DNA from: Micromonospora sp. MH99
Lineage (GTDB): Bacteria; Actinomycetota; Actinomycetes; Mycobacteriales; Micromonosporaceae
Assembly (NCBI RefSeq): GCF_021442385.1
Contig: NZ_MUZA01000003.1
Location: 1 to 64,000 of the forward strand
Direction of reading: 5' to 3'
DNA: 64,000 bases
Shown here in pieces: positions 1-64,000 of this stretch; positions within the stretch are counted from its first letter, which is position 1, and each line of letters begins with the position of its first letter. A model generated the notes under the pieces. The model saw nothing but the letters and a program-made list of their open reading frames with translations. It was not told where the DNA came from and ran no database searches. The position numbers were made by a program, and so were the translations under genes.

Positions 1-1023
1 GCCGGTCAGCCGGTCCCGGTCGTCGTACGCCCGCAGCAGCAACCGCAGCGCGCTCTCGTCACCAGCGCCGGCCAGCTCACCGCGCAGCTTCTCCTCCCGC
101 TCCTCGGCCAGCGACACCGCAGTGGCGGCAGCGTCGGCCTCGGCCCGGGCCGCGGTCACCGCGCGGGCCACCTCGGCCACCCCGCGCGGGGCGCGCACCC
201 CGGACAGCACGCCCAGCTCGTCGTCGAGCGCGGTCAGGGCGGCCGCCGCCTCTCGCGCCCGTGCCCGGGCCGCCGCCAGCTCCGGCATGGCCCCGGTCAC
301 CGCGTCGGCCAGCTCGGCCATCCGGCTGACCCGGGCGTCGGCCTCGGCCAACGCGTCGTCGTCCACCCCCGTCAGGCCGGCGAGCACCTGATCGACCGCG
401 TCCAGCCGGGCTTCCGCCTGCGTGGCGCGCGCCGTGGCCCGCTTCTGCACGTCCTCGTAGACGCCGAGGCCGAGCAGGTTGACCAGGATCTGCTGCCGGG
501 TCGCCGGCTTGGCGTGCAGGAAGTCGGCGAACTGACCCTGCGGCAGCACCACGCAGCTGGTGAACTGCTCGTACGGCAGCCCGACCGCCTCCAGCACCGC
601 CTGTTCCATCTCGGCGGGCGTCCCGGCGATCACCTCGCCGAGGTCGTCCGGGCTCAACCCGGTGTCGAGTTTGGTCACGTCGAAGCCGGCCGGCATCACC
701 TGCAGCCCGGCGTTCGCTGTCTTCACGTTGCCCCGGCCGTCCCGGCGCACCACCCGGGTCGCCACGTACCGGGCACCGCCGGACTCGAAGACCAGCCGCA
801 CCCGGGCCTCGGTGGCCGACGGCGCGAGGGCGTTGGCCAGCCCTCGGGCGCCACCCCAGCGGGGCACCGTGCCGTAGAGGGCGAAGCAGATGGCGTCCAG
901 CACTGTGGACTTGCCCGAGCCGGTCGGCCCGATCAGCGCGAAGAAGTCGGCGTCGGTGAAGTCGACAGTGGTCTCGTCCCGGAAGACCGTGAACCCGGCC
1001 ATGTCCAACCGCATCGGCCGCAT
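1..1023 (-). CDS. sbcC: Exonuclease SbcC, N-terminal part (cut by window edge)
   Basis: SMC-like ATPase subunit of the SbcCD (Mre11-Rad50 type) nuclease, which opens hairpins and processes DNA ends. The visible 341 residues start MRPMRLDMAGF and carry the Walker A motif GPTGSGKST near residues 32-40, followed by the ATPase lobe (RWGGARGLANALAP, FTSCVVLPQGQF) and the start of an Ala/Arg/Glu-rich coiled coil. The ATG shares its A with the TGA stop of sbcD (TGATG), so the two subunits are translationally coupled. The rest of the coiled coil, the zinc hook and Walker B lie beyond position 1. Family identity is clear from motif and partner. Confidence 0.93.
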   Translation of the reverse strand, partial: MRPMRLDMAGFTVFRDETTVDFTDADFFALIGPTGSGKSTVLDAICFALYGTVPRWGGARGLANALAPSATEARVRLVFESGGARYVATRVVRRDGRGNVKTANAGLQVMPAGFDVTKLDTGLSPDDLGEVIAGTPAEMEQAVLEAVGLPYEQFTSCVVLPQGQFADFLHAKPATRQQILVNLLGLGVYEDVQKRATARATQAEARLDAVDQVLAGLTGVDDDALAEADARVSRMAELADAVTGAMPELAAARARAREAAAALTALDDELGVLSGVRAPRGVAEVARAVTAARAEADAAATAVSLAEEREEKLRGELAGAGDESALRLLLRAYDDRDRLTG

Positions 1024-2171
1024 CAGTGCTCGACCTCCTCGAAGAGCTCGTCGAAGAGTTCTCGGACGCCCTCGTCGTCGTGGCCCCGGCTGTCCAGGTA
1101 GTCGCCGAACAACTCCCGGGGGGAACGCCCCGACCGCTGCGCGATCCGCGTGCCGCTGCCCGGAGCGGCGAGCAGCTCCGGGTCGATCCGGATCTCCAGC
1201 GCCCGGGGAAGCAGCTCCTGGACCTCCTCGCGCAGGCCCGCGCGGGGCTGCTCCCGCACGAACACCCGCAGCCAGGCGTCCGGCGCCTCGATCTCGGCGA
1301 GCTGGGCCAGCGTGCCGCGGACCGTCCGCAGCGCGCTCGCCGCGGTCACCGGCACCTCCCGCACCCGGGCGGCCGTGCTGGCGGTCACCTCGACGATCGT
1401 CACCGAGGGCACGTTCTCCTGCTCGCCGAAGTCGACGGCGAGCGGGCTGCCGCTGTACCGCACCGGGCACGGGCCTTCGACGCGCTGAGCCCGGTGCAGG
1501 TGGCCCAGCGCCACGTAGTGCGCGGTCGCGGGGAAGACGGTGGCCGGCACCGCGTAGCCGAGCACCGTGTGCGCGTCCCGTTCACCGCCGCCGGCCGCCG
1601 CGCCGGTCACCGTCAGGTGCGCGGTGACCAGGTGCACCCGGTCCGGCTCGGCGAAGCCCTCGGTGAGGCGGCCCAGCACCCGGCCCAGGTGGTCGGCGTA
1701 CGTCTGGTTGGCCTCCGCGGCGGTCAGCTCGTACATCTCCAGCGCGCGGATCGCGTACCGCTGGGACAGGAACGGCAGCGCGGCCAGCTGCCACCGTTCC
1801 CCGCCGGCAGTGGTGCCGTCGATCACGTGCTCGGCCGGGTTCTCGCGGACGCCACCGCGCAGCGTGATGCCGGCGGCCTCGGCCCATGGCCGCAGCGCGT
1901 CCAGCGCCGGGCCGTTGTCGTGGTTGCCGCCGATCGCGACCACGTCCGCGCCGGTCCGCCGTAGCGCGGTCAGCGCCCGGGTGACCAGCCGGGTCGCCTC
2001 CGAGGTCGGCGCGGCCGTGTCGTAGAGGTCACCGGCGACGATCACCAGATCCGGCTGTTCGGCACGGGCGATGTCGATCACCCCGGCCAGGACTGCTTTG
2101 TGCTCCTCGGCCCGGGACTGCCCCTTGAGCACCTTGCCCACGTGCCAGTCGGAGGTGTGCAGGATCTTCAC
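1023..2171 (-). CDS. sbcD: Exonuclease SbcD, Mre11-type nuclease subunit
   Basis: Calcineurin-like phosphoesterase that forms the nuclease centre of SbcCD (382 aa). The GTG start is chosen because the protein then opens VKILHTSDWHVGK, the canonical first metal-binding motif (D-x-H). Further metallophosphoesterase motifs follow: VIVAGDLYD, IGGNHDN and YVALGHLHRAQ. The C-terminus is acidic (EGVRELFDELFEEVEH). It begins 17 nt after the HerA-type gene and overlaps sbcC by one base, so the three look like one operon. A longer frame upstream has Arg-rich, shadow-like sequence and is rejected. Confidence 0.95.
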   Translation of the reverse strand: MKILHTSDWHVGKVLKGQSRAEEHKAVLAGVIDIARAEQPDLVIVAGDLYDTAAPTSEATRLVTRALTALRRTGADVVAIGGNHDNGPALDALRPWAEAAGITLRGGVRENPAEHVIDGTTAGGERWQLAALPFLSQRYAIRALEMYELTAAEANQTYADHLGRVLGRLTEGFAEPDRVHLVTAHLTVTGAAAGGGERDAHTVLGYAVPATVFPATAHYVALGHLHRAQRVEGPCPVRYSGSPLAVDFGEQENVPSVTIVEVTASTAARVREVPVTAASALRTVRGTLAQLAEIEAPDAWLRVFVREQPRAGLREEVQELLPRALEIRIDPELLAAPGSGTRIAQRSGRSPRELFGDYLDSRGHDDEGVRELFDELFEEVEH

Positions 2172-2188
2172 AGTTGCACCGGCCCTGC

Positions 2189-3949
2189 CTAGAACGGGAT
2201 GTCGTCGTCGGTGCCGCCGCCGGAGCCCACCACGGCGAACGGGTCGGCGGACTGGGTGATCGAGCGCAGCGTCTCCGAGGGGGCGCGGCCCGCCTCGGAG
2301 ACCCGGGTCGCCCACGCCGGGAAGGGGAACTCCAGGCAGAGCGGCACCGGGATGTCCGGCTGATTGACGAACATGGTGCCCGGCTTGGCGAGCAGCGCCC
2401 GCTGCCGCTGCGCGGGCGGCAGGAACCCGTACTCCGGGCGGGACGCCTCGGCCGGGTCGAGCCGGCCGACCACCCGGATCGCCGAGTTGGTGACGATGCG
2501 CCGCTCCACCTCGCTCGCCGTCTGCTGCGCGCCGATCAGGATGACCCCGAGCGACCGCCCCCGCTCGGCGATGTCGAGCAGCACCTCCTTGATGGGGGAG
2601 GAGCCCTCCCGGGGGGCGTACTTGTTGAGCTCGTCGAGGACGACGAACAGCAACGGCTTGGCGGTGCCGGACTTCTCCTTGCGCTCGAACTCGCTCTTGA
2701 GCGTCACGCCGACGACGAACCGCTGGGCCCGGTCCGGAAGGTTGTGCAGGTCGACCACCGTCACCTGCGCCGACTCGCTGGTGTTGATCGAGTGCGGGCG
2801 ACGGGTCGCCAGGTCGCCGCGGATCAGCCGGGCGAGGTCCTTCTTGCTGCCGATCAGCCGGCGGGCGAACGCGTTGACGGTGCCCAGGCCGACCGCGCTG
2901 CCCGCCCAGTCGGAGCGGGTCTCGTCGTCGTTGAGCGCATCGACGATGTGGTCGACGAGATCGCCGTAGGAGCCGAGCCGGACCCCGTCGATGCTCACCC
3001 CACCGTCGGCGGGTTGGGCGTAACGGGCCAGGTGTGCGGTGACCGAGTGCACGACCATCGTGTACTGCTGGCGCTCGTCGTCGGCGTCGGCGAAGACGTA
3101 CGGCAGCAGGCGGTCGGCGCAGAACTCGCTCAGCGTCCAGTAGAAGGCGTCCACGCCGGTGAGGCGGCTGCTCACGTCCGGGGTGCCGGACGAGTCGCCG
3201 GGGCGCGGCGGGGCGTACACCCGCACGTCGGGGAAGGCGCCGGCGCTCAGGCCCAGCTTCGCGTACGCCGCTCGGGTCGGCTCGTCGAGGCGCGTGTTGG
3301 GGTGGTCGAGGAACAGCAGGTCCTCGCCCTTGACGTTGAAGATCAGCGCCTTGGCGTTCACCGCGTCGCCGCCTAGGACGCCGGAGCGGAACACCGAGTA
3401 GAGCAAAAAGGTGGCGAAGCTCGTCTTGGTGGCCACACCGGAGATGCCGGAGATGGAGACGTGCGCCCCGCGGCTGCCGTCGAGGAAGTCGGCGTTCAGG
3501 TAGACCGGGACCCCGTCGCGACCCATGCCCATCGGGATGCGCCGTTCCATCCGGTCGAAGTGCAGCGCGCGTGCGCGTGCGTCGCCCTCGGCCCGGTGCA
3601 CCACCGCCCCCGGGGTCGGCGGCACGTAGAACTCCGGGTCGACCCGCGTGGTGGTGACCTCGGCCGCCTCCTGCACCTGGGCGGGCAGCGTGCCGTCGGC
3701 GATGGCGAACACGTCCGAGTCGAACTGCGCGCCCTCGTGCCGGGCGCGGACCTGGGTGACCACCCCGGCGATCGTCACCGGCTCACGGTCGGGCAGCTCG
3801 CGGCGGGTGACCACCACGTCGTCGAGCTGGAGGTAACTGCCGGGCGCCACGGCCGTCCAGAACTGCAACGGGGTCGCGTCGGCGGTGCCGAGGACCCGGC
3901 CGACCGGCTGGCCCGGGCCGTCCAGGCCGTCGTGGTCGGCGTCGGTCAT
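2189..3949 (-). CDS. HerA-type / DUF87 ATPase (hexameric DNA translocase family)
   Basis: A 586-residue FtsK/HerA-superfamily ATPase. It has an N-terminal beta-rich region (about 1-150), a P-loop SGISGVATKTS near residues 168-178 and a Walker B strand LLFVVLDELNKYAP. In archaea HerA works with NurA in end resection beside Mre11-Rad50; here it is directly upstream of sbcD and sbcC with 17 nt spacing, which suggests a joint role in DNA-end processing. No NurA-like gene is visible. The P-loop reads GVATKTS rather than the usual GxGKS/T, a mild oddity. The HerA-superfamily call is firm; the exact biochemical role is inferred from context. Confidence 0.85.
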   Translation of the reverse strand: MTDADHDGLDGPGQPVGRVLGTADATPLQFWTAVAPGSYLQLDDVVVTRRELPDREPVTIAGVVTQVRARHEGAQFDSDVFAIADGTLPAQVQEAAEVTTTRVDPEFYVPPTPGAVVHRAEGDARARALHFDRMERRIPMGMGRDGVPVYLNADFLDGSRGAHVSISGISGVATKTSFATFLLYSVFRSGVLGGDAVNAKALIFNVKGEDLLFLDHPNTRLDEPTRAAYAKLGLSAGAFPDVRVYAPPRPGDSSGTPDVSSRLTGVDAFYWTLSEFCADRLLPYVFADADDERQQYTMVVHSVTAHLARYAQPADGGVSIDGVRLGSYGDLVDHIVDALNDDETRSDWAGSAVGLGTVNAFARRLIGSKKDLARLIRGDLATRRPHSINTSESAQVTVVDLHNLPDRAQRFVVGVTLKSEFERKEKSGTAKPLLFVVLDELNKYAPREGSSPIKEVLLDIAERGRSLGVILIGAQQTASEVERRIVTNSAIRVVGRLDPAEASRPEYGFLPPAQRQRALLAKPGTMFVNQPDIPVPLCLEFPFPAWATRVSEAGRAPSETLRSITQSADPFAVVGSGGGTDDDIPF

Positions 3950-4055
3950 CGGGCGACTCGGCTCGGTCGGGCATCACGGTCGGCGCGCATGACGTGCATC
4001 CTGCCCGAGGAGTACGACAGGTCGCCACGCGACGCGGCGGAGGACACGATGCCCG

Positions 4056-4083
4056 GTCACACTCGCGACGCTGGGTGTGTGAC
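4056..4083 (-). terminator. Short inverted repeat after the reductase gene
   Basis: GTCACAC (4056-4062) and GTGTGAC (4077-4083) form a 7-bp hairpin just past the stop codon of the reductase gene. There is no U-tract, so it is a weak terminator candidate in the gap before the HerA-type gene. The rest of the 148-bp gap shows nothing else. Confidence 0.35.
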
Positions 4084-4097
4084 CTGGCGACGGTTCG

Positions 4098-4844
4098 TCA
4101 CTGGCGGGCGTGGCGGAGCATGAGGACGCCGTCGTCGGCGGCGAGCACGTGCCGCAGCGGCAGGTGCCGGGGCGCGCTGGCGTCGCCGGCGCTGATCCGG
4201 CCCGCGCCGGCGCCGGCGAGCAGTGGCGCGACGGTGAGGCACAGCTCGTCCACCAGGTCCGCTGCGGTGAGCGCGCCGAGCAGGTGCGGGCCGCCCTCGC
4301 AGAGCAGCTGGGTGAGCCCGCGCCGGTGCAGTTCGGCCAGGCCGGCGGCGAGGTCGACCCGGTCGGTCCCGCAGCGCAGCAGGTCGGCGACGTCGGTCAG
4401 GCCGGGCGGCGGGGTGGCGTCGGCGCGGGTGAGAACGATCGGCCGGACCGGGGCGTCGGCGAAGGCCGCCTGCGCCGGGTCCAGGTCGAGGGAGCCGGAG
4501 ACGACCACCAGCGTCGGATACTCCGCCAGCCCGTTGTCCCGACGCCAGGCGCGGCGGCGCTCGTCGAGGCGGACCGCCCGGTAGCCCTCGTGGCGCAGGG
4601 TGCCGGCGGCCACCACCAGGGCGTCGCAGACCATCCGCAGCACGCCGAAGACCCGCTTGTCCGGCTCGCCGGACAGGCCGGCGGAGTAGCCGTCCACACT
4701 CACCGCGCCGTCCAGGCTGGCGACGAAGTTCACCCGCAGTCGGGGCTGGTCCGCGCGCTGGTAGAGCGCGGTCAGCCCGGCGTCGTCGAGCGCCTGGGTG
4801 GACGGCTCGGGCCAGAGCCGCCGGATCGGAATTCCGACCGTCAT
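4098..4844 (-). CDS. Pyrimidine reductase family protein (RibD C-terminal domain)
   Basis: A 248-residue stand-alone RibD_C/dihydrofolate-reductase-fold protein. Visible family features are RVNFVASLDGAVSVDG near the N-terminus, SGEPDKRVFGVLRMVCDALVVAAGTLRHEGY, and the C-terminal LLCEGGPHLLG. In riboflavin synthesis this fold reduces the ribosyl pyrimidine with NADPH; stand-alone actinobacterial members have uncertain substrates and there is no deaminase domain or rib operon here. The ATG at 4844 is chosen because it overlaps (ATGA) the stop codon of the small upstream gene; an in-frame extension upstream lacks family sequence. Confidence 0.85.
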   Translation of the reverse strand: MTVGIPIRRLWPEPSTQALDDAGLTALYQRADQPRLRVNFVASLDGAVSVDGYSAGLSGEPDKRVFGVLRMVCDALVVAAGTLRHEGYRAVRLDERRRAWRRDNGLAEYPTLVVVSGSLDLDPAQAAFADAPVRPIVLTRADATPPPGLTDVADLLRCGTDRVDLAAGLAELHRRGLTQLLCEGGPHLLGALTAADLVDELCLTVAPLLAGAGAGRISAGDASAPRHLPLRHVLAADDGVLMLRHARQ

Positions 4845-4960
4845 TCGCCGGCCGGACCGGTGACCGGAGGGGTCGGTTCGGCGGTACGGTGCTGGCAGTC
4901 GCACCAGTTCCGGCCCGGGCAGTCATCGTGCCGCCGGGCCCGGCACGCTCGGCAGATCAT
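4841..4960 (-). CDS. 39-residue Cys-rich putative zinc-binding peptide
   Basis: A small open frame starting MICRACRARRHDDCPG and ending in a Pro/Thr/Gly-rich tail before TGA. Cysteines fall at residues 3, 6, 14, 20 and 22 (C-x2-C ... C-x5-C-x-C), with histidines at 11 and 24, as in a minimal zinc knuckle. Its stop overlaps the ATG of the RibD_C-like gene (ATGA), an arrangement that normally couples translation. It is divergent from the pRiA4b-like gene 34 bp away. The coding call rests on the overlap, the ordered Cys spacing and start placement. Function is unknown; metal binding is inference. Confidence 0.65.
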   Translation of the reverse strand: MICRACRARRHDDCPGRNWCDCQHRTAEPTPPVTGPAGE

Positions 4961-4994
4961 GCTCGCAGCCTAGGCCGCCGGAGGACAGGACAGC

Positions 4995-5540
4995 ATGCCG
5001 CGTCAGATCTTCCAGTTGAAGATGTCCCTCGCCGGCGTACGTCCGTCGGTGTGGCGCCGGGTGCTCGTCCCGGCCGGCTACACGCTGGACCGACTGCACC
5101 GGGTCGCCCAGCACGCGATGGGCTGGCGGGACTGCCACCTGCACTCGTTCGAGATCGACGCGGTGGCGTACGGCGAGCCCGACCCGGACGGGGGCCTGGC
5201 GCTGCACGACGAGCTGGACGTCCGGCTGGACGCCGTCCTCGGCAAGGGCAGCAGGTTCTCCTACACGTACGACTTCGGTGACTGGTGGGAGCACGACCTC
5301 GTCGTCGAGGACGCGTTGACCGCCGACCAGGACGAGCGGTACCCGGTCTGCCTGGACGGCGAGCGGGCCTGCCCTCCGGAGGGCATCGGCGGGCCGCCGG
5401 GTTACCAGGCGCTGCTCGCGGCCCTGGCTGATCCGACCCATCCGGAGGCGCCGGTGCTGCGGGACTGGGTCGGTGCGGGCTTCGATCCGACGTTCTTCGA
5501 TCCCACGGTCGCGACCACACTGCTGCGTCGCTTCTGCTGA
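4995..5540 (+). CDS. Plasmid pRiA4b ORF-3 family protein
   Basis: A 181-residue protein matching the PRiA4_ORF3-like fold throughout: QLKMSLAGVRPSVWRRVLVPAGYTL, LHRVAQHAMGW, HLHSFEID, FSYTYDFGDWWEHDL, and CLDGERACPPEGIGGPPGY near the end. The family is widespread on plasmids and chromosomes and its biochemical role is not established. A GGAGGACAGGACAGC leader precedes the ATG. It is divergent from the small Cys-rich gene and stands alone. Confidence 0.85.
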   Translation: MPRQIFQLKMSLAGVRPSVWRRVLVPAGYTLDRLHRVAQHAMGWRDCHLHSFEIDAVAYGEPDPDGGLALHDELDVRLDAVLGKGSRFSYTYDFGDWWEHDLVVEDALTADQDERYPVCLDGERACPPEGIGGPPGYQALLAALADPTHPEAPVLRDWVGAGFDPTFFDPTVATTLLRRFC

Positions 5541-5608
5541 TCCCGACCGGGCGTACGGGCCGGCGTTTGTCACCTGCGGTGCCGGCCTGAAACAGGGCGG
5601 TAACGATC

Positions 5609-5622
5609 TGGGAACGCTCCCA
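5609..5622. promoter_or_regulatory. CebR-type operator upstream of cebE (distal)
   Basis: TGGGAACGCTCCCA matches the actinobacterial CebR consensus TGGGAGCGCTCCCA with one mismatch and is an almost perfect palindrome. It lies 8 bp upstream of a TTGACA hexamer. With the second box it brackets the cebE promoter, the expected layout for repression by the LacI-type regulator encoded at the end of this cluster and release by cellobiose or cello-oligosaccharides. Confidence 0.85.
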
Positions 5623-5630
5623 ATGGTCTA

Positions 5631-5659
5631 TTGACACCCTGGTAGCGCCCCGGCAATCT
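5631..5659 (+). promoter_or_regulatory. Putative cebEFG-bglC promoter
   Basis: A consensus TTGACA at 5631-5636 is followed after 17 bp by CAATCT (5654-5659), a weak -10. The start site would fall inside the downstream CebR box. The -35 is unambiguous; the -10 is only plausible. Confidence 0.55.
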
Positions 5660-5661
5660 CA

Positions 5662-5675
5662 TGGGAGCGCTCCCG
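5662..5675. promoter_or_regulatory. CebR-type operator upstream of cebE (proximal)
   Basis: TGGGAGCGCTCCCG contains the perfect 12-bp palindrome GGGAGCGCTCCC and differs from the CebR consensus only in the last base. It sits directly after the -10 region, where bound repressor would block initiation. The remaining 140 bp to the cebE start is untranslated leader. Confidence 0.9.
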
Positions 5676-5817
5676 GGGGAGTGGCGGAAGTCTCCTTCAC
5701 AGTTCTCCCCAGATCGTTCAGGACCACCGGGGACCACCGGTCCGGCGACGGCAGGGGCGCTGCAGCACCCCCCACCACGCACGACACACCAAGCCTCACC
5801 ACTTGAGAGGGGTCAGG

Positions 5818-7128
5818 ATGAGCGTCACCTCACGTCGCCGCTTTGCGGCGATCGCGCTCGCGTCCGTCGCCGTACTCGCCTCGGCGACCGCCTGCGGCGG
5901 CGACGACTCGTCGTCCGATTCGGGCGGCGGCAAGGTCACTCTGGTCGTCGACGTCTTCGGCGACCAGGGCTTCGGCTACGAAGATCTTTACAAGCAGTAC
6001 CAGACCGAGCACCCGAACGTCACCATCCAGGAGCGCGGCAAGGGCCTCGGCCTGGGTGACTACAACACCCGGCTGACGCAGCAGATCACCGCCGGCGCCG
6101 GCGCCGGCGACGTCGTCGCGCTCGAAGAGGGCACGATCGTGCAGTTCTTCGCCCAGGCCGACAAGTTCGTGAACCTGGCCGACCACGGCGCCAACGACCT
6201 CAAGGGCAACTTCCTGCCCTGGAAGTGGGAGGGTGGCGTCACCCCCGACGGCAAGGTGCTCGGCCTCGGCACCGACGTCGGTGGCATGGCCGTCTGCTAC
6301 CGCAGCGACCTCTTCAAGGCCGCCGGCCTGCCGACCGACCGCGAGCAGGTTGGCGCCCTCTGGCCGACCTGGGACGACTTCATCGCCCAGGGGCAGAAGT
6401 TCGCCGCCGCCGACAAGAAGCACAAGTTCGTCGACTCGGCCACCAACTTCTACAACATCGTGCTGATGCAGACGGCGGGCGCGGGCACCGGCTACACCTA
6501 CTTCGACAAGAGCAACAAGCTCGTCATCGGCGAGAACCCGGCCGTGCAGACCGCGTTCCAGACGACCACCAAGATGATCGGCGCGGGTCTGTCGAACAAC
6601 CTGCGCAGCTTCTCCAACGAGTGGAACGCCGGCTTCAAGAACGGCAGCTTCGCCACCATCGGCTGCCCGGCGTGGATGACGGGTGTCATCAAGGGTCAGG
6701 CCGGTGACGCGGCGGCCGGCAAGTGGGACGTCGCCAAGGCGCCGGGCAACGGCGGTAACTGGGGCGGTTCCTGGCTGGCCGTGCCGAAGTCCAGCAAGCA
6801 CCAGAAGGAAGCCGCCGAGCTGGCCAAGTTCCTGACCAACGCCAAGGGCCAGACCGAGGCGTTCAAGAAGGTCGGCAACCTGCCCTCGTCGCCGCAGGCT
6901 CTTGAGGACCCGGCCGTGCTGGCCGCGACCAACGAGTACTTCAGCGGAGCGCCGATCGGCAAGATCTTCGCCGCTGGTGCGAAGGAGCTGAAGCCGGTCT
7001 ACCTCGGCCCGAAGAACCAGGCGGTCCGGGACGCGGTCGAGAACGCGCTGCGCAGCATCGAGCAGGGCAAGGCCGCCGACGCCGCTTGGCAGGACGCGGT
7101 GAAGAACGGCCAGGCCGCAGGCAAGTAA
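5818..7128 (+). CDS. cebE: Cellobiose/cello-oligosaccharide ABC transporter substrate-binding lipoprotein
   Basis: A 436-residue family 1 extracellular solute-binding protein. The N-terminus is a lipoprotein signal (MSVTSRRRFAAIALASVAVLA followed by SATAC at the lipid-attachment Cys) with a Ser/Asp/Gly-rich linker. The ATG at 5818 follows GAGAGGGGTCAGG; the in-frame TTG 15 nt earlier has no Shine-Dalgarno. Cello-oligosaccharide specificity is inferred from the CebR boxes in front and from cebF, cebG and a GH1 beta-glucosidase behind. As usual for this class no ATPase gene is in the cluster; such transporters share the MsiK ATPase encoded elsewhere. Confidence 0.9.
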   Translation: MSVTSRRRFAAIALASVAVLASATACGGDDSSSDSGGGKVTLVVDVFGDQGFGYEDLYKQYQTEHPNVTIQERGKGLGLGDYNTRLTQQITAGAGAGDVVALEEGTIVQFFAQADKFVNLADHGANDLKGNFLPWKWEGGVTPDGKVLGLGTDVGGMAVCYRSDLFKAAGLPTDREQVGALWPTWDDFIAQGQKFAAADKKHKFVDSATNFYNIVLMQTAGAGTGYTYFDKSNKLVIGENPAVQTAFQTTTKMIGAGLSNNLRSFSNEWNAGFKNGSFATIGCPAWMTGVIKGQAGDAAAGKWDVAKAPGNGGNWGGSWLAVPKSSKHQKEAAELAKFLTNAKGQTEAFKKVGNLPSSPQALEDPAVLAATNEYFSGAPIGKIFAAGAKELKPVYLGPKNQAVRDAVENALRSIEQGKAADAAWQDAVKNGQAAGK

Positions 7129-7141
7129 CGGCTGTGACGCG

Positions 7142-7178
7142 CTCACGGGTGGTGCCGGACTCCGGCACCACCCGTGAG
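7142..7178 (+). terminator. Perfect 18-bp hairpin between cebE and cebF
   Basis: Positions 7142-7159 and 7161-7178 are exact inverse complements, giving an 18-bp stem with a minimal loop 14 bp after the cebE stop. There is no U-tract. In sugar ABC operons such intercistronic hairpins commonly protect or partially terminate the mRNA so that the binding protein is made in excess over the permeases; that role is inferred. Confidence 0.7.
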
Positions 7179-7239
7179 CCCGCGTCGAACGCCCTGCCGC
7201 GGCGCCCACGACGGCGTCGCCGAGTGTGAAGGACCGCTC

Positions 7240-8226
7240 ATGAGCTCCCTGAAGACCCCCGCGCCACCGGGTGCGTCGGCCCGCCGGTCGCGTCCCGCTC
7301 CGCGGCACTCACCCGCGCGCCGCCGGCAGCTGAACCGGCTGGACCTGCGCTTCACCCCGTACGTCTTCGTCCTGCCGTTCTTCGTGCTGTTCGCGATCTT
7401 CGGCGTCTACCCGATCGTCTACACGTTCTGGATCGCGATGACCGACAGGTCACCGATGAACGCGACGATCAGCTTCGTCGGTCTGGACAACTTCGTCGAG
7501 TTGTTCACGAACGATCCGCAGTTCTGGAACGCGGTGGTGAACACCTTCGGGATGTTCGCCCTCTCCACCATCCCGCAGCTGATCATCGCCCTGCTGCTGG
7601 CGAACGCCCTGAACCGTCGCATCCGCGGTCAGATGTTCTTCCGGCTGGCCATCGCGATGCCGATCATCACCTCGACCGCAGTGGTGGCGCTCATCTTCTC
7701 GATGATCTACGCCCGCGAGTTCGGCCTGATGAACTGGCTGCTCGACCTGGTCGGCGTCGGCCCCGTCGACTGGCGGGCCAACCGCTTCGCCTCCTGGTTC
7801 GCCATCGCCACGATGGTCGACTGGCGGTGGGTGGGTTACAACGCCCTGATCTACCTCGCGGCGATGCAGTCGATCAACAAGGACGTGTACGAGGCGGCCG
7901 CCCTCGACGGCGCCTCCCAGCGCCGGCAGTTCTGGTCGATCACCATCCCCCAGCTGCGTCCCACAATCATCTTCACCCTGATCATCTCGACCATCGGCGG
8001 TCTGCAGCTCTTCACCGAGCCGCTGATGTTCACCAGCGGCTCGGGCGCGCTCTCCGGCGGCACGGAGGGTCAGTTCCAGACGATCACGATGTACCTGCTG
8101 GACGTCATGAACCAGCGGTTCCGGTGGGGGTACGCGGGCGCCGTCGCACTGGTGCTCTTCCTGCTGATCGCGTCCGTCTCGTTCCTCAACTACCTGCTGG
8201 CCCGCCGAATCAGCTCCGACAAGTGA
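7240..8226 (+). CDS. cebF: Cellobiose ABC transporter permease, MalF type
   Basis: A 328-residue inner-membrane permease with a Pro/Arg-rich cytoplasmic N-terminus, six predicted membrane segments (the first YVFVLPFFVLFAIFGVYPIVY) and the ATPase-coupling EAA loop VYEAAALDGASQRRQFWSITIPQL. Start chosen at ATG 7240 after GAAGGA; the in-frame GTG 66 nt earlier lies within the intergenic hairpin. It is followed 13 nt later by cebG. Substrate is assigned from cluster context. Confidence 0.88.
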   Translation: MSSLKTPAPPGASARRSRPAPRHSPARRRQLNRLDLRFTPYVFVLPFFVLFAIFGVYPIVYTFWIAMTDRSPMNATISFVGLDNFVELFTNDPQFWNAVVNTFGMFALSTIPQLIIALLLANALNRRIRGQMFFRLAIAMPIITSTAVVALIFSMIYAREFGLMNWLLDLVGVGPVDWRANRFASWFAIATMVDWRWVGYNALIYLAAMQSINKDVYEAAALDGASQRRQFWSITIPQLRPTIIFTLIISTIGGLQLFTEPLMFTSGSGALSGGTEGQFQTITMYLLDVMNQRFRWGYAGAVALVLFLLIASVSFLNYLLARRISSDK

Positions 8227-8239
8227 GGGTGGCCCACCC

Positions 8240-9145
8240 ATGACCAGTACCACTCTGCGACCGCCGGCGGTCCAGCCACCGACGGCCGGGCGCAACGGCA
8301 TCCGCCACCGGGCGGAGAAGCTCTGGACGGCCAGCCCACTGACCTGGTTCGGGCTCGTCCTGGGCGTGATCCTGTCGCTGTTCCCGTTCTACTGGATGAT
8401 CGTCATCGCCTCGCGGACCAGCGACGCCGCGAACTCCTGGCCGCCGCCCTTCCTGCCGGGCGGCAAGCTGGGCGAGAACATCCAGCGGGTGCTCGACAAC
8501 GGCGACGCGAACATCGTCAAGGGCCTGATGAACTCGTTCCTGGTGTCGGGCACGATCACGGTGGCGACCGTGTTCTTCGGCTCGCTCGCCGGCTTCGCGT
8601 TCGCGAAACTGCGCTTCCGCGGCAAGAACGCGCTGTTGCTCATCATCCTGGCCTCGATGATGATTCCCATCCAGCTCGGCGTGCTGCCGTTGTACATCCT
8701 GATGGCGAAGCTGGAATGGCTGAACACCATGCCGTCGGTGACCGTGCCGTTCCTGATCGGCGGATTCGGCATCTTCATGATGCGCCAGTACGCCGAGCAG
8801 GCGGTGCCCAACGAGCTGATCGAGGCGGCCCGGGTCGACGGCTGCTCCACCTGGCGCGTCTACTGGCACGTGGTGGTGCCGGCGCTGCGACCCGCGGCGG
8901 CAGTGCTCGGGCTGCTCACCTTCATGGAGCAGTGGAACCAGTTCTTCTGGCCATTCGTGGTGCTCGCCGACCCGGCCAACCCGACCGTGCAGATCTCATT
9001 GCGCAGTCTGAACACCGCGTACTTCGCGGACAATTCTCAGATCTTCGCGGGTACGCTCATCGCGACCCTTCCGTTGTTCATCGTGTTCGTTCTGTTCGGC
9101 CGCCAGATCATTGGCGGGATCATGGAAGGTGCCGTCAAGTCGTGA
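8240..9145 (+). CDS. cebG: Cellobiose ABC transporter permease, MalG type
   Basis: A 301-residue permease with six predicted membrane helices ([20 protein letters not shown] first) and the EAA motif [28 protein letters not shown]. It starts after GAGGGTGG. Its TGA overlaps the GTG of the downstream beta-glucosidase (GTGA), so transport and intracellular hydrolysis are translationally coupled. Confidence 0.88.
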
Positions 9146-10575
9146 GCAACCCCGCCAGCCCACCCGCCGTCGACGTCCTCGACGAGCGCCCCGGGCTGAC
9201 CTTCCCACCCGGCTTCCTGTGGGGCGCCGCGACAGCGGCTTACCAGATCGAGGGGGCGGCGGCCGAGGGCGGCCGCACCCCGTCGATCTGGGACACCTTC
9301 AGCCACACCGAGGGCCTGGTGGTCAACGGACACACCGGTGACGTGGCCTGCGACCACTACCACCGGGTCCGCGACGACGTCGCCCTGATGGCCGAGCTGG
9401 GCCTGAAGTCGTACCGTTTCTCGGTCTCCTGGCCCCGGGTGCAGCCCGGCGGTTCGGGTGCGGCCAACCCGCAGGGCCTGGACTTCTACAGTCGTCTGGT
9501 CGACGACCTGCTGGCCCACGACATCGAGCCGTGGCTGACCCTCTACCACTGGGACCTGCCGCAGGAGCTTGAGGACGCCGGCGGCTGGCCGTCGCGGGAC
9601 ACCGCGGCGCGCTTCGCCGACTACACGACGCTCGTCGCCGACGCGCTCGGCGACCGGGTGCGCTACTGGACGACGCTGAACGAGCCGTGGTGCTCGGCGT
9701 TCCTCGGGTACGGCTCCGGTGTGCACGCCCCGGGCCGGTCGAACGGTGCGGACGCGGTCCGCGCCGGGCACCACCTGATGCTCGGGCACGGCCTGGCCGT
9801 GCAGGCGCTGCGGGCCGCCCGCCCCACCGCCGAGGTGGGCGTGACGGTCAACCTGTACCCGGTCGACCCGGCCAGCGACGCCCCCGCCGACATCGACGCG
9901 GCCCGGCGGATCGACGGGCTGGCCAACCGCTTCTTCCTCGACCCGCTGCTGCGCGGGTCGTACCCGGAGGACCTGGTCGCCGACCTGCGCACGGTCACCG
10001 ACTTCGACCACGTCCGCGACGGCGACCTGGCGACCATCGCCACGCCGCTGGACGTGGTCGGGATCAACTACTACAGCCGGCACGTGGTCGCCGCGCCGGT
10101 CGAGGGCGCCGAGCCCGAGCCGTACTGGCGGGAACCGTCGTGCTGGCCGGGCAGCGAGGACGTCCGCTTCGTCAGCCGGGGATTCCCGGTCACCGACATG
10201 GACTGGGAGATCGACGCCCCGGGCCTGGTCGAGACGCTGCGGCGGGTGCACGACGAGTACACCGACCTGCCCCTGTACGTCACCGAGAACGGCTCCGCGT
10301 TCGTCGACACGGTCGTCGACGGGGAGGTCGACGACCCCGATCGGCTGGCCTACTTCGACGCCCATCTGCGCGCCTGCCACGAGGCGATCAACGCGGGCGT
10401 GCCTCTGCGGGGATACTTCGCCTGGTCACTGATGGATAATTTCGAGTGGGCCTGGGGTTACACGAAGCGTTTCGGCATGATCCACGTCGACTACGACAGC
10501 CAGCTTCGCATCCCCAAGTCCAGCGCCAGGTGGTACGCCTCGGTGATCCGACGCAACGGTCTGGCCGCACAATAG
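9142..10575 (+). CDS. bglC: GH1 beta-glucosidase
   Basis: A 477-residue cytoplasmic family 1 glycoside hydrolase that splits imported cellobiose and cello-oligosaccharides to glucose. Signatures: [21 protein letters not shown] near the N-terminus, acid/base Glu181 in TTLNEPW, nucleophile Glu382 in YVTENGSAF, and the C-terminal [17 protein letters not shown]. No signal peptide. GTG start overlaps cebG by 4 nt; a longer frame inside cebG is a shadow. The order cebE-cebF-cebG-bglC matches the streptomycete cellobiose cluster. Confidence 0.93.
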
Positions 10576-10654
10576 GCTCGGGCCAGCCATCAGGGCGGTC
10601 CTGGTGCCCACCCTCGGGTGGCGCCAGGCCCGCCCGCCGTCGGAGGAGCAGACG

Positions 10655-11701
10655 ATGACAACGCAGCGCACCCGGTCGCTCGGGCGCCCGACCCTCGACG
10701 CGGTCGCGGCGCGCGCCGGCGTGGGTCGAGGCACGGTCTCCCGCGTGGTCAACGGCTCGCCCCAGGTCAGCCCGGAGGCCCGGGCCGCTGTCCAGCAGGC
10801 CATCGCCGAGCTGGGGTACGTGCCGAACCGCGCGGCCCGCGCGCTCGTCACCCAGCGCACCGACTCCGTGGCCCTGGTGGTGTCCGAGTCCGGCGAGCGG
10901 GTCTTCACCGAGCCGTTCTTCGCCTCGATCGTGCGGGGCATCAGCTCCGCGCTGCTCGAAACGCCGATGCAGCTCTGGCTGGCCATGGCTCAGTCGCCGG
11001 TCGAGCGGGAGCGGGTCGAGCACCACCTGACCAACCAGCACGTCGACGGCGTACTGCTGCTGTCGTTGCACGACTCCGACCCGCTGCCGACCCTGCTGGA
11101 GGAGCGCGGCCTGCCCGCGGTGCTCGGCGGTCGGCCCGCCCGCATGCTGCAACCCGGCGCCCAGCCGGCCTGGTTCGTCGACGTGGACAACGTTGGCGGG
11201 GCCCGGCAGGCGGTGGAGTACCTGACCGGGCAGGGGCGTCGACGCATCGGCACCATCGCCGGGCCACAGGACATGGGCGCCGGCCTGGCCCGCCTGGCCG
11301 GCTACACCGAGGCGGTCAAGGCCACCGGGGGCGGCGTCAACCCCGACCTGATCGCGTACGGCGACTTCAGCGAGGGCAGCGGCGCTGCCGCCATGCGTCG
11401 GCTGCTGGACTCCTGCCCGGATCTGGACGCCGTCTTCGTGGCGTCCGACCTGATGGCGTTCGGCGCGCTGCGTACGCTGCGCGAGGCCGGTCGACGTGTC
11501 CCCGAGGACGTCGCGGTGATCGGCTTCGACGACGCGACGATCGCCCAACAGGCGGATCCGCCGCTGACCACCGTCTTCCAGCCGGTGGAGGAGATGGGCC
11601 GACAGATGGCCCGCCTGCTGGTCGCCCGCATCCGCGGTGACGACCTGCCGGCCCCGCACATCCTCCTGGACACGCAGTTGGTCCACCGCGCCTCCGCCTG
11701 A
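10655..11701 (+). CDS. cebR: LacI-family cellobiose regulator CebR
   Basis: A 348-residue repressor. The N-terminal HTH (TLDAVAARAGVGRGTVSRVVNGSPQVSPEARAAVQQAIAEL) is followed by the hinge YVPNRAARALVTQRT and a periplasmic-binding-protein-like sensor domain (VFVASDLMAFGALRTLRE, VAVIGFDDATIAQQADPPLTT). Start at ATG 10655 after CGGAGGAGCA. It is 79 bp downstream of bglC. CebR binds TGGGAGCGCTCCCA and is released by cellobiose in Streptomyces; three matching boxes are in this window, two at cebE and one at the GH9 cellulase. Confidence 0.9.
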   Translation: MTTQRTRSLGRPTLDAVAARAGVGRGTVSRVVNGSPQVSPEARAAVQQAIAELGYVPNRAARALVTQRTDSVALVVSESGERVFTEPFFASIVRGISSALLETPMQLWLAMAQSPVERERVEHHLTNQHVDGVLLLSLHDSDPLPTLLEERGLPAVLGGRPARMLQPGAQPAWFVDVDNVGGARQAVEYLTGQGRRRIGTIAGPQDMGAGLARLAGYTEAVKATGGGVNPDLIAYGDFSEGSGAAAMRRLLDSCPDLDAVFVASDLMAFGALRTLREAGRRVPEDVAVIGFDDATIAQQADPPLTTVFQPVEEMGRQMARLLVARIRGDDLPAPHILLDTQLVHRASA

Positions 11702-11711
11702 GCGGCGGAGG
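11691..11711. terminator. Bidirectional hairpin between convergent cebR and acyl-CoA dehydrogenase genes
   Basis: CCTCCGCC (11691-11698) pairs with GGCGGAGG (11704-11711), spanning the cebR stop and abutting the stop of the opposing gene. It is a short 8-bp GC stem without a U-tract, so termination is a modest inference. Confidence 0.4.
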
Positions 11712-12923
11712 TCAGGCCCAGCGGCGGAGTTCGCGCTTGGCGAGGGAGTTGCGGTGAACCTCGTCGGGGCCGTCGGCGAGGCGTAGGGTGCGGGTCTGCG
11801 CCCAGAGGGCGGCCAGTGGCGTGTCCTGGCTGACGCCCGCGCCGCCGTACCCCTGGATGGCCTTGTCGATCACCCACTCCGCCATCGCCGGCGTGCCGAT
11901 CTTGATGGCCTGGATCTCGGTGTGGGCGCCCTTGTTGCCGACGGTGTCCATCAACCAGGCCGTCTTGAGCACCAGCAGGCGGGCCTGCTCGATGCGCACC
12001 CGCGACTCGGCGATCCACTCCCGGACGACGCCCTGCTCGGCGAGCGGCCGGCCGAACGCGACCCGCTCGTTGGCCCGGCGGCAGAGCAGCTCCAGTGCCC
12101 GCTCAGCCATTCCGATCAGTCGCATGCAGTGGTGGATCCGACCCGGGCCCAGCCGCGCCTGGGCGATGGCGAAGCCGGTGCCCTCGGCGCCGATCAGGTT
12201 CTCCGCCGGCACCCGGACGTCGACGAAGTCGATCTCGGCGTGCCCACCGTGTGAGCCGTCGGTGTAGCCGAAGACGGTCATGCCCCGGCGGACGTGCACG
12301 CCGGGGGTGTCCCGGGGGACCAGCACCATGCTCTGCTGGCGGTGCCGGTCGGCGTCGGGATCGGTCTTGCCCATCACGATGAAGATCTCGCAGCGCGGGT
12401 CCATCGCGCCGGACGACCACCACTTGCGGCCGTTGATGACGTACTCGTCGCCGTCCCGGACGATCCGGGTGGCGATGTTGGTGGCGTCGGAGGACGCCAC
12501 GTCCGGCTCGGTCATGCAGAACGCGGAGCGGATCTCGCCCTCCAGCAGGGGCATCAGCCAGCGCTCCTGCTGCGCCTGCGAGCCGAACTCGGCCAGCAGC
12601 TCCATGTTGCCGGTGTCCGGCGCCGCGCAGTTGACCGCCTCCGGCGCCAGGTGCGGGCTGCGCCCGGTCAGCTCGGCGAGCGGCGCGTACTGCAGGTTGG
12701 TCAGGCCGGCGCCGTAGCGCGGATCGGGCAGGAACAGGTTCCACAGGCCGCGCTTGCGGGCCTCGGCCTTGAGCTCGGCCAGCACGGGGGTACGCGACCA
12801 CGGGTCACCGGCGGCGACCTGCTCGGCGTGCACCGCCTCGGCCGGGTAGACGTGTTCGGTGAGGAACCGGGTCAGCTCGTCGCGCAGCTCCTCGGTCCGG
12901 GCGTCGTACGAGAAGTCCATCAC
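11712..12923 (-). CDS. Acyl-CoA dehydrogenase, ACAD10/11-like
   Basis: A 403-residue flavoprotein of the acyl-CoA dehydrogenase superfamily. Features: an N-terminal helical domain ([21 protein letters not shown]), the FAD/substrate segment [19 protein letters not shown], and the C-terminal [37 protein letters not shown]. Its start overlaps the stop of the phosphotransferase gene by 4 nt. In animals the two domains are fused in ACAD10/ACAD11, where the kinase phosphorylates 4-hydroxyacyl-CoA and the dehydrogenase domain eliminates phosphate; this pair looks like the split bacterial version. Substrate inferred by analogy only. Confidence 0.85.
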
Positions 12924-13999
12924 CGCTCCCTGGCGGCGGTCAGCCCGTGCGCGACCAGCGGTGCCACCATCTCGCCGATCCGGTCGAAGCCCTCGCCGAG
13001 CGTCTGCCCGAGCGTGTGGCGGTAGTGGATGCCCTCGCAGATCACCGCGAGCTTGAAACAGCCGAGCGCCACGTGCCAGTGCAGTGGCCCGACGTCCACG
13101 TCGCTGCGCCCGGCGTACCTGTCGATCAGTTCGGCGCCGGTGGGGAAGCCGGCGCGCGGCCCGAGCCCGTCGGCGACCGGGTTGCCCTCGGCCGTGTCGC
13201 TGCCGCCGAGGACATCCCAGTACGTCAGGAGCAGTCCCAGGTCGGCGAGGGGGTCGCCGAGGGTGGCCATCTCCCAGTCCAGGACGGCGTGCACGGCCAC
13301 CGGGTCGGCCGAGGCGAGAAGGTTGTCCAGCCGGTAGTCGCCGTGCACGATCCGGCCGGCGTTCGCACCCTCCGGGGCGGTCGCGGCCAGCAGGTCCCGC
13401 AGCTCGTCGATGCCGGGCAGGTCGCGGCTGCGCGAGCGGTCGAGCTGCCCGGCCCAGCGGCGGACCTGCCGGGCGAGGTAGCCCTCGGGGCGGCCGAAGT
13501 CGCTCAGCCCGACGGCGGCGGGCTCGACGGTGTGCAGCGCGGCGAGGGTGTCCATCATCGCCATGGCGAGGGCCCGTCGTCGGTCGTCGCCGAGCGGGTC
13601 GGTCTGCGCGCGGGTGCGGAACACCTCGCCGGGCATCCGCTCCATCAGGTAGAACGGTGCGCCGATCACGTCGGGGTCGGTGCAGAGCAGCAGCGCGCCG
13701 GGCACCGGCACCTCGGTGGGCGCCAGCGCCGAGATGACCCGGAACTCGCGGGCCATGTCGTGCGCGGTCGCCAGCACGTGCCCCAGCGGTGGCCGGCGCA
13801 GCACGACCTCGCGGTCGCCGATGTGCAGCAGGTAGGTGAGGTTGGACTTGCCGCCCGCGATCAGGTGGGCGCGCAGCGGCCCGGCGGCCAGCTCGGGTCG
13901 GTGCTGCGCCAGATGGTCGGCGAGTCGGTCCAGGGCCAGACCCGCGGGTGAGGCCGGAACGGCCGTCGGCCGTGACGCATCGACGGCCGGATCACTCAT
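12920..13999 (-). CDS. Phosphotransferase (APH/kinase fold), partner of acyl-CoA dehydrogenase
   Basis: A 359-residue aminoglycoside-phosphotransferase-fold kinase: [26 protein letters not shown] (nucleotide loop), the catalytic loop [16 protein letters not shown] and the metal-binding [20 protein letters not shown] 13999 is used because a TTGACA-17-TCAACT promoter ends 6 bp before it, which suits a leaderless message; the longer frame has no family sequence. The overlap with the dehydrogenase gene implies the two act in one pathway, probably beta-oxidation of hydroxy-acids (inferred from the ACAD10/11 family). Confidence 0.82.
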
Positions 14000-14005
14000 C
14001 CGACT

Positions 14006-14034
14006 AGTTGATGGCAGGCCGTTCACGTTGTCAA
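14006..14034 (-). promoter_or_regulatory. Putative leaderless promoter of the phosphotransferase/dehydrogenase operon
   Basis: On the minus strand TTGACA (14034-14029) is followed by exactly 17 bp and TCAACT (14011-14006). The ATG begins 6 bp beyond the -10, so the transcript would start at or next to the start codon. The divergent decarboxylase gene begins about 165 bp away. Confidence 0.6.
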
Positions 14035-14198
14035 GGTCAGATACGTCGGACGTGTGGTCGTCAGCGCTCTGGCCAGGCGATGTGGCGTCGCGCCGGTCGA
14101 GCCACTCGGTGGACAATCCTCCATCGTTGCGACATTTGCCCGGATATCGTCTTCATGGCGGGCCGCGGCAGCGGTCTCCGGAGCGGCGGGGGGCGATC

Positions 14199-15923
14199 GT
14201 GGTGCAGGCGAGCGAGGGTACGACGACTGTCGGCGAGCTGTTGCTCAGCCGGCTCCACGACCTCGGAGTACGCCATGTCTTCGGGTTGCCGGGCGACTAC
14301 AACATGGATTTCCTCGATCAGATCGAGGCGTTCGACGGGATCGAGTGGGTCGGCAGCTGCAACGAGCTCAACGCCGGCTACAGCGCCGACGGATACGCCC
14401 GCCTCGCCGGCGTGGCCGCGATCCTCACGACGTTCGGTCCCGGTGAGCTGTCGGCGGTCAACGCCCTCGCCGGGGCCATGGCGGAGTCGGTGCCCATCGT
14501 CTCGATCGTCGGCGGTCCGACCGAGGAGATCATGCGGCAGCGCACCTCCATGCACCACTCGCTCGCCGACGGCGACTTCGACCACTGGGTGCGGGTGGCA
14601 CGCGAGGTGACTGTCGCCCAGACCTCGCTGACCCCGCAGAACGCGCTGGGAGAGGTCGACCGGGTGCTCACCGAGTGCTGGTCGCAGCAGCGTCCGGTCT
14701 ACGTCCGGATGCCCGGCGACGTGGCCCACGCCGAGGTCGCCGTGCCGGGGCGACCGTTCACCCGCCCCGAGTCGGTCGTCTCGCCCGGACAGCTCGACGC
14801 CTTCGCCGCCGCCGCCCGGCGGCTGCTCGCCGGTGCCGAGCGGCCGGCCCTGCTGGTGGGGAACCTGCCGATCCGCTTTGACCTCGGCGCCGCAGTCACC
14901 GCCCTGGCCGCCGAACGGAACTGGCCGGTCGCCGCGCAGTCGCTGGGACGGGGACTGCTGGACGAGTCCGACCCCCACTACGTGGGCGCCTACAACGGCG
15001 GTGACAGCGTCGACGAGGTCCGCGCGGTGGTGGAGGACGCGGACGCGCTTGTCTGCGTGGGCGCCACGTTCTTCGACTGGGACGGCCTGTTCACCGCCGA
15101 CATCACTGTGGACCGGGTCATCAGCCTGCACCGCGACGCCGCCGTCGTCGCCGGCACCCGCTTCGCCCCGGTCGCCCTGCCGGCGGCGCTGCGGTGCCTG
15201 CACGAGATCGCCCCGAACCGTACGGCGGAGTGGTCCTGCGCGCCGCTGCTGGTGGCCGACCCGCCCGCACTCGATCCGTCGAGCACCGAACCGATCCGGC
15301 AGGCACGGCTCTGGCCGGCGATCCAGCGGATGCTCCGCGAGGGGGACATCTTCGTCCCGGAGACCGGCACCCCGTCCTTCGGCACGGCGACGATGCGCCT
15401 GCCCGCCGACGTCACAGTCGTGTGGCCGCCCATCTGGGGCTCGATCGGCTACGCCACCCCGGCCGCCTTCGGTGCCGCGGTGGCTGCCCCGGATCGACGG
15501 ACGGTGCTGGTCACCGGCGACGGATCACTGCAACTGACAGTGCAGGAGATCAGCCGGATGCTCGCCACGAACCAACGCCCGATCATCATCGTGGTCAACA
15601 ACGGCGGCTACACCGTCGAACGGGCTGTCGACGGGCGGCACCAGCCGTACAACGACATCGACAACTGGCGGTACACGGACCTGCCCGCGGTGTTCGGACG
15701 GGACAGGGGCTTCACCGCCCACGTCGCCCGTACCGAGGGCGAACTGGCCGCCATCCTGGCCGGCATCGACGGCACCCCGGCCCAGTTGACACTCATCGAG
15801 GTGGAGACCGACCCACTGGACCTGCCCACCGGCATGCCCCAGTGGGGTCGGGAGACGTCCGCCGCCGACTACCACGCACAGCTCGCCTCCACACCGGTTC
15901 TGCCCCTGGGCGGGCTCCCCTGA
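14199..15923 (+). CDS. Thiamine-diphosphate 2-keto acid decarboxylase (indolepyruvate/pyruvate decarboxylase family)
   Basis: A 574-residue ThDP enzyme. N-terminal PYR domain: LLLSRLHDLGVRHVFGLPGDYN with catalytic Glu in GSCNELNAGYSADGYARL. Middle domain, then the C-terminal PP domain with the GDG...NN cofactor motif (VTGDGSLQLTVQEISRML to IIIVVNNGGYTVE). The NELNAGYAADGYAR-type motif separates decarboxylases from acetolactate synthase. Two adjacent GTG codons (14199, 14202) follow a GCGGGGGGC Shine-Dalgarno; either could start. Phenylpyruvate, indolepyruvate and branched-chain 2-keto acids are the usual substrates; specificity cannot be read here. Confidence 0.85.
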   Translation: MVQASEGTTTVGELLLSRLHDLGVRHVFGLPGDYNMDFLDQIEAFDGIEWVGSCNELNAGYSADGYARLAGVAAILTTFGPGELSAVNALAGAMAESVPIVSIVGGPTEEIMRQRTSMHHSLADGDFDHWVRVAREVTVAQTSLTPQNALGEVDRVLTECWSQQRPVYVRMPGDVAHAEVAVPGRPFTRPESVVSPGQLDAFAAAARRLLAGAERPALLVGNLPIRFDLGAAVTALAAERNWPVAAQSLGRGLLDESDPHYVGAYNGGDSVDEVRAVVEDADALVCVGATFFDWDGLFTADITVDRVISLHRDAAVVAGTRFAPVALPAALRCLHEIAPNRTAEWSCAPLLVADPPALDPSSTEPIRQARLWPAIQRMLREGDIFVPETGTPSFGTATMRLPADVTVVWPPIWGSIGYATPAAFGAAVAAPDRRTVLVTGDGSLQLTVQEISRMLATNQRPIIIVVNNGGYTVERAVDGRHQPYNDIDNWRYTDLPAVFGRDRGFTAHVARTEGELAAILAGIDGTPAQLTLIEVETDPLDLPTGMPQWGRETSAADYHAQLASTPVLPLGGLP

Positions 15924-16065
15924 GCGTCGGCGTCCGGTTCCACCCCGTAACCAGCCGCCGGAATTTCCGCTCGGGACATGCCTCTGCAACAGGGACGAAA
16001 TGGTCAACGTGCAGGCTGTGAGCAGCCTGCCGGCCGTCGCCGGCCCGCCGAGCGGAGGGACAGAC

Positions 16066-16767
16066 ATGTTGCTGCGAGTTCGGGTCACCCTGCCGGACCG
16101 TCCGGGCACCCTCGGCCAGGTCGCCCGCACGTTGGGTGTCTCCGGCGCGGACATCGTCCAGGTGGTGGTCCTCGAACGTCTCGGCGGGCGCGCGGTGGAC
16201 GACTTCACTGTCGTGTGGCCGGGCGCGGCACGGGTCGAGCGTCTGCTGGCCGGCCTCGCGGCGATTCCCGGCGTACGGGTGGACGGCGTGTGGCGGGCGA
16301 TCGGTGCGCCCACCACCACCGGCCAGGACGCGGAGCTGCTGGCGCAGGTCGCGGCCAACCCGGCCGACGGGCTGGCGACCCTGGTCGACGCGGTGCCGGG
16401 GCTGCTGGCGGCCGACTGGGCGGTCGCCGCGGTGGTCCCGGTGGACTGGGCGTCGCGCACCGGGGGCGGTGGCGCCACCGTGGGCCACGCGAGCTGGCGT
16501 GCTCCCGTACCCGTGCGGTTGCCCGAGGTGACCCCGCTGCGCGGCCGCTCGATGACCACGCCCGACGGCACCCACCACGCGATCGCCCCGTTCGGCCGGG
16601 CCGGGCTGGTGCTGGTGGTGGCCCGTGAGCATAGCGACACCCTCTGCGCGGCGGGTTTCCACAGCACGGAGGTCGACCGGCTAACCCAGCTCGTCCGGGC
16701 CAGCGCGGTGATTCTCGGCGACCGACTGGACCTGGTCGGCGCACCACCTGTCGTCGCCGGCCCCTGA
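16066..16767 (+). CDS. ACT-domain protein with GAF-like C-terminal part
   Basis: A 233-residue protein beginning MLLRVRVTLPDRPGTLGQVART, a clear ACT amino-acid-binding module (about 1-75). The second part (SMTTPDGTHHAIAPFGRAGLVLVVAREH, then LTQLVRASAVILGDRLDLVG) resembles a GAF-like sensor. ATG 16066 follows GGAGGGACAGAC; the in-frame ATG at 16000 gives an extension without family features. It is a paralogue of the N-terminal half of the ACT-GNAT protein two genes downstream, so it may be a stand-alone amino-acid sensor partnering it. Function unknown. Confidence 0.7.
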   Translation: MLLRVRVTLPDRPGTLGQVARTLGVSGADIVQVVVLERLGGRAVDDFTVVWPGAARVERLLAGLAAIPGVRVDGVWRAIGAPTTTGQDAELLAQVAANPADGLATLVDAVPGLLAADWAVAAVVPVDWASRTGGGGATVGHASWRAPVPVRLPEVTPLRGRSMTTPDGTHHAIAPFGRAGLVLVVAREHSDTLCAAGFHSTEVDRLTQLVRASAVILGDRLDLVGAPPVVAGP

Positions 16768-16828
16768 GGCGCCACCCCTCGACCGGGCGGCCCGCGGGGA
16801 CCGGACTTGTTGATCTAGTCTCGTCGGG

Positions 16829-17887
16829 ATGGACATCTCCACTGATGGATATCGCGCGGAGACCGCCGCGGCCGGCCGGGTCCCGTCCGGTGCGCAGCAG
16901 GGCGACGAGGCCGACGCCAAGCTGCCGCACCCGCCGGCTGACGCGCCGGTGCCCGGGCTGCGGCCGGGGATCCAGATGGCACCCACCTACGCGGACTTCG
17001 GCACCGACCCGCCCCGCCTCGGCAACGTCGGGATCACCGGCCGGCACCGGTCCTCGGCGGCCGACGACCACCTGGAGATCAACGCCGGCGGGTCGGTCGA
17101 GTTCGAGTTCGACGTACCCGACCCGGCCGTGGTCCGGGAGGCATGCGTCACCCTGGTGGCGCTCGCGTCGATGCTGGGCGGGGGCCCCGGGCACGCCCCG
17201 CTCACCATTGCCCTCAACGGCCGGCTGCTGGCCGATGAGCTCCGCATCCCGAACGGTGGTGGGCTTCCGCAACGGCTGGTCTTCGCGGTCCCGGCCGTGG
17301 AGTTGCTGGCCGGCCGGAACACGATGCGGATCGCGAGCGGTGCCGACGCCCGGAGCACGCTGTGGCTCTACCGGGTCACTGTCGACCCGATGTACGCGCA
17401 CGACCAGGCGGGCCTGGCCCTCGTCCGGCAGGCGATCGCCGCGCCGGTGCTGCGGTACGCGAGCGACGCCGGCGAGATCACCATCTTCGTCGATCGGGGC
17501 GAGCAGTCCGTCCTCGACCAGGTGGCATGGGCCGACACGTCCGGCGCCGAGTACGCGATCACGTTCGAGAAGCGACAGCGGGCCTTCTACGGCTGGCGGC
17601 GGCAGCCGGGTGGAGAGCCGACGGAGTTCCGCGGCCGGCTCACCGAGCGCGGCACCGTCGCCAGGGAGGCGTGGCGCTTCGAGACCGAGGAGGGCTGGGC
17701 CGGTGGCTGGCACCGCTCGGGTGACCTGCTCCTCGCGGTGGAGGTACGCGGCTGCCCGGTCACCAGGTTGGCCTGGCGGGATCTGCGTGGCAACAACGGC
17801 ACGATCGCCTTCGGCGGCGCTGGGTTCCTGGGCACCTACCAGCGGGTCGGCGAGGGCCCCATCGGCTACCGCGGCCGTTTCGCGTAG
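16829..17887 (+). CDS. Unknown protein, two-domain beta-rich, between two ACT-domain genes
   Basis: A 352-residue soluble protein without signal peptide or membrane segments. Residues about 50-190 (GNVGITGRHRSSAADDHLEIN, LTIALNGRLLADELRIPNGGG, NTMRIASGADARSTLWLYRVTV) resemble a galactose-binding/jelly-roll fold; residues about 205-350 contain aromatic, charged segments (EKRQRAFYGWRRQPGG, WRFETEEGWAGGWHRSGDLL) and end in GYRGRFA. A TAGTCT -10-like hexamer at 16816-16821 ends 7 bp before the ATG and no Shine-Dalgarno is visible, so it is probably leaderless. I do not recognise the family; no function is assigned. Confidence 0.65.
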   Translation: MDISTDGYRAETAAAGRVPSGAQQGDEADAKLPHPPADAPVPGLRPGIQMAPTYADFGTDPPRLGNVGITGRHRSSAADDHLEINAGGSVEFEFDVPDPAVVREACVTLVALASMLGGGPGHAPLTIALNGRLLADELRIPNGGGLPQRLVFAVPAVELLAGRNTMRIASGADARSTLWLYRVTVDPMYAHDQAGLALVRQAIAAPVLRYASDAGEITIFVDRGEQSVLDQVAWADTSGAEYAITFEKRQRAFYGWRRQPGGEPTEFRGRLTERGTVAREAWRFETEEGWAGGWHRSGDLLLAVEVRGCPVTRLAWRDLRGNNGTIAFGGAGFLGTYQRVGEGPIGYRGRFA

Positions 17888-18004
17888 CGGCCGATCCGGT
17901 GACCCTCCCGGCGGGGTCATGCTCCCGAGCGCAACCCGTCACCGCCGGGCAATCGGGCGGCAACAGCGCAGGACGAGGGTGGTACCCGGGGAAGGGAGCC
18001 AACC

Positions 18005-19069
18005 ATGACGTTGTGGCGGATCCGAGCGACCGTGGACGACCGGCCGGGTTACCTGTCGGTGCTCACCGCGAGTCTCGCGCTGCGCGGGGTCAACATCCTC
18101 ACCGTGCAGGTGCAGCCCACCGAGCTGGGCGCGGTGGACGACTTCCTGGTCGACGCGCCGGACGCGCTCGACGAGGCCGAGCTGGTCGCGGCCGTCGAGC
18201 GGGGTCGTGGCCGGGACTGCTGGGTGGCGCGCAGCGAGGCGCGCGGCCTGGCCGACCAGCCGACCCGGGTCCTCGGGCTGGCCAACCGGCTGGTACGGGA
18301 CCCGGACGCGACGGGCGAGGCACTGCGGACCCTGCTGGCTGCCGACGACGTCAGCTGGCGGCCGGCGTCGGTAGGCGTCGACCGGGGGATCATCGGCACG
18401 AGCATGTCGCTGGCGGACCCGGCGGGTGGCTCCTTCGCGCTGCACCGGGCCGCGCCCGCGTTCACCCCGGCGGAGTACGCCCGGGCGCAGGCCCTGGTCG
18501 AGCTGGCCGCCACAGTGGTCCGTCGGGCCGCCGAGCAGGTCACGCTGGTGCTGCCCGACGGTGTCGAGGTGGCCGTGCGCCCGGCCTGCGCCGACGACCT
18601 GCCCGGCGTACGGGAGCTGCACGAGGGGTGTTCGACGCGCAGCCGGCAGCGGCGCTACCTGGGCGGGGCGGCGCTGCCGCGGCCGGACCGACTGCGCCGG
18701 TTGCTGGAGCCGAGTCGCGGGCTGACCCTGGTCGCGGTGGCCGCCGGCTCCGACGGCGCGGCCGAGTCGGTGGTCGCCATGGCGAACCTGCTCGGCGAGG
18801 GCGACGAGGCCGAGGTGGCGCTGCTGGTGCGCGACGACTGGCAGCGGCGCGGGCTCGGCGCGGCGTTGCTGCGCCGGCTGGTTCAGCACGCCGACGGGGC
18901 GGGCTACGCGGCGTTGATCCTGCACGTCCAGGCCGAGAACGCCCCGATGCTGCGTACCCTGCGCCGGCTGGGCCGACCCAGCTCGACCGAGCGTGAGGGC
19001 GCGCTGCTCACCCTGACCGTCCCGCTCACCGCACAGCGCAAGGGCACCGTGTTGTCGCCCGGCGCATGA
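18005..19069 (+). CDS. ACT-GNAT amino-acid-responsive acetyltransferase
   Basis: A 354-residue fusion. An N-terminal ACT domain (MTLWRIRATVDDRPGYLSVLTASLALRGVNILTV, about 1-75) and a GAF-like linker region (about 80-180) precede a GCN5-type acetyltransferase domain (VEVAVRPACADDLPGVRELHEGC, then the acetyl-CoA loop DDWQRRGLGAALLRRLV). Proteins of this architecture in Micromonospora and related genera acetylate lysines of enzymes such as acetyl-CoA synthetase and are regulated by amino acids bound to the ACT domain. The ATG follows AAGGGAGCCAACC. Architecture is seen; substrate is inferred from the family. Confidence 0.85.
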   Translation: MTLWRIRATVDDRPGYLSVLTASLALRGVNILTVQVQPTELGAVDDFLVDAPDALDEAELVAAVERGRGRDCWVARSEARGLADQPTRVLGLANRLVRDPDATGEALRTLLAADDVSWRPASVGVDRGIIGTSMSLADPAGGSFALHRAAPAFTPAEYARAQALVELAATVVRRAAEQVTLVLPDGVEVAVRPACADDLPGVRELHEGCSTRSRQRRYLGGAALPRPDRLRRLLEPSRGLTLVAVAAGSDGAAESVVAMANLLGEGDEAEVALLVRDDWQRRGLGAALLRRLVQHADGAGYAALILHVQAENAPMLRTLRRLGRPSSTEREGALLTLTVPLTAQRKGTVLSPGA

Positions 19070-19093
19070 CAGGGGACCTCTCTCGACGGCGCG

Positions 19094-19492
19094 TCAACGC
19101 GTGGAGGGTTGGCGGCGACCGGACAGGCAGAACCGGTTGCCCTCCGGGTCGGCGAGGACCACGTACGGCGGTTCGGTGGGGTGGGGGTCCGTGGGGTAGT
19201 GCCGCCAGTCCACCCGCTGGGCGCCGAGCGCGAGCAACCGGTCGAGCTCCTCGTCGAGGCTGCGCTCGCCGGCGTCCAGGTCCATGTGGAGCCGGGGAAA
19301 CTCCTGCACCGGGCTCTCGCTGAGGTCCATCGCGACGGCCATGCCCGGAGCACCTGGCGGCGGCTCCAGCACGATCCACTCGTCACCGTCGAATCGGGGC
19401 GCCCGGCGGCGGTAGCCGAGCGCCGCGGCCCAGAACCTCGCTGCCCGCTCGGGGTCGGACACGCCCAGAGAGAGCTGTTCGATCATCGCCAT
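19094..19492 (-). CDS. VOC-family (glyoxalase-like) protein
   Basis: A 132-residue protein with the vicinal-oxygen-chelate pattern: MIEQLSLGVSDPERAARFWAAALGY at the N-terminus, a middle LHMDLDAGERSLDEELDRLLALGA, and PYVVLADPEGNRFCL at the C-terminus. This actinobacterial glyoxalase-like subfamily has no defined substrate. It is the last gene before the convergent ACT-GNAT gene, with no shared operon partner. Confidence 0.8.
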   Translation of the reverse strand: MAMIEQLSLGVSDPERAARFWAAALGYRRRAPRFDGDEWIVLEPPPGAPGMAVAMDLSESPVQEFPRLHMDLDAGERSLDEELDRLLALGAQRVDWRHYPTDPHPTEPPYVVLADPEGNRFCLSGRRQPSTR

Positions 19493-19558
19493 CTCGCGAC
19501 GGTACGCCGCCGGTCCCCGGTCAGACGCGCCGGGCGTCGACAGGGGACCCGCACGGCC

Positions 19559-21124
19559 TCAGGTGGCGGGGTAGCTGTTGTAGTCGGGGAAGTTGCCGTA
19601 GAGGCGACCGGCGCCGCCGACGGTGACCGCCTGCACCAGCAGGTCGCCGCCCACGAACGCGCCCTTCCAGGACGCGCCGCGGCCGCCGAACGGCTCGTCC
19701 CGGTCACCACGGGAGCGCGGCTTGTTGATGCCCACCTTGAACGCCTGGAGGTCCACCGCGAGCTTGCCGGCCTCGTCGGTGTCGTCGCAGGCCAGCGACG
19801 CGACGAGCGCGCCGTTGGAGGCGTTCATGGCGGCCAGCAGCTCGTCGGTGGTGTCCACCACGACGATCGTGTCGACCGGGCCGAACGGCTCGGCGTGCAT
19901 CAGCCGGGACCGGCCGGGCGGGGCGAGCAGCACCGACGGCGCCACGTACGCGGAGGTGTCCTGCCCGGGTAGGAACGGCGCACCTGTCAACTTGCCCCGG
20001 TGCAGCGGCACCGCCCCGCCGCGGACCGCCTCGTCGACAGTGCGGCGCAGCTCGTCGGCCTTCGCGGCGCTGATCAGCGGCCCGAAGTCCAGCTCGGGCA
20101 GCGGGTCGCCGGCCGTCCAGTCGTCCCCGACGGCCAGCGGGTGACCGAACCGGACCGAACGCACGACCGGCAGGTACATGTCGAGGAACTCGTCGACCAG
20201 GTCGCGCTGCACCACGAACCGGGGGTACGCGGTGCAGCGCTGCTTGCCGTACTCGAAGCCCTTCTTCAGGTGCGCGGCGAGCAGGTCCCACTGGGAGAAG
20301 TTCCAGATGCCCCAGGCGTTGAGGCCCTCCTGCTCGATGAAGTGCCGCTTGTCGCTGTCGAGCAGCGCGGCGGCCACCTTGCCGCCGTTGGAGCGACCGC
20401 CGACGAACGCCACCGCACCGATCTCGGGTGCCCGGACGAGCACCTCGGACAGTTCCTCGCCGCCGCCGGAGACGAGGGTGGCGGGCAGCCCGGCGCGACG
20501 CATCAGCGCGTGCGCGACGGTCAGGCAGACCGCGCCGCCCTGGGACGGGGTCTTGGCGATGACCGCGTTGCCGGCCAGCAGTTGGACCAGTTCGGCGTGC
20601 ACGAGGACGCTCATCGGGTAGTTCCAGGAGGCGATGTTGCTGACCGGGCCGTCCAGTGGCTCGCGGCCGTCGGCGAGCATCCGGTCGATCTTGGCCACGT
20701 ACCACCGGACGCCGTCGAGTGCCCGGTCCACGTCGGCGCAGGCGAGCCGCCACGGCTTGCCGATCTCCCAGACGAGCAGGAGCGCGAGCAGGTCACGGTG
20801 GGCGGTGAGGGCGTCCAGGGCGTCGCAGACCCGGGCCTTGCGGTCGTCCAGCGGGGTACGCGCCCAGGCCCGGTGCGCGGTGGCGGCGTGCGCGACCGCG
20901 GCGCGGGCGGTGTCGGCGTCGAGTCGGGACAGGTTGATGACGACGTTGTTGTCGACCGGGGTGCGGACCGGCGCGGGGTGGCCGACCGCCCGCCAGTCGC
21001 CTTCGACGAGGTTGTGCAACGTGGTGACGCCGTCCAGCTCGGCGCCGAACGCCTCCGGGGTGGCGGCGACCGCCCGGGCGAGGACGTCGGACCAGGCAGT
21101 CCCGTCGGCGAGTCGTAGTGCCAT
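19559..21124 (-). CDS. Aldehyde dehydrogenase family protein, atypical subgroup
   Basis: A 521-residue NAD(P)-dependent aldehyde dehydrogenase. Seen: the NIASWNYPMSVLVHAELVQLLAGNAVIAKTPS cofactor region, VAFVGGRSNGGKVAAAL, HFIEQEGLNAWGI, the catalytic cysteine in YGKQRCTAYPRFVV, and PFGGRGASWKGAF near the C-terminus. The usual ELGGKS segment reads EQEGLNA and the catalytic motif is KQRC rather than GQxC, so this is a divergent subgroup. ATG 21124 is preceded by GAGGAGAACGCG; the upstream extension is Arg-rich noise. Substrate unknown. Confidence 0.85.
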   Translation of the reverse strand: MALRLADGTAWSDVLARAVAATPEAFGAELDGVTTLHNLVEGDWRAVGHPAPVRTPVDNNVVINLSRLDADTARAAVAHAATAHRAWARTPLDDRKARVCDALDALTAHRDLLALLLVWEIGKPWRLACADVDRALDGVRWYVAKIDRMLADGREPLDGPVSNIASWNYPMSVLVHAELVQLLAGNAVIAKTPSQGGAVCLTVAHALMRRAGLPATLVSGGGEELSEVLVRAPEIGAVAFVGGRSNGGKVAAALLDSDKRHFIEQEGLNAWGIWNFSQWDLLAAHLKKGFEYGKQRCTAYPRFVVQRDLVDEFLDMYLPVVRSVRFGHPLAVGDDWTAGDPLPELDFGPLISAAKADELRRTVDEAVRGGAVPLHRGKLTGAPFLPGQDTSAYVAPSVLLAPPGRSRLMHAEPFGPVDTIVVVDTTDELLAAMNASNGALVASLACDDTDEAGKLAVDLQAFKVGINKPRSRGDRDEPFGGRGASWKGAFVGGDLLVQAVTVGGAGRLYGNFPDYNSYPAT

Positions 21125-21296
21125 CGCGTTCTCCTCAGGGTTGACCGGGGAGCGGCGGCGTCGACGGCACCGCTGATGGTCGGTACTGTCCCGCGCGCGG
21201 TAGTCGGTCAGCAACCGTACGTTTGTCTGGCTGGCTGCCGGTCAACCGAAGCCACTCGGTTTTCGACTCGCGACGAAGGGCCCTGACCAGCGGCTA

Positions 21297-21334
21297 CCTC
21301 ACACCATTCATTGACGCATATCGATGGTGTGAGG
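21297..21334. repeat. Isolated 11-bp inverted repeat in an AT-richer stretch
   Basis: CCTCACACCAT (21297-21307) and ATGGTGTGAGG (21324-21334) are exact inverse complements with a 16-bp spacer containing TTGACGCATATCG. It lies upstream of the aldehyde dehydrogenase gene and downstream of the LPLTG gene, separate from that gene's own terminator. The surrounding stretch 21125-21409 has no gene that I can support. It could be an operator, terminator or remnant of a mobile element. Confidence 0.5.
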
Positions 21335-21409
21335 TTGTTGGCTTTGTTACCCGTCAGTACGGAAGGCGGGTCGGGGGACCTCCGACGTCACGGAGCGCGA
21401 GGCATGCGA

Positions 21410-21459
21410 AACGCCCACGACCGGCCCCGGAGCGATGTCCGGAACCGGTCGTGGGCGTT
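21410..21459 (-). terminator. Hairpin terminator of the LPLTG surface-protein gene
   Basis: AACGCCCACGACCGG (21410-21424) pairs perfectly with CCGGTCGTGGGCGTT (21445-21459), starting 6 bp past the stop codon. A strong 15-bp GC stem placed as a terminator, although no long U-tract follows. Confidence 0.75.
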
Positions 21460-21465
21460 CGTCGG

Positions 21466-22269
21466 TCAGCTGGTGAAGGTGATCCGGTCGCGTCGGCGAC
21501 GCATCATCAGCAGGGCGCCGCCGCCGATCAGGGCGACACCGCCGAGGGCGATGCTGGTGACGGCCACGCCGGTGAGCGGGAGGCTGCCCCCGTTGTCGCC
21601 GCCGCCCGCGCCCCCCGGGGTCGAGGCTGACCCGCCGGGCGCCGCCGACTCCGACGGCGATACCGAGCCCGTCGGCGTCGACGTGACCGGAGTGGTCGGC
21701 GTCGGCGAGTCGGTGGTCGGCGTCGACGTCGGCGACTCCGTGACCGGCGTGCTCGGGGTCGGCGTCGTCGGGGCCGGCGTGGTCGGGGTCGGCGACGCGG
21801 TGGCCCCGGTGCCGGCGCACGTGTGGCTGAGGTTGAACTTGTCGCCCTCGCCGCTGACCAGGGCGCTGCCGCCGGTCAACGTCCATCCCGCCGGGGTGAA
21901 GAGGTAGGCGTGCTTCACCTGCTTGTCGCCACCACCGTTGGCGGACAGGAAGTCGGTGTACGGATCCGTGGGGTTCGGCACGGTCACCGTCACCGAGACG
22001 CCCGAGGTGTCCTTGAAGGTCAAGGTCAGGCTCTGGAAGTCACCGGCGCGCTTGGTGGGCAGCACGAAGTGCCAGCCGTCCTGGTTGGTGGGTCGCGTGC
22101 CGAACTTGGGGTCCTGGCACTCCTGCTGGAACGTCCCCGCGGTGGCGCCGGCGTGGGCGGGGTTGAGGGGGACGATGCTCGATGCCCAGGCCGGGGAGGC
22201 GATGGCGAGAACGGCCGTGACGGTGGCCGTGCGGACGGCCGCGCGCGTCAGGCGCCGACGCAGTGGCAT
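21466..22269 (-). CDS. Secreted LPLTG-anchored cell-surface protein
   Basis: A 267-residue protein with a Sec signal (MPLRRRLTRAAVRTATVTAVL to ASPAWAS), a beta-rich domain with two Cys (QQECQDPKFGTRPTNQDGWHFVL, LSHTCAG), a long Thr/Pro/Ser stalk, and a sorting signal SLPLTG followed by a hydrophobic segment and RRRRDR tail. Such proteins are attached to peptidoglycan by a class E/F-like sortase. ATG 22269 follows GGAGGATTCCTC; the frame upstream is not native. The N-terminal domain resembles that of other short actinobacterial surface proteins of unknown role. Confidence 0.85.
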   Translation of the reverse strand: MPLRRRLTRAAVRTATVTAVLAIASPAWASSIVPLNPAHAGATAGTFQQECQDPKFGTRPTNQDGWHFVLPTKRAGDFQSLTLTFKDTSGVSVTVTVPNPTDPYTDFLSANGGGDKQVKHAYLFTPAGWTLTGGSALVSGEGDKFNLSHTCAGTGATASPTPTTPAPTTPTPSTPVTESPTSTPTTDSPTPTTPVTSTPTGSVSPSESAAPGGSASTPGGAGGGDNGGSLPLTGVAVTSIALGGVALIGGGALLMMRRRRDRITFTS

Positions 22270-22330
22270 GAGGAATCCTCCGGGATTGGTCGAGGGGGCC
22301 GCCCATGATCCCATGTGAGGGGCCTGCTGA

Positions 22331-28196
<5,866 letters not shown>

Positions 28197-28214
28197 GCCC
28201 ACTGCGCAGAACCG

Positions 28215-28252
28215 AAGCGCGCCCGGCACCGTGTGGTGCCGGGCGCGCTTTT
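28215..28252 (+). terminator. Strong rho-independent terminator after the xylanase gene
   Basis: AAGCGCGCCCGGCACC (28215-28230), a GTGT loop and GGTGCCGGGCGCGCTT (28235-28250) form a perfect 16-bp stem followed by TT. Confidence 0.88.
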
Positions 28253-28309
28253 CGGTGGACAGCGCCGGGCGGGCGGGCGGACGGCGGCGACCCGGGGCAA
28301 GCTGGGTGG

Positions 28310-28840
28310 ATGGAGCGTGCGTTGGTGACCGTCGGGCACGGGACCGCCGGCCGGGACCAGTTCGGGGCACTGCTGGCCGGCGCGGAGATCGCCCTGATCG
28401 TGGACGTGCGCCGCTACCCGGCCAGCCGGACCAACCCGGACGTCCGCCGGGAGGCCATGGAACGCTGGCTGCCCGAACAGGGCATCGGCTACCGCTGGGA
28501 GCCGCGCCTCGGCGGCCGCCGGCACGTCCGCGCCGGCGAGCCGGAACCGGACACCTGGTGGACTGTCGCGGCCTTTCGGGCGTACGCCGCGTACACGCGC
28601 ACGCCCGACTTCGACACGGCCCTGGACGAGGTGCTGGCCGACGCCGCACTGCGAACCACAGCGGTGATGTGCAGTGAGAGCGTCTGGTGGCGCTGCCACC
28701 GGCGGCTGATCGCCGACGTCGCAGTGCTCGGCCGCGGGGTGCCGGTGTCGCACCTCATGCCGGACGGCCGGCTCAGCCCGCACCGGCCGGCCGAGGGCGC
28801 CCGCCGCCTGTCCGACGGGCGTCTGCTCTGGGCGGGCTGA
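28310..28840 (+). CDS. DUF488 family protein
   Basis: A 176-residue cytosolic protein with the DUF488 pattern: VTVGHGTAGRDQFGALL, LIVDVRRYPASRTNP, a central EPRLGGRRH, and the conserved Cys segment TAVMCSESVWWRCHRRLIAD, ending GRLSPHRPAEGARRL. The domain has a Cys-phosphatase/rhodanese-like look but its reaction is not established. Start at ATG 28310 gives the native N-terminus; an earlier frame overlaps the xylanase gene and terminator. Confidence 0.85.
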   Translation: MERALVTVGHGTAGRDQFGALLAGAEIALIVDVRRYPASRTNPDVRREAMERWLPEQGIGYRWEPRLGGRRHVRAGEPEPDTWWTVAAFRAYAAYTRTPDFDTALDEVLADAALRTTAVMCSESVWWRCHRRLIADVAVLGRGVPVSHLMPDGRLSPHRPAEGARRLSDGRLLWAG

Positions 28841-28841
28841 C

Positions 28842-29348
28842 TCAGTCGGCCAGGTCCTCCGCGAGCAGGTCCATCAGCAGCGCATCATGCCAGCGCCCGT
28901 CCGCCCCGCGCTCGTAGCGGCGCATGATGCCCACCGGCCGGAAGCCCACCTTCGCGTACGCCCGGATGGCCGCGCTGTTCGCCGCCGCCGGGTCGATGGT
29001 GAACCGGTGGTGGCCGTACTCGTCGATCAGGTGCCGGGCCAGGGTGCGGATGGCGTCCCCGCCCAGGCCCTCGCCGCGCGTCGCCGGGTCGAGGAAGATG
29101 TCCAGGCTGGCGTGCCGATAGTCCGGATCGGACTCGGCGTACCACTGGATCGCGCCGATCACCCGGCCGTCGTGCTCGATGGCGTACAGGGCGAGGTCGT
29201 CGTCGTTCAGGTCGGCCTGGACGGACGCGGCCAGGTCGTCGCCGCCGCGCCACCACCGGCGGACCTCCGGGTCGGCCCGGATGGCCGCGAGGGCCGGCAC
29301 GTCCGCGACCGTCGCCGGTCGGAGGGTCACCGCACGCCCGCGCAGCAC
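28842..29348 (-). CDS. GNAT acetyltransferase, AAC(6')-like
   Basis: A 168-residue N-acetyltransferase: VTLRPATVADVPALAAIRADPEVRRWWRGG at the N-terminus, YAIEHDGRVIGAIQWYAESDPDYRHASLDIFLDP, the acetyl-CoA loop ATRGEGLGGDAIRTLARHLI, and the AIRAYAKVGFRPVGIMRRYER end. This resembles AAC(6')/ribosomal-protein-type members, but the natural acceptor cannot be deduced. GTG start lies 4 nt after the stop of bsaP, so it is the last gene of the bioB operon by position; the link to biotin may be incidental. Confidence 0.82.
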   Translation of the reverse strand: MLRGRAVTLRPATVADVPALAAIRADPEVRRWWRGGDDLAASVQADLNDDDLALYAIEHDGRVIGAIQWYAESDPDYRHASLDIFLDPATRGEGLGGDAIRTLARHLIDEYGHHRFTIDPAAANSAAIRAYAKVGFRPVGIMRRYERGADGRWHDALLMDLLAEDLAD

Positions 29349-29352
29349 CGGC

Positions 29353-29553
29353 TCAGCCTCGGCTCTCGCCGTGCTCGACGCAGACCGCCGACCAGCCGAC
29401 CGGCAGCACCTGCACCTTCATGCGGCGTCGGCATTGCGGGCAGTAGCGCGGCGGCTCCAGCGCGCGGGCCGCCGCGCACGACTCGTGCCCGGCTGTCGAC
29501 GCGTCCTCGCCGCAGCGGTCACACCAGCGCTGCGCTGCCACAAGCTCGGTCAC
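29353..29553 (-). CDS. bsaP: Biotin synthase auxiliary protein BsaP
   Basis: A 66-residue Cys-rich protein directly downstream of bioB (19 nt). Cysteines at 11, 14, 26, 38, 41 and 58 and the core PPRYCPQCRRRMKVQV to GWSAVCVEHGE match the small protein next to bioB in mycobacteria (Rv1590 type), which is needed there for BioB to convert dethiobiotin to biotin and is thought to bind an iron-sulfur cluster. Family assignment rests on motif and synteny; cluster binding is from family knowledge. Confidence 0.82.
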   Translation of the reverse strand: MTELVAAQRWCDRCGEDASTAGHESCAAARALEPPRYCPQCRRRMKVQVLPVGWSAVCVEHGESRG

Positions 29554-29572
29554 GTCGTCCTCACCGGTCAGC

Positions 29573-30568
29573 TCAGAGGGTCGCGGACAGGGCCTTGACC
29601 GGCATTTTCAGCTCGTCGAGCAGGTCGAGGTCGGCGGTCGCCGGCCGGCCCAGGGTCGTCAGGTAGTTGCCGACGATCACCGCGTTGATGCCGCCGAGCA
29701 GACCGTCGCGGGTGCCCAGGTCACCGAGGGTGATCTCCCGGCCGCCCGCGTACCGCAGGATCGTGCGCGGCATGGCCAGCCGGAACGCGGCGATGGCCCG
29801 CAGCGCGTCCTTGCCCTCGACCACCGGGCGGTCGCCGAGCGGGGTGCCGGGGCGCGGGTTGAGGAAGTTCAACGGCACCTCGTGCGGGTCGAGTTCGGCG
29901 AGCTGCGCGGCGAACTCCGCCCGCTGCTCGACGGTCTCGCCGAGGCCGAGGATGCCGCCGCAGCAGACCTCCATGCCGGAGTCGCGGACCATGCGCAGCG
30001 TCTCCCACCGCTCCTCCCACGAGTGGGTGGTGACCACGTTCGGGAAGTACGACCGGCAGGTCTCCAGGTTGTGGTTGTAGCGGTGCACACCCATGTCGAC
30101 CAGGTCGTCGACCTGCTCCTGGGAGAGCATGCCCAGCGACGCGGCGACCTGGATGTCGACCTCGGCCTTGATGGCGGCGACGCCCTCGCGCATCTGCTTC
30201 ATGAGCCGGTCGTCCGGGCCGCGCACGGCCGCCACGATGCAGAACTCGGTCGCCCCGGTCTTCGCGGTCTGCTTCGCGGCCTCGACAAGCGACGGGATGT
30301 CCAGCCAGACCGAGCGCACCGGGGAGGTGAACAGGCCCGACTGTGAGCAGAAGTGGCAGTCCTCCGGGCAGCCGCCGGTCTTCAGCGAGACGATGCCCTC
30401 GACCTCGACCTCCGGGCCGCACCACCGCATCCGCACCTCGTGGGCGAGCTGGAGGGCGGCGGGCAGGTGCTCGTCGGGCAGGTTCAGCACGGCGAGGACG
30501 CCGGCCTGGTCGAGGCCGACGCCGTCACCCAGGACCTGGGTGCGGGCCTGGTCGAGGATCTCTGGCAT
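29573..30568 (-). CDS. bioB: Biotin synthase BioB
   Basis: A 331-residue radical-SAM enzyme that inserts sulfur into dethiobiotin. The radical-SAM triad is in [14 protein letters not shown]; other conserved parts are [36 protein letters not shown] and [17 protein letters not shown] 30568 starts [13 protein letters not shown]; the extended upstream frame is non-coding. A TAGGGT -10-like box ends 7 bp before the ATG, so a leaderless message is likely. The operon bioB-bsaP-GNAT is divergent from bioF-bioD. No bioA is in the window. Confidence 0.95.
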
Positions 30569-30575
30569 GGCTCGT

Positions 30576-30581
30576 ACCCTA
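30576..30581 (-). promoter_or_regulatory. -10 box of a probable leaderless bioB promoter
   Basis: On the minus strand TAGGGT is followed by 7 bp and the bioB ATG. No clear -35 or biotin-operator palindrome was found in the 240 bp between bioB and bioF; a TAATTT at 30786-30791 may be the -10 of bioF. Confidence 0.45.
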
Positions 30582-30809
30582 CAAGGCCCCCGGTCGGGCG
30601 GGTACGACCTGCCGTCCGGTCGATCTGTGCCGGCCGAGCCAGCGCCGCAGCGGTGGTCACCTGTGGTGACGGACAATTGACGGTGCGTGGTGACGGTCGT
30701 CCCGAACTCCGATGGGCATCGACGTCCCGCCTCCGGTCGGCCCCCGGGTGCCGAGTGGATTCGCCGGGTCGGTGGTGGCGGGTGGTAATTTCGCCCGGCG
30801 GGTGTCGGC

Positions 30810-31979
30810 GTGACCGGCGCGGACGGCGGTGAAGGGGTGACGGTGGCGGACTGGCTGGCGGCGCTCGATCGCCGCGCGCAGTTGCGGGCGAAGGCCGGCC
30901 TGACCCGTCGGCTGCACCCGCGTCCCGCCGACGACCGGATGACCGACCTGGCCGGCAACGACTACCTCGGCCTGGCCACCCACCCGGAGGTCACCGCCGC
31001 CGCCACGGCGGCACTGTCGGCGTACGGGCTGGGAGCGACCGGGTCGCGGCTGGTGCGCGGCTCGACCGACGCGCACGAGGCCCTGGAGGTCGAGCTGGCG
31101 CAGTGGCTGGGCACCGACCGGGCTCTCGTCTTCTCCTCCGGATACCTGGCCAACCTCGGCGCGCTGCGGGCCCTCGTCCAGCCCCGGACCCTGCTCGTCT
31201 CGGACGCGCACAACCACGCGTCGCTGATCGACGGCTGCCGGATCTCCGGCGCGGAGACGGTGGTCAGCGCGCACGCCGACGTGACGGCGGTGGCCGCCGC
31301 TCTGGCGGTCGCGCCGGGACGCCCGGCGGTGGTGGTCACCGAGTCGGTCTTCTCGGTCGACGGCGACCTCGCTCCGCTGGCCGAGTTGCACGCGGTGGCC
31401 CGCCGCTACGGCGCTCTGCTGCTGGTCGACGACGCCCACGCGCTCGGCGTGACCGGTCCGTCCGGTGCCGGCGCGGTGGCTGCCGCCGGGCTGGCCGGCG
31501 AGCCGGACGTGGTGGTCACGGCCACCCTCTCCAAGGCGCTCGGCGGCGCGGGTGGGGTGGTCGCCGGCCCGGCCGAGTTCGTCCGGCACCTGGTCGAGAC
31601 GGGCCGTACGTTCATCTTCGACACCGCGCTGCCGCCGGCCGTCGCGGCCGGTGTGCACGCCGCGCTGCGGCTGGCCCGGGCCGGCGACGATCTGCGCGCC
31701 GAACTGGCCGACCGGGTGGCGTTGGCGGTCGGTCGACTGGGCGCCGCCGGTTTGGCCGTTTCCGCGCCGGACGCCGCGGTGATCTCGGTGACGGCGCCTG
31801 GCCCGGAGGCGGCGACCGCCTGGGCCGCCGACTGCCGGGACCGGGGAGTCGCGGTGGGCTGCTTCCGGCCGCCCTCCACCCCGGACAGCCGCTCCCGGTT
31901 GCGCCTGACCGTCAGCGCCGGGGTGCCCCGGGCGGATTTCGAGCGGGCGCTGGACGTCATCGTGGAGTGTGCGCCGTGA
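30810..31979 (+). CDS. bioF: 8-amino-7-oxononanoate synthase BioF
   Basis: A 389-residue PLP-dependent alpha-oxoamine synthase that condenses pimeloyl-ACP/CoA with alanine. Seen: [69 protein letters not shown] and the PLP lysine in [13 protein letters not shown]. The first GTG (30810) gives a normal-length N-terminus; GTG 30843 has a better GAAGGGG ribosome site and is an alternative. The stop lies inside a direct repeat that also covers the start of bioD. Confidence 0.93.
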
Positions 31980-32043
31980 GCGCGAGGAGTGAGCCGGGTT
32001 TGCGAGCCCCGCAGTCGCGAACCGAGTGTGCGCCGTGAGCGCG
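31965..32043 (+). repeat. 20-bp direct repeat around a 39-bp insert at the bioF-bioD junction
   Basis: GAGTGTGCGCCGTGAGCGCG occurs at 31965-31984 and 32024-32043, with 39 bp between. Each copy contains a GTGA stop/start overlap. The first copy ends bioF (TGA 31977) and opens a 20-codon frame at GTG 31976, whose own TGA (32036) overlaps the bioD GTG (32035). Removing one 59-bp unit restores a direct GTGA overlap of bioF and bioD. Confidence 0.85.
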
Positions 32044-32760
32044 TGGGAGGGGCCGGTGCTGGTCACCGGCACCGACACCGAGGTGGGCAAGACCGTGGTC
32101 ACCGCGGCGATCGCGGCGGCCGCGCAGGGGGCCGGCCTGCGGGTGGCGGTGGTCAAGCCGGGTCAGACGGGTACGGCCGGTGGGGAGCCGGGCGACGTGG
32201 ACGTGGTCAACCGGCTGGCGGCCCCGGTGACCGGCCGTACGCTGGCGAGTTTCCCGGATCCGCTCGCCCCGCTGGCCGCTGCCCGGGTCGCGGACCTGCC
32301 GCCGCTGGAGCTGTACGCGGCGGTGGACGCCGTCCGCGAGGAGGCGGACAAGCACGACCTGGTCCTGGTCGAGGGGGCGGGTGGTCTGCTGGTGCCGATG
32401 GGGCTGCGGCCGTCCGGTGAGCCGTGGACGATGGCCGACCTGGCGGTGTCGCTCGGCGCCCCGGCGGTGGTGGTCACCCGCGCCGGTCTGGGCACGCTCA
32501 ACCACACCGCGCTGACCCTGGAGGCGCTGGACCGCCGTGCGGTGCCGGCCGGCGTGGTGATCGGCGCGTGGCCGGGGTCGCCGGAGCTGGTGCACTGGAC
32601 GAACCTCACCGACCTGGTGCCGAACCTGCTGGGCGCGGTGCCGGCCGGCGCCGGTGCGATGGACCCGGGGGTGTTCCGGCGGTCGGCGCCGGGTTGGCTC
32701 ACTCCGGCGTTGCACGGTGTGCTCGACGACTGGCGGGTCTGGGCCGAGGAGAGTAGCTGA
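32035..32760 (+). CDS. bioD: Dethiobiotin synthetase BioD
   Basis: A 241-residue ATP-dependent carboxylase closing the ureido ring of dethiobiotin. It opens VSAWEGPVLVTGTDTEVGKTVV, the diagnostic P-loop, followed by VVKPGQTG, LVEGAGGLLVPMG and VVVTRAGLGTLNHTALTLEAL. GTG 32035 is chosen because it forms a GTGA overlap inside the second repeat copy. bioF and bioD are in one transcription unit, divergent from bioB. Confidence 0.93.
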   Translation: MSAWEGPVLVTGTDTEVGKTVVTAAIAAAAQGAGLRVAVVKPGQTGTAGGEPGDVDVVNRLAAPVTGRTLASFPDPLAPLAAARVADLPPLELYAAVDAVREEADKHDLVLVEGAGGLLVPMGLRPSGEPWTMADLAVSLGAPAVVVTRAGLGTLNHTALTLEALDRRAVPAGVVIGAWPGSPELVHWTNLTDLVPNLLGAVPAGAGAMDPGVFRRSAPGWLTPALHGVLDDWRVWAEESS

Positions 32761-32766
32761 ACACCT

Positions 32767-32778
32767 GACTTTCGTCGG
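32767..32778. promoter_or_regulatory. TGAC-N4-GTC(A) box before the sensor kinase gene
   Basis: TGACTTTCGTCG matches at 11 of 12 positions the perfect inverted repeat TGACTTTCGTCA upstream of the ABC exporter (36939-36950). It lies 36 bp before the kinase GTG, near the expected -35. A TAGCCT -10-like hexamer follows at 32802-32807. Likely site for the neighbouring NarL-type response regulator. Confidence 0.55.
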
Positions 32779-32814
32779 TGTTCGCGCAGGTCGGGCGTGG
32801 GTAGCCTGGCCGCC

Positions 32815-34404
32815 GTGAGGATCCTGGACCGGTCGGTGCCCGGGCGTTGGCGGCGTCCGCTGCGGGACGTGCTGCTCTGGGCCGTGGTGGCCGCCCCGAT
32901 CGCGGCGGCCCGGTTGAGCCCGCCGTACCCGCGTTTCGACGTGGCGCTGCTGCTCGGTTCGCTGGCGCTGCTGGCGGTCGCGGTGGCGTCGGCGCGGCGC
33001 TGGCCGTTGCTGGGGTTGCTGCTGGTGGTGCTCGGTTCGCTGGCGGACGGCAACTTCGTCTTCGCTATCCCGGTGTTCAGCTATCTGAGCGGGCGGCGCA
33101 GTGCGGGCGCCGCGCCGGCGGCCGTGTTGTTCGGCGTGATCGCCGTCGGCGGCACGGTGCTGAACCTGGGGTTGCTCGGCACCGGGGCGGCGACCTGGTT
33201 CCTGCTCGCTTCGGTGCTGCTGTTCGCCGGGGTGTTCCCGTGGCTGGTGGGCCGCTACCGGCGGCAGCAGCAGGCTCTGACCGACGCCGGCCGCCGGCAC
33301 GTCGAGGCGCTGACGCGCGAGCGGCGGGGCGCCGCGGAGCGGATCCGGCTGCGGGAGCGGGCCCGCATCGCCGAGGAGATGCACGACTCGCTCGGTCACG
33401 ACCTCAGCCTGATCGCGTTGCGGGCCGCCGCGTTGGAGCTTGCCGACGACATCGCCCCGGAGCACCGGACGGCGGTGGGGGAGCTGCGGGCCAGTGTCGC
33501 GGCGGCGACCGAGCGGCTGCACGGGATCATCGGGGTGCTGCGGGAGGAGGGCGGTCCGGCCGGCGTGCGCCCGGTGGGGGAGACGGTCGTCGACCTGGTG
33601 GTGGGGGCCCGCGAGGCCGGGATGGCGGTACGGCTGGACGGCCCGACCGACACCGTCGAGCTGCCCGGGTTGACCGGGTCCGCCGCCCATCAGGTGGTGC
33701 GGGAGGCCCTGACCAACGCGGCCCGGTACGCCCCGGGCGCGGCGGTGACCGTCACCCTCGCCCGGGACCCGAACGGGGTCGAGGTGCGGGTGCGTAACGC
33801 GCCGGCGCCGGCCGGCCCGCTGCCCCGACCGGCGTCCTCGGGGAGCGGTCTGCTCGCCCTCGCCGAGCGGGTACGGCTGGCCGGCGGCGTGCTGGACGCA
33901 GGCCCGTGCCCCGACGGTGGCTTCGCGGTGCGCGCCCGGCTGCCCCTGCCCGCCGAAGGGCACTCCGGCGCGGGACGGTCGGGCGTGCTCGTCGCGGTGG
34001 GCGCCCTGACCGATGGCACGTTCGACGGTGCCGTCCCGGTCCTCGGTGGCCCGGAACAGCCGGCCGACGCCGAGCGCCGGCTGCGCGAGGCTCGTCGCCG
34101 GGCGCGGCGCAGCCTGCTGACGGCGCTTGCCGCCCCGGCCGGTCTCGCGCTCGTCCTGTCATTGGTCTACTACTCGGTCGTCACGACGGGCACGGTGCTG
34201 GACGAGTCGACGTACGACCGGATGCGGCCCGGCACCGCGCGCGCCGACCTGCCCGGCCTGCCCCGCCGGCAGCTCGCCCCGCCCGTCGGAGGGTCGGCGC
34301 GGGGGTGCGAGTACTACACCGACGGCAACTTCCCCCTCGCCGAGCCGACGTGGCGGCTCTGCTTCACCGACGGTCGACTGACCAGCAAGGAGCGGATCGA
34401 GTAG
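32815..34404 (+). CDS. NarL-type sensor histidine kinase with C-terminal membrane segment and BamE-like domain
   Basis: A 529-residue membrane kinase. N-terminal half: several membrane helices (about 15-150). Then a HisKA_3 dimerisation domain with phospho-acceptor His190 in IAEEMHDSLGHDLSL and an HATPase domain (VREALTNAARYAPGA, GSGLLALAERVRLAGG). Unusually, after the ATPase comes a further helix (LLTALAAPAGLALVLSLVYY) and an outside segment (YDRMRPGTARADLPGL, CEYYTDGNF, WRLCFTDGRLTSK) that resembles the SmpA/BamE fold. A TAGCCT box 8 bp before the GTG suggests a leaderless start. Its TAG overlaps the response-regulator GTG. Confidence 0.85.
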   Translation: MRILDRSVPGRWRRPLRDVLLWAVVAAPIAAARLSPPYPRFDVALLLGSLALLAVAVASARRWPLLGLLLVVLGSLADGNFVFAIPVFSYLSGRRSAGAAPAAVLFGVIAVGGTVLNLGLLGTGAATWFLLASVLLFAGVFPWLVGRYRRQQQALTDAGRRHVEALTRERRGAAERIRLRERARIAEEMHDSLGHDLSLIALRAAALELADDIAPEHRTAVGELRASVAAATERLHGIIGVLREEGGPAGVRPVGETVVDLVVGAREAGMAVRLDGPTDTVELPGLTGSAAHQVVREALTNAARYAPGAAVTVTLARDPNGVEVRVRNAPAPAGPLPRPASSGSGLLALAERVRLAGGVLDAGPCPDGGFAVRARLPLPAEGHSGAGRSGVLVAVGALTDGTFDGAVPVLGGPEQPADAERRLREARRRARRSLLTALAAPAGLALVLSLVYYSVVTTGTVLDESTYDRMRPGTARADLPGLPRRQLAPPVGGSARGCEYYTDGNFPLAEPTWRLCFTDGRLTSKERIE

Positions 34405-35081
34405 TGGACACCGACATGGCCGCGCCGACCCCGGTCCGGGTGGTCCTCGCCGACGACGAGGCGATGATCCGGGCCGGCGTCCGGGCCATCCTCGCCGCCG
34501 ATCCGGGGATCGAGGTGGTCGCCGAGGCCGGTGACGGGCGGGCCGCGGTGGAGCTGGTGCGCGCGCACCGACCCCAGGTGGCGGTGCTGGACATCCGGAT
34601 GCCCCGGTTGGACGGGCTGGCCGCGGCGGCCGAGATCCGCCGGGTCGCGCCGGCCACCGCGACGCTCATGTTGACCACCTTCGGCGAGGACGACCACGTG
34701 GCCCGGGCGCTCGGGCACGGTGCGAGCGGGTTCCTGCTCAAGGCCGGCGACCCGCGCGAGCTGATCGCCGGGGTGCACGCGGTCGCCGACGGCGGGGCGT
34801 ACCTGTCGCCGCGGGTGGCCCGGCGGGTGATCGAGCTGGGGGCCGGGCGGCTGGCCCGTCAGCCCGCCGCGCGGGACCGGACGGCCGGGCTGACCGAGCG
34901 GGAACGTGAGGTGCTGGCCCTGGTCGGGGCGGGGCTGTCCAACGCCGAGATCGCCCGCCGCCTGCACCTGGTGGAGGGCACCGTGAAGAGCTATCTGACC
35001 AGCATCTTCACCCGGCTGGACGTGCGTAACCGGGTGCAGGCGGCGATCCTCGCGTACGAGGCGGGGCTGGTCGAGCGCTGA
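34404..35081 (+). CDS. NarL/FixJ-family response regulator
   Basis: A 225-residue two-component regulator. Receiver domain: VVLADDEAMIRAGVRAIL, phospho-acceptor Asp63 in AVLDIRMPRLDG, Thr/Lys switch residues in LMLTTFGE and FLLKAGDP. C-terminal LuxR-type HTH: LTEREREVLALVGAGLSNAEIARRLHLVEGTVKSYLTSIF. GTG 34404 overlaps the kinase stop codon; ATG 34416 is an alternative. It probably controls the ABC exporter that follows on the other strand, because both units carry the same TGAC-N4-GTCA box. Confidence 0.92.
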   Translation: MDTDMAAPTPVRVVLADDEAMIRAGVRAILAADPGIEVVAEAGDGRAAVELVRAHRPQVAVLDIRMPRLDGLAAAAEIRRVAPATATLMLTTFGEDDHVARALGHGASGFLLKAGDPRELIAGVHAVADGGAYLSPRVARRVIELGAGRLARQPAARDRTAGLTEREREVLALVGAGLSNAEIARRLHLVEGTVKSYLTSIFTRLDVRNRVQAAILAYEAGLVER

Positions 35082-35127
35082 GCGGGGGCCGCTGGCGGCC
35101 CCCGCTCACGGCCCCCGCTGGCGTGCC

Positions 35128-35945
35128 TCAGGCGTCGCGACGGCGCAGCGCGGTCCGACCGAGCAGCAGGGCGGCGCCCGCCCAACCGGCGAGCACCAGC
35201 AACCCGACCGCGCCCGGGTACGGCTCGGTGTCGCCCGCCATGAAGTGCCCACCGGCCACGCCGGGGAACGCGTCGGCGATCCGGTTCAGGACTGTGATGT
35301 CCGGCTCCTGCAGGGACAGCGGGACGATCATCAGGGTGGCGAAGAGCACGACGATCGTGAGCACCGCGCTGCGCAGTGCCGCGCCGAGGCCGAGCGCCAG
35401 GACGCTGACCAGGGCCAGATAGGTCGCCACCGCCACGATGTCGCCGATCGTGCCGGCGGTTGGCGCGCTGCCCCAGTCACCGAGCACCGGCCGGGCGACC
35501 AGGGCGCCGACACCGCCGAGCAGCAGTCCGAGGACGAAGGTGACGGCGCCGGCCACCACGGCCTTGGCCAGGAGCACCCGGCCGCGTGCCGGGGTGCACT
35601 GCAGGGTGGTCCGAATGGTGCCGCTGGTGAACTCGGTGGTGACGGCGAGCAGTCCCAGCGCCAGCACGGCGTACTGGGTCAGCTCGACCGCGTCAATCAG
35701 CACACTGCCGACGGCGACGATGCCGGGGTCGTCGGCCGGGTCGTCGTTGGTGTTGGCGTTGGCCGCGTAGATGGCGAGCTGGCCGGCGCTCGCGGCCATC
35801 AGGAGCAGCCCGGCCAGCATCGTCCACCAGGTGCTGCGCACCGAGACCAGCTTGGTCCACTCGGCGGCCACGGCGGCCCGGAAGGCGGCCGCCGCGCTGA
35901 CCGCCGGGGCGGCGGTGGGGCTGCTGCCCACCATGGTCTGCGTGC

Positions 35946-35949
<4 letters not shown>
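35128..35949 (-). CDS. ABC-2 type exporter permease
   Basis: A 273-residue membrane protein with about six hydrophobic helices (STWWTMLAGLLLMAASAGQLA, VLALGLLAVTTEFTSGTIRTTL, AVVAGAVTFVLGLLLGGVGAL, LVSVLALGLGAALRSAVLTIV). TEFTSGTIRTTL is the typical coupling motif of ABC-2 permeases. It overlaps the ATPase gene by 4 nt (ATGA). Probably exports a lipid or antimicrobial peptide, judging from the two-component/ABC layout; substrate not determinable. Confidence 0.88.
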
Positions 35950-36878
<929 letters not shown>

Positions 36879-36938
36879 GCGCTGACGCTAGGCGTCCGCC
36901 ACGTCGGTCCGCCGCGCCCGAACGGCACCACCCGACAC

Positions 36939-36950
36939 TGACTTTCGTCA
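36939..36950. promoter_or_regulatory. TGAC-N4-GTCA box upstream of the ABC exporter
   Basis: TGACTTTCGTCA is an inverted repeat of TGAC and GTCA arms around TTTC, 60 bp upstream of the ATPase start and near-identical to the box before the sensor kinase. NarL-type regulators next to ABC exporters typically use this kind of site. Confidence 0.6.
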
Positions 36951-36961
36951 GGTCGCCCGGG

Positions 36962-37834
36962 TCAGCGGATGTAGTCCTCCAGTAGCGCCGGGGTGAGCCC
37001 GGCCCGGTGGATCGCCTTCAACGCCGCGAGGAGGTCGTCCATCAGCGCCGGCCGGAAGTGCATCAGCAGCACGTCGCCCGGTTGGACGACCTTCTCCGGG
37101 GTCTGGTAGCGCACCTTGCCCTCGTGGACGGTCTCGGACCAGTGCAGGACGGCCTTCGCGCCGCAGTCCCGCGCGGCGGTCAGCGTGGTGTTGTCGTACT
37201 CGCCGAACGGCGGGCGGAACAGGGTCGCCCGCTTGCCGAACAGCGCCTCCAGCTTGTCCGCCGCCCCGCAGATCTCCTGCTTCTGGTAGTCGTACGACCG
37301 GCCGGCCAGCGAGTTGTGCCGGATCGTGTGGTTCTCGACGACCCCGCCGGCCACCTGGATCTGCCGGAAGTAGACGTCGTGCTCCTCGGCCGCCGGCGAG
37401 TTCAGGAACATGGTGACCGGGATGTGCGCCCGCCAGATGAAGTCGGCCACCGCGGGCGGGCGAGCCAGCCCACCGTCGTCGATGGTGATGAAGGCGACCT
37501 TCTGGTCGGTCGGCAGGCGGTGCCAGAACGGGATCGCGCCGGTCGTGGTCAGCGCCACGGGCTGCGGCGGCGGCGCCTCGGGAAAGGTCGGCGCCTGGGA
37601 CACGTACCAGTCCAGGCTTCCCGGGGCGGGCGGGGCCGACGGGGACGGCGAGGCCGACAGCGACGGCGAGGCCGACAGGCTGGATGCCGGGGCCGACGGG
37701 CTCGGCGGGGCCGCGGTGATCTGCCGGGCGTGGAACACGGGCCGGGCTGTGCAGGCACTCAGCGTCAACAGGGCGGCAAGCGTTGCGGCGGCGAGAATCC
37801 GACGAGCAGGGGTGACGGACACGCCCGGAAACAT
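36962..37834 (-). CDS. Polysaccharide deacetylase (CE4) lipoprotein
   Basis: A 290-residue lipoprotein: signal with lipobox LSAC (about residues 25-28), a Ser/Pro/Ala-rich linker with four SPS-type repeats (about 43-70), then a NodB domain with VAFITIDDGGLARPP (metal Asp), the His pair in VVENHTIRHNSL, and LFRPPFGEYDNTT. Family members remove acetyl groups from peptidoglycan, chitin or xylan; the substrate here is not evident. The canonical TFDDG reads TIDDG. It follows the P450 gene by 21 bp in the same direction. Confidence 0.85.
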   Translation of the reverse strand: MFPGVSVTPARRILAAATLAALLTLSACTARPVFHARQITAAPPSPSAPASSLSASPSLSASPSPSAPPAPGSLDWYVSQAPTFPEAPPPQPVALTTTGAIPFWHRLPTDQKVAFITIDDGGLARPPAVADFIWRAHIPVTMFLNSPAAEEHDVYFRQIQVAGGVVENHTIRHNSLAGRSYDYQKQEICGAADKLEALFGKRATLFRPPFGEYDNTTLTAARDCGAKAVLHWSETVHEGKVRYQTPEKVVQPGDVLLMHFRPALMDDLLAALKAIHRAGLTPALLEDYIR

Positions 37835-37855
37835 ACCGAGCGGTTCTCGGCCCGG

Positions 37856-39034
37856 TCAGCCCGGTGCGACCGGTGGGCGCCGCACCACGAAGGCGTCCGG
37901 CATCCGGAAGGTGAGGTTGTCCGGGCACCACGGCGGCCGGACCACGCTCACCCCGTCGAGCAGGGGCGTCGCCTCGGCCACCACCACTGCCGCCTCCATC
38001 CGGGCGAGCACGTCGCCGACGCAGCGGTGCGCGCCCGCCCCGAACGCCAGGTGCCGGCGCGACCCGCGCTGCCCCGGGCGGAACTCGTCTGGGGCCTCGA
38101 CGATCGCCGGGTCCCGGCCGGCGCGCGCCAGCCACAGCACGATGCTGGTGCCCGCCGGCACGGCGGTCCCACCCAGCGTGCCGTCCACCGCCGCGACGCG
38201 TCGCCACGTGACGATGGGCGGTTCGAGGCGCAGGCCCTCCTCGACGACGTCGGCCACCGCGACGTCGCCGGTGCGCAGGCCGGCGCGTACCGCCGGTTCG
38301 ACGGCCAGCCGGTGCAGCAGCAGGGTGAGGAACTGCGAGGTGGTCTCCTGGCCGGCGACCAGCAGGAAGAAGAGCGTGCCGACCACCACGTCCGGCGGGT
38401 GGCCGGCCGCGCGCAGCTCGGCGGCCAGGCCGCCGCCGGTGGCCGCGAACTCCCGCAGTACGCCGTGGAAACGGCCCACCTCGGCGGCGAGCGCCAGCTG
38501 CCGGTCGCCGTCCAGGGGCGCCCAGAACAGCTCCAGCGCCGCCCGGGCGAACTCCTTGACCGCGCCGACCGGCGCGTCCGGCAACTCGACAAGCCGGGCC
38601 AGCACCAGCAGGGGCAGGTCGGCGGCGAGGTCCGCGTACAGGTCGACCGGAGCACCGGCGTCGAGCGCGGCGCGCAGCCGGGCCACCCGCTCCCGGACCA
38701 GAGCGCTGAGCCAGGGGCGCTGCGCCGCGACGCGGGTGGGGTGCAGCGCGTCCGCGACGATCGCCCGGATCTGCGGATGGCTGGCGGCGGAGTTGTTGGC
38801 GAGGGTCGGCGGCAACCGGAACCGGTGCCCGGCGAGCACCCGCAGCGCGGTCACCGGCATCGGGGTCACCGCGTCCAGGGCGTTGTCCGGCCGGTAGCGG
38901 ACCGGGTCGGCGAGGACCTGCCGGACCAGGGCGTGCCGGGTGACGACGAGGTGACGGACACCGACGTGGTCGGCCACCTCGGCGACGTCCGGCCAGGGTG
39001 CCTCGACCTCGGACGCCCAGCCGGAGAACAGCAC
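37856..39034 (-). CDS. Cytochrome P450
   Basis: A 392-residue soluble bacterial P450. I-helix oxygen-binding motif LVAGQETTSQF, K-helix ExxR in VVEEGLRLEPP, and heme-ligand loop HLAFGAGAHRCVGDVLAR. Short N-terminus without membrane anchor. It starts with GTG 9 bp after the methyltransferase stop. Substrate unknown; no ferredoxin or reductase gene is adjacent, so redox partners must be encoded elsewhere. Confidence 0.92.
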   Translation of the reverse strand: MLFSGWASEVEAPWPDVAEVADHVGVRHLVVTRHALVRQVLADPVRYRPDNALDAVTPMPVTALRVLAGHRFRLPPTLANNSAASHPQIRAIVADALHPTRVAAQRPWLSALVRERVARLRAALDAGAPVDLYADLAADLPLLVLARLVELPDAPVGAVKEFARAALELFWAPLDGDRQLALAAEVGRFHGVLREFAATGGGLAAELRAAGHPPDVVVGTLFFLLVAGQETTSQFLTLLLHRLAVEPAVRAGLRTGDVAVADVVEEGLRLEPPIVTWRRVAAVDGTLGGTAVPAGTSIVLWLARAGRDPAIVEAPDEFRPGQRGSRRHLAFGAGAHRCVGDVLARMEAAVVVAEATPLLDGVSVVRPPWCPDNLTFRMPDAFVVRRPPVAPG

Positions 39035-39043
39035 GTCGACACG

Positions 39044-39712
39044 CTAGCCGGCAGCCTTCGGCAGGCCGGCGCGCAACTGCCAGACGGTGGTGCGCTTCAC
39101 CCGGACGCTCTCCAGGGCCTCCGGCACCGGCACGTCGTAGGTCGCCAACTCGTCGAAGCGGTCCCGGGGCAGAAACGCCCGGCCGGGATCACCGACCAGC
39201 GCCGGCGCCCCGGCCCGGGTGGCGCGCAGCAGGAACCGCAGCACCCGGCGGGCCATCGCCTCGCTGTAGAACACGTCCCCGGCGAGCACCACCTCGGCGT
39301 CGCCCGCGTCGCCGTCGAGGATGTCGCCGAACTCGGCGTCGACGCGTACCCCGTTGGCCTCGGCGTTGAGCGCGACGGCCGCGACGGCCAGTTCGTCCAC
39401 CTCGACGGCCCGCACGGACGCCGCGCCGGCCCGGGCGGCGGCGATGGCCACCAGGCCGGAGCCGGAGGCGAGGTCGAGCACCCGGCGGCCGGCGACCAGC
39501 TCCGGGTGGTCGGTGACGTAGCGGGCGAGCGCCTGCCCGCCGGCCCACGCGAAGGCCCAGAACGGCGGCGGCCGGTCGCTGGAGAACTCGCCCTCGGTCA
39601 GCTCCCAGAGCCCGATCGGCTCGTCCGCCTGGTGCAGGCGCACCTCGGGAACGAAGGAGACCGGGGCGAGCCGGGCGTGCAGCCGGACGAAGGTGCTGGA
39701 GAGCTCGGACAC
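39044..39712 (-). CDS. Class I SAM-dependent methyltransferase (ETFB-lysine/nicotinamide methyltransferase-like)
   Basis: A 222-residue Rossmann methyltransferase: FWAFAWAGGQALARYV, motif I RRVLDLASGSGLVAIAAARAGA, the acidic VRAVEVDELAV and VVLAGDVFYSEAMARRV. The pattern matches the METTL20/ETFB-lysine or nicotinamide N-methyltransferase-like group. GTG 39712 (VSELSSTF) is chosen; another in-frame GTG lies 18 nt upstream. First gene of an apparent operon with the P450 and the deacetylase. Confidence 0.82.
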   Translation of the reverse strand: MSELSSTFVRLHARLAPVSFVPEVRLHQADEPIGLWELTEGEFSSDRPPPFWAFAWAGGQALARYVTDHPELVAGRRVLDLASGSGLVAIAAARAGAASVRAVEVDELAVAAVALNAEANGVRVDAEFGDILDGDAGDAEVVLAGDVFYSEAMARRVLRFLLRATRAGAPALVGDPGRAFLPRDRFDELATYDVPVPEALESVRVKRTTVWQLRAGLPKAAG

Positions 39713-39902
39713 CCGGCAATTCTCGCGCACCGGTCAGCCCCGCCGACGCACGGAGGCGGTCGAGGGAGTGGAGGTACGGGTGAAGGGTTCACCACTGTCG
39801 GTGAAATGACCCCCCGTGCTTGGCGTCCGGTGCGAAGACACCCCTCTGTCCGGCCCGCCCGATTTCTCCTAGCGTTTCCCTCCAGGGACGAGTAGGAGCG
39901 AG

Positions 39903-40760
39903 GTGGTGGTGATCGTGTGGCGGTACGCGCTGCGGCTCGGAGCGTTGGTTGCGGGCGTCGCCGGGGCGGTGCTGACCCTGGCCGCGCCGGCCCAGGCGGC
40001 CTTCGCCACCGAGATGAGCGGCCTGCCGGCCCGGTTCACCGCGGGAGGCCAGGTGCGCACGATCTCCGCCGTGGTCTCGCAGACGGACCGGCGCGGCGGA
40101 TGCGCGAAGGTGCGCTGGTCGATGGTGCTGCGCGTACAGGGCATCCGGCTCGACCAGGTGAAGATGGACCGGGTGGAGGAGAGCGGCGACTTCCCGCTGG
40201 AGATCCGGACCGACGGTGACGTGGCCCGGCTGACCGATCGGCAACTCGACCCGGGCACGCTCTGCCCGGGCCGCACGGTCACCGCCCGCTACCGGGTGGC
40301 CTTCGCCGAGGACGTCACCCAGGGGCGGGTCACTCTCGCCGCCGAGGCGTACGACGCCAACCTGCGCCTGTTGGCCCGCCAGAGTGCAACCCGGTCGGTG
40401 GTGGGGGCGGGGGCCGGGCCGACCCGTACGCCGACACCGACGCCGAGCGCGACGGCTGCCGAGCCCAGCGACCCGCCGAGCGAGCCGGCGCCGGAGAGCG
40501 CCCCGGCCGACGAACCGGTCGCCGACCAGAGCGTCGACGCCGCGCCGCCGGCCGCTGGCCGACCGGTCTCGCAGGCCGGTGGGTTCGGCATCGTGCAGGC
40601 CGCGTTTTTGCTCGGTGGGCTGCTGCTCTCGCTCGGGGTGGGGTTGCTGCTGCGGCTGCGTCACCTGACCCGGGCCACCACCGACGCCGAGGATCCGCCG
40701 GTGGACCGGCTCTGGGAGCGGCAGGCGCCGGCGGACCGTTGGCGACCGGCCCGTCGCTGA
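39903..40760 (+). CDS. Secreted protein with C-terminal membrane anchor
   Basis: A 285-residue protein of unknown function. Signal peptide (VWRYALRLGALVAGVAGAVLTL to PAQAA, about 1-33), a beta-rich extracytoplasmic domain (about 35-165) with Cys in RRGGCAKVRWSMVLRV and DPGTLCPGRTV, a Pro/Ser/Glu-rich stalk, one membrane helix (IVQAAFLLGGLLLSLGVGLLL) and a basic cytoplasmic tail. Three consecutive GTG codons follow AGGAGCGAG; the first is used. No operon partner. Confidence 0.75.
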   Translation: MVVIVWRYALRLGALVAGVAGAVLTLAAPAQAAFATEMSGLPARFTAGGQVRTISAVVSQTDRRGGCAKVRWSMVLRVQGIRLDQVKMDRVEESGDFPLEIRTDGDVARLTDRQLDPGTLCPGRTVTARYRVAFAEDVTQGRVTLAAEAYDANLRLLARQSATRSVVGAGAGPTRTPTPTPSATAAEPSDPPSEPAPESAPADEPVADQSVDAAPPAAGRPVSQAGGFGIVQAAFLLGGLLLSLGVGLLLRLRHLTRATTDAEDPPVDRLWERQAPADRWRPARR

Positions 40761-40768
40761 CCGGGGGT

Positions 40769-40802
40769 CGTCGGGGCCGGCGGAGGACCGCCGGCCCCGA
40801 CG
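40769..40802. terminator. Bidirectional terminator between convergent genes
   Basis: CGTCGGGGCCGGCGG (40769-40783) pairs with CCGCCGGCCCCGACG (40788-40802), a perfect 15-bp stem with a 4-nt loop, between the stop codons of the membrane-anchored protein and the metalloprotease. Confidence 0.75.
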
Positions 40803-40805
40803 GTG

Positions 40806-43736
40806 TCACTTCGTGAACGCCTGGAACTCGGCGATCCTGACCTGGGCCTTGGCCGGGCTGGCGGTCGCGCAGTCAGTCGTCGTGGCCGGGTCGTCGTCCT
40901 GCTCACCGGCGTACTGCGGGCCGCCGGTGCACTGGCTGGCCAGCACCTCCAGACGCAGGTGGGTGGCGAGGGTGGCGGGCACCGCGAACGTCCGCAGGTT
41001 GATGTCGCGGCTGTACGCCCGGTACGCCCCGCCGGGGAACGCGTCGCCTGCGCTGGTGTAGATCCGCTGCCAGTGCGCCGGATCCGCGCAGTCGGTGGTC
41101 GTCGCGTCGCACGCGGACACCGCGAACGAGCGCAGCGCGCTGAGCGCGTTCTGACTGCCGGTGTCGGCGTCCCCGACGATGGCGGGTCGCAGCATCGCGC
41201 TGACGTTCACCCGCTTGACCGTCTGCGGGCCGTCGCCCGGGAGGTCCACGGTGAGCTGCCGGCCGGCCACCCCGTCCAGGGAGGCCCAGTTGGTCGCCTC
41301 GGTGTCGTCGGCGACCCGGTCCAGGTTGACCCCGTCGCCGCTGATCGTGGCACCGGAGGCCGTGGACGCGAGGTTACGACTCAACCGCAGGTCCACGTAG
41401 CCGGTCCGGCCGGCGTCGGCGACCACGCTGAGCCGCTGGTGCCCGAAACCGGGCGCGACGGCCAGCAGGTCGTACGTGCCGGCCACCATCTCCACCGTGT
41501 CCGGGATCGGCGTCGCCGGGTCGGTGTCCGCGATCGGCGTGGCCCGCGCCTCGTACGCCCCGACGTACACGCGGATCGGCGCGTCGGCGCTGTCCCCGCG
41601 GGGACGCAGGGTGAGTGTCGCGTTGCCGCCGCGCGGCGAGGCGAAGCTCGGCGTCGGGTCGGTGTCCGCGGCGCCGTTGGTGACGGCGTCCCGGCCCATT
41701 CCGGAGCGGGCGAACTCGGCCCAGATCAGGTCCTGGTTCGCGCCCCCGAAGCGCAGCAGGTCGGCGGTGAGCATGTTGTCCCGCATGTCGAGCATGCTGA
41801 CCTGGCTGGCGGCCTGGAGCAGGAACGAGTCGAAGACCAGTTGCGACCAGCGCCGGTTGCCCGGGCACCTGTCGGCGGTGACCTTGCCCTGCGCGCACTC
41901 CAGCTGCCGCTGGGGGGTGCCGAGGCCGTACCGCTTGACCAGCGCCGAGCGGACCCGGTAGTTGGTGGCGCCCCAGATCTCCCCGTCGGCGTGCACCGCG
42001 GGGCCACCCGTGTTGTAGCCGATGTCGGAGTAGTTCAGCGGGCTGCGGCTCAGGTCGTAGTTGCGGATGCCGCTGACCAGGTTGCCGGTGACGTAGCCGC
42101 CGGTCACGAAGGGCGTCTCGCCGGGCGCGCGCAGCCCGTTCTGGTACAGGTACTCGGCGGCGAGCAGGTCGCCCCACGACTCACCCATCGACCCGCCCTG
42201 GTGGCCGCTGATCCCGCTGTCCGGGCCGGCGATCATCCGGTTGGTGATGGCGTGCGTGTATTCGTGGCCGATCACCGTCATGTCGTAGTCGCCGTCCACG
42301 CACGGCGGGTACGGGCCACCGGCCTGCGGCTGCCACAGGTACATGTTTGTGGTCGGCGGCACGCCGTCGCGTCCGGTGCCCTGGTTGGCGTTGTTGCGGT
42401 TGCCGGTCAGCGCGCCCTGCTGCGCGCGACCCTGCTCGGCGTCACCGCCCAGCCCGGACGGGGTGAGGTTGACCGCCTGCAGGTTCCACGCCGACTCGGT
42501 GAAGCCCAGCTGGTACGCCCAGTCGTGCATGCGGTTGTGCATGACGAAGAGGTTGGCGATCGCCGCGTCCGCGTCGTTGCGCTGCGCGGAGGTGAACACC
42601 CCCGGGTTGCACTTCGCCTGGTGCCACTGGTCCGTGAACGGGTACTCGTAGCGGCGCTCCGGGCTGGGGGTGGCCGGAACGATCGGGGTGTTGTTGCCCC
42701 AGGAGAGCACGGTGTTGGCCGAGTTGCCGCGCGAGGTGAAGGTAGGCGTGCCGGTGGCCGCGTCGACGTCCCACGGCTGGCCGGTTGCCGGGTCCCGTTG
42801 CGCGATCTGGCAGCCGGGGGCCGGGTCGCCGCACCAGCGCACCCGGGGGTCCTGCCCGGCGGCGAGGTCGCGGGGCGGGGTGGCCGGGAAGACCGCCCAG
42901 CTCGGGTTGTCCGAGTCGTAGTCGACGAGGTCCTCGCGGACCAGCACCTGTCCGGTGCTGCCGTCCACGTAGCTGGTGAACGCCGCCGGGTGGTCGGCGT
43001 CCGCGCCGATCATGGTCACCTCGTAGGCGGCCCGGGGACCGTCCAGCGGGGTGGGCACGGCCACGGCGCGCACGGTGTGGCTGGCCACCGCCGTCGCGGT
43101 CAGCCGGGCGTCGGCGAGCGCGTCGGCGTACGCCTGCTCGGCGGTGCGGGTGGCCGGCGCGGGCGCGCGGGTGTCGCGGGCCAGCGAGGAGTTGACGGCG
43201 AGCACCGAGCCGCCCTGGACCGCGAGGGTGACCAGGCCGTCCGGCCCGGCCGGCAGGTCGCCGAAGCGCTGCCGCAGGGTCACCACGGCGCCGCTGCCGA
43301 TCGGGCGGACCAGCACCCGGTCCAGGTCGGCGACAGTCGCGGCGTCCATGCCGTACAGGTCGCGGTTGGCCCTCAGGTAGGCGCGGGCGGCGGCCTCCGG
43401 GTCGGTGGGCAGCCCGGTGGCGAGCGGGGTGCGACCGGGGCCGAGTGCCTGCGGGGTGCCGAACCGGTTCCACCGCACGTCGGGGTCGGCGGCGCGGGCC
43501 AGGCCGCGCTGGCGGGCGTCGGGTGCGGCCGTACCGGAGCGGTTGTCGAGGTCGGCGGGCTCGTGGTTGCCCTCGGCGAACGGCCCGGACGAGCGGTGCG
43601 GGGACGGCGACCCGGCGGGGGCCGCGGTGCTCGTGCCGGTGGGTAGCAGCGCGGCGATGGTCGCGGTCGTCGCCAGGACGGCGATGAGCCGGCGTCGACG
43701 CCGGCTCATCGGGGGTGACCACTCCGGTTGTGGCAC
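40806..43736 (-). CDS. Secreted M36 (fungalysin) zinc metalloprotease
   Basis: A 976-residue secreted protease. Signal peptide about 10-40 (SRRRRRLIAVLATTATIAALL), FTP/PepSY-type propeptide (about 60-260), M36 catalytic domain (about 270-680) with zinc motif HEYTH at residues 491-495 and downstream GSMGESWGDLLAAEYL providing the third ligand, then beta-sandwich domains (about 700-800 and a discoidin-like domain about 800-976). GTG 43736 is preceded by GAGGAGGTCCC, better than the internal ATG 9 codons later. Probably degrades extracellular protein or elastin-like substrates. Confidence 0.92.
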   Translation of the reverse strand: MPQPEWSPPMSRRRRRLIAVLATTATIAALLPTGTSTAAPAGSPSPHRSSGPFAEGNHEPADLDNRSGTAAPDARQRGLARAADPDVRWNRFGTPQALGPGRTPLATGLPTDPEAAARAYLRANRDLYGMDAATVADLDRVLVRPIGSGAVVTLRQRFGDLPAGPDGLVTLAVQGGSVLAVNSSLARDTRAPAPATRTAEQAYADALADARLTATAVASHTVRAVAVPTPLDGPRAAYEVTMIGADADHPAAFTSYVDGSTGQVLVREDLVDYDSDNPSWAVFPATPPRDLAAGQDPRVRWCGDPAPGCQIAQRDPATGQPWDVDAATGTPTFTSRGNSANTVLSWGNNTPIVPATPSPERRYEYPFTDQWHQAKCNPGVFTSAQRNDADAAIANLFVMHNRMHDWAYQLGFTESAWNLQAVNLTPSGLGGDAEQGRAQQGALTGNRNNANQGTGRDGVPPTTNMYLWQPQAGGPYPPCVDGDYDMTVIGHEYTHAITNRMIAGPDSGISGHQGGSMGESWGDLLAAEYLYQNGLRAPGETPFVTGGYVTGNLVSGIRNYDLSRSPLNYSDIGYNTGGPAVHADGEIWGATNYRVRSALVKRYGLGTPQRQLECAQGKVTADRCPGNRRWSQLVFDSFLLQAASQVSMLDMRDNMLTADLLRFGGANQDLIWAEFARSGMGRDAVTNGAADTDPTPSFASPRGGNATLTLRPRGDSADAPIRVYVGAYEARATPIADTDPATPIPDTVEMVAGTYDLLAVAPGFGHQRLSVVADAGRTGYVDLRLSRNLASTASGATISGDGVNLDRVADDTEATNWASLDGVAGRQLTVDLPGDGPQTVKRVNVSAMLRPAIVGDADTGSQNALSALRSFAVSACDATTTDCADPAHWQRIYTSAGDAFPGGAYRAYSRDINLRTFAVPATLATHLRLEVLASQCTGGPQYAGEQDDDPATTTDCATASPAKAQVRIAEFQAFTK

Positions 43737-43879
43737 GGGACCTCCTCGTGGGAGCGGGATGGCCGGCGGCTGCCGACCGACGCAGCGCGGTGACGCATGC
43801 GCATCTGTGGATATCAGCCGGCCGGGGGCGCGGCAAGGTCCACGACCGCCGACGCGCCGACTGATCGAGATTAATCGAC

Positions 43880-43904
43880 TTTACAAAACGTACGCTCTTG
43901 TAAA
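43880..43904. promoter_or_regulatory. Inverted-repeat operator upstream of alkB-like gene
   Basis: TTTACAA (43880-43886) and TTGTAAA (43898-43904) form a 7-bp dyad around an 11-bp spacer, 53 bp before the ATG, in a locally AT-rich stretch. The size fits a TetR-family operator; the TetR gene at 45759-46361 is the obvious candidate, though the same site is not seen before that gene. Confidence 0.6.
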
Positions 43905-43957
43905 ACAACGTGACGGCTGTCACTGTCGATGCCAGAACGCGAGAGCGGAGGTTGGCC

Positions 43958-45091
43958 ATGACCGTCGATGCCGATCCGACAGTCGAGCCCGCTGCCTGGC
44001 GGGACCGTCGCAAGCCGCTCTGGCCGCTGGCGCTGCTGGTGCCGGCGCTGCCCTTCGTCGGCTTCGCGCTGTGGCGGTCCGGCGGCGGCGCCTGGGCGTG
44101 GTGGGTCACCCCGGCCATCGTCTTCGTCCTGATCCCGGTGGTCGACCTGCTGCTCGGCGACGACCGGCAGAACCCTCCCGAGGAGGCGGTGCCCCGGCTG
44201 GCGGCCGACGGCTACTACCGCTGGCTCACCTACCTCTACCTACCGGCGCAGTACGCGGCGCTGGTGCTGTGCTGCGCCGTGTGGGCCCAGGACAGCCTCT
44301 CCGTCGCCGGTGCCGCCGGTCTGGTGGCCACCGTCGGGGTGGTCAACGGCATCGCCATCAACACGGCCCACGAGCTGGGGCACAAGCGCGAGCGGGTGGA
44401 GCGCTGGCTGTCCAAGGTGGCCCTGGCGCCGGCCGCCTACGGGCACTTCTACGTCGAGCACAACCGGGGCCACCACGTACGCGTCGCCACGCCGGAGGAT
44501 CCGGCGAGCTCGCGACTGGGGGAGAGCTTCTGGGCGTTCTGGCCGCGTACCGTCCTCGGCAGCCTGCGCTCGGCCTGGCGGTTGGAGACCAGCCGGTTCC
44601 GCCTCCGCGGCCGGTCCCCGTGGACCCACCGCAACGACGTGCTCAACGCGTGGGCCATGACCCTGGCGCTGTACGGCGCTCTGACAGTGGTCTTCGGCCC
44701 GGTGGTGCTGCCGTTCCTGGTCCTGCAGGCGGTGGTCGGCTTCTCCCTGCTGGAGGTGGTCAACTATCTGGAGCACTACGGGCTGGCCCGGCAGCGCACC
44801 GCCGCCGGACGCTACGAGAAGGTCGACGCGCGGCACAGCTGGAACAGCGACCGTACGGTCACCAACGTCTTCCTGTTCCAGCTCCAGCGGCACAGCGACC
44901 ATCACGCGAACCCGCTGCGCCGCTACCAGACGCTGCGCAGCTTCGACACCTCACCGCAGCTGCCCGCCGGGTACGCGACGATGGTGGTCGTGGCGCTGGT
45001 CCCGCCGCTGTGGCGACGGGTGATGGACCACCGGGTGCTCGCGCACTACGGGGGCGATCGGGGGCTGGCCAACACGCGGCCCCGACTGTGA
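43958..45091 (+). CDS. alkB: AlkB-type alkane 1-monooxygenase / membrane fatty-acid hydroxylase
   Basis: A 377-residue integral-membrane di-iron hydroxylase. Six hydrophobic segments and the His boxes HELGHK, EHNRGHH and LQRHSDHH, plus NYLEHYGLAR, the AlkB signature between boxes two and three. It oxidises terminal carbons of alkanes using rubredoxin electrons. ATG 43958 follows GCGGAGGTTGGCC. No rubredoxin gene follows, unlike most actinobacterial alkB loci. It is convergent with a TIGR03086 gene 4 bp away. Confidence 0.9.
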   Translation: MTVDADPTVEPAAWRDRRKPLWPLALLVPALPFVGFALWRSGGGAWAWWVTPAIVFVLIPVVDLLLGDDRQNPPEEAVPRLAADGYYRWLTYLYLPAQYAALVLCCAVWAQDSLSVAGAAGLVATVGVVNGIAINTAHELGHKRERVERWLSKVALAPAAYGHFYVEHNRGHHVRVATPEDPASSRLGESFWAFWPRTVLGSLRSAWRLETSRFRLRGRSPWTHRNDVLNAWAMTLALYGALTVVFGPVVLPFLVLQAVVGFSLLEVVNYLEHYGLARQRTAAGRYEKVDARHSWNSDRTVTNVFLFQLQRHSDHHANPLRRYQTLRSFDTSPQLPAGYATMVVVALVPPLWRRVMDHRVLAHYGGDRGLANTRPRL

Positions 45092-45095
45092 TCGC

Positions 45096-45677
45096 TCAGT
45101 CGCCCGGGGCCCAGTCGGGGTCGCGGCCGAAGGCGGCCAGCAGACGATCCTGCTCGTCGGCGTCGGCGGGCAGGCGCGCGCCGTCGCGTACCAGCTTGTC
45201 GCGCCGGTAGTCGTCGATCCGTCCGGCGAACCAGCGGGCGCACACGCGCACCGCCTCCGGGTCGAACCGCGGGTCGGCGCCGATCGCCACCGCCAGATCC
45301 CAGCCGTGCACGAGGTGCTCGGCGAGGAGCTGCTGGACGTACTCGGCGGCCGGGGTCGGGCCGGCCGACAGGTGCACGGTGCGGTCGATCGTGCCGGGAT
45401 GGATGACGGCGATCTCGGCCTGCGCGGCCGCCTCCCGTGCCGTCGTGGCCGGGTCCGCCCCGAGCTGGTCACCGTCGAAGCGGTGGCCGACCTCGTCGAC
45501 GGTGCGGCCGGCGAGCAGGGGAACGCTCCACCGGTCCTCGCCGACGACGTGGTTGACCAGGGTGCGGACGTCCCAGTCCGGGCACGGTGTCTCCTCGGCC
45601 CACTGGCCGGGCCCGATCTGGTCCACCCGGTCGACGAACTCGGCCAGGCTCCGGCGGTACGCCTCCAGCAGGTCCAT
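45096..45677 (-). CDS. TIGR03086 / maleylpyruvate-isomerase-like metal-binding protein
   Basis: A 193-residue DinB/MDMPI-fold protein: the N-terminal helix MDLLEAYRRSLAEFVDRVDQI, TPCPDWDVRTLVNHVVGEDRW (first His ligand), and LLAEHLVHGWDLAVAIG (second metal site). The family is mycothiol-related and abundant in actinobacteria; a specific substrate is unknown. It stands alone between the AlkB-like and TetR genes. Confidence 0.85.
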   Translation of the reverse strand: MDLLEAYRRSLAEFVDRVDQIGPGQWAEETPCPDWDVRTLVNHVVGEDRWSVPLLAGRTVDEVGHRFDGDQLGADPATTAREAAAQAEIAVIHPGTIDRTVHLSAGPTPAAEYVQQLLAEHLVHGWDLAVAIGADPRFDPEAVRVCARWFAGRIDDYRRDKLVRDGARLPADADEQDRLLAAFGRDPDWAPGD

Positions 45678-45758
45678 GCCGTCGATTGTTTCTCCTCGGC
45701 GTGCTGGTCCGAGCCGTTTTGCCCGGCCCGACGTGCGGCGTCGTCCCGCCGTCGCCGC

Positions 45759-46361
45759 TCAGTCCAGGTCGGCCGGGCCCAGGCCCAGCTCCCTGGAGGT
45801 GACCAGCCGCACCCACTCCCCGAACTGCCGGCGGGAGATCACCCGGTCGTGCACGGCGAGCTGCACGGCGAGGCCGTCCATCACGGCGCTGATCCGCCAT
45901 GCCGCCCCCTCCGGGTCGGCGCACTGGAAGGTGCCGTCGGCGACCCCGGCGGCGATGACGGCGGCGAGATCCTGCCGCCAGCGCAGGTCGAGCCGCCGGG
46001 ACACCTTCTCCAGCTCGGGGGTGCGCAGCGACTCGGACCAGCCGTCGATCCACATCGACCAGGAGGTCGCCCGCCCGGCCGGGGTGTAGAGCTTGAGGAT
46101 CCGGCGGAGCTTGGTCAACGGCGGAGCGGAGGAGCGGGTGACCGCGTCCAGGCGGGCCAGGTCCTGCTCGACGGCGTACGCGAACGCCTGCGCGAGCAAC
46201 CGCTCCTTGGTGGCGAAGTGGTAGAACACCAGGGCCTGACTCACGCCGGCGGCCTGTGCCACGTCCGCCGTCCGGGTGTTGGCAAGACCGCGCTCCACGA
46301 TCACGTCGCAGGCTGTGCGCAGCAGGGCATCCAGGCGGATTTCGGCCGCACGTCTCGTCAC
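45759..46361 (-). CDS. TetR-family transcriptional regulator
   Basis: A 200-residue repressor: N-terminal HTH IRLDALLRTACDVIVERGLANTRTADVAQAAGVSQALVFYHFATKERLL followed by an all-helical ligand domain with a BetI-like C-terminal TetR_C (VADGTFQCADPEGAAWRISAVMDGLAVQLAVHD). GTG 46361 (VTRRAAEIRLD) is preferred; a TACGGT box 7 bp upstream suggests a leaderless start, while the longer frame is Ser/Arg noise. Its likely target is the dyad before the AlkB-like gene, inferred from proximity only. Confidence 0.85.
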   Translation of the reverse strand: MTRRAAEIRLDALLRTACDVIVERGLANTRTADVAQAAGVSQALVFYHFATKERLLAQAFAYAVEQDLARLDAVTRSSAPPLTKLRRILKLYTPAGRATSWSMWIDGWSESLRTPELEKVSRRLDLRWRQDLAAVIAAGVADGTFQCADPEGAAWRISAVMDGLAVQLAVHDRVISRRQFGEWVRLVTSRELGLGPADLD

Positions 46362-46773
46362 GACCGTTACCGTAGCCCATCCATCCGAACACGAACAGTT
46401 ACCGCCGCCGTCCGTTTCGTGAGGTAAGAGTCGGAAGCCGGACACTTCCCTGGAATGCCGTGGTCCGGTTTCCTGGCGGTGTCCGTCGCGGCCCGCCGCT
46501 CGCCGCAGTGGTGCGTCGTCGCTGGTCAAGGGGTATCTGCTCCGGCGGCGGCATCGACCGTGGCGCGATGCCGGGGTCGTGCCCGTCGGGAGCTGATGGG
46601 AAATCAGGTCAGCTCCCTAGGAAGCCTGCGCCATGTGGGTCCGGCCCACCCCCTGGGTCCGGCCTCCCGCCCCGCCCGCGCGGGAGGGGACGCGCCGACC
46701 CGGACCCCGAGTTGGCAGTCGTTCACCGGCTCGGCTAAAGTTCTCATCCGTCACCCGGGAACGCCGGGGGCGT
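46362..46773. other. 412-bp non-coding region before the tRNA cluster
   Basis: No protein gene that I can support. It contains a hairpin GGGAGCTGA (46588-46596) with TCAGCTCCC (46609-46617), a repeated TGGGTCCGGCC, a second GC hairpin at 46663-46687, and the tRNA promoter near its right end. The 9-bp hairpin with CTAG after it could end a small transcript, but nothing shows one. Confidence 0.5.
46712..46741 (+). promoter_or_regulatory. Putative tRNA cluster promoter
   Basis: TTGGCA (46712-46717), an 18-bp spacer and TAAAGT (46736-46741), 32 bp before the first tRNA. Confidence 0.55.
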
Positions 46774-46846
46774 GCGGACGTAGCGCAGCTGGTAGCGCAT
46801 CACCTTGCCAAGGTGAGGGTCGCGGGTTCGAATCCCGTCGTCCGCT
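46774..46846 (+). tRNA. tRNA-Gly (GCC)
   Basis: 73-nt cloverleaf: acceptor GCGGACG/CGTCCGC, D-arm GCGCAGCTGGTAGCGC, anticodon stem-loop CACCTTGCCAAGGTG with anticodon GCC, T-arm GCGGGTTCGAATCCCGT. CCA is not encoded. Identical to the copy at 57093-57165. Confidence 0.95.
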
Positions 46847-46880
46847 CGGAGCTGCCGCCACGCATGACGGGGGCAACCTC

Positions 46881-46951
46881 GGTGGGGTGGCCGAGAGGCG
46901 AGGCAACGGCCTGCAAAGCCGTGTACGCGGGTTCAAATCCCGTCCCCACCT
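46881..46951 (+). tRNA. tRNA-Cys (GCA)
   Basis: 71-nt cloverleaf: acceptor GGTGGGG/CCCCACC, anticodon stem-loop CGGCCTGCAAAGCCG with anticodon GCA, T-arm CGGGTTCAAATCCCG. CCA is not encoded. Absent from the second tRNA cluster. Confidence 0.95.
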
Positions 46952-46964
46952 CGGCATTATGCAC

Positions 46965-47039
46965 GGGCGATTGGCGCAGTGGGAGCGCGCTTCCTTGACA
47001 CGGAAGAGGTCACTGGTTCAAACCCAGTATCGCCCACCA
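46965..47039 (+). tRNA. tRNA-Val (GAC)
   Basis: 75 nt including an encoded CCA: acceptor GGGCGAT/ATCGCCC, anticodon stem-loop TTCCTTGACACGGAA with anticodon GAC, T-arm CTGGTTCAAACCCAG. Identical to the copy at 57215-57289, including the flanking CAC and GCTGT. Confidence 0.95.
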
Positions 47040-47048
47040 GCTGTGGAC

Positions 47049-47098
47049 GTACGACTGAGGCACGCTACCGGACAACCGGTAGCGGGCCTCAGTCGTAC
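47049..47098. terminator. Terminator of the tRNA cluster and the opposing permease operon
   Basis: Arms 47049-47071 and 47076-47098 pair over about 21 of 23 positions (GTACGACTGAGG... with ...CCTCAGTCGTAC) around a 4-nt loop, between the tRNA-Val gene and the stop codon of the convergent permease gene. Confidence 0.8.
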
Positions 47099-47106
47099 TG
47101 GCCGTC

Positions 47107-49728
47107 CTACTCGCCCGCGCGGAGCACCTCGCTGAGCCGGTCGCGTCGCCGCAGCGCCGACTCGACAGGTACGACCGTCGCGGCGGCCACGAGCAGCGCC
47201 ACGCTCACCAGAGCGAGCAGCCACCACGGCAGGACCGCCCCCGGATCGGCGGCCTGGCCGGTGAGCAGCCGCAGGTCGAGCGGGCCGAGCGTCAGGCGTG
47301 CGAGCAGGGCCCCGAGCAGCGGGCCGCACACCGCGGCGACCACTACCGGCGGCAGCACCTCTCCGGCGGCGACCCAGCGGACGTCGCGGTGCCGCAGGCC
47401 GAGGGTCCGCAGCCGGGTCAGGGTCTGCCACCGCTCCGCCGCGCCCGCGGCGGCGGCGAGCGTGAGGCCGAGCAGCCCCAGCGCCAGCAGCATCGCGGCG
47501 GCCGTCCACGCCAGCCGTAGCAGCCCTGCGGTCAGCGGCGCCACCCGCTGCGCCCGCAGGACGTCCGCGCGCAGTACGACGTCGGCGGCGACGCCGCTGT
47601 TCGACACGGCCCGCGCCGCGCCGGGGCCGGTCACCCATACGGTGTTCGGGACGGCGGGCAGCCCGGCGCTCGCGAGGGCCGCGGCGTCCACGATGACGAC
47701 GTCACCGGCGCCACCGACGGAGGGCGCGGTGCCGACGGCGGTGAGACGGATCGCCGGGGCGTCGTCCCGGGGGAGCTGCAACCGCGTACCGGCCCGCAGC
47801 TCACCGTCGCTCGACCGGACCAGCGCCGGGACGTCCCCGGGGCCGGGTGTCCGGAGCCGGGCCAGGTCCGGCGCGTCGGGCAGCGGGGTGGTGGCCAGCA
47901 GGCGCTGGAACGCCGCGGCGTCCACGACGACCAGGCGTGGGGTGAACAGCGTCGACTCGCTGAAGACGCGCGCCGAGTCGGTCACCTGCGCGACGACCAC
48001 CTGCCCGACGCCCGGTGCGGCGGCGATGCGCTCGGCGACCGCGGGCGTGGCGGCCCCGGCCTCGGCGCCGACGTCGAGGCGGGCGTCGGCGCCGACGCTG
48101 CTCCACGCGCCGTCGGCCAGGCCCCTGCTGACCGTGGTGCCGAGGATGAACGCGAACGACGCGAGCGCCGTGGCGCTCACCAGAACCAGCAGCGGTAGCG
48201 CGCGCCCGGCGGTCGCGGCGGCCCGGGCGGCACCGAACACGGCCAGCGGGCGGCGCGAGCGCAGGGCCTGTCGAAGCGCGAACCGCGCCCCGAGAGGCAG
48301 CAGCCGGATCAGGACCAGCGCACCGACGAGCACGCCCAGAGCGGGGGCGCTGATCGGCAGGATGGTGTCGCCGGTCAGCTCGCCGGTGTCGCCGTCCGAG
48401 GCGACGGACAGGAGCCCGCCCTGGTGCAGGGTGACGAACGCGGCGACCGCGGCGATCAGGACGGCCACCTCCACGGCGGCGCGGCGCAGCTGGCCCGTCG
48501 CCCGGATCCAGCGCCGAGCGGCCGCGTTGGCGGGCTGACGCCTGTCGCGGCTGGCGCGGGCGGCGGCGAGGATGCCGAACGCCGGCCCGGCGACGCCACC
48601 GGCCAGCACAGCCGGAACGGCCCAGGCCCAGGAGACGCCCGGAGCCGCCGCGCGGGCGAGCGCGAGCCCGACGGCGGCGGCCGCGAGGGACACCACTGTG
48701 GACTCGATCGTCAACTCCGCACCGAGGTCGGGTAGCGCCGCCCCACGCTGCCGGGCGGCGCTCAGCGCCGGGGTGCGGCGGCGGACCAGCAGGCCGGCGG
48801 CGAGCAGCAGGACCAGTACCGTGACGGTCAGCACCCCGATGAGCAGGACGGCCGCCTGCGCGGACACGGCGCTGATCCGTCCGCGGACCTCGCGCAGGAT
48901 GACGTCGAGTCGCGACTCCCATTTCAGGGACTCGTCACGGGCGGCCGACGAGCCGGACGCTGCCTTGAGCTTGACCACCTGGCTGGCGAGCGTCGCTGTG
49001 GTGTCCCAGGTGAGCGCGTCGGGAACGGGTGCGAAGTGGACGGTGCGCCGCAGTTCGTTCTCGCCGACGGCGAGCCGGGCGTCCGGCAGCGACTCGCGCG
49101 ACAGCAGGCCGGCGATCCGGGTGATCCCCACGCCGTCGGCGCCGGGCACCGGGTGCAGGAGCGCCGGGGCGAGTCGCCAGGCGGGGTCGGCGCTGTCCGC
49201 GGGTCGGTAGATTCCGCTGATCCGGACGTCCTTCTTGCGACCGTGGCCGTCCTTGACCGGAATCCGATCGCCGGGGCCGAGGTGGAGTTCTGTGGCGTCC
49301 GCCTCGGAGAGGCCGACCTGCACCGGCCAGGGCGGTCCCTGGTAGGGGGTCACGACGTATTCGTCGGTGACCGTGGGCCCGGGCGCGCTGCCGGCGATCC
49401 AGGTCACGTCCGGGCCGCGGCCATCGCCTGCCAGGTAGGTGAACTGGAAGGTACGGGGCGCGTTGCCCTCGGTGACGGTGAGGATCGGGCCGCTGGCGAC
49501 GGCGATGGGCGAAAGCAGCACGGCGTCCAGGTCGGGCCCGAGCGCGGAGGTCGCCCGGTCCCGGAAATTGTCGATGTCATCGGCGAGGTGGGCGGTTCGG
49601 ACCCGCCCGCCGGCCGGGCCGTCGTCGCGTTCCCAGTCGGCGCCTACGAGGACGTTCGAGTCCTGGCCGGAGCGGCGGACCGCGTCCTGGACGGCCTTGT
49701 CGGCGGCGGCGCGGAGCAGCCCCGGCAC
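47107..49728 (-). CDS. FtsX-type ABC exporter permease, second subunit, N-terminus disrupted
   Basis: An 873-residue frame (from its first GTG) with two FtsX permease halves: helices such as AVLLIGVLTVTVLVLLLAAGLLV, AVEVAVLIAAVAAFVTLHQGG and ALPLLVLVSATALASFAFILG, and C-terminal AMLLALGLLGLTLAAAAGAAERWQTLTRLRTLGLRHRDVRWVAAGEVLPP. The frame is clearly coding 40 codons further upstream (WPSVRGRGRTDAGPLLLTAAV, a first membrane helix, to about 49845), but no ATG, GTG or TTG is available there. It overlaps the 3' end of the first permease frame. Either a frameshift or deletion joined the two genes, or an unusual start is used. Confidence 0.65.
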   Translation of the reverse strand: MPGLLRAAADKAVQDAVRRSGQDSNVLVGADWERDDGPAGGRVRTAHLADDIDNFRDRATSALGPDLDAVLLSPIAVASGPILTVTEGNAPRTFQFTYLAGDGRGPDVTWIAGSAPGPTVTDEYVVTPYQGPPWPVQVGLSEADATELHLGPGDRIPVKDGHGRKKDVRISGIYRPADSADPAWRLAPALLHPVPGADGVGITRIAGLLSRESLPDARLAVGENELRRTVHFAPVPDALTWDTTATLASQVVKLKAASGSSAARDESLKWESRLDVILREVRGRISAVSAQAAVLLIGVLTVTVLVLLLAAGLLVRRRTPALSAARQRGAALPDLGAELTIESTVVSLAAAAVGLALARAAAPGVSWAWAVPAVLAGGVAGPAFGILAAARASRDRRQPANAAARRWIRATGQLRRAAVEVAVLIAAVAAFVTLHQGGLLSVASDGDTGELTGDTILPISAPALGVLVGALVLIRLLPLGARFALRQALRSRRPLAVFGAARAAATAGRALPLLVLVSATALASFAFILGTTVSRGLADGAWSSVGADARLDVGAEAGAATPAVAERIAAAPGVGQVVVAQVTDSARVFSESTLFTPRLVVVDAAAFQRLLATTPLPDAPDLARLRTPGPGDVPALVRSSDGELRAGTRLQLPRDDAPAIRLTAVGTAPSVGGAGDVVIVDAAALASAGLPAVPNTVWVTGPGAARAVSNSGVAADVVLRADVLRAQRVAPLTAGLLRLAWTAAAMLLALGLLGLTLAAAAGAAERWQTLTRLRTLGLRHRDVRWVAAGEVLPPVVVAAVCGPLLGALLARLTLGPLDLRLLTGQAADPGAVLPWWLLALVSVALLVAAATVVPVESALRRRDRLSEVLRAGE

Positions 49729-52700
49729 GGCCCCGGCGAGCAGCGCGACGGCAGCGATGACGGCGGCGGTGAGCAGCAGCGGTCCGGCGTCGGTCCGGCC
49801 ACGGCCGCGGACGCTGGGCCAGTGCGGCGCCGGCCACCGGCGTGAGCAGGGGCAGCAGCACGCCGACGTGCTGGCCGAGCAGCACGGCCCGGATGCCGCG
49901 CCGGGACATCCCGAGGCCGCGCAGCCGCGCCACCTCGACGGCGCGGGCCTGCAGATCGCAGGTGACGTGCAGGACGACGCCGGCGAGCAGCAGCAGGGCC
50001 GCGGCCGGGACGATGAGCCGCAGCGCGGCGGGCAGCCCGGCGCGCAGCGGGCCGCCGGTGAGGCGGGCGGTCTCCGCCTCGCGGTTCGTGACGGTGCCCA
50101 GGTGCAGGGCGGTGGCCCGTTCGGCGGCGTCGGGACCGGCGGGGTGGCCCACCCACCAGGCGTCGACAGGGAACGTCAGGTCGCCGGTGACGGCGCGTGC
50201 GCGGGACAGCGTGTCCAGGTCGGCAAGGACGGCGACGGCACCGGGGGCGGAGGGCACGGTCGGCACGACCTCGGCCACGACGATGGGGACGGGCGTGGTG
50301 CCGACGGTGACGCTGAGCGTGCTGCCACTGGCGACACCCACCTCGCTGGCGAAGCGGGCGGACACAGCGACGGGCACCGGCCCGGGGTCCGCGAAGGCGG
50401 TGGCGACGAGGGTCCGGGCGGCGTCGTCGGCGCTGTCGAGGTCTACTGTCGCGGCCATCCGCAGCGCGGTTCCGGTAGGCGTGGGAGACACTTGGACGGT
50501 CAGGTCACGCATCCTGCTCGGAACCGGCGGCGCGGAGGTGGCGGTCCAGTCCGACCCGTCGGTGGACCGCTCCGGCGAGCCCGCGGGCGGCACGGTGAGC
50601 GTGACCGCTATGGCGACGGGTCCGGTGATGGCCACGGGTTCGTCGCCCACGTCGGTGGTGACCGGCAGGGCGACCGCGACGAGACGCAGCCCGTCAGCTG
50701 TCGCGCAGGCGGGGAGCCGAAACTCCCGGCCGTCGAGCGGTACGGCAGGACCGGTGCAGGACGTGCGCAGTCCGGTGGCGTCCTGCAGCAGGAGCCGGGG
50801 TGTCACGGCGAGCGAGGCACCGGCGGCCGTGGTCCCGCTCAGGACGAGCGGGGCACCGGCCGCGACGGCGAGGCCGGTGACCCGGGTGCGTGGTGCCAGC
50901 GTGGCACCGACGTCCGCCCATCCGCGGTCGCCGTCCACCGGCCCGCGCAGCAGCGCGCCGGCGCGTGTGGTGTCGACGGCTACCAGGCGTGGCGCGTCGC
51001 CGGCGGTGCCGAGCCACTGACCGACGGCGGTGCCACGGTTGAGGACCGGACTCACCGCCCCGGCGGTGGCCGCGCTGACGACCGCGCCGTCTCCGGGCAC
51101 CGGCGTCGTACCGAGGGTGAGTGCCAGGTCGGTGCCGACGGAGAGCGCGGCCTGGTCGCGCTGCGACTGGTGCCACGTGGCGTCGAAGGCGAGGCCGAAC
51201 GTTCCGGCCGCGCAGGCCAGCCCGACGAGCAGCCCGGCGGCGACCGCCTGGGGCCGGCGGGCACTCTCGGACACCGCAAGCGGAAGCGCCAACCCACGGG
51301 CGCGGTACGCCAGCCGGTCGGCGCCGCGCAGGGCGGGCAGTACCACCCGCAGCGCCAGGGCGGCGCCGGCGGTGAGCAGCAGCGCCGGCGCGAGCATCCG
51401 GACCGCGTCGGCGCGTGCGCTGGCGACGGTGGGCTGCGCGTGCAGCTGCCACCATCCGGCGACGGCGAACACCGCGAGCATCAGGTCGGCGCCGGATCGG
51501 GCCAGCAGTTCGCGGCGGGTACGCCGGTCGCCGGGTGCCGGCACGGGCCGGATCGCCAGGACGGTGAGCACAGCGGTGAGCACCAGCGCGCCGCCGGCCA
51601 CCGCGAGGACCTGCGCGCCGGTGATGGCCGGCCGGACGGTCAGGCCTGCGTCGTCCAGCGGCGAGAGGTGGGTCAGGCCGGCGTGCAGGGCCGACGAGGC
51701 AGGTATGGCGAGCGCCGTGGCGACGGCGGCGACGAGCCCTGCCTCCAGTGTCGCCGTGGCCGCGAGTTGGCCACGGCTGGCGCCCAGGGCTGACCGCAGG
51801 GCTGTCTCGTCCGCGCGGATGCCCGCGGTGAGGCGGCCCGCGAGGACGAGTGCCGTCGCGGCCAGGACCCCGCCGAGGACGGCGATGGCGAGCACGACGG
51901 CGGCTGTCGCGCGCCGTTGGTCGTCGGCGTTCCCCAGGGTCAGCGCCAGGTCGGAGGAGACCCGGGCGAGCGTGACCCGGTCGCCGAGGGTGCCGGCCAG
52001 CCGGCGGTCGGCGCTGCGGACGGCCCCGGCCATGGTCTCCAGGTCGCGGCGGTGGGGGTGGGACAGGTCGGGATGGGCGGTGATTTCCATCCGGTCGACG
52101 GTGGCCCCGGTGGTGACCAGGTCGGCGAGGTCGACGAGGAACGGCCCGTACGCGTTGACGGGTTGCAGGAAGCGGCCGTCCCGGTAGCCGGTGGCGGAGC
52201 CGGCCGCGGCGAGCGGGTCGCGGTCCCAGCCGCGACCGGGCAGCGGGCGTACGACGCCGACGACTGTCACGTCGATGGCCGGGACGGGCGGGTGGGCCAG
52301 CTCGGCGCCGAGGCGCACCCGGCTGCCGGGGGTGAGGTGCAGGAGCCCGGCTGTGGATTCCAGCAGCACCGCGTCGCCGGGGTGCTGTGGCCAGTGCCCG
52401 GTGATCAGCTCGGCTCGGGCCGGCAGGTCGTCCAGCCCCGACAGGTACGCCTGGGGCGGGACCGTGGTGCCCGGGGCGAGCGCGGGCGGCAGCGCCCGCA
52501 GCACCGTCGACGCCCGCGCGGTGGTCGTCACCGGGAACGGTGCGAGCGCGGAGGTCACCACGGTACGGGTGTCGGCGGCGACGGACCGCGTGTCCCGACC
52601 CTCCACGGCTCCGGTGTAGACGGTCACGTCGACGGCGGAGGGGGCGGCGCGGGCCACGGCCACCTCCAGCGCCCGCTCGGCGGTGCGGGTGACCAGCAGG

Positions 52701-52801
52701 GTGCAGGTGCCCAGCAGCGTCGCGCCGATCGTGATGACCCCGAGGAGGGCCGCCAGCAACTGCCACTGCGCGCGGGCACGCCGGCTGACCAGCCTCAGCA
52801 T
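49577..52801 (-). CDS. FtsX-type ABC exporter permease, first subunit, C-terminus disrupted
   Basis: A 1074-codon frame of the MacB/FtsX permease type: N-terminal helix (QWQLLAALLGVITIGATLLG), MacB-like extracytoplasmic domain, FtsX helices (AVVLAIAVLGGVLAATALVLAGRL, VLAVAGGALVLTAVLTVLAI, LLAVSESARR region) and a last FtsX domain (LRLIVPAAALLLLAGVVLHV, VEVARLRGLGMSRRGIRAVLLGQHVGVLLPLL). After VAGAALA (about 49815) it turns into Arg/Pro-rich shadow sequence (RPRPWPDRRR) up to the stop at 49577, so the expected last helix is missing. It begins 7 bp after the ATPase gene. Confidence 0.65.
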   Translation of the reverse strand: MLRLVSRRARAQWQLLAALLGVITIGATLLGTCTLLVTRTAERALEVAVARAAPSAVDVTVYTGAVEGRDTRSVAADTRTVVTSALAPFPVTTTARASTVLRALPPALAPGTTVPPQAYLSGLDDLPARAELITGHWPQHPGDAVLLESTAGLLHLTPGSRVRLGAELAHPPVPAIDVTVVGVVRPLPGRGWDRDPLAAAGSATGYRDGRFLQPVNAYGPFLVDLADLVTTGATVDRMEITAHPDLSHPHRRDLETMAGAVRSADRRLAGTLGDRVTLARVSSDLALTLGNADDQRRATAAVVLAIAVLGGVLAATALVLAGRLTAGIRADETALRSALGASRGQLAATATLEAGLVAAVATALAIPASSALHAGLTHLSPLDDAGLTVRPAITGAQVLAVAGGALVLTAVLTVLAIRPVPAPGDRRTRRELLARSGADLMLAVFAVAGWWQLHAQPTVASARADAVRMLAPALLLTAGAALALRVVLPALRGADRLAYRARGLALPLAVSESARRPQAVAAGLLVGLACAAGTFGLAFDATWHQSQRDQAALSVGTDLALTLGTTPVPGDGAVVSAATAGAVSPVLNRGTAVGQWLGTAGDAPRLVAVDTTRAGALLRGPVDGDRGWADVGATLAPRTRVTGLAVAAGAPLVLSGTTAAGASLAVTPRLLLQDATGLRTSCTGPAVPLDGREFRLPACATADGLRLVAVALPVTTDVGDEPVAITGPVAIAVTLTVPPAGSPERSTDGSDWTATSAPPVPSRMRDLTVQVSPTPTGTALRMAATVDLDSADDAARTLVATAFADPGPVPVAVSARFASEVGVASGSTLSVTVGTTPVPIVVAEVVPTVPSAPGAVAVLADLDTLSRARAVTGDLTFPVDAWWVGHPAGPDAAERATALHLGTVTNREAETARLTGGPLRAGLPAALRLIVPAAALLLLAGVVLHVTCDLQARAVEVARLRGLGMSRRGIRAVLLGQHVGVLLPLLTPVAGAALAQRPRPWPDRRRTAAAHRRRHRCRRAARRGRAGAAPRRRRQGRPGRGPPLRPGLERPRRRRLGTRRRPGRRAGPNRPPRR

Positions 52802-52808
52802 CGTCGCG

Positions 52809-53531
52809 TCACCTGGCGTCCGGCACGGGCGCGTACGGCTGCCCGGTCGCCTGTTCGTCGAGGTGTCCGTCGTGGATGCGGATCACCCGGTCGGCCAGGG
52901 CCATCATCACCGCGTCGTGCGTCGACACCAGCACTGTGACGCCTTCGGATTCCGCTATCCCGCGCAGCAGGGCCATCACCGACAGACCTGTCTCGGCGTC
53001 CAGTTGCCCGGTGGGCTCGTCGGCGAGCAACAGCCGGGGCGAGGCGGCCAACGCGCGGGCGATCGCCACCCGCTGCTGCTGGCCGCCGGACAGCTCGGTT
53101 GGCCGCTGCCGGGCGTGATCGGCCAGACCGACCAGATCCAGCAGCAACTCGACCCGCCGCTCGCGCTCGGCCGGGGCGGCGCGGGCCAGCCGCAGCGGGG
53201 CGGCGACGTTCTCCGCGGCCGACAGCACCGGGATCAGTCCGAAGCTCTGAAAGACGTACGACACCTTCTCGCGCCGCAGCCGGGACAGGCCGTCCTCGTC
53301 GAGCGCGCTGATGTCGGCGCCGTCGACGTGCACGGTGCCGGCGTCCGGGCGGTCCAGGCCGCCGATGACGTTGAGCAGTGTGGTCTTGCCCGAGCCGGAC
53401 CGGCCGACGAGCGCCACCATGGAACCGGCGGCCACGTCGAACGACACGCCGCGCAGGGCGTGGACGACCGTCGGCCCGGTGCGGAAGCTCCGGTGCACGT
53501 CGCGCACGCGCAGCAGCGGCTCGCCGCTCAT
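52809..53531 (-). CDS. ABC exporter ATP-binding protein, LolD/MacB type (second)
   Basis: A 240-residue ATPase: Walker A VGRSGSGKTTLLNVIGGL, Q-loop YVFQSFGLIPVLSAAENV, signature LSGGQQQRVAIARAL, Walker B LLLADEPTGQLDAETG, switch LVSTHDAVMMALADRVIRIHDG. These features fit the MacB/LolD class that drives FtsX-type permeases. Start ATG 53531 overlaps the upstream ATPase stop (ATGA); a longer frame in the other gene is a shadow. Confidence 0.92.
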   Translation of the reverse strand: MSGEPLLRVRDVHRSFRTGPTVVHALRGVSFDVAAGSMVALVGRSGSGKTTLLNVIGGLDRPDAGTVHVDGADISALDEDGLSRLRREKVSYVFQSFGLIPVLSAAENVAAPLRLARAAPAERERRVELLLDLVGLADHARQRPTELSGGQQQRVAIARALAASPRLLLADEPTGQLDAETGLSVMALLRGIAESEGVTVLVSTHDAVMMALADRVIRIHDGHLDEQATGQPYAPVPDAR

Positions 53532-54460
53532 TCGCCGCTGCCCGAGTCGGGACGGATCGTGATGTGGTCGGGTTCCAGGGCCAGCCGGACCCGTCGGGTC
53601 AGCGCCAGCGCCTGGCGGAACTCGCGGGGCACCTGGACCCGCCCGGCCCGGTCCATCACCGCGTACTCCTCGGCGATCACGTGGGTGTCGCCCTCCGCGT
53701 CGGTGGTGGTGCGACGCAGCACCTCGCTGCTGGTGCGCCCGTCCCGGATCGCGATGGTCCGTTCGACCTGGCCGCTGACCTCCGGGTCGTGGGTCACCAC
53801 GACAACTGTGACGCCGTAGCGCCTGTTGACGTCCCGCAGCACGCCGAAGACCTCCGCTGACGTGGCGGCGTCCAGTTCGCCGGTCGGTTCGTCGGCGAGC
53901 AGGACCCGCGGCTGGTTGGCCAGCGCCACAGCTATCGCCACCCGCATCTGCTGCCCTCCGGAGAGTTGCCCGGGGCGCCGGTCGGCGCAGTCGGCGACGC
54001 CCAGGCTGTCCAGCAGTTCGGCCGCGCGCTCCCGGCGCTCCTTCTTCGCGGTACGGGCCGCCGTCATCGGCAGGTCCACCATCTCCCGTGCCGTCAGGTA
54101 GGGGATCAGGTTGCTCGCCGTCTGCTGCCGTACGAACCCGACGGTGTGCCGGCGGTAGTCCACCCGGTCCGCGCGGGACATCGCCAGCAGGTTCCACTTC
54201 TCGACCCGGACGCGCCCGGCGGTGGGGGCGTCGATGCCGGCCAGGATGGAGAGCAGCGTCGACTTGCCCGACCCGGAGGCGCCGACGACGGCGACCAGCT
54301 CACCGCTCTGCACGGCCAGGTCCAGGCCCTGTAGCGCCTGCACCTCGATCGAACCGGTCTGGTAGATCCGCACCAGGTTCTCGCAGACGATGAGCGCGTC
54401 CCGGCCGAACTCGGGCGTCCGCGCGGATGGTTGCGGCAGGGACAGCTGTGTGCTGGACAT
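53528..54460 (-). CDS. ABC exporter ATPase with C-terminal AbrB-like segment
   Basis: A 310-residue ATPase, first gene of the operon. Walker A VVGASGSGKSTLLSILAGI, Q-loop VGFVRQQTASNLIPYLTARE, signature LSGGQQMRVAIAVAL, Walker B VLLADEPTGELDAATS, switch VVVVTHDPEVSGQVERTIAIRDG. After residue about 240 comes EEYAVMDRAGRVQVPREFRQAL, the strand-turn pattern of a SpoVT/AbrB domain, normally a DNA-binding or dimerisation element. Operon ATPase-ATPase-permease-permease with 4-nt overlap at the first junction. Confidence 0.9.
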   Translation of the reverse strand: MSSTQLSLPQPSARTPEFGRDALIVCENLVRIYQTGSIEVQALQGLDLAVQSGELVAVVGASGSGKSTLLSILAGIDAPTAGRVRVEKWNLLAMSRADRVDYRRHTVGFVRQQTASNLIPYLTAREMVDLPMTAARTAKKERRERAAELLDSLGVADCADRRPGQLSGGQQMRVAIAVALANQPRVLLADEPTGELDAATSAEVFGVLRDVNRRYGVTVVVVTHDPEVSGQVERTIAIRDGRTSSEVLRRTTTDAEGDTHVIAEEYAVMDRAGRVQVPREFRQALALTRRVRLALEPDHITIRPDSGSGE

Positions 54461-54569
54461 TGCGAGCAGTTTCGCAATCCGCGGCTCCGTTGACCATGCC
54501 CCGGGGCGGCTTTTCTGCGTTCCGGGTGAGCATCTGCTCCGGGAACGTGTCAGCGGGCGGGCGGCCCGG

Positions 54570-54655
54570 TCAGAAGATCAGCAGCCGGACCTCGGCCGGC
54601 CGGAAACCGAGGCGGCGGTATACCGCCTCGGCGATGGGTGACGAGGTGAGCGGGC
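54570..54655 (-). pseudogene. Remnant of a GNAT acetyltransferase C-terminus
   Basis: On the minus strand a frame reads PLTSSPIAEAVYRRLGFRP followed by AEVRLLIF and TGA (54570-54572). AxxxYRRLGFRP is the typical GNAT C-terminal helix-strand, but there is no start codon or acetyl-CoA loop upstream; the frame runs back into the ArsR gene. It looks like the tail of a deleted gene. The rest of 54461-54666 shows nothing more. Confidence 0.45.
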
Positions 54656-54666
54656 GCCGATGCCGG

Positions 54667-55647
54667 CTATGCGGTTGCGGAGAGCAGTGCCTCGGCGAGG
54701 TCGGTGCGGGCACTGAGCAGGCTCCGGCCCCGGCGGTGGGTCACCACCAGACCGGCCGCGCGCAACGCGGTGAGGTGCTGGGAGACGCCGCCGGGTGACA
54801 TCCCGCTGCGACGGGCCAGTTCGGTGGTGCTCGCCGGCCCGATCAGTTCGGTGAGCAGCCGGGCCCGCCCGCGGCCGAGCACCGCGGCCAGCGCGTCCGG
54901 GACGCCGGTGGGCCGCTCCCAGAGGGTGCCCAGCCCACTGGCGGGGTAGGCGAGCTGCGGCGCGTCCCCGGCGGACACGCTCAACACCGACGGCCAGACG
55001 AAGACCGACGGGACCAGCACCAGGCCCGGGCCGTCCGCGACGTCCGGGGCCAGGCAGTGCCGCTGCGCGACGACAAGCGTGTCGCCCTCCCACCGGACCT
55101 GCCGGTGCAGATCGTTGAGGAGCACCGCAGCGCCGCCCTCGGCTAGCAGCCGGGCGCGTGCGGTGACATCGGCGTCGAGCAGCAGCCGCAGTCGCGGCCA
55201 GTGCGGGGCCAGGGCGATCCGCCAGTACGCCTCGATCTCCTCGCTGAGGCGGCGCAGCCCGGCCGGCGGGTCGGCGTACAGGGCGGCCAGCGCCGGCGTC
55301 CGGTCGCCCGGATACAGGTCCAGGTGGGCGCGGACGACGCTGGCCGGGGTGGCCCGCAGGGCGGTCAGTTCGGCGGCCAGATCGGGGTTGAGGTTGGCCG
55401 GCGGAGGGGTGAGGAAGTCGGCCAGGTAGCCGGGCGGGGTCGGCACGAGCTGCCAGAGCAGCCCACCGTCCGCCTCGATCAGACCCGCCTCGACCAGCTG
55501 TCGACGTACCCGGCGTACCCAGGGCAGGTGGACCGCGTGGTCTCCGGGGTCGCGCAGCACGCGGATACTCGCGACGACCTCCCACAGGCAGGAGACGGCG
55601 AACCGGATGCGGGCGACGGCGCCCGCCGACATGCTGATGGCGACCAC
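54667..55647 (-). CDS. ArsR-type winged-helix regulator with DUF5937
   Basis: A 326-residue regulator. The N-terminal part (ARIRFAVSCLWEVVASIRVLRDPGDHAVHLPWVRRVR) matches DUF5937; the C-terminal part is a winged helix (LLTELIGPASTTELARRSGMSPGGVSQHLTALRAAGLVVTHRRGRSLLSAR). GTG 55647 follows GGGGGT; an ATG 5 codons later is an alternative. It is divergent from the PEP-mutase-like gene with a dyad in between and so probably represses itself and that gene. Inducer unknown. Confidence 0.85.
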   Translation of the reverse strand: MVAISMSAGAVARIRFAVSCLWEVVASIRVLRDPGDHAVHLPWVRRVRRQLVEAGLIEADGGLLWQLVPTPPGYLADFLTPPPANLNPDLAAELTALRATPASVVRAHLDLYPGDRTPALAALYADPPAGLRRLSEEIEAYWRIALAPHWPRLRLLLDADVTARARLLAEGGAAVLLNDLHRQVRWEGDTLVVAQRHCLAPDVADGPGLVLVPSVFVWPSVLSVSAGDAPQLAYPASGLGTLWERPTGVPDALAAVLGRGRARLLTELIGPASTTELARRSGMSPGGVSQHLTALRAAGLVVTHRRGRSLLSARTDLAEALLSATA

Positions 55648-55660
55648 GGCACCCCCGGTG

Positions 55661-55680
55661 GTTTCAGCTGGCGCTAAAAC
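55661..55680. promoter_or_regulatory. Palindromic operator between ArsR-type regulator and PEP-mutase-like gene
   Basis: GTTTCAGCTGGCGCTAAAAC: arms GTTTCAGC and GCTAAAAC match at 7 of 8 positions around TGGC. It lies 14 bp upstream of the regulator GTG and 38 bp from the divergent gene's GTG, a natural site for autoregulation. Confidence 0.6.
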
Positions 55681-55717
55681 ATTACCGGCGGTCGCGGGGC
55701 CGGCCGAGACTTGCCGC

Positions 55718-56533
55718 GTGAGCGAACACCACACCCGAGCCGAACTGTTCCGATCCCTGCACACCCCCGGGTCACCGCTGGTCCTGGTCAACGCCTGGGA
55801 TGCCGCGAGCGCCCGCGTCGTTGCCGCCGCCGGCGCCCGGGCGGTGGCCACCACCAGCGCCGGCGTCGCCTGGAGTCTCGGGGCGTCCGACGGAGACATC
55901 CTCGGCCGCGACGCGGCCGTCGACCTGGTCCGCCGGATCACCGCCTCGGTGTCGCTGCCGGTCACCGCGGACATCGAGTCCGGGTACGGGACGACGCCGG
56001 CGGAGGTCGGCGTGACCACCCGGGCCATGCTCGACGCCGGTGTCGTCGGCGTGAACATCGAGGACGCCCGACGCGAGGGCGGCCCACCACTGCGCGACGT
56101 GCCCGACCAGTGCGCCCGGATCGGCGCGGTGCGCGGCGCGGCCGACGCCGCGGGTCTGCCGCTGTTCGTCAACGCCCGGATCGACACGTTCCTCACTGGT
56201 GCCGGGGACGTCGCCGAGACCCTGGACCGGGCCACCGCCTATCTCGCCGCCGGCGCGGACGGCATCTTCGTACCCGGGGTGGTCGACCCGGCGACCATCG
56301 GCGCGCTGGTGCGGGCGGTGCCGGCGCCGCTGAACGTGCTCGCCGGGCCGGGTGCGCCGCCGGTGGGGGACCTGGCCCGGCTCGGTGTGGCGCGGGTGAG
56401 CCTCGGCTCGTCGATCGCGCAGGCCGCGTACGCGGTTGCCCGCCGGGCGGCGGACGAGGCCCTCGGCGCGGGCACGTACGACGCGCTGGCGGACGCCCTC
56501 GACTACGGCACGCTCAACGCCCTCATGCGGTGA
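55718..56533 (+). CDS. Isocitrate lyase / PEP mutase family protein
   Basis: A 271-residue TIM-barrel enzyme: PLVLVNAWDAASARVVAAAGARAVATTSAGVAWSLG, SLPVTADIESGYGTTPAE, GVVGVNIEDARR, LFVNARIDTFL and LNVLAGPGAPPVGDLARLGVARVSLGSS. The family makes or breaks C-C or C-P bonds next to carboxylates (2-methylisocitrate lyase, oxaloacetate hydrolase, PEP mutase); the member here lacks evidence for a specific reaction. GTG 55718 starts VSEHHTRAELF. Divergent from its probable regulator. Confidence 0.85.
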   Translation: MSEHHTRAELFRSLHTPGSPLVLVNAWDAASARVVAAAGARAVATTSAGVAWSLGASDGDILGRDAAVDLVRRITASVSLPVTADIESGYGTTPAEVGVTTRAMLDAGVVGVNIEDARREGGPPLRDVPDQCARIGAVRGAADAAGLPLFVNARIDTFLTGAGDVAETLDRATAYLAAGADGIFVPGVVDPATIGALVRAVPAPLNVLAGPGAPPVGDLARLGVARVSLGSSIAQAAYAVARRAADEALGAGTYDALADALDYGTLNALMR

Positions 56534-56596
56534 GCGGGGCGGGCTGCGGCATGTTCGGAGCCCGTGTTCCCGTGGTGCGCGGGGGCCACGACGACG

Positions 56597-56632
56597 CCGG
56601 GCCGGCTGCCTCTGTCGAGGTGGCCGGCCCGG
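56597..56632. terminator. Hairpin between convergent genes
   Basis: CCGGGCCGGC (56597-56606) and GCCGGCCCGG (56623-56632) form a perfect 10-bp stem with a 16-nt loop between the PEP-mutase-like and DUF6458 genes. Confidence 0.55.
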
Positions 56633-56671
56633 ATGCTGCGCCGGTTCGGTTAGTGGTGGCCCCTGGTCGTG

Positions 56672-56944
56672 TCACAGCGGCGGGGCGATGTCCCGCCGCT
56701 CCTCGACCCGGCGGTACTCGACCGGCTCCTCGACCCGGCGGTACTCCACCGGCTGCTCGGTGGCGACCGGAACCGCCTGGCGACGGCGACCCCAGATCAG
56801 CGTGGTCATGATCAGGCCGAGCACGCCGGCGCCCATCAGGATCCAGCCGACCACGTCGAGGTCGATGCCGCCGACGCTCGCGTCGAGCGCGAAGGTGAGG
56901 ATCGCGCCGAGCGCGATCAGGAAGATGCTGGTGCCGATACCCAC
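56672..56944 (-). CDS. DUF6458 family small membrane protein
   Basis: A 90-residue protein with two hydrophobic helices (IGTSIFLIALGAILTFAL and VVGWILMGAGVLGLIMTTLIW) and a polar tail. The tail has tandem PVEYRRVEE/VEYRRVEE repeats encoded by repeated CTCCTCGACCCGGCGGTACTC units. GTG 56944 follows AAGGAGGCTGTC. The family is common in actinobacteria; function unknown. Confidence 0.8.
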   Translation of the reverse strand: MGIGTSIFLIALGAILTFALDASVGGIDLDVVGWILMGAGVLGLIMTTLIWGRRRQAVPVATEQPVEYRRVEEPVEYRRVEERRDIAPPL

Positions 56945-57092
56945 GACAGCCTCCTTAGGGGGTGTGGTGCGCTGTCGAGGTCCCTCAGTACCCCGGCGGC
57001 GACCAGCGCAATCGTCGCCGCCCAGGGTCGTGCGCCCGCCGATCTTGGCATCGGGTAGAGTTTGCCGCGTCGCCGACGTTCGTCGGGGACGT

Positions 57093-57165
57093 GCGGACGT
57101 AGCGCAGCTGGTAGCGCATCACCTTGCCAAGGTGAGGGTCGCGGGTTCGAATCCCGTCGTCCGCT
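57093..57165 (+). tRNA. tRNA-Gly (GCC), second copy
   Basis: Identical over all 73 nt to 46774-46846, with anticodon GCC; the identity also covers a few flanking bases. Confidence 0.95.
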
Positions 57166-57214
57166 CGCGATTTCGCCTCGACGGGCTTGCGTTCCCGGGT
57201 CGGGCGGAAACCAC

Positions 57215-57289
57215 GGGCGATTGGCGCAGTGGGAGCGCGCTTCCTTGACACGGAAGAGGTCACTGGTTCAAACCCAGTATCGCCCACCA
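57215..57289 (+). tRNA. tRNA-Val (GAC), second copy
   Basis: Identical over 75 nt (with encoded CCA) to 46965-47039, with anticodon GAC. It immediately borders the STAND/caspase region. Confidence 0.95.
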
Positions 57290-57310
57290 GCTGTACGCGC
57301 AGGTGAGTCG

Positions 57311-57342
57311 GCCCGTTACCGATCAGTCGGTAGCGGGCTTTT
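57311..57342 (+). terminator. Terminator after the second tRNA cluster
   Basis: GCCCGTTACCG (57311-57321) pairs with CGGTAGCGGGC (57328-57338) with one G-U pair, followed by TTTT. A standard intrinsic terminator; it resembles the stem after the first cluster in the GTTACCG/CGGTAGCGGGC part. Confidence 0.8.
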
Positions 57343-57376
57343 CGCCGTTTGGGGCGTTGCACGGGGTGAACCGTTG

Positions 57377-60300
57377 TCACACGTTCCATTCCGCGATCAG
57401 GTCGTCAAGCTCGCCCGCGGCCCGTTCGGGGAGGTGAAGACCCAGCAGCCGAGTGAATCCCCGCCGTCCGATGGCCGCACGCTGCCGGGCGAGTGCGTCT
57501 GCGTCCACCGCTGCCTCGCCAAGGCCGTGCCGGGATCGAGTGAGCAGGGCCCGCAGACTCCAGGGCACACCATCGACTGCCGTGCCGGCGTCCAGGCGCA
57601 GCAGGCCGAGGGTGCTGGCGACCGCGGCGCAGCTGAGGACGTCAGCGGCGTGGGCGAACACGCGCCATGCCCTGAGGCAGGACTCGTTCGCTGCGGCACG
57701 GTCACCGCGGGCGGCGTGCAGGACACCGAGGTTCGCGGCGATGCCGGCCCGGCCGATCGGATCGCGCAGCTTCTCGTACGCCTCGTCGGCCAGCCGGTAG
57801 AAGTCCCTCGCCAAGCCGTAGTCGCCTTCCGAGTGCACCAGAGCGCCGATGTTGTGATAGCCGGTGGAGAAGCCGGCGACGTCGTTGAGTTCGGTGAACA
57901 GGGTCAGCGCTTGGTGGTAGCGGGCGTGCGCCGTCGCCACGTCCCCGCTGAGCTGGGCGAGCGTCGCCTCGTTGTGGACGACGATCGGCAGCCGGCCCTG
58001 GTCGTGCAGGCTGGTGAAGATGCTGTGCGCCCTCGCGTAATGCTCCGCGGCGACGTCGTAGTCACCCGCGGTCTGGGCGACCACGCCGAGGTTGCAGTGG
58101 CCGGATCCGATCGACACCGCCCGGATCGGTGTGTCGTACGGGCTGGCCACCGTGCGTTGCTCGGCGGCGGGATACTCGCCGCGGTGCCGCAGGATGAGGT
58201 TTCGCGCCGGCCGTCCCGGGCCACGGGTGGCGCGCTCGACCCGGCCGAGGTCCCAGGCGGGTAGTCCCTCGGCCGGGGCGTCGGGATTGATCGGCGGCGG
58301 CGCTGCGAGCGCTGCCAGATCGGCGAGCGTGTCATCGCGTAACCGGGTGGTGGTCTCGTCGTCCGACGGTTCGTTGGCCAGTAGCCCGCGGGTGTAGAAA
58401 CGTCGTGCGATATCGAGGTCACCCCGCCGGCGGGCCAGGTTGCCGAGGTTGTAGTTGACGGTGGCCATCGCGGTGTCGTCGTCGCCAGGCCCGTACGCCT
58501 GCAATGCCTGACGGTAGCGGTCGAGCGCCGCTGGATAGTCGCCGAACAGTTGGTGCATGGTGGCCAGGTTGGCCAGGTTGGCCGACAGCCCCTCGGTCAG
58601 GTTCTGGCCCAGCCGGACCGCCAGCGCGTCGGTCAGGCACCCGGTCGCCTCCTCGTAGAGCGCGAGCCGGGCCGCCGAGACGCCTTCTCGCGACAGCACG
58701 ACGGCCTCGGCGTCACCATGGGCGCGGAGCCGCCCTGCCGCTTCCCGGCAGACCTGCAGAATCCAGCTGAAGCCGCCGCGGACGTCCAGTTGGCCGCAGG
58801 CCAGATCGATGGCCCACGCGGCCTCCCGCTCACGACCGGCCGCGAGAAGGTGATGCGCGGCTTCCAGTTGCGCCACCGCCAACCGGGTGGTCGCCTCCGG
58901 CGAGGTAGGCGGCCCGTCCCGGTCCACCCGGGACAGCCAGTACGCGGCGGCGCGGTCGTGCGCGTCCCGGAGCACCCCCGGGTCGGTGTGCCGGGCCAGG
59001 GTGCCGGCCGTCCAGCGGTGCACCAGCCACCGACGGCCCTCGGGCTGCCCGTCCTCGACGGGTACTTCGGCCAGCAGGCCGAGGTTGGTGAGCGTCGCGC
59101 GGGCCCGGACGGCGTCCGTGCCGATCAGCCCGAGAAGTCCCTCGTCGTCGATCGGCTGCCGGAACACCGCTGCCCGCAGGAGGAGTTCCCGTGCGGCCGA
59201 GCCGTCCCCGAGCTGATCGACGAGCGAGGAGAGCAGAACCTCGCCGGCGGTGACAGCTATCGATTCGGTGAGGGTGTGGCCGGGGTCGCTGAAACCGCGG
59301 GCCAGCCAGCGCTCCGGGTCTCTGAGACGTAGGTCCTCGGTGAGAACCCGCCGCAGGCGGGCCTGGATGTCGAGGAACCTGGGCCGGCCGCCGCGCAGGA
59401 GGGCGTCGAAATACTCGAGCGTGCGCGGGTGGCCGCCGACCGTCGCGATCGCGGAGCGCAGCTCGTCGTCGTCCAGGGCGTCCAGTGCCGGGAGCCGCCA
59501 GGCCAGCCGCCGGGCCTCGGCCAGGGTGAGCGGGCCGAGCGACAGTGTGGTCACCCACGGTCGGGCGTCCTCGGGTACGAGGACCTCGTAACGGCTGGTG
59601 ATCAGCAGGCGAGCGGATTCCGACAGGCGCACCCACTCTCCGAGGAAGGCGTTGAGTTCCCCGCCTGGAACGCCCGCAGCGAGGTTTTCCTCGAACCCGT
59701 CGAGTAGCAGCGTCACGGGTGTGGTGGGCAGGACGTGCTCGGCCAGCAGGCGCAGTCGCTCCGTCCACACGAGCCTGGTGTTGCCGAGATGGGTGAGGAG
59801 CCGTTCGGTGACGGTGGTGGGCGCGCGCCCGGCCATGTCCCACGACCGCAACCGTGCCGCCAGCGCCGCCAGGATCTCCTCCACCGAGGTGGCGCCCTGC
59901 GCGACCACGACGACGCCGGCCTTGGCCGGACCGAGGATGCGTACGGCCTGCACGGCGAGCGTCGACTTCCCGATGCCACCGATGCCGGTGATCACCACAC
60001 CCGACCCGGGTCCCTGTACGGCCGCGAGAATCGTCTGGAGCTCGCGGCGCCGTCCGACGAAGTCGCTCGCTCGACGCGTCGGGAGCCCGGACAGGGGCGT
60101 GGAGGTCGGTCGGTCAGGGCTGCGTTCATCCAGGCCGACCACGACGCGGTCAACTCCCGAGTGGGTGAGGAAGAGCCGCGGTTCACCGTACGGATCGTCG
60201 CGCTCGCGGCGGCGGGCGCGGCTGACCACGTCAATGATCGTTCGGGCCGGGTAGTACGCGGCGAAGGTGAACATCGCCGAGGTGAACCGGACGGCCTCGT

Positions 60301-61504
60301 GATGCGTCATCGACGCCGGGATGACCAGAACCCCGCACGTGTTGGCGGCACAGAGGCGGCGGACGAGTTCGTGAACCATCGGCCAGACCTGCTTGCCCGG
60401 TTCGGTGGCGAACGTCCGGAGGATGACGAAGGGCACGGGTGGCGCGGCCCCGAGAATGTCGTCGGCGAGTCGGCCGGGAGCGACGCTCTGCTGCTGACCG
60501 TCGACGGTTTCGAAGAGCAGGCCGTCCCGGTCGGCCGGGCAGGTCAGGTACAGGACGTGGTAGCGGCTGGCGGAGAGTTGTGCGCGCAGGCTGGCCGGAT
60601 CACTCCAGACCGGCTCGTCGATGATGGCGAGGCGTTCGCGACGGGCGGCGTTCACCGACTCGTCCACCGCGGCCAGTCCCTGCTCGTGCAGGCCGGAGAG
60701 GCCGGAGCGCAGGGGCGGCCTCGCGATCATCGCCAGGATTCTGAGCGGACCAGGGATGGCAGGTTCTTCCGCTTCTGTCTCGTCGGTGCCGGCCAGGCGG
60801 TAGAACTGCACGTTGTCGTGGCGGCACCAGGGGCCTGTGGTGCCGGGCACCACCGCGGATTCCCAGGGCAGCGCCGCGAGATCGGGATCGGTCACGGACA
60901 GGGCGATCCTGATGCGGCGGTCCGAAGCGAGAGCCACCTGGAGCGACCTGCCGACCGCCCCACCCAGGAACCGTCTGCCGATCTCCGGCCCGACCCGCCC
61001 GGACCAGGCGCCGACCGGTCCCTTGTCGCCGGACGCGGGCGGCACGAACGGGCGGTCCTCGATCCGTTCGGTCCGGCGACGGCGGCGTTCCAGCTCCTCC
61101 AGCAGGATGGGGAGTCTGGTGCCGATGCCGTCATGAGGCTGCGCGACCGGAGCTGAGCCACGCGTCTGGATCGTGGTCCGCCTGGAGTCGACGCGGATGA
61201 CGATGTCGGCCATTACCGGGGTGAGCGGCGCGACGAGCTGGTCGTACTGCTCCAGCAGATCGTCCTGAGGGGGCAGCGCGGACGGCTCGTCGGCGAGGTC
61301 GTGGATGGCCTCGATCAGCCACTTGACCACCGACCGATCCGGCGGTCGGGTGATGTTTCCGGTCAGGATGGCATTGATGGCGGCACGTCCCCGGGGCGCC
61401 TGCGGATGGTCCTCGAGCGCCCGGTAGGACACGCCGGCCGTCTCTCTGAGGGTGCCGAGCGCCCGGCAGAACTGCCTCAGCGGATCATCACCTGTAGTAG
61501 CCAT
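57377..61504 (-). CDS. HTH - degenerate CHAT - STAND NTPase - TPR protein
   Basis: A 1375-residue multidomain protein. Residues about 1-75: XRE-like helical domain (FCRALGTLRETAGVSYRALEDHP, AAINAILTGNITRPP). About 170-450: CHAT/caspase-like fold (IRIALSVTDPDLAALPWES; ASRYHVLYLTCPADRDGLLFE; PFVILRTFATEPG; CGVLVIPASMTHHEAVRF), but the expected His-Gly and Cys positions are missing. About 480-800: NB-ARC/STAND NTPase with FVGRRREL, Walker A ITGIGGIGKST (Lys513), Walker B VTLLLDGFEEN (Asp602) and LLITSRYE. About 850-1370: TPR-like repeats (GDYPAALDRYRQALQAYG, GDYDVAAEHYARAHSIF, GDYGLARDFYRLADEAYEKL). ATG 61504 follows GGAGGGTGACGCC. Divergent from the EACC1/caspase operon; a signal-sensing switch in a conflict system is inferred. 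Confidence 0.88.
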   Translation of the reverse strand: MATTGDDPLRQFCRALGTLRETAGVSYRALEDHPQAPRGRAAINAILTGNITRPPDRSVVKWLIEAIHDLADEPSALPPQDDLLEQYDQLVAPLTPVMADIVIRVDSRRTTIQTRGSAPVAQPHDGIGTRLPILLEELERRRRRTERIEDRPFVPPASGDKGPVGAWSGRVGPEIGRRFLGGAVGRSLQVALASDRRIRIALSVTDPDLAALPWESAVVPGTTGPWCRHDNVQFYRLAGTDETEAEEPAIPGPLRILAMIARPPLRSGLSGLHEQGLAAVDESVNAARRERLAIIDEPVWSDPASLRAQLSASRYHVLYLTCPADRDGLLFETVDGQQQSVAPGRLADDILGAAPPVPFVILRTFATEPGKQVWPMVHELVRRLCAANTCGVLVIPASMTHHEAVRFTSAMFTFAAYYPARTIIDVVSRARRRERDDPYGEPRLFLTHSGVDRVVVGLDERSPDRPTSTPLSGLPTRRASDFVGRRRELQTILAAVQGPGSGVVITGIGGIGKSTLAVQAVRILGPAKAGVVVVAQGATSVEEILAALAARLRSWDMAGRAPTTVTERLLTHLGNTRLVWTERLRLLAEHVLPTTPVTLLLDGFEENLAAGVPGGELNAFLGEWVRLSESARLLITSRYEVLVPEDARPWVTTLSLGPLTLAEARRLAWRLPALDALDDDELRSAIATVGGHPRTLEYFDALLRGGRPRFLDIQARLRRVLTEDLRLRDPERWLARGFSDPGHTLTESIAVTAGEVLLSSLVDQLGDGSAARELLLRAAVFRQPIDDEGLLGLIGTDAVRARATLTNLGLLAEVPVEDGQPEGRRWLVHRWTAGTLARHTDPGVLRDAHDRAAAYWLSRVDRDGPPTSPEATTRLAVAQLEAAHHLLAAGREREAAWAIDLACGQLDVRGGFSWILQVCREAAGRLRAHGDAEAVVLSREGVSAARLALYEEATGCLTDALAVRLGQNLTEGLSANLANLATMHQLFGDYPAALDRYRQALQAYGPGDDDTAMATVNYNLGNLARRRGDLDIARRFYTRGLLANEPSDDETTTRLRDDTLADLAALAAPPPINPDAPAEGLPAWDLGRVERATRGPGRPARNLILRHRGEYPAAEQRTVASPYDTPIRAVSIGSGHCNLGVVAQTAGDYDVAAEHYARAHSIFTSLHDQGRLPIVVHNEATLAQLSGDVATAHARYHQALTLFTELNDVAGFSTGYHNIGALVHSEGDYGLARDFYRLADEAYEKLRDPIGRAGIAANLGVLHAARGDRAAANESCLRAWRVFAHAADVLSCAAVASTLGLLRLDAGTAVDGVPWSLRALLTRSRHGLGEAAVDADALARQRAAIGRRGFTRLLGLHLPERAAGELDDLIAEWNV

Positions 61505-61696
61505 GGCGTCACCCTCCGCGCGGGAATGGTTCGACGCTAGCTCTCGCCCAACGCACCGGCAACGCGAGCCGGGCACTGTCCGGACTGTCTCACGTCCCTC
61601 CACCCGACATTCACCTGCTCAAAGGCCCGCTGTCCGGAGGTCGTCCGGCAGGCGCCGGACAGCCGCAAGCTGGCGTAAGAGGTGAGGAGGTCTGTT
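61505..61696. promoter_or_regulatory. Divergent promoter region with three CTGTCCGG boxes
   Basis: CTGTCCGG occurs at 61576-61583 and 61630-61637, and inverted (CCGGACAG) at 61655-61662. The last two form an 8-bp dyad with 17-bp spacing. A TAGCGT -10-like box for the leftward gene is at 61539-61534 and TAAGAG for the rightward gene at 61676-61681. The N-terminal HTH of the leftward protein might bind here, but that is only a suggestion. Confidence 0.45.
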
Positions 61697-62074
61697 GTGG
61701 AAATCCGAATTGGACTGGTGGAGGGCCACTCCGACGCGTTGCGCCAGCTGGCCGCCCAGCTTGACGCCAACGCAGGCGCGGATCGCGTCGAGCTGGTGCA
61801 TCGTCCCAGCGATCCGGAGCACCTGGGAGCTGGCCTCCTGGAATTCCTGTCCGTGGTGCTCGGCGCGGGCGGGGCCGGCACGGTCGTCGCCGCCCAGGTG
61901 CTCGGCTGGCTACGCACCACCTCGACAGTGACCCTGACCCTCTCGATTGGAGAGAAGACGTTCACGCTCAGGGGCGTCGACATTCGGCAGATGGACGCCA
62001 AGGCGCTCGCCGAGCTGGTCGCTGCCATTGCCCGTGCGATCGAGAAGGGGACGGCGGGCGATGACGACGACTGA
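61697..62074 (+). CDS. EACC1-like small effector-associated protein
   Basis: A 125-residue protein: VEIRIGLVEGHSDALRQLAAQLD, the hydrophobic helix LEFLSVVLGAGGAGTVVAAQVLGWL, STVTLTLSIGEKTFTLRGVDI, then AKALAELVAAIARAIEKG and an acidic tail. This size, central hydrophobic segment and beta-strand pattern match effector-associated constant component 1 (EACC1), described next to caspase, trypsin and other effectors with STAND NTPases. GTG 61697 follows GAGGAGG. Its stop overlaps the caspase gene by 14 nt. Family call from pattern only. Confidence 0.75.
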   Translation: MEIRIGLVEGHSDALRQLAAQLDANAGADRVELVHRPSDPEHLGAGLLEFLSVVLGAGGAGTVVAAQVLGWLRTTSTVTLTLSIGEKTFTLRGVDIRQMDAKALAELVAAIARAIEKGTAGDDDD

Positions 62075-64000
62075 CTTCGGCACCCCCAACGCGCGAGCCG
62101 TGCTGATCGCCACCAGCCGCCACCTGCCCGGGAGCGGCCTGAGCGATCTGGAGACGGTGGAGGCGGCGGTGCGGGCGGCCGCCGACTGCCTCGTCAAGCG
62201 ATGCGGCCTGTCCACCGACCAGATCGACATCGTGATCGACGAGGGCGTGCGCGAGGTGAGCCGCCGCCTGGACCGGGCCGCGATGAGCGACGGCCCGCTG
62301 ATCATCTGGTACGTCGGTCACGGCGTGGTGGGTGCCGTGACCGACGAGGCGGCCCCTCAGCTCTTCCTCGCGACCGCGGACACCACTGCGGAGCCGCGAG
62401 AGCTGCCGCGAACGGCACTCCCGTACGCCGAGATCCGGGCAGCGACGACCCGCCGTCGGCTCAGCCGGAACCGCCCCACGCTGATCATTCTCGACTCGTG
62501 CTACAGCGGCCGTGCGACAGCGCTTTCGGCCCGCGTCGCCGATGCCGGGTTCAACCTCAGCTCCGTCCAGGGCACGCACGTGATCACCGCCGCAGACGAC
62601 GACGTCCAGGCTCTGGTGGGCCGAACCGGTCCGGTTCTCACCACGACGATCGTCGAGATCCTCCGCGACGGCGACACCGACGGGCCGCCCTCGTTCACCG
62701 TCAACGGCCTGTTCGAGACTCTGTGCAGGCGGCTCGACAGCCGCAACGCGCCGCCACCTCGGCAGCACAGCCACGATGGCGTCGGCAGCCTGGTCCTCGC
62801 CTCCAACCCGCGGTACCGGCATCCCCAGCCGCCGCTGCCCACGCCCGGCGAACCGGAGCCGGGCTGGGACTCTCAGGCCTGCCCCTTCCCCGGCCCCCGA
62901 CCAATCGAGCCGCGCGACCGCAGGCTGCTCTTCGGGCGCAACGCGGATATCGAGAAGCTGGTCAACGCCCTGAACGAGCAGTGGGAGCAACCCGGCCCAC
63001 GCGTGATCACCGGCCCGAGCGGCGTCGGCAAGTCGTCGCTGGTGCAGGCCGGGCTCCTTCCGTCGATCAAGGATGGCCTACTCGCTGCGCCGGGCGTCGC
63101 CGGGTGGCCGCAATGGACAATGACACCCGGACGGACGCCCATGACCGCGTGGAGGATGCTGGCCCGCTCCGGACGTGCCGAGACAGGCGACGCCGATGCC
63201 GCCTCGGTCGTCACCGGCCCCCTGGTCCTCGTCGTCGACCAGCTGGAGCAGATCTTCGCGCAGGACGTGGACCCGGACGAGCGAAACGCCTTCCTCGACG
63301 CGGTCACCACTGTCGCGGACCTGCCGGACGTGCTTGTCCTGCTTGTCGTTTCGGCCGACCACATCGGACGCTGCCTGCGGCACCCCACCCTGCGTGCCGC
63401 GTTGGGTCGCATGCTCGTCGTCGACCCGCTGCCGCTCTCCGCACTGCACGACATCGTCGCCGAGCCCGCCCGCATCGCCGGGCTCGGTGTCGAGGAGGGA
63501 CTGATCGCCGCGATCACTGCAGACGCCGACGCGGGCGTCCCGCTGGGCCGCGACGGCACGATAGCCGCCGGTGCTCTGCCGCACATCGCCGGTGCGATCC
63601 ACCGCACCTGGCAGAACCGTGAGGCTGTCGAGGGCGGTTACGTCCTGACGACTGCCGCCTACCGCACCGGCGGCGGCATCCGCGACGCGCTGGGACGGAC
63701 GGCCGAGGAGACCTACGAGAGCCTGACTCCGGTGCAGAAGCTCCTCGCCGAGCGGCTCCTGCTCGACCTGGTGGGCGAGTACGAGACGGCCGGCACCCTG
63801 GCCGAGACCCGGCGGCGGGTGCTGCGCGCCGACCTCGACCGGCCCGACGACCCGCCCGGCGAGCTTGACGAGGTCATCGACGCGTTCGCGGCCCAGCGGT
63901 TACTCGCCCTCGACGGCAGCGCCGAAACCGAGACCGTCGAGCTCGCCCACGAGGCTCTGATCGGCGCGTGGCCACGTCTGCGCACACTGATCGACCGGGA
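62061..64000 (+). CDS. Caspase-domain STAND NTPase (runs off right edge)
   Basis: At least 646 residues, open at the window end. Residues about 10-250: caspase-like C14 peptidase with His87 in WYVGHGV and Cys147 in IILDSCYSG, both catalytic positions intact. About 290-640: conflict-type STAND NTPase, starting CPFPGPRPIEPRDRRLLFGR, Walker A ITGPSGVGKSSLVQAGLLPS (Lys324), Walker B GPLVLVVDQLEQIF (Asp393), VLLVVSADHIGRCL, and VELAHEALIGAWPRLRTLID at the edge, a motif that usually precedes WD40 or TPR repeats. ATG 62061 lies inside the EACC1-like gene. Proposed: sensed signal and NTP lead to caspase activation and cell suicide or cleavage of partners. Confidence 0.88.
   Translation, partial: MTTTDFGTPNARAVLIATSRHLPGSGLSDLETVEAAVRAAADCLVKRCGLSTDQIDIVIDEGVREVSRRLDRAAMSDGPLIIWYVGHGVVGAVTDEAAPQLFLATADTTAEPRELPRTALPYAEIRAATTRRRLSRNRPTLIILDSCYSGRATALSARVADAGFNLSSVQGTHVITAADDDVQALVGRTGPVLTTTIVEILRDGDTDGPPSFTVNGLFETLCRRLDSRNAPPPRQHSHDGVGSLVLASNPRYRHPQPPLPTPGEPEPGWDSQACPFPGPRPIEPRDRRLLFGRNADIEKLVNALNEQWEQPGPRVITGPSGVGKSSLVQAGLLPSIKDGLLAAPGVAGWPQWTMTPGRTPMTAWRMLARSGRAETGDADAASVVTGPLVLVVDQLEQIFAQDVDPDERNAFLDAVTTVADLPDVLVLLVVSADHIGRCLRHPTLRAALGRMLVVDPLPLSALHDIVAEPARIAGLGVEEGLIAAITADADAGVPLGRDGTIAAGALPHIAGAIHRTWQNREAVEGGYVLTTAAYRTGGGIRDALGRTAEETYESLTPVQKLLAERLLLDLVGEYETAGTLAETRRRVLRADLDRPDDPPGELDEVIDAFAAQRLLALDGSAETETVELAHEALIGAWPRLRTLIDR

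Follow-up and report, generated by a model that had tools for sequence, protein, structure and literature searches.

The 59 bp that lie between the biotin biosynthesis genes bioF and bioD of Micromonospora sp. MH99 are one copy of a dispersed, often tandem repeat family. The family prefers sites directly before start codons, follows a frame arithmetic, is polymorphic between occupied and empty sites, and sits within a conserved chain of stop-start overlaps. It is likely that it represents a mobile repeat, neutral for translational coupling, which inserts 5' of starts and at this locus relays ribosomes from bioF through a mini-frame to bioD; translation, re-initiation and transposition are what we infer in this reading.

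Repeat unit at the bioF-bioD junction

The window analysed, a stretch of 64,000 nucleotides from contig NZ_MUZA01000003.1, carries on its forward strand bioF, encoding a predicted 8-amino-7-oxononanoate synthase (30810-31979, with a possible alternative start at 30840), and bioD, encoding a predicted dethiobiotin synthase (32035-32760), both taken from the list of open reading frames. In a Pfam scan the last 300 residues of the bioF product matched the aminotransferase class I/II family (PF00155), and bioF was named on this match together with the operon context; the bioD product matched AAA_26 (PF13500), and its name was likewise given from the match and the context.

A 20-bp sequence stands twice on the forward strand as a direct repeat, its copies at 31965-31984 and at 32024-32043 being separated by 39 bp, just as the first-pass annotation of this region had described. 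The window has four close pairs of identical 20-mers (not more than 100 bp apart), of which the bioF-bioD pair is one; none of 20 first-order Markov sequences as long as the window had any such pair. The stop codon of bioF (TGA, 31977-31979) lies inside a GTGA at 31976-31979, and the start codon of bioD (GTG, 32035-32037) lies inside another GTGA at 32035-32038. A frame of 20 codons, starting with the GTG at 31976 and stopping at the TGA at 32036-32038, overlaps the bioF stop and the bioD start by 4 nt each (31976-32038, forward strand); this mini-frame, also pointed out in the annotation, is evident from the sequence and from the chain test described below.

The proposed insert length of 59 bp held, and its limits are better placed at 31976-32034 than on the copies of the 20-bp repeat, as judged from aligned tandem copies and from the empty sites of relatives. 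The forward-strand unit has a GTGA head, a 48-bp core of the dispersed family (31976-32023), assigned to the GAGTGAGCCGGGTTTGCGAGCCCC subfamily by genome-wide matches and aligned copies, and an 11-bp tail (32024-32034), which has the same letters as the end of bioF at 31965-31975. In the 20-bp repeat, the final 9 bp correspond on one side to the element head GTGAGCGCG and on the other to the similar start of bioD. An 11-bp target-site duplication is clean for the window copy, the tail of which is a poor Shine-Dalgarno match.

Distribution of the repeat family

Sought elsewhere in the genome and in the genus, the insert was found in many other places, and the earlier suggestion of a short repetitive element with a coding-compatible frame is true for most copies examined. 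That reading needs some correction, as the family is large and forms tandems, its peptide is unconserved, and its design is already known in kind from the mycobacterial MIRUs. The 131 bases around the insert have at least 44 matches in the own genome (6.86 Mb), many of them in tandem, 40 of 131 first-look candidates having been scored for this count. Exact 20-bp heads occur 23 times in the own genome, and the reversed control has none, not even when three mismatches are allowed. The loosest pattern of the 3' core, allowing three mismatches, gave 60 matches against 14 in the reversed control, and because of these 14 control matches copies were counted at one mismatch; 41 copies of the 3' core are present in the own genome at this threshold.

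The repeat was found in all 121 sampled Micromonospora genomes, with 4 to 77 copies each, and the reversed control gave one match in each of two of the same genomes. In an order-wide sample the core pattern was present in all 34 Micromonospora genomes and in 2 of 8 from other genera of the family, and beyond the family it was at chance level (5 of 207 genomes, against 4 for the reversed control). The head pattern was found in 38 of 38 genomes of the genus and at least once in 49 of 162 from other genera of the family, where its reversed control matched in 7 of 162; many of the matching genomes of these genera carry one or two copies and some carry many. The head copies in other genera of the family number 53 in G405, 18 in G401 and 42 in G425. 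The spread of the head is patchy, 20 of 44 sampled genera being without a match and many having one or two.

The units begin with GTGAGCGCGAGGAG and end with a tail, such as GGAAGGTGGC, directly before the next start. Two main subfamilies are distinguished by the middle part, which is GAGTGAGCCGG.TTGCGAGCCCC in one and GAGTGCAGCGCAGCGGAGCCCC in the other, and a third, shorter form has 5 bp less than the first subfamily (head-to-core distance of 23 versus 28). The core DNA is well conserved among the aligned copies. Arrays hold one to four units, and inside them the units are 56-62 bp apart, with one exception among 53 spacings.

Insertion sites and flanking genes

A catalogue of 83 arrays, comprising 136 units with canonical heads, was compiled from the own genome and from relatives; its array and copy counts include kin by descent, neither copies nor loci being de-duplicated. 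Because the head filter required DTGA, 23 of the 159 core matches fell out. Also set aside before counting were the own-genome copy L175 and the Kocuria loci L113 and L114. The spacing and Shine-Dalgarno counts cover the 77 arrays in which a DTGA follows the last unit, 6 of the 83 having none, and the upstream and downstream frame tests each omit one array that is too near the locus end.

As is characteristic of MIRU-type elements, the repeat is inserted at start codons or DTGA sites along the direction of the genes. Of 82 arrays, 64 have the TGA of the first unit in the frame of clear upstream coding on the same strand, 2 have it in another frame and 16 show no clear coding there. The 76 downstream starts assessed comprise 68 that share the frame of clear coding, 5 that do not and 3 that are unclear. 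Two other traits of this type were also found, namely an internal small ORF with -4 overlaps to the neighbouring ORFs, and an occurrence that is both dispersed and tandem, with variable copy number. The first unit begins with GTGA in 79 arrays and with ATGA in 4 (n = 83), whereas the start after the array is GTGA in 58, ATGA in 17 and TTGA in 2 (n = 77). Since the head of the first unit is nearly always GTGA and the following start is more varied, the first letter of the head is apparently the element's own.

Across 77 arrays, the base at position -1 is common to the array start and the following start at a frequency of 0.68 versus 0.31 expected, position -3 is shared at 0.43 versus 0.28 expected, and little else is shared. 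The mean identical suffix was 1.79, compared with 0.59 in shuffled pairings, none of 2000 of which was as high. The sharing of base -1 fits a short target duplication, the signal being short and noisy. A clean 11-bp target-site duplication was rejected as a rule for the family, as only the bases adjacent to the start are shared across the 77 arrays.

At ten own-genome junctions, selected by the author, a Pfam family was assigned to 19 of the 20 flanking proteins. Clear partner pairs were NADH dehydrogenase chains 6 and 4L, the 20-kDa and 30-kDa subunits of the same enzyme, BioF and BioD, a chorismate-binding enzyme and Trp_oprn_chp, the ATPase and the membrane part of an ABC transporter, and two PmbA/TldD proteins. 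The remaining four junctions are flanked by SIS and ROK, cupin and ketoacyl synthase, GCS2 and FGE-sulfatase, and an SbcC-like protein with a partner of no family. Among the own-genome loci, units lie between NADH dehydrogenase genes at L030 and L031 and between ABC transporter genes at L028. At L014 (about position 1704) a unit is in frame with the gene that follows, no DTGA start lying between them, and the protein may begin with the repeat peptide.

Frame arithmetic, tails and the proposed mechanism

The spacing from the last head to the next DTGA is 2 modulo 3 in 61 arrays, 0 in 15 and 1 in a single one (n = 77). The head-to-core distances are 28, 26 and 23 bp, the remainders mainly 31, 33 and 33 bp, and the totals mainly 59, 59 and 56 bp; core and tail lengths compensate for each other, and thus one and the same core DNA falls into different frames, with a changed peptide and an unchanged relay. 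Inside arrays the spacing is 0 modulo 3 in 29 cases, 2 in 20 and 1 in 4 (n = 53), a spacing of 60 bp being common (22 of 53), and spacings of 0 modulo 3 join units in frame. The next DTGA is the exact end of 78 of the 136 units, and 42 continue in frame with the start that follows; the others are out of frame (5), have an early stop (4) or were not judged (7). The stop-start overlaps at both ends, which the annotation had taken as a layout for coupling, are thereby kept in most copies examined, and re-initiation itself would be the predicted consequence of this layout.

A Shine-Dalgarno-like run of at least 5 nt is present in the tail in 52 of 77 arrays, compared with 54 of 770 random 13-mers, and a 5-nt Shine-Dalgarno match is also found before the first unit in 30 of 77 sites.

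The proposed mechanism is that a mobile, tandem-forming repeat would insert just 5' of a start codon in a DTGA context, mostly at target sites between neighbouring genes on the same strand. The leading GTGA of the element would restore the stop of the upstream gene; as 59 bp is 2 modulo 3, the mini-frame would end in a TGA that overlaps the downstream start, and the tail would often supply a Shine-Dalgarno-like sequence. Ribosomes finishing bioF might then re-initiate on the mini-frame and subsequently on bioD, so that the insertion would be nearly neutral for coupled expression.

The bioF-bioD junction in relatives

The junctions of relatives were compared in a set of 102 rows, of which 10 without a bioF motif upstream were dropped, the remaining 92 representing 78 distinct junctions. 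A quick tree of 77 rows, obtained after length filters, was built from pieces of bioF and bioD excluding the junction; some of its forks are weak, and 26 of its 74 inner branches were reported open. The junctions hold 0 to 4 units. The direct overlap of the two genes, proposed in the annotation as a GTGA layout before insertion, does exist, such empty forms, with GTGA or ATGA, being found for example in M. arborensis (L045), M. saelicesensis (L046), M. trifolii (L051) and Salinispora (L093-L095). The junction is occupied in 34 of the 77 tree rows, with at least 17 changes of occupancy by parsimony, a count that does not separate gain from loss. As 200 shuffles of the labels gave 20-30 changes, occupancy is partly inherited yet labile, and the changes on this tree fit mobility. 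Within one five-row group (support 82), M. saelicesensis has no unit and M. noduli has three.

Among named records M. lupini provides the best bioD match (98%). The nearest relatives, M. lupini (L041) and L179, have no unit and carry 9 extra bp, GTGAGCGCC, before GTGAGCGCG at the start of bioD. This GTGAGCGCC could be either a small duplication or pre-insertion form, or a scar of imperfect unit loss.

Of the 78 distinct junctions, 77 connect bioF to bioD by a chain of 4-nt stop-start overlaps that follow one another without a break; L183 is the sole exception. In 43 of the 77 the route is direct, including 8 with a unit read through by bioF, and in 34 it passes via one to four frames. Random in-silico deletions of 1-2 bp in occupied junctions broke 921 of 1650 chains. 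Any 59-bp unit that is intact and headed by DTGA forms the chain of itself, and sites occupied by such units therefore do not prove selection independently. The chain is also kept in two recognisable truncated units, of 32 bp (L056/L196) and 38 bp (L188), and in five inserts of 20, 29, 32, 41 and 116 bp without a recognisable unit. In 11 rows, not all of them distinct, bioF reads through a unit or a piece of one and nevertheless finishes at a DTGA belonging to the chain, which is that of bioD except in L061, where it is the DTGA of the next unit. At the other loci the flanking genes are linked by a chain in 69 of 75 arrays and the chain is broken in 6, and in-silico deletions broke 1638 of 3450 chains; 7 of 82 arrays, near the locus end or with unclear coding frame, were left out here, and the window copy was excluded.

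Several junctions have further peculiarities. L071 and L080 have no repeat, and bioF is linked to bioD via two frames, the last of which ends 8 bp on (GTGACGTCGTGA). L110 and L182 have an apparent decayed older unit ahead of the intact unit between bioF and bioD, and in L042 and L053 only a piece resembling a decayed unit is left, as an extension of bioF.

Alternative explanations

A one-off local tandem duplication in the bioF-bioD spacer, with an accidental frame, would account for the 20-bp direct repeat and for a tail that copies the last 11 bases of bioF, but the 47-48-bp core is present at many loci of the own genome, and no sampled genome of the genus is without it; this explanation was rejected on account of the dispersed copies and can be regarded as practically negligible. 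A more serious alternative, albeit an unlikely one, is that of a neutral interspersed repeat at gene junctions with no translational role, the frames being a by-product of fixed unit length. The automatic formation of the chain by intact units, the unconserved peptide and the common 60-bp spacings inside arrays are all in agreement with it. What argues against it is that subfamilies of different core length have compensating tails, and that the chain persists in the truncated units and in the inserts without a recognisable unit, in the two-frame junctions and in the read-through rows.

REP/BIME sequences with a RAYT transposase occur as short dispersed intergenic copies, and the Micromonospora repeat is also short, dispersed and located between genes. 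A palindromic element of this kind, moved by a Y1 (RAYT) transposase, is nevertheless very improbable here: folding compared with shuffles was unremarkable (z of -0.90 for the window unit and -0.22 for the L013 unit), and Y1_Tnp was detected in 10 of 31 genomes of the genus, as against the presence of the repeat in 121 of 121, with 0 matches in the own genome. A REP moved by RAYT was rejected, the units tested showing no palindromic folding and the own genome no partner Y1. A structured or palindromic RNA element was rejected too, there being no special folding and no Rfam family; between 31700 and 32300 no family reached the gathering score, the one match being RF01074 with 19.7 bits versus 40. 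It is also improbable, somewhat less so than the REP/BIME reading, that the 20-residue peptide is functional or that the unit is a promoter or protein-binding site regulating the downstream gene. Such roles could explain the good conservation of the core DNA, and promoter activity is reported for the MIRU-bearing senX3-regX3 spacer of Mycobacterium tuberculosis (PMC4213456). A functional peptide was rejected, however, because the conserved 3' core is read in different frames by the subfamilies, giving different peptides, and units also occur as N- or C-terminal extensions (L014 and the 11 junction rows).

Comparison with known repeats

Rickettsia palindromic elements are palindromic, lie within genes and are tolerated by keeping the frame. 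The Micromonospora repeat resembles them in being tolerated in a coding context by frame-keeping, and differs in having no special folding and in sitting at start codons; the lack of special folding, together with the absence of Y1 transposase matches in the own genome, also sets it apart from REP/BIME.

The closest likeness is to the MIRUs, mycobacterial interspersed repetitive units (Supply et al. 1997, as cited in PMC12548453). According to a 2025 review (PMC12548453), MIRUs are apparently mobile elements that become inserted at start codons and contain an ORF with coupling at -4; those of senX3-regX3 occur as several copies side by side, with lengths of 77 and 53 bp (PMC4213456). They share with the Micromonospora repeat a short and repetitive nature, putative mobility, insertion at start codons and an internal ORF at -4 spacing; their 77 and 53 bp are 2 modulo 3, as are the 59, 56 and 62 bp of the Micromonospora repeat. 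The differences are another host family, a core pattern at chance level outside Micromonosporaceae, the two core subfamilies with a shorter form and the Shine-Dalgarno-like tail. Start-codon insertion, the ORF at -4 and the same modulo-3 rule suggest that the Micromonospora repeat most likely works like a MIRU, to which it is likened by described design and not by letters. Among the open-licence literature matches listed there is no report of such a repeat in Micromonospora, and one may be in print elsewhere. It is possible, and proposed here only tentatively, that the repeat belongs to a separately evolved, MIRU-like mobile class of Micromonosporaceae, which is unrelated to MIRUs in sequence, targets starts and brings its own stop, start and ribosome-binding sequence. 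If this is true, start-codon-targeting coupling repeats would have arisen more than once in actinobacteria.

Implications

For genome annotation the family calls for caution, since a protein may be extended at its N- or C-terminus by the peptide of a repeat unit. The findings suggest that MIRU-like elements are of a wider actinobacterial kind. The bioF-bioD junction offers a natural experiment on translational coupling, in which one gene pair is separated by 0-4 relay frames, truncated units or read-through fusions, and the surviving chain in nearly all of its distinct junctions makes the importance of -4 coupling testable.
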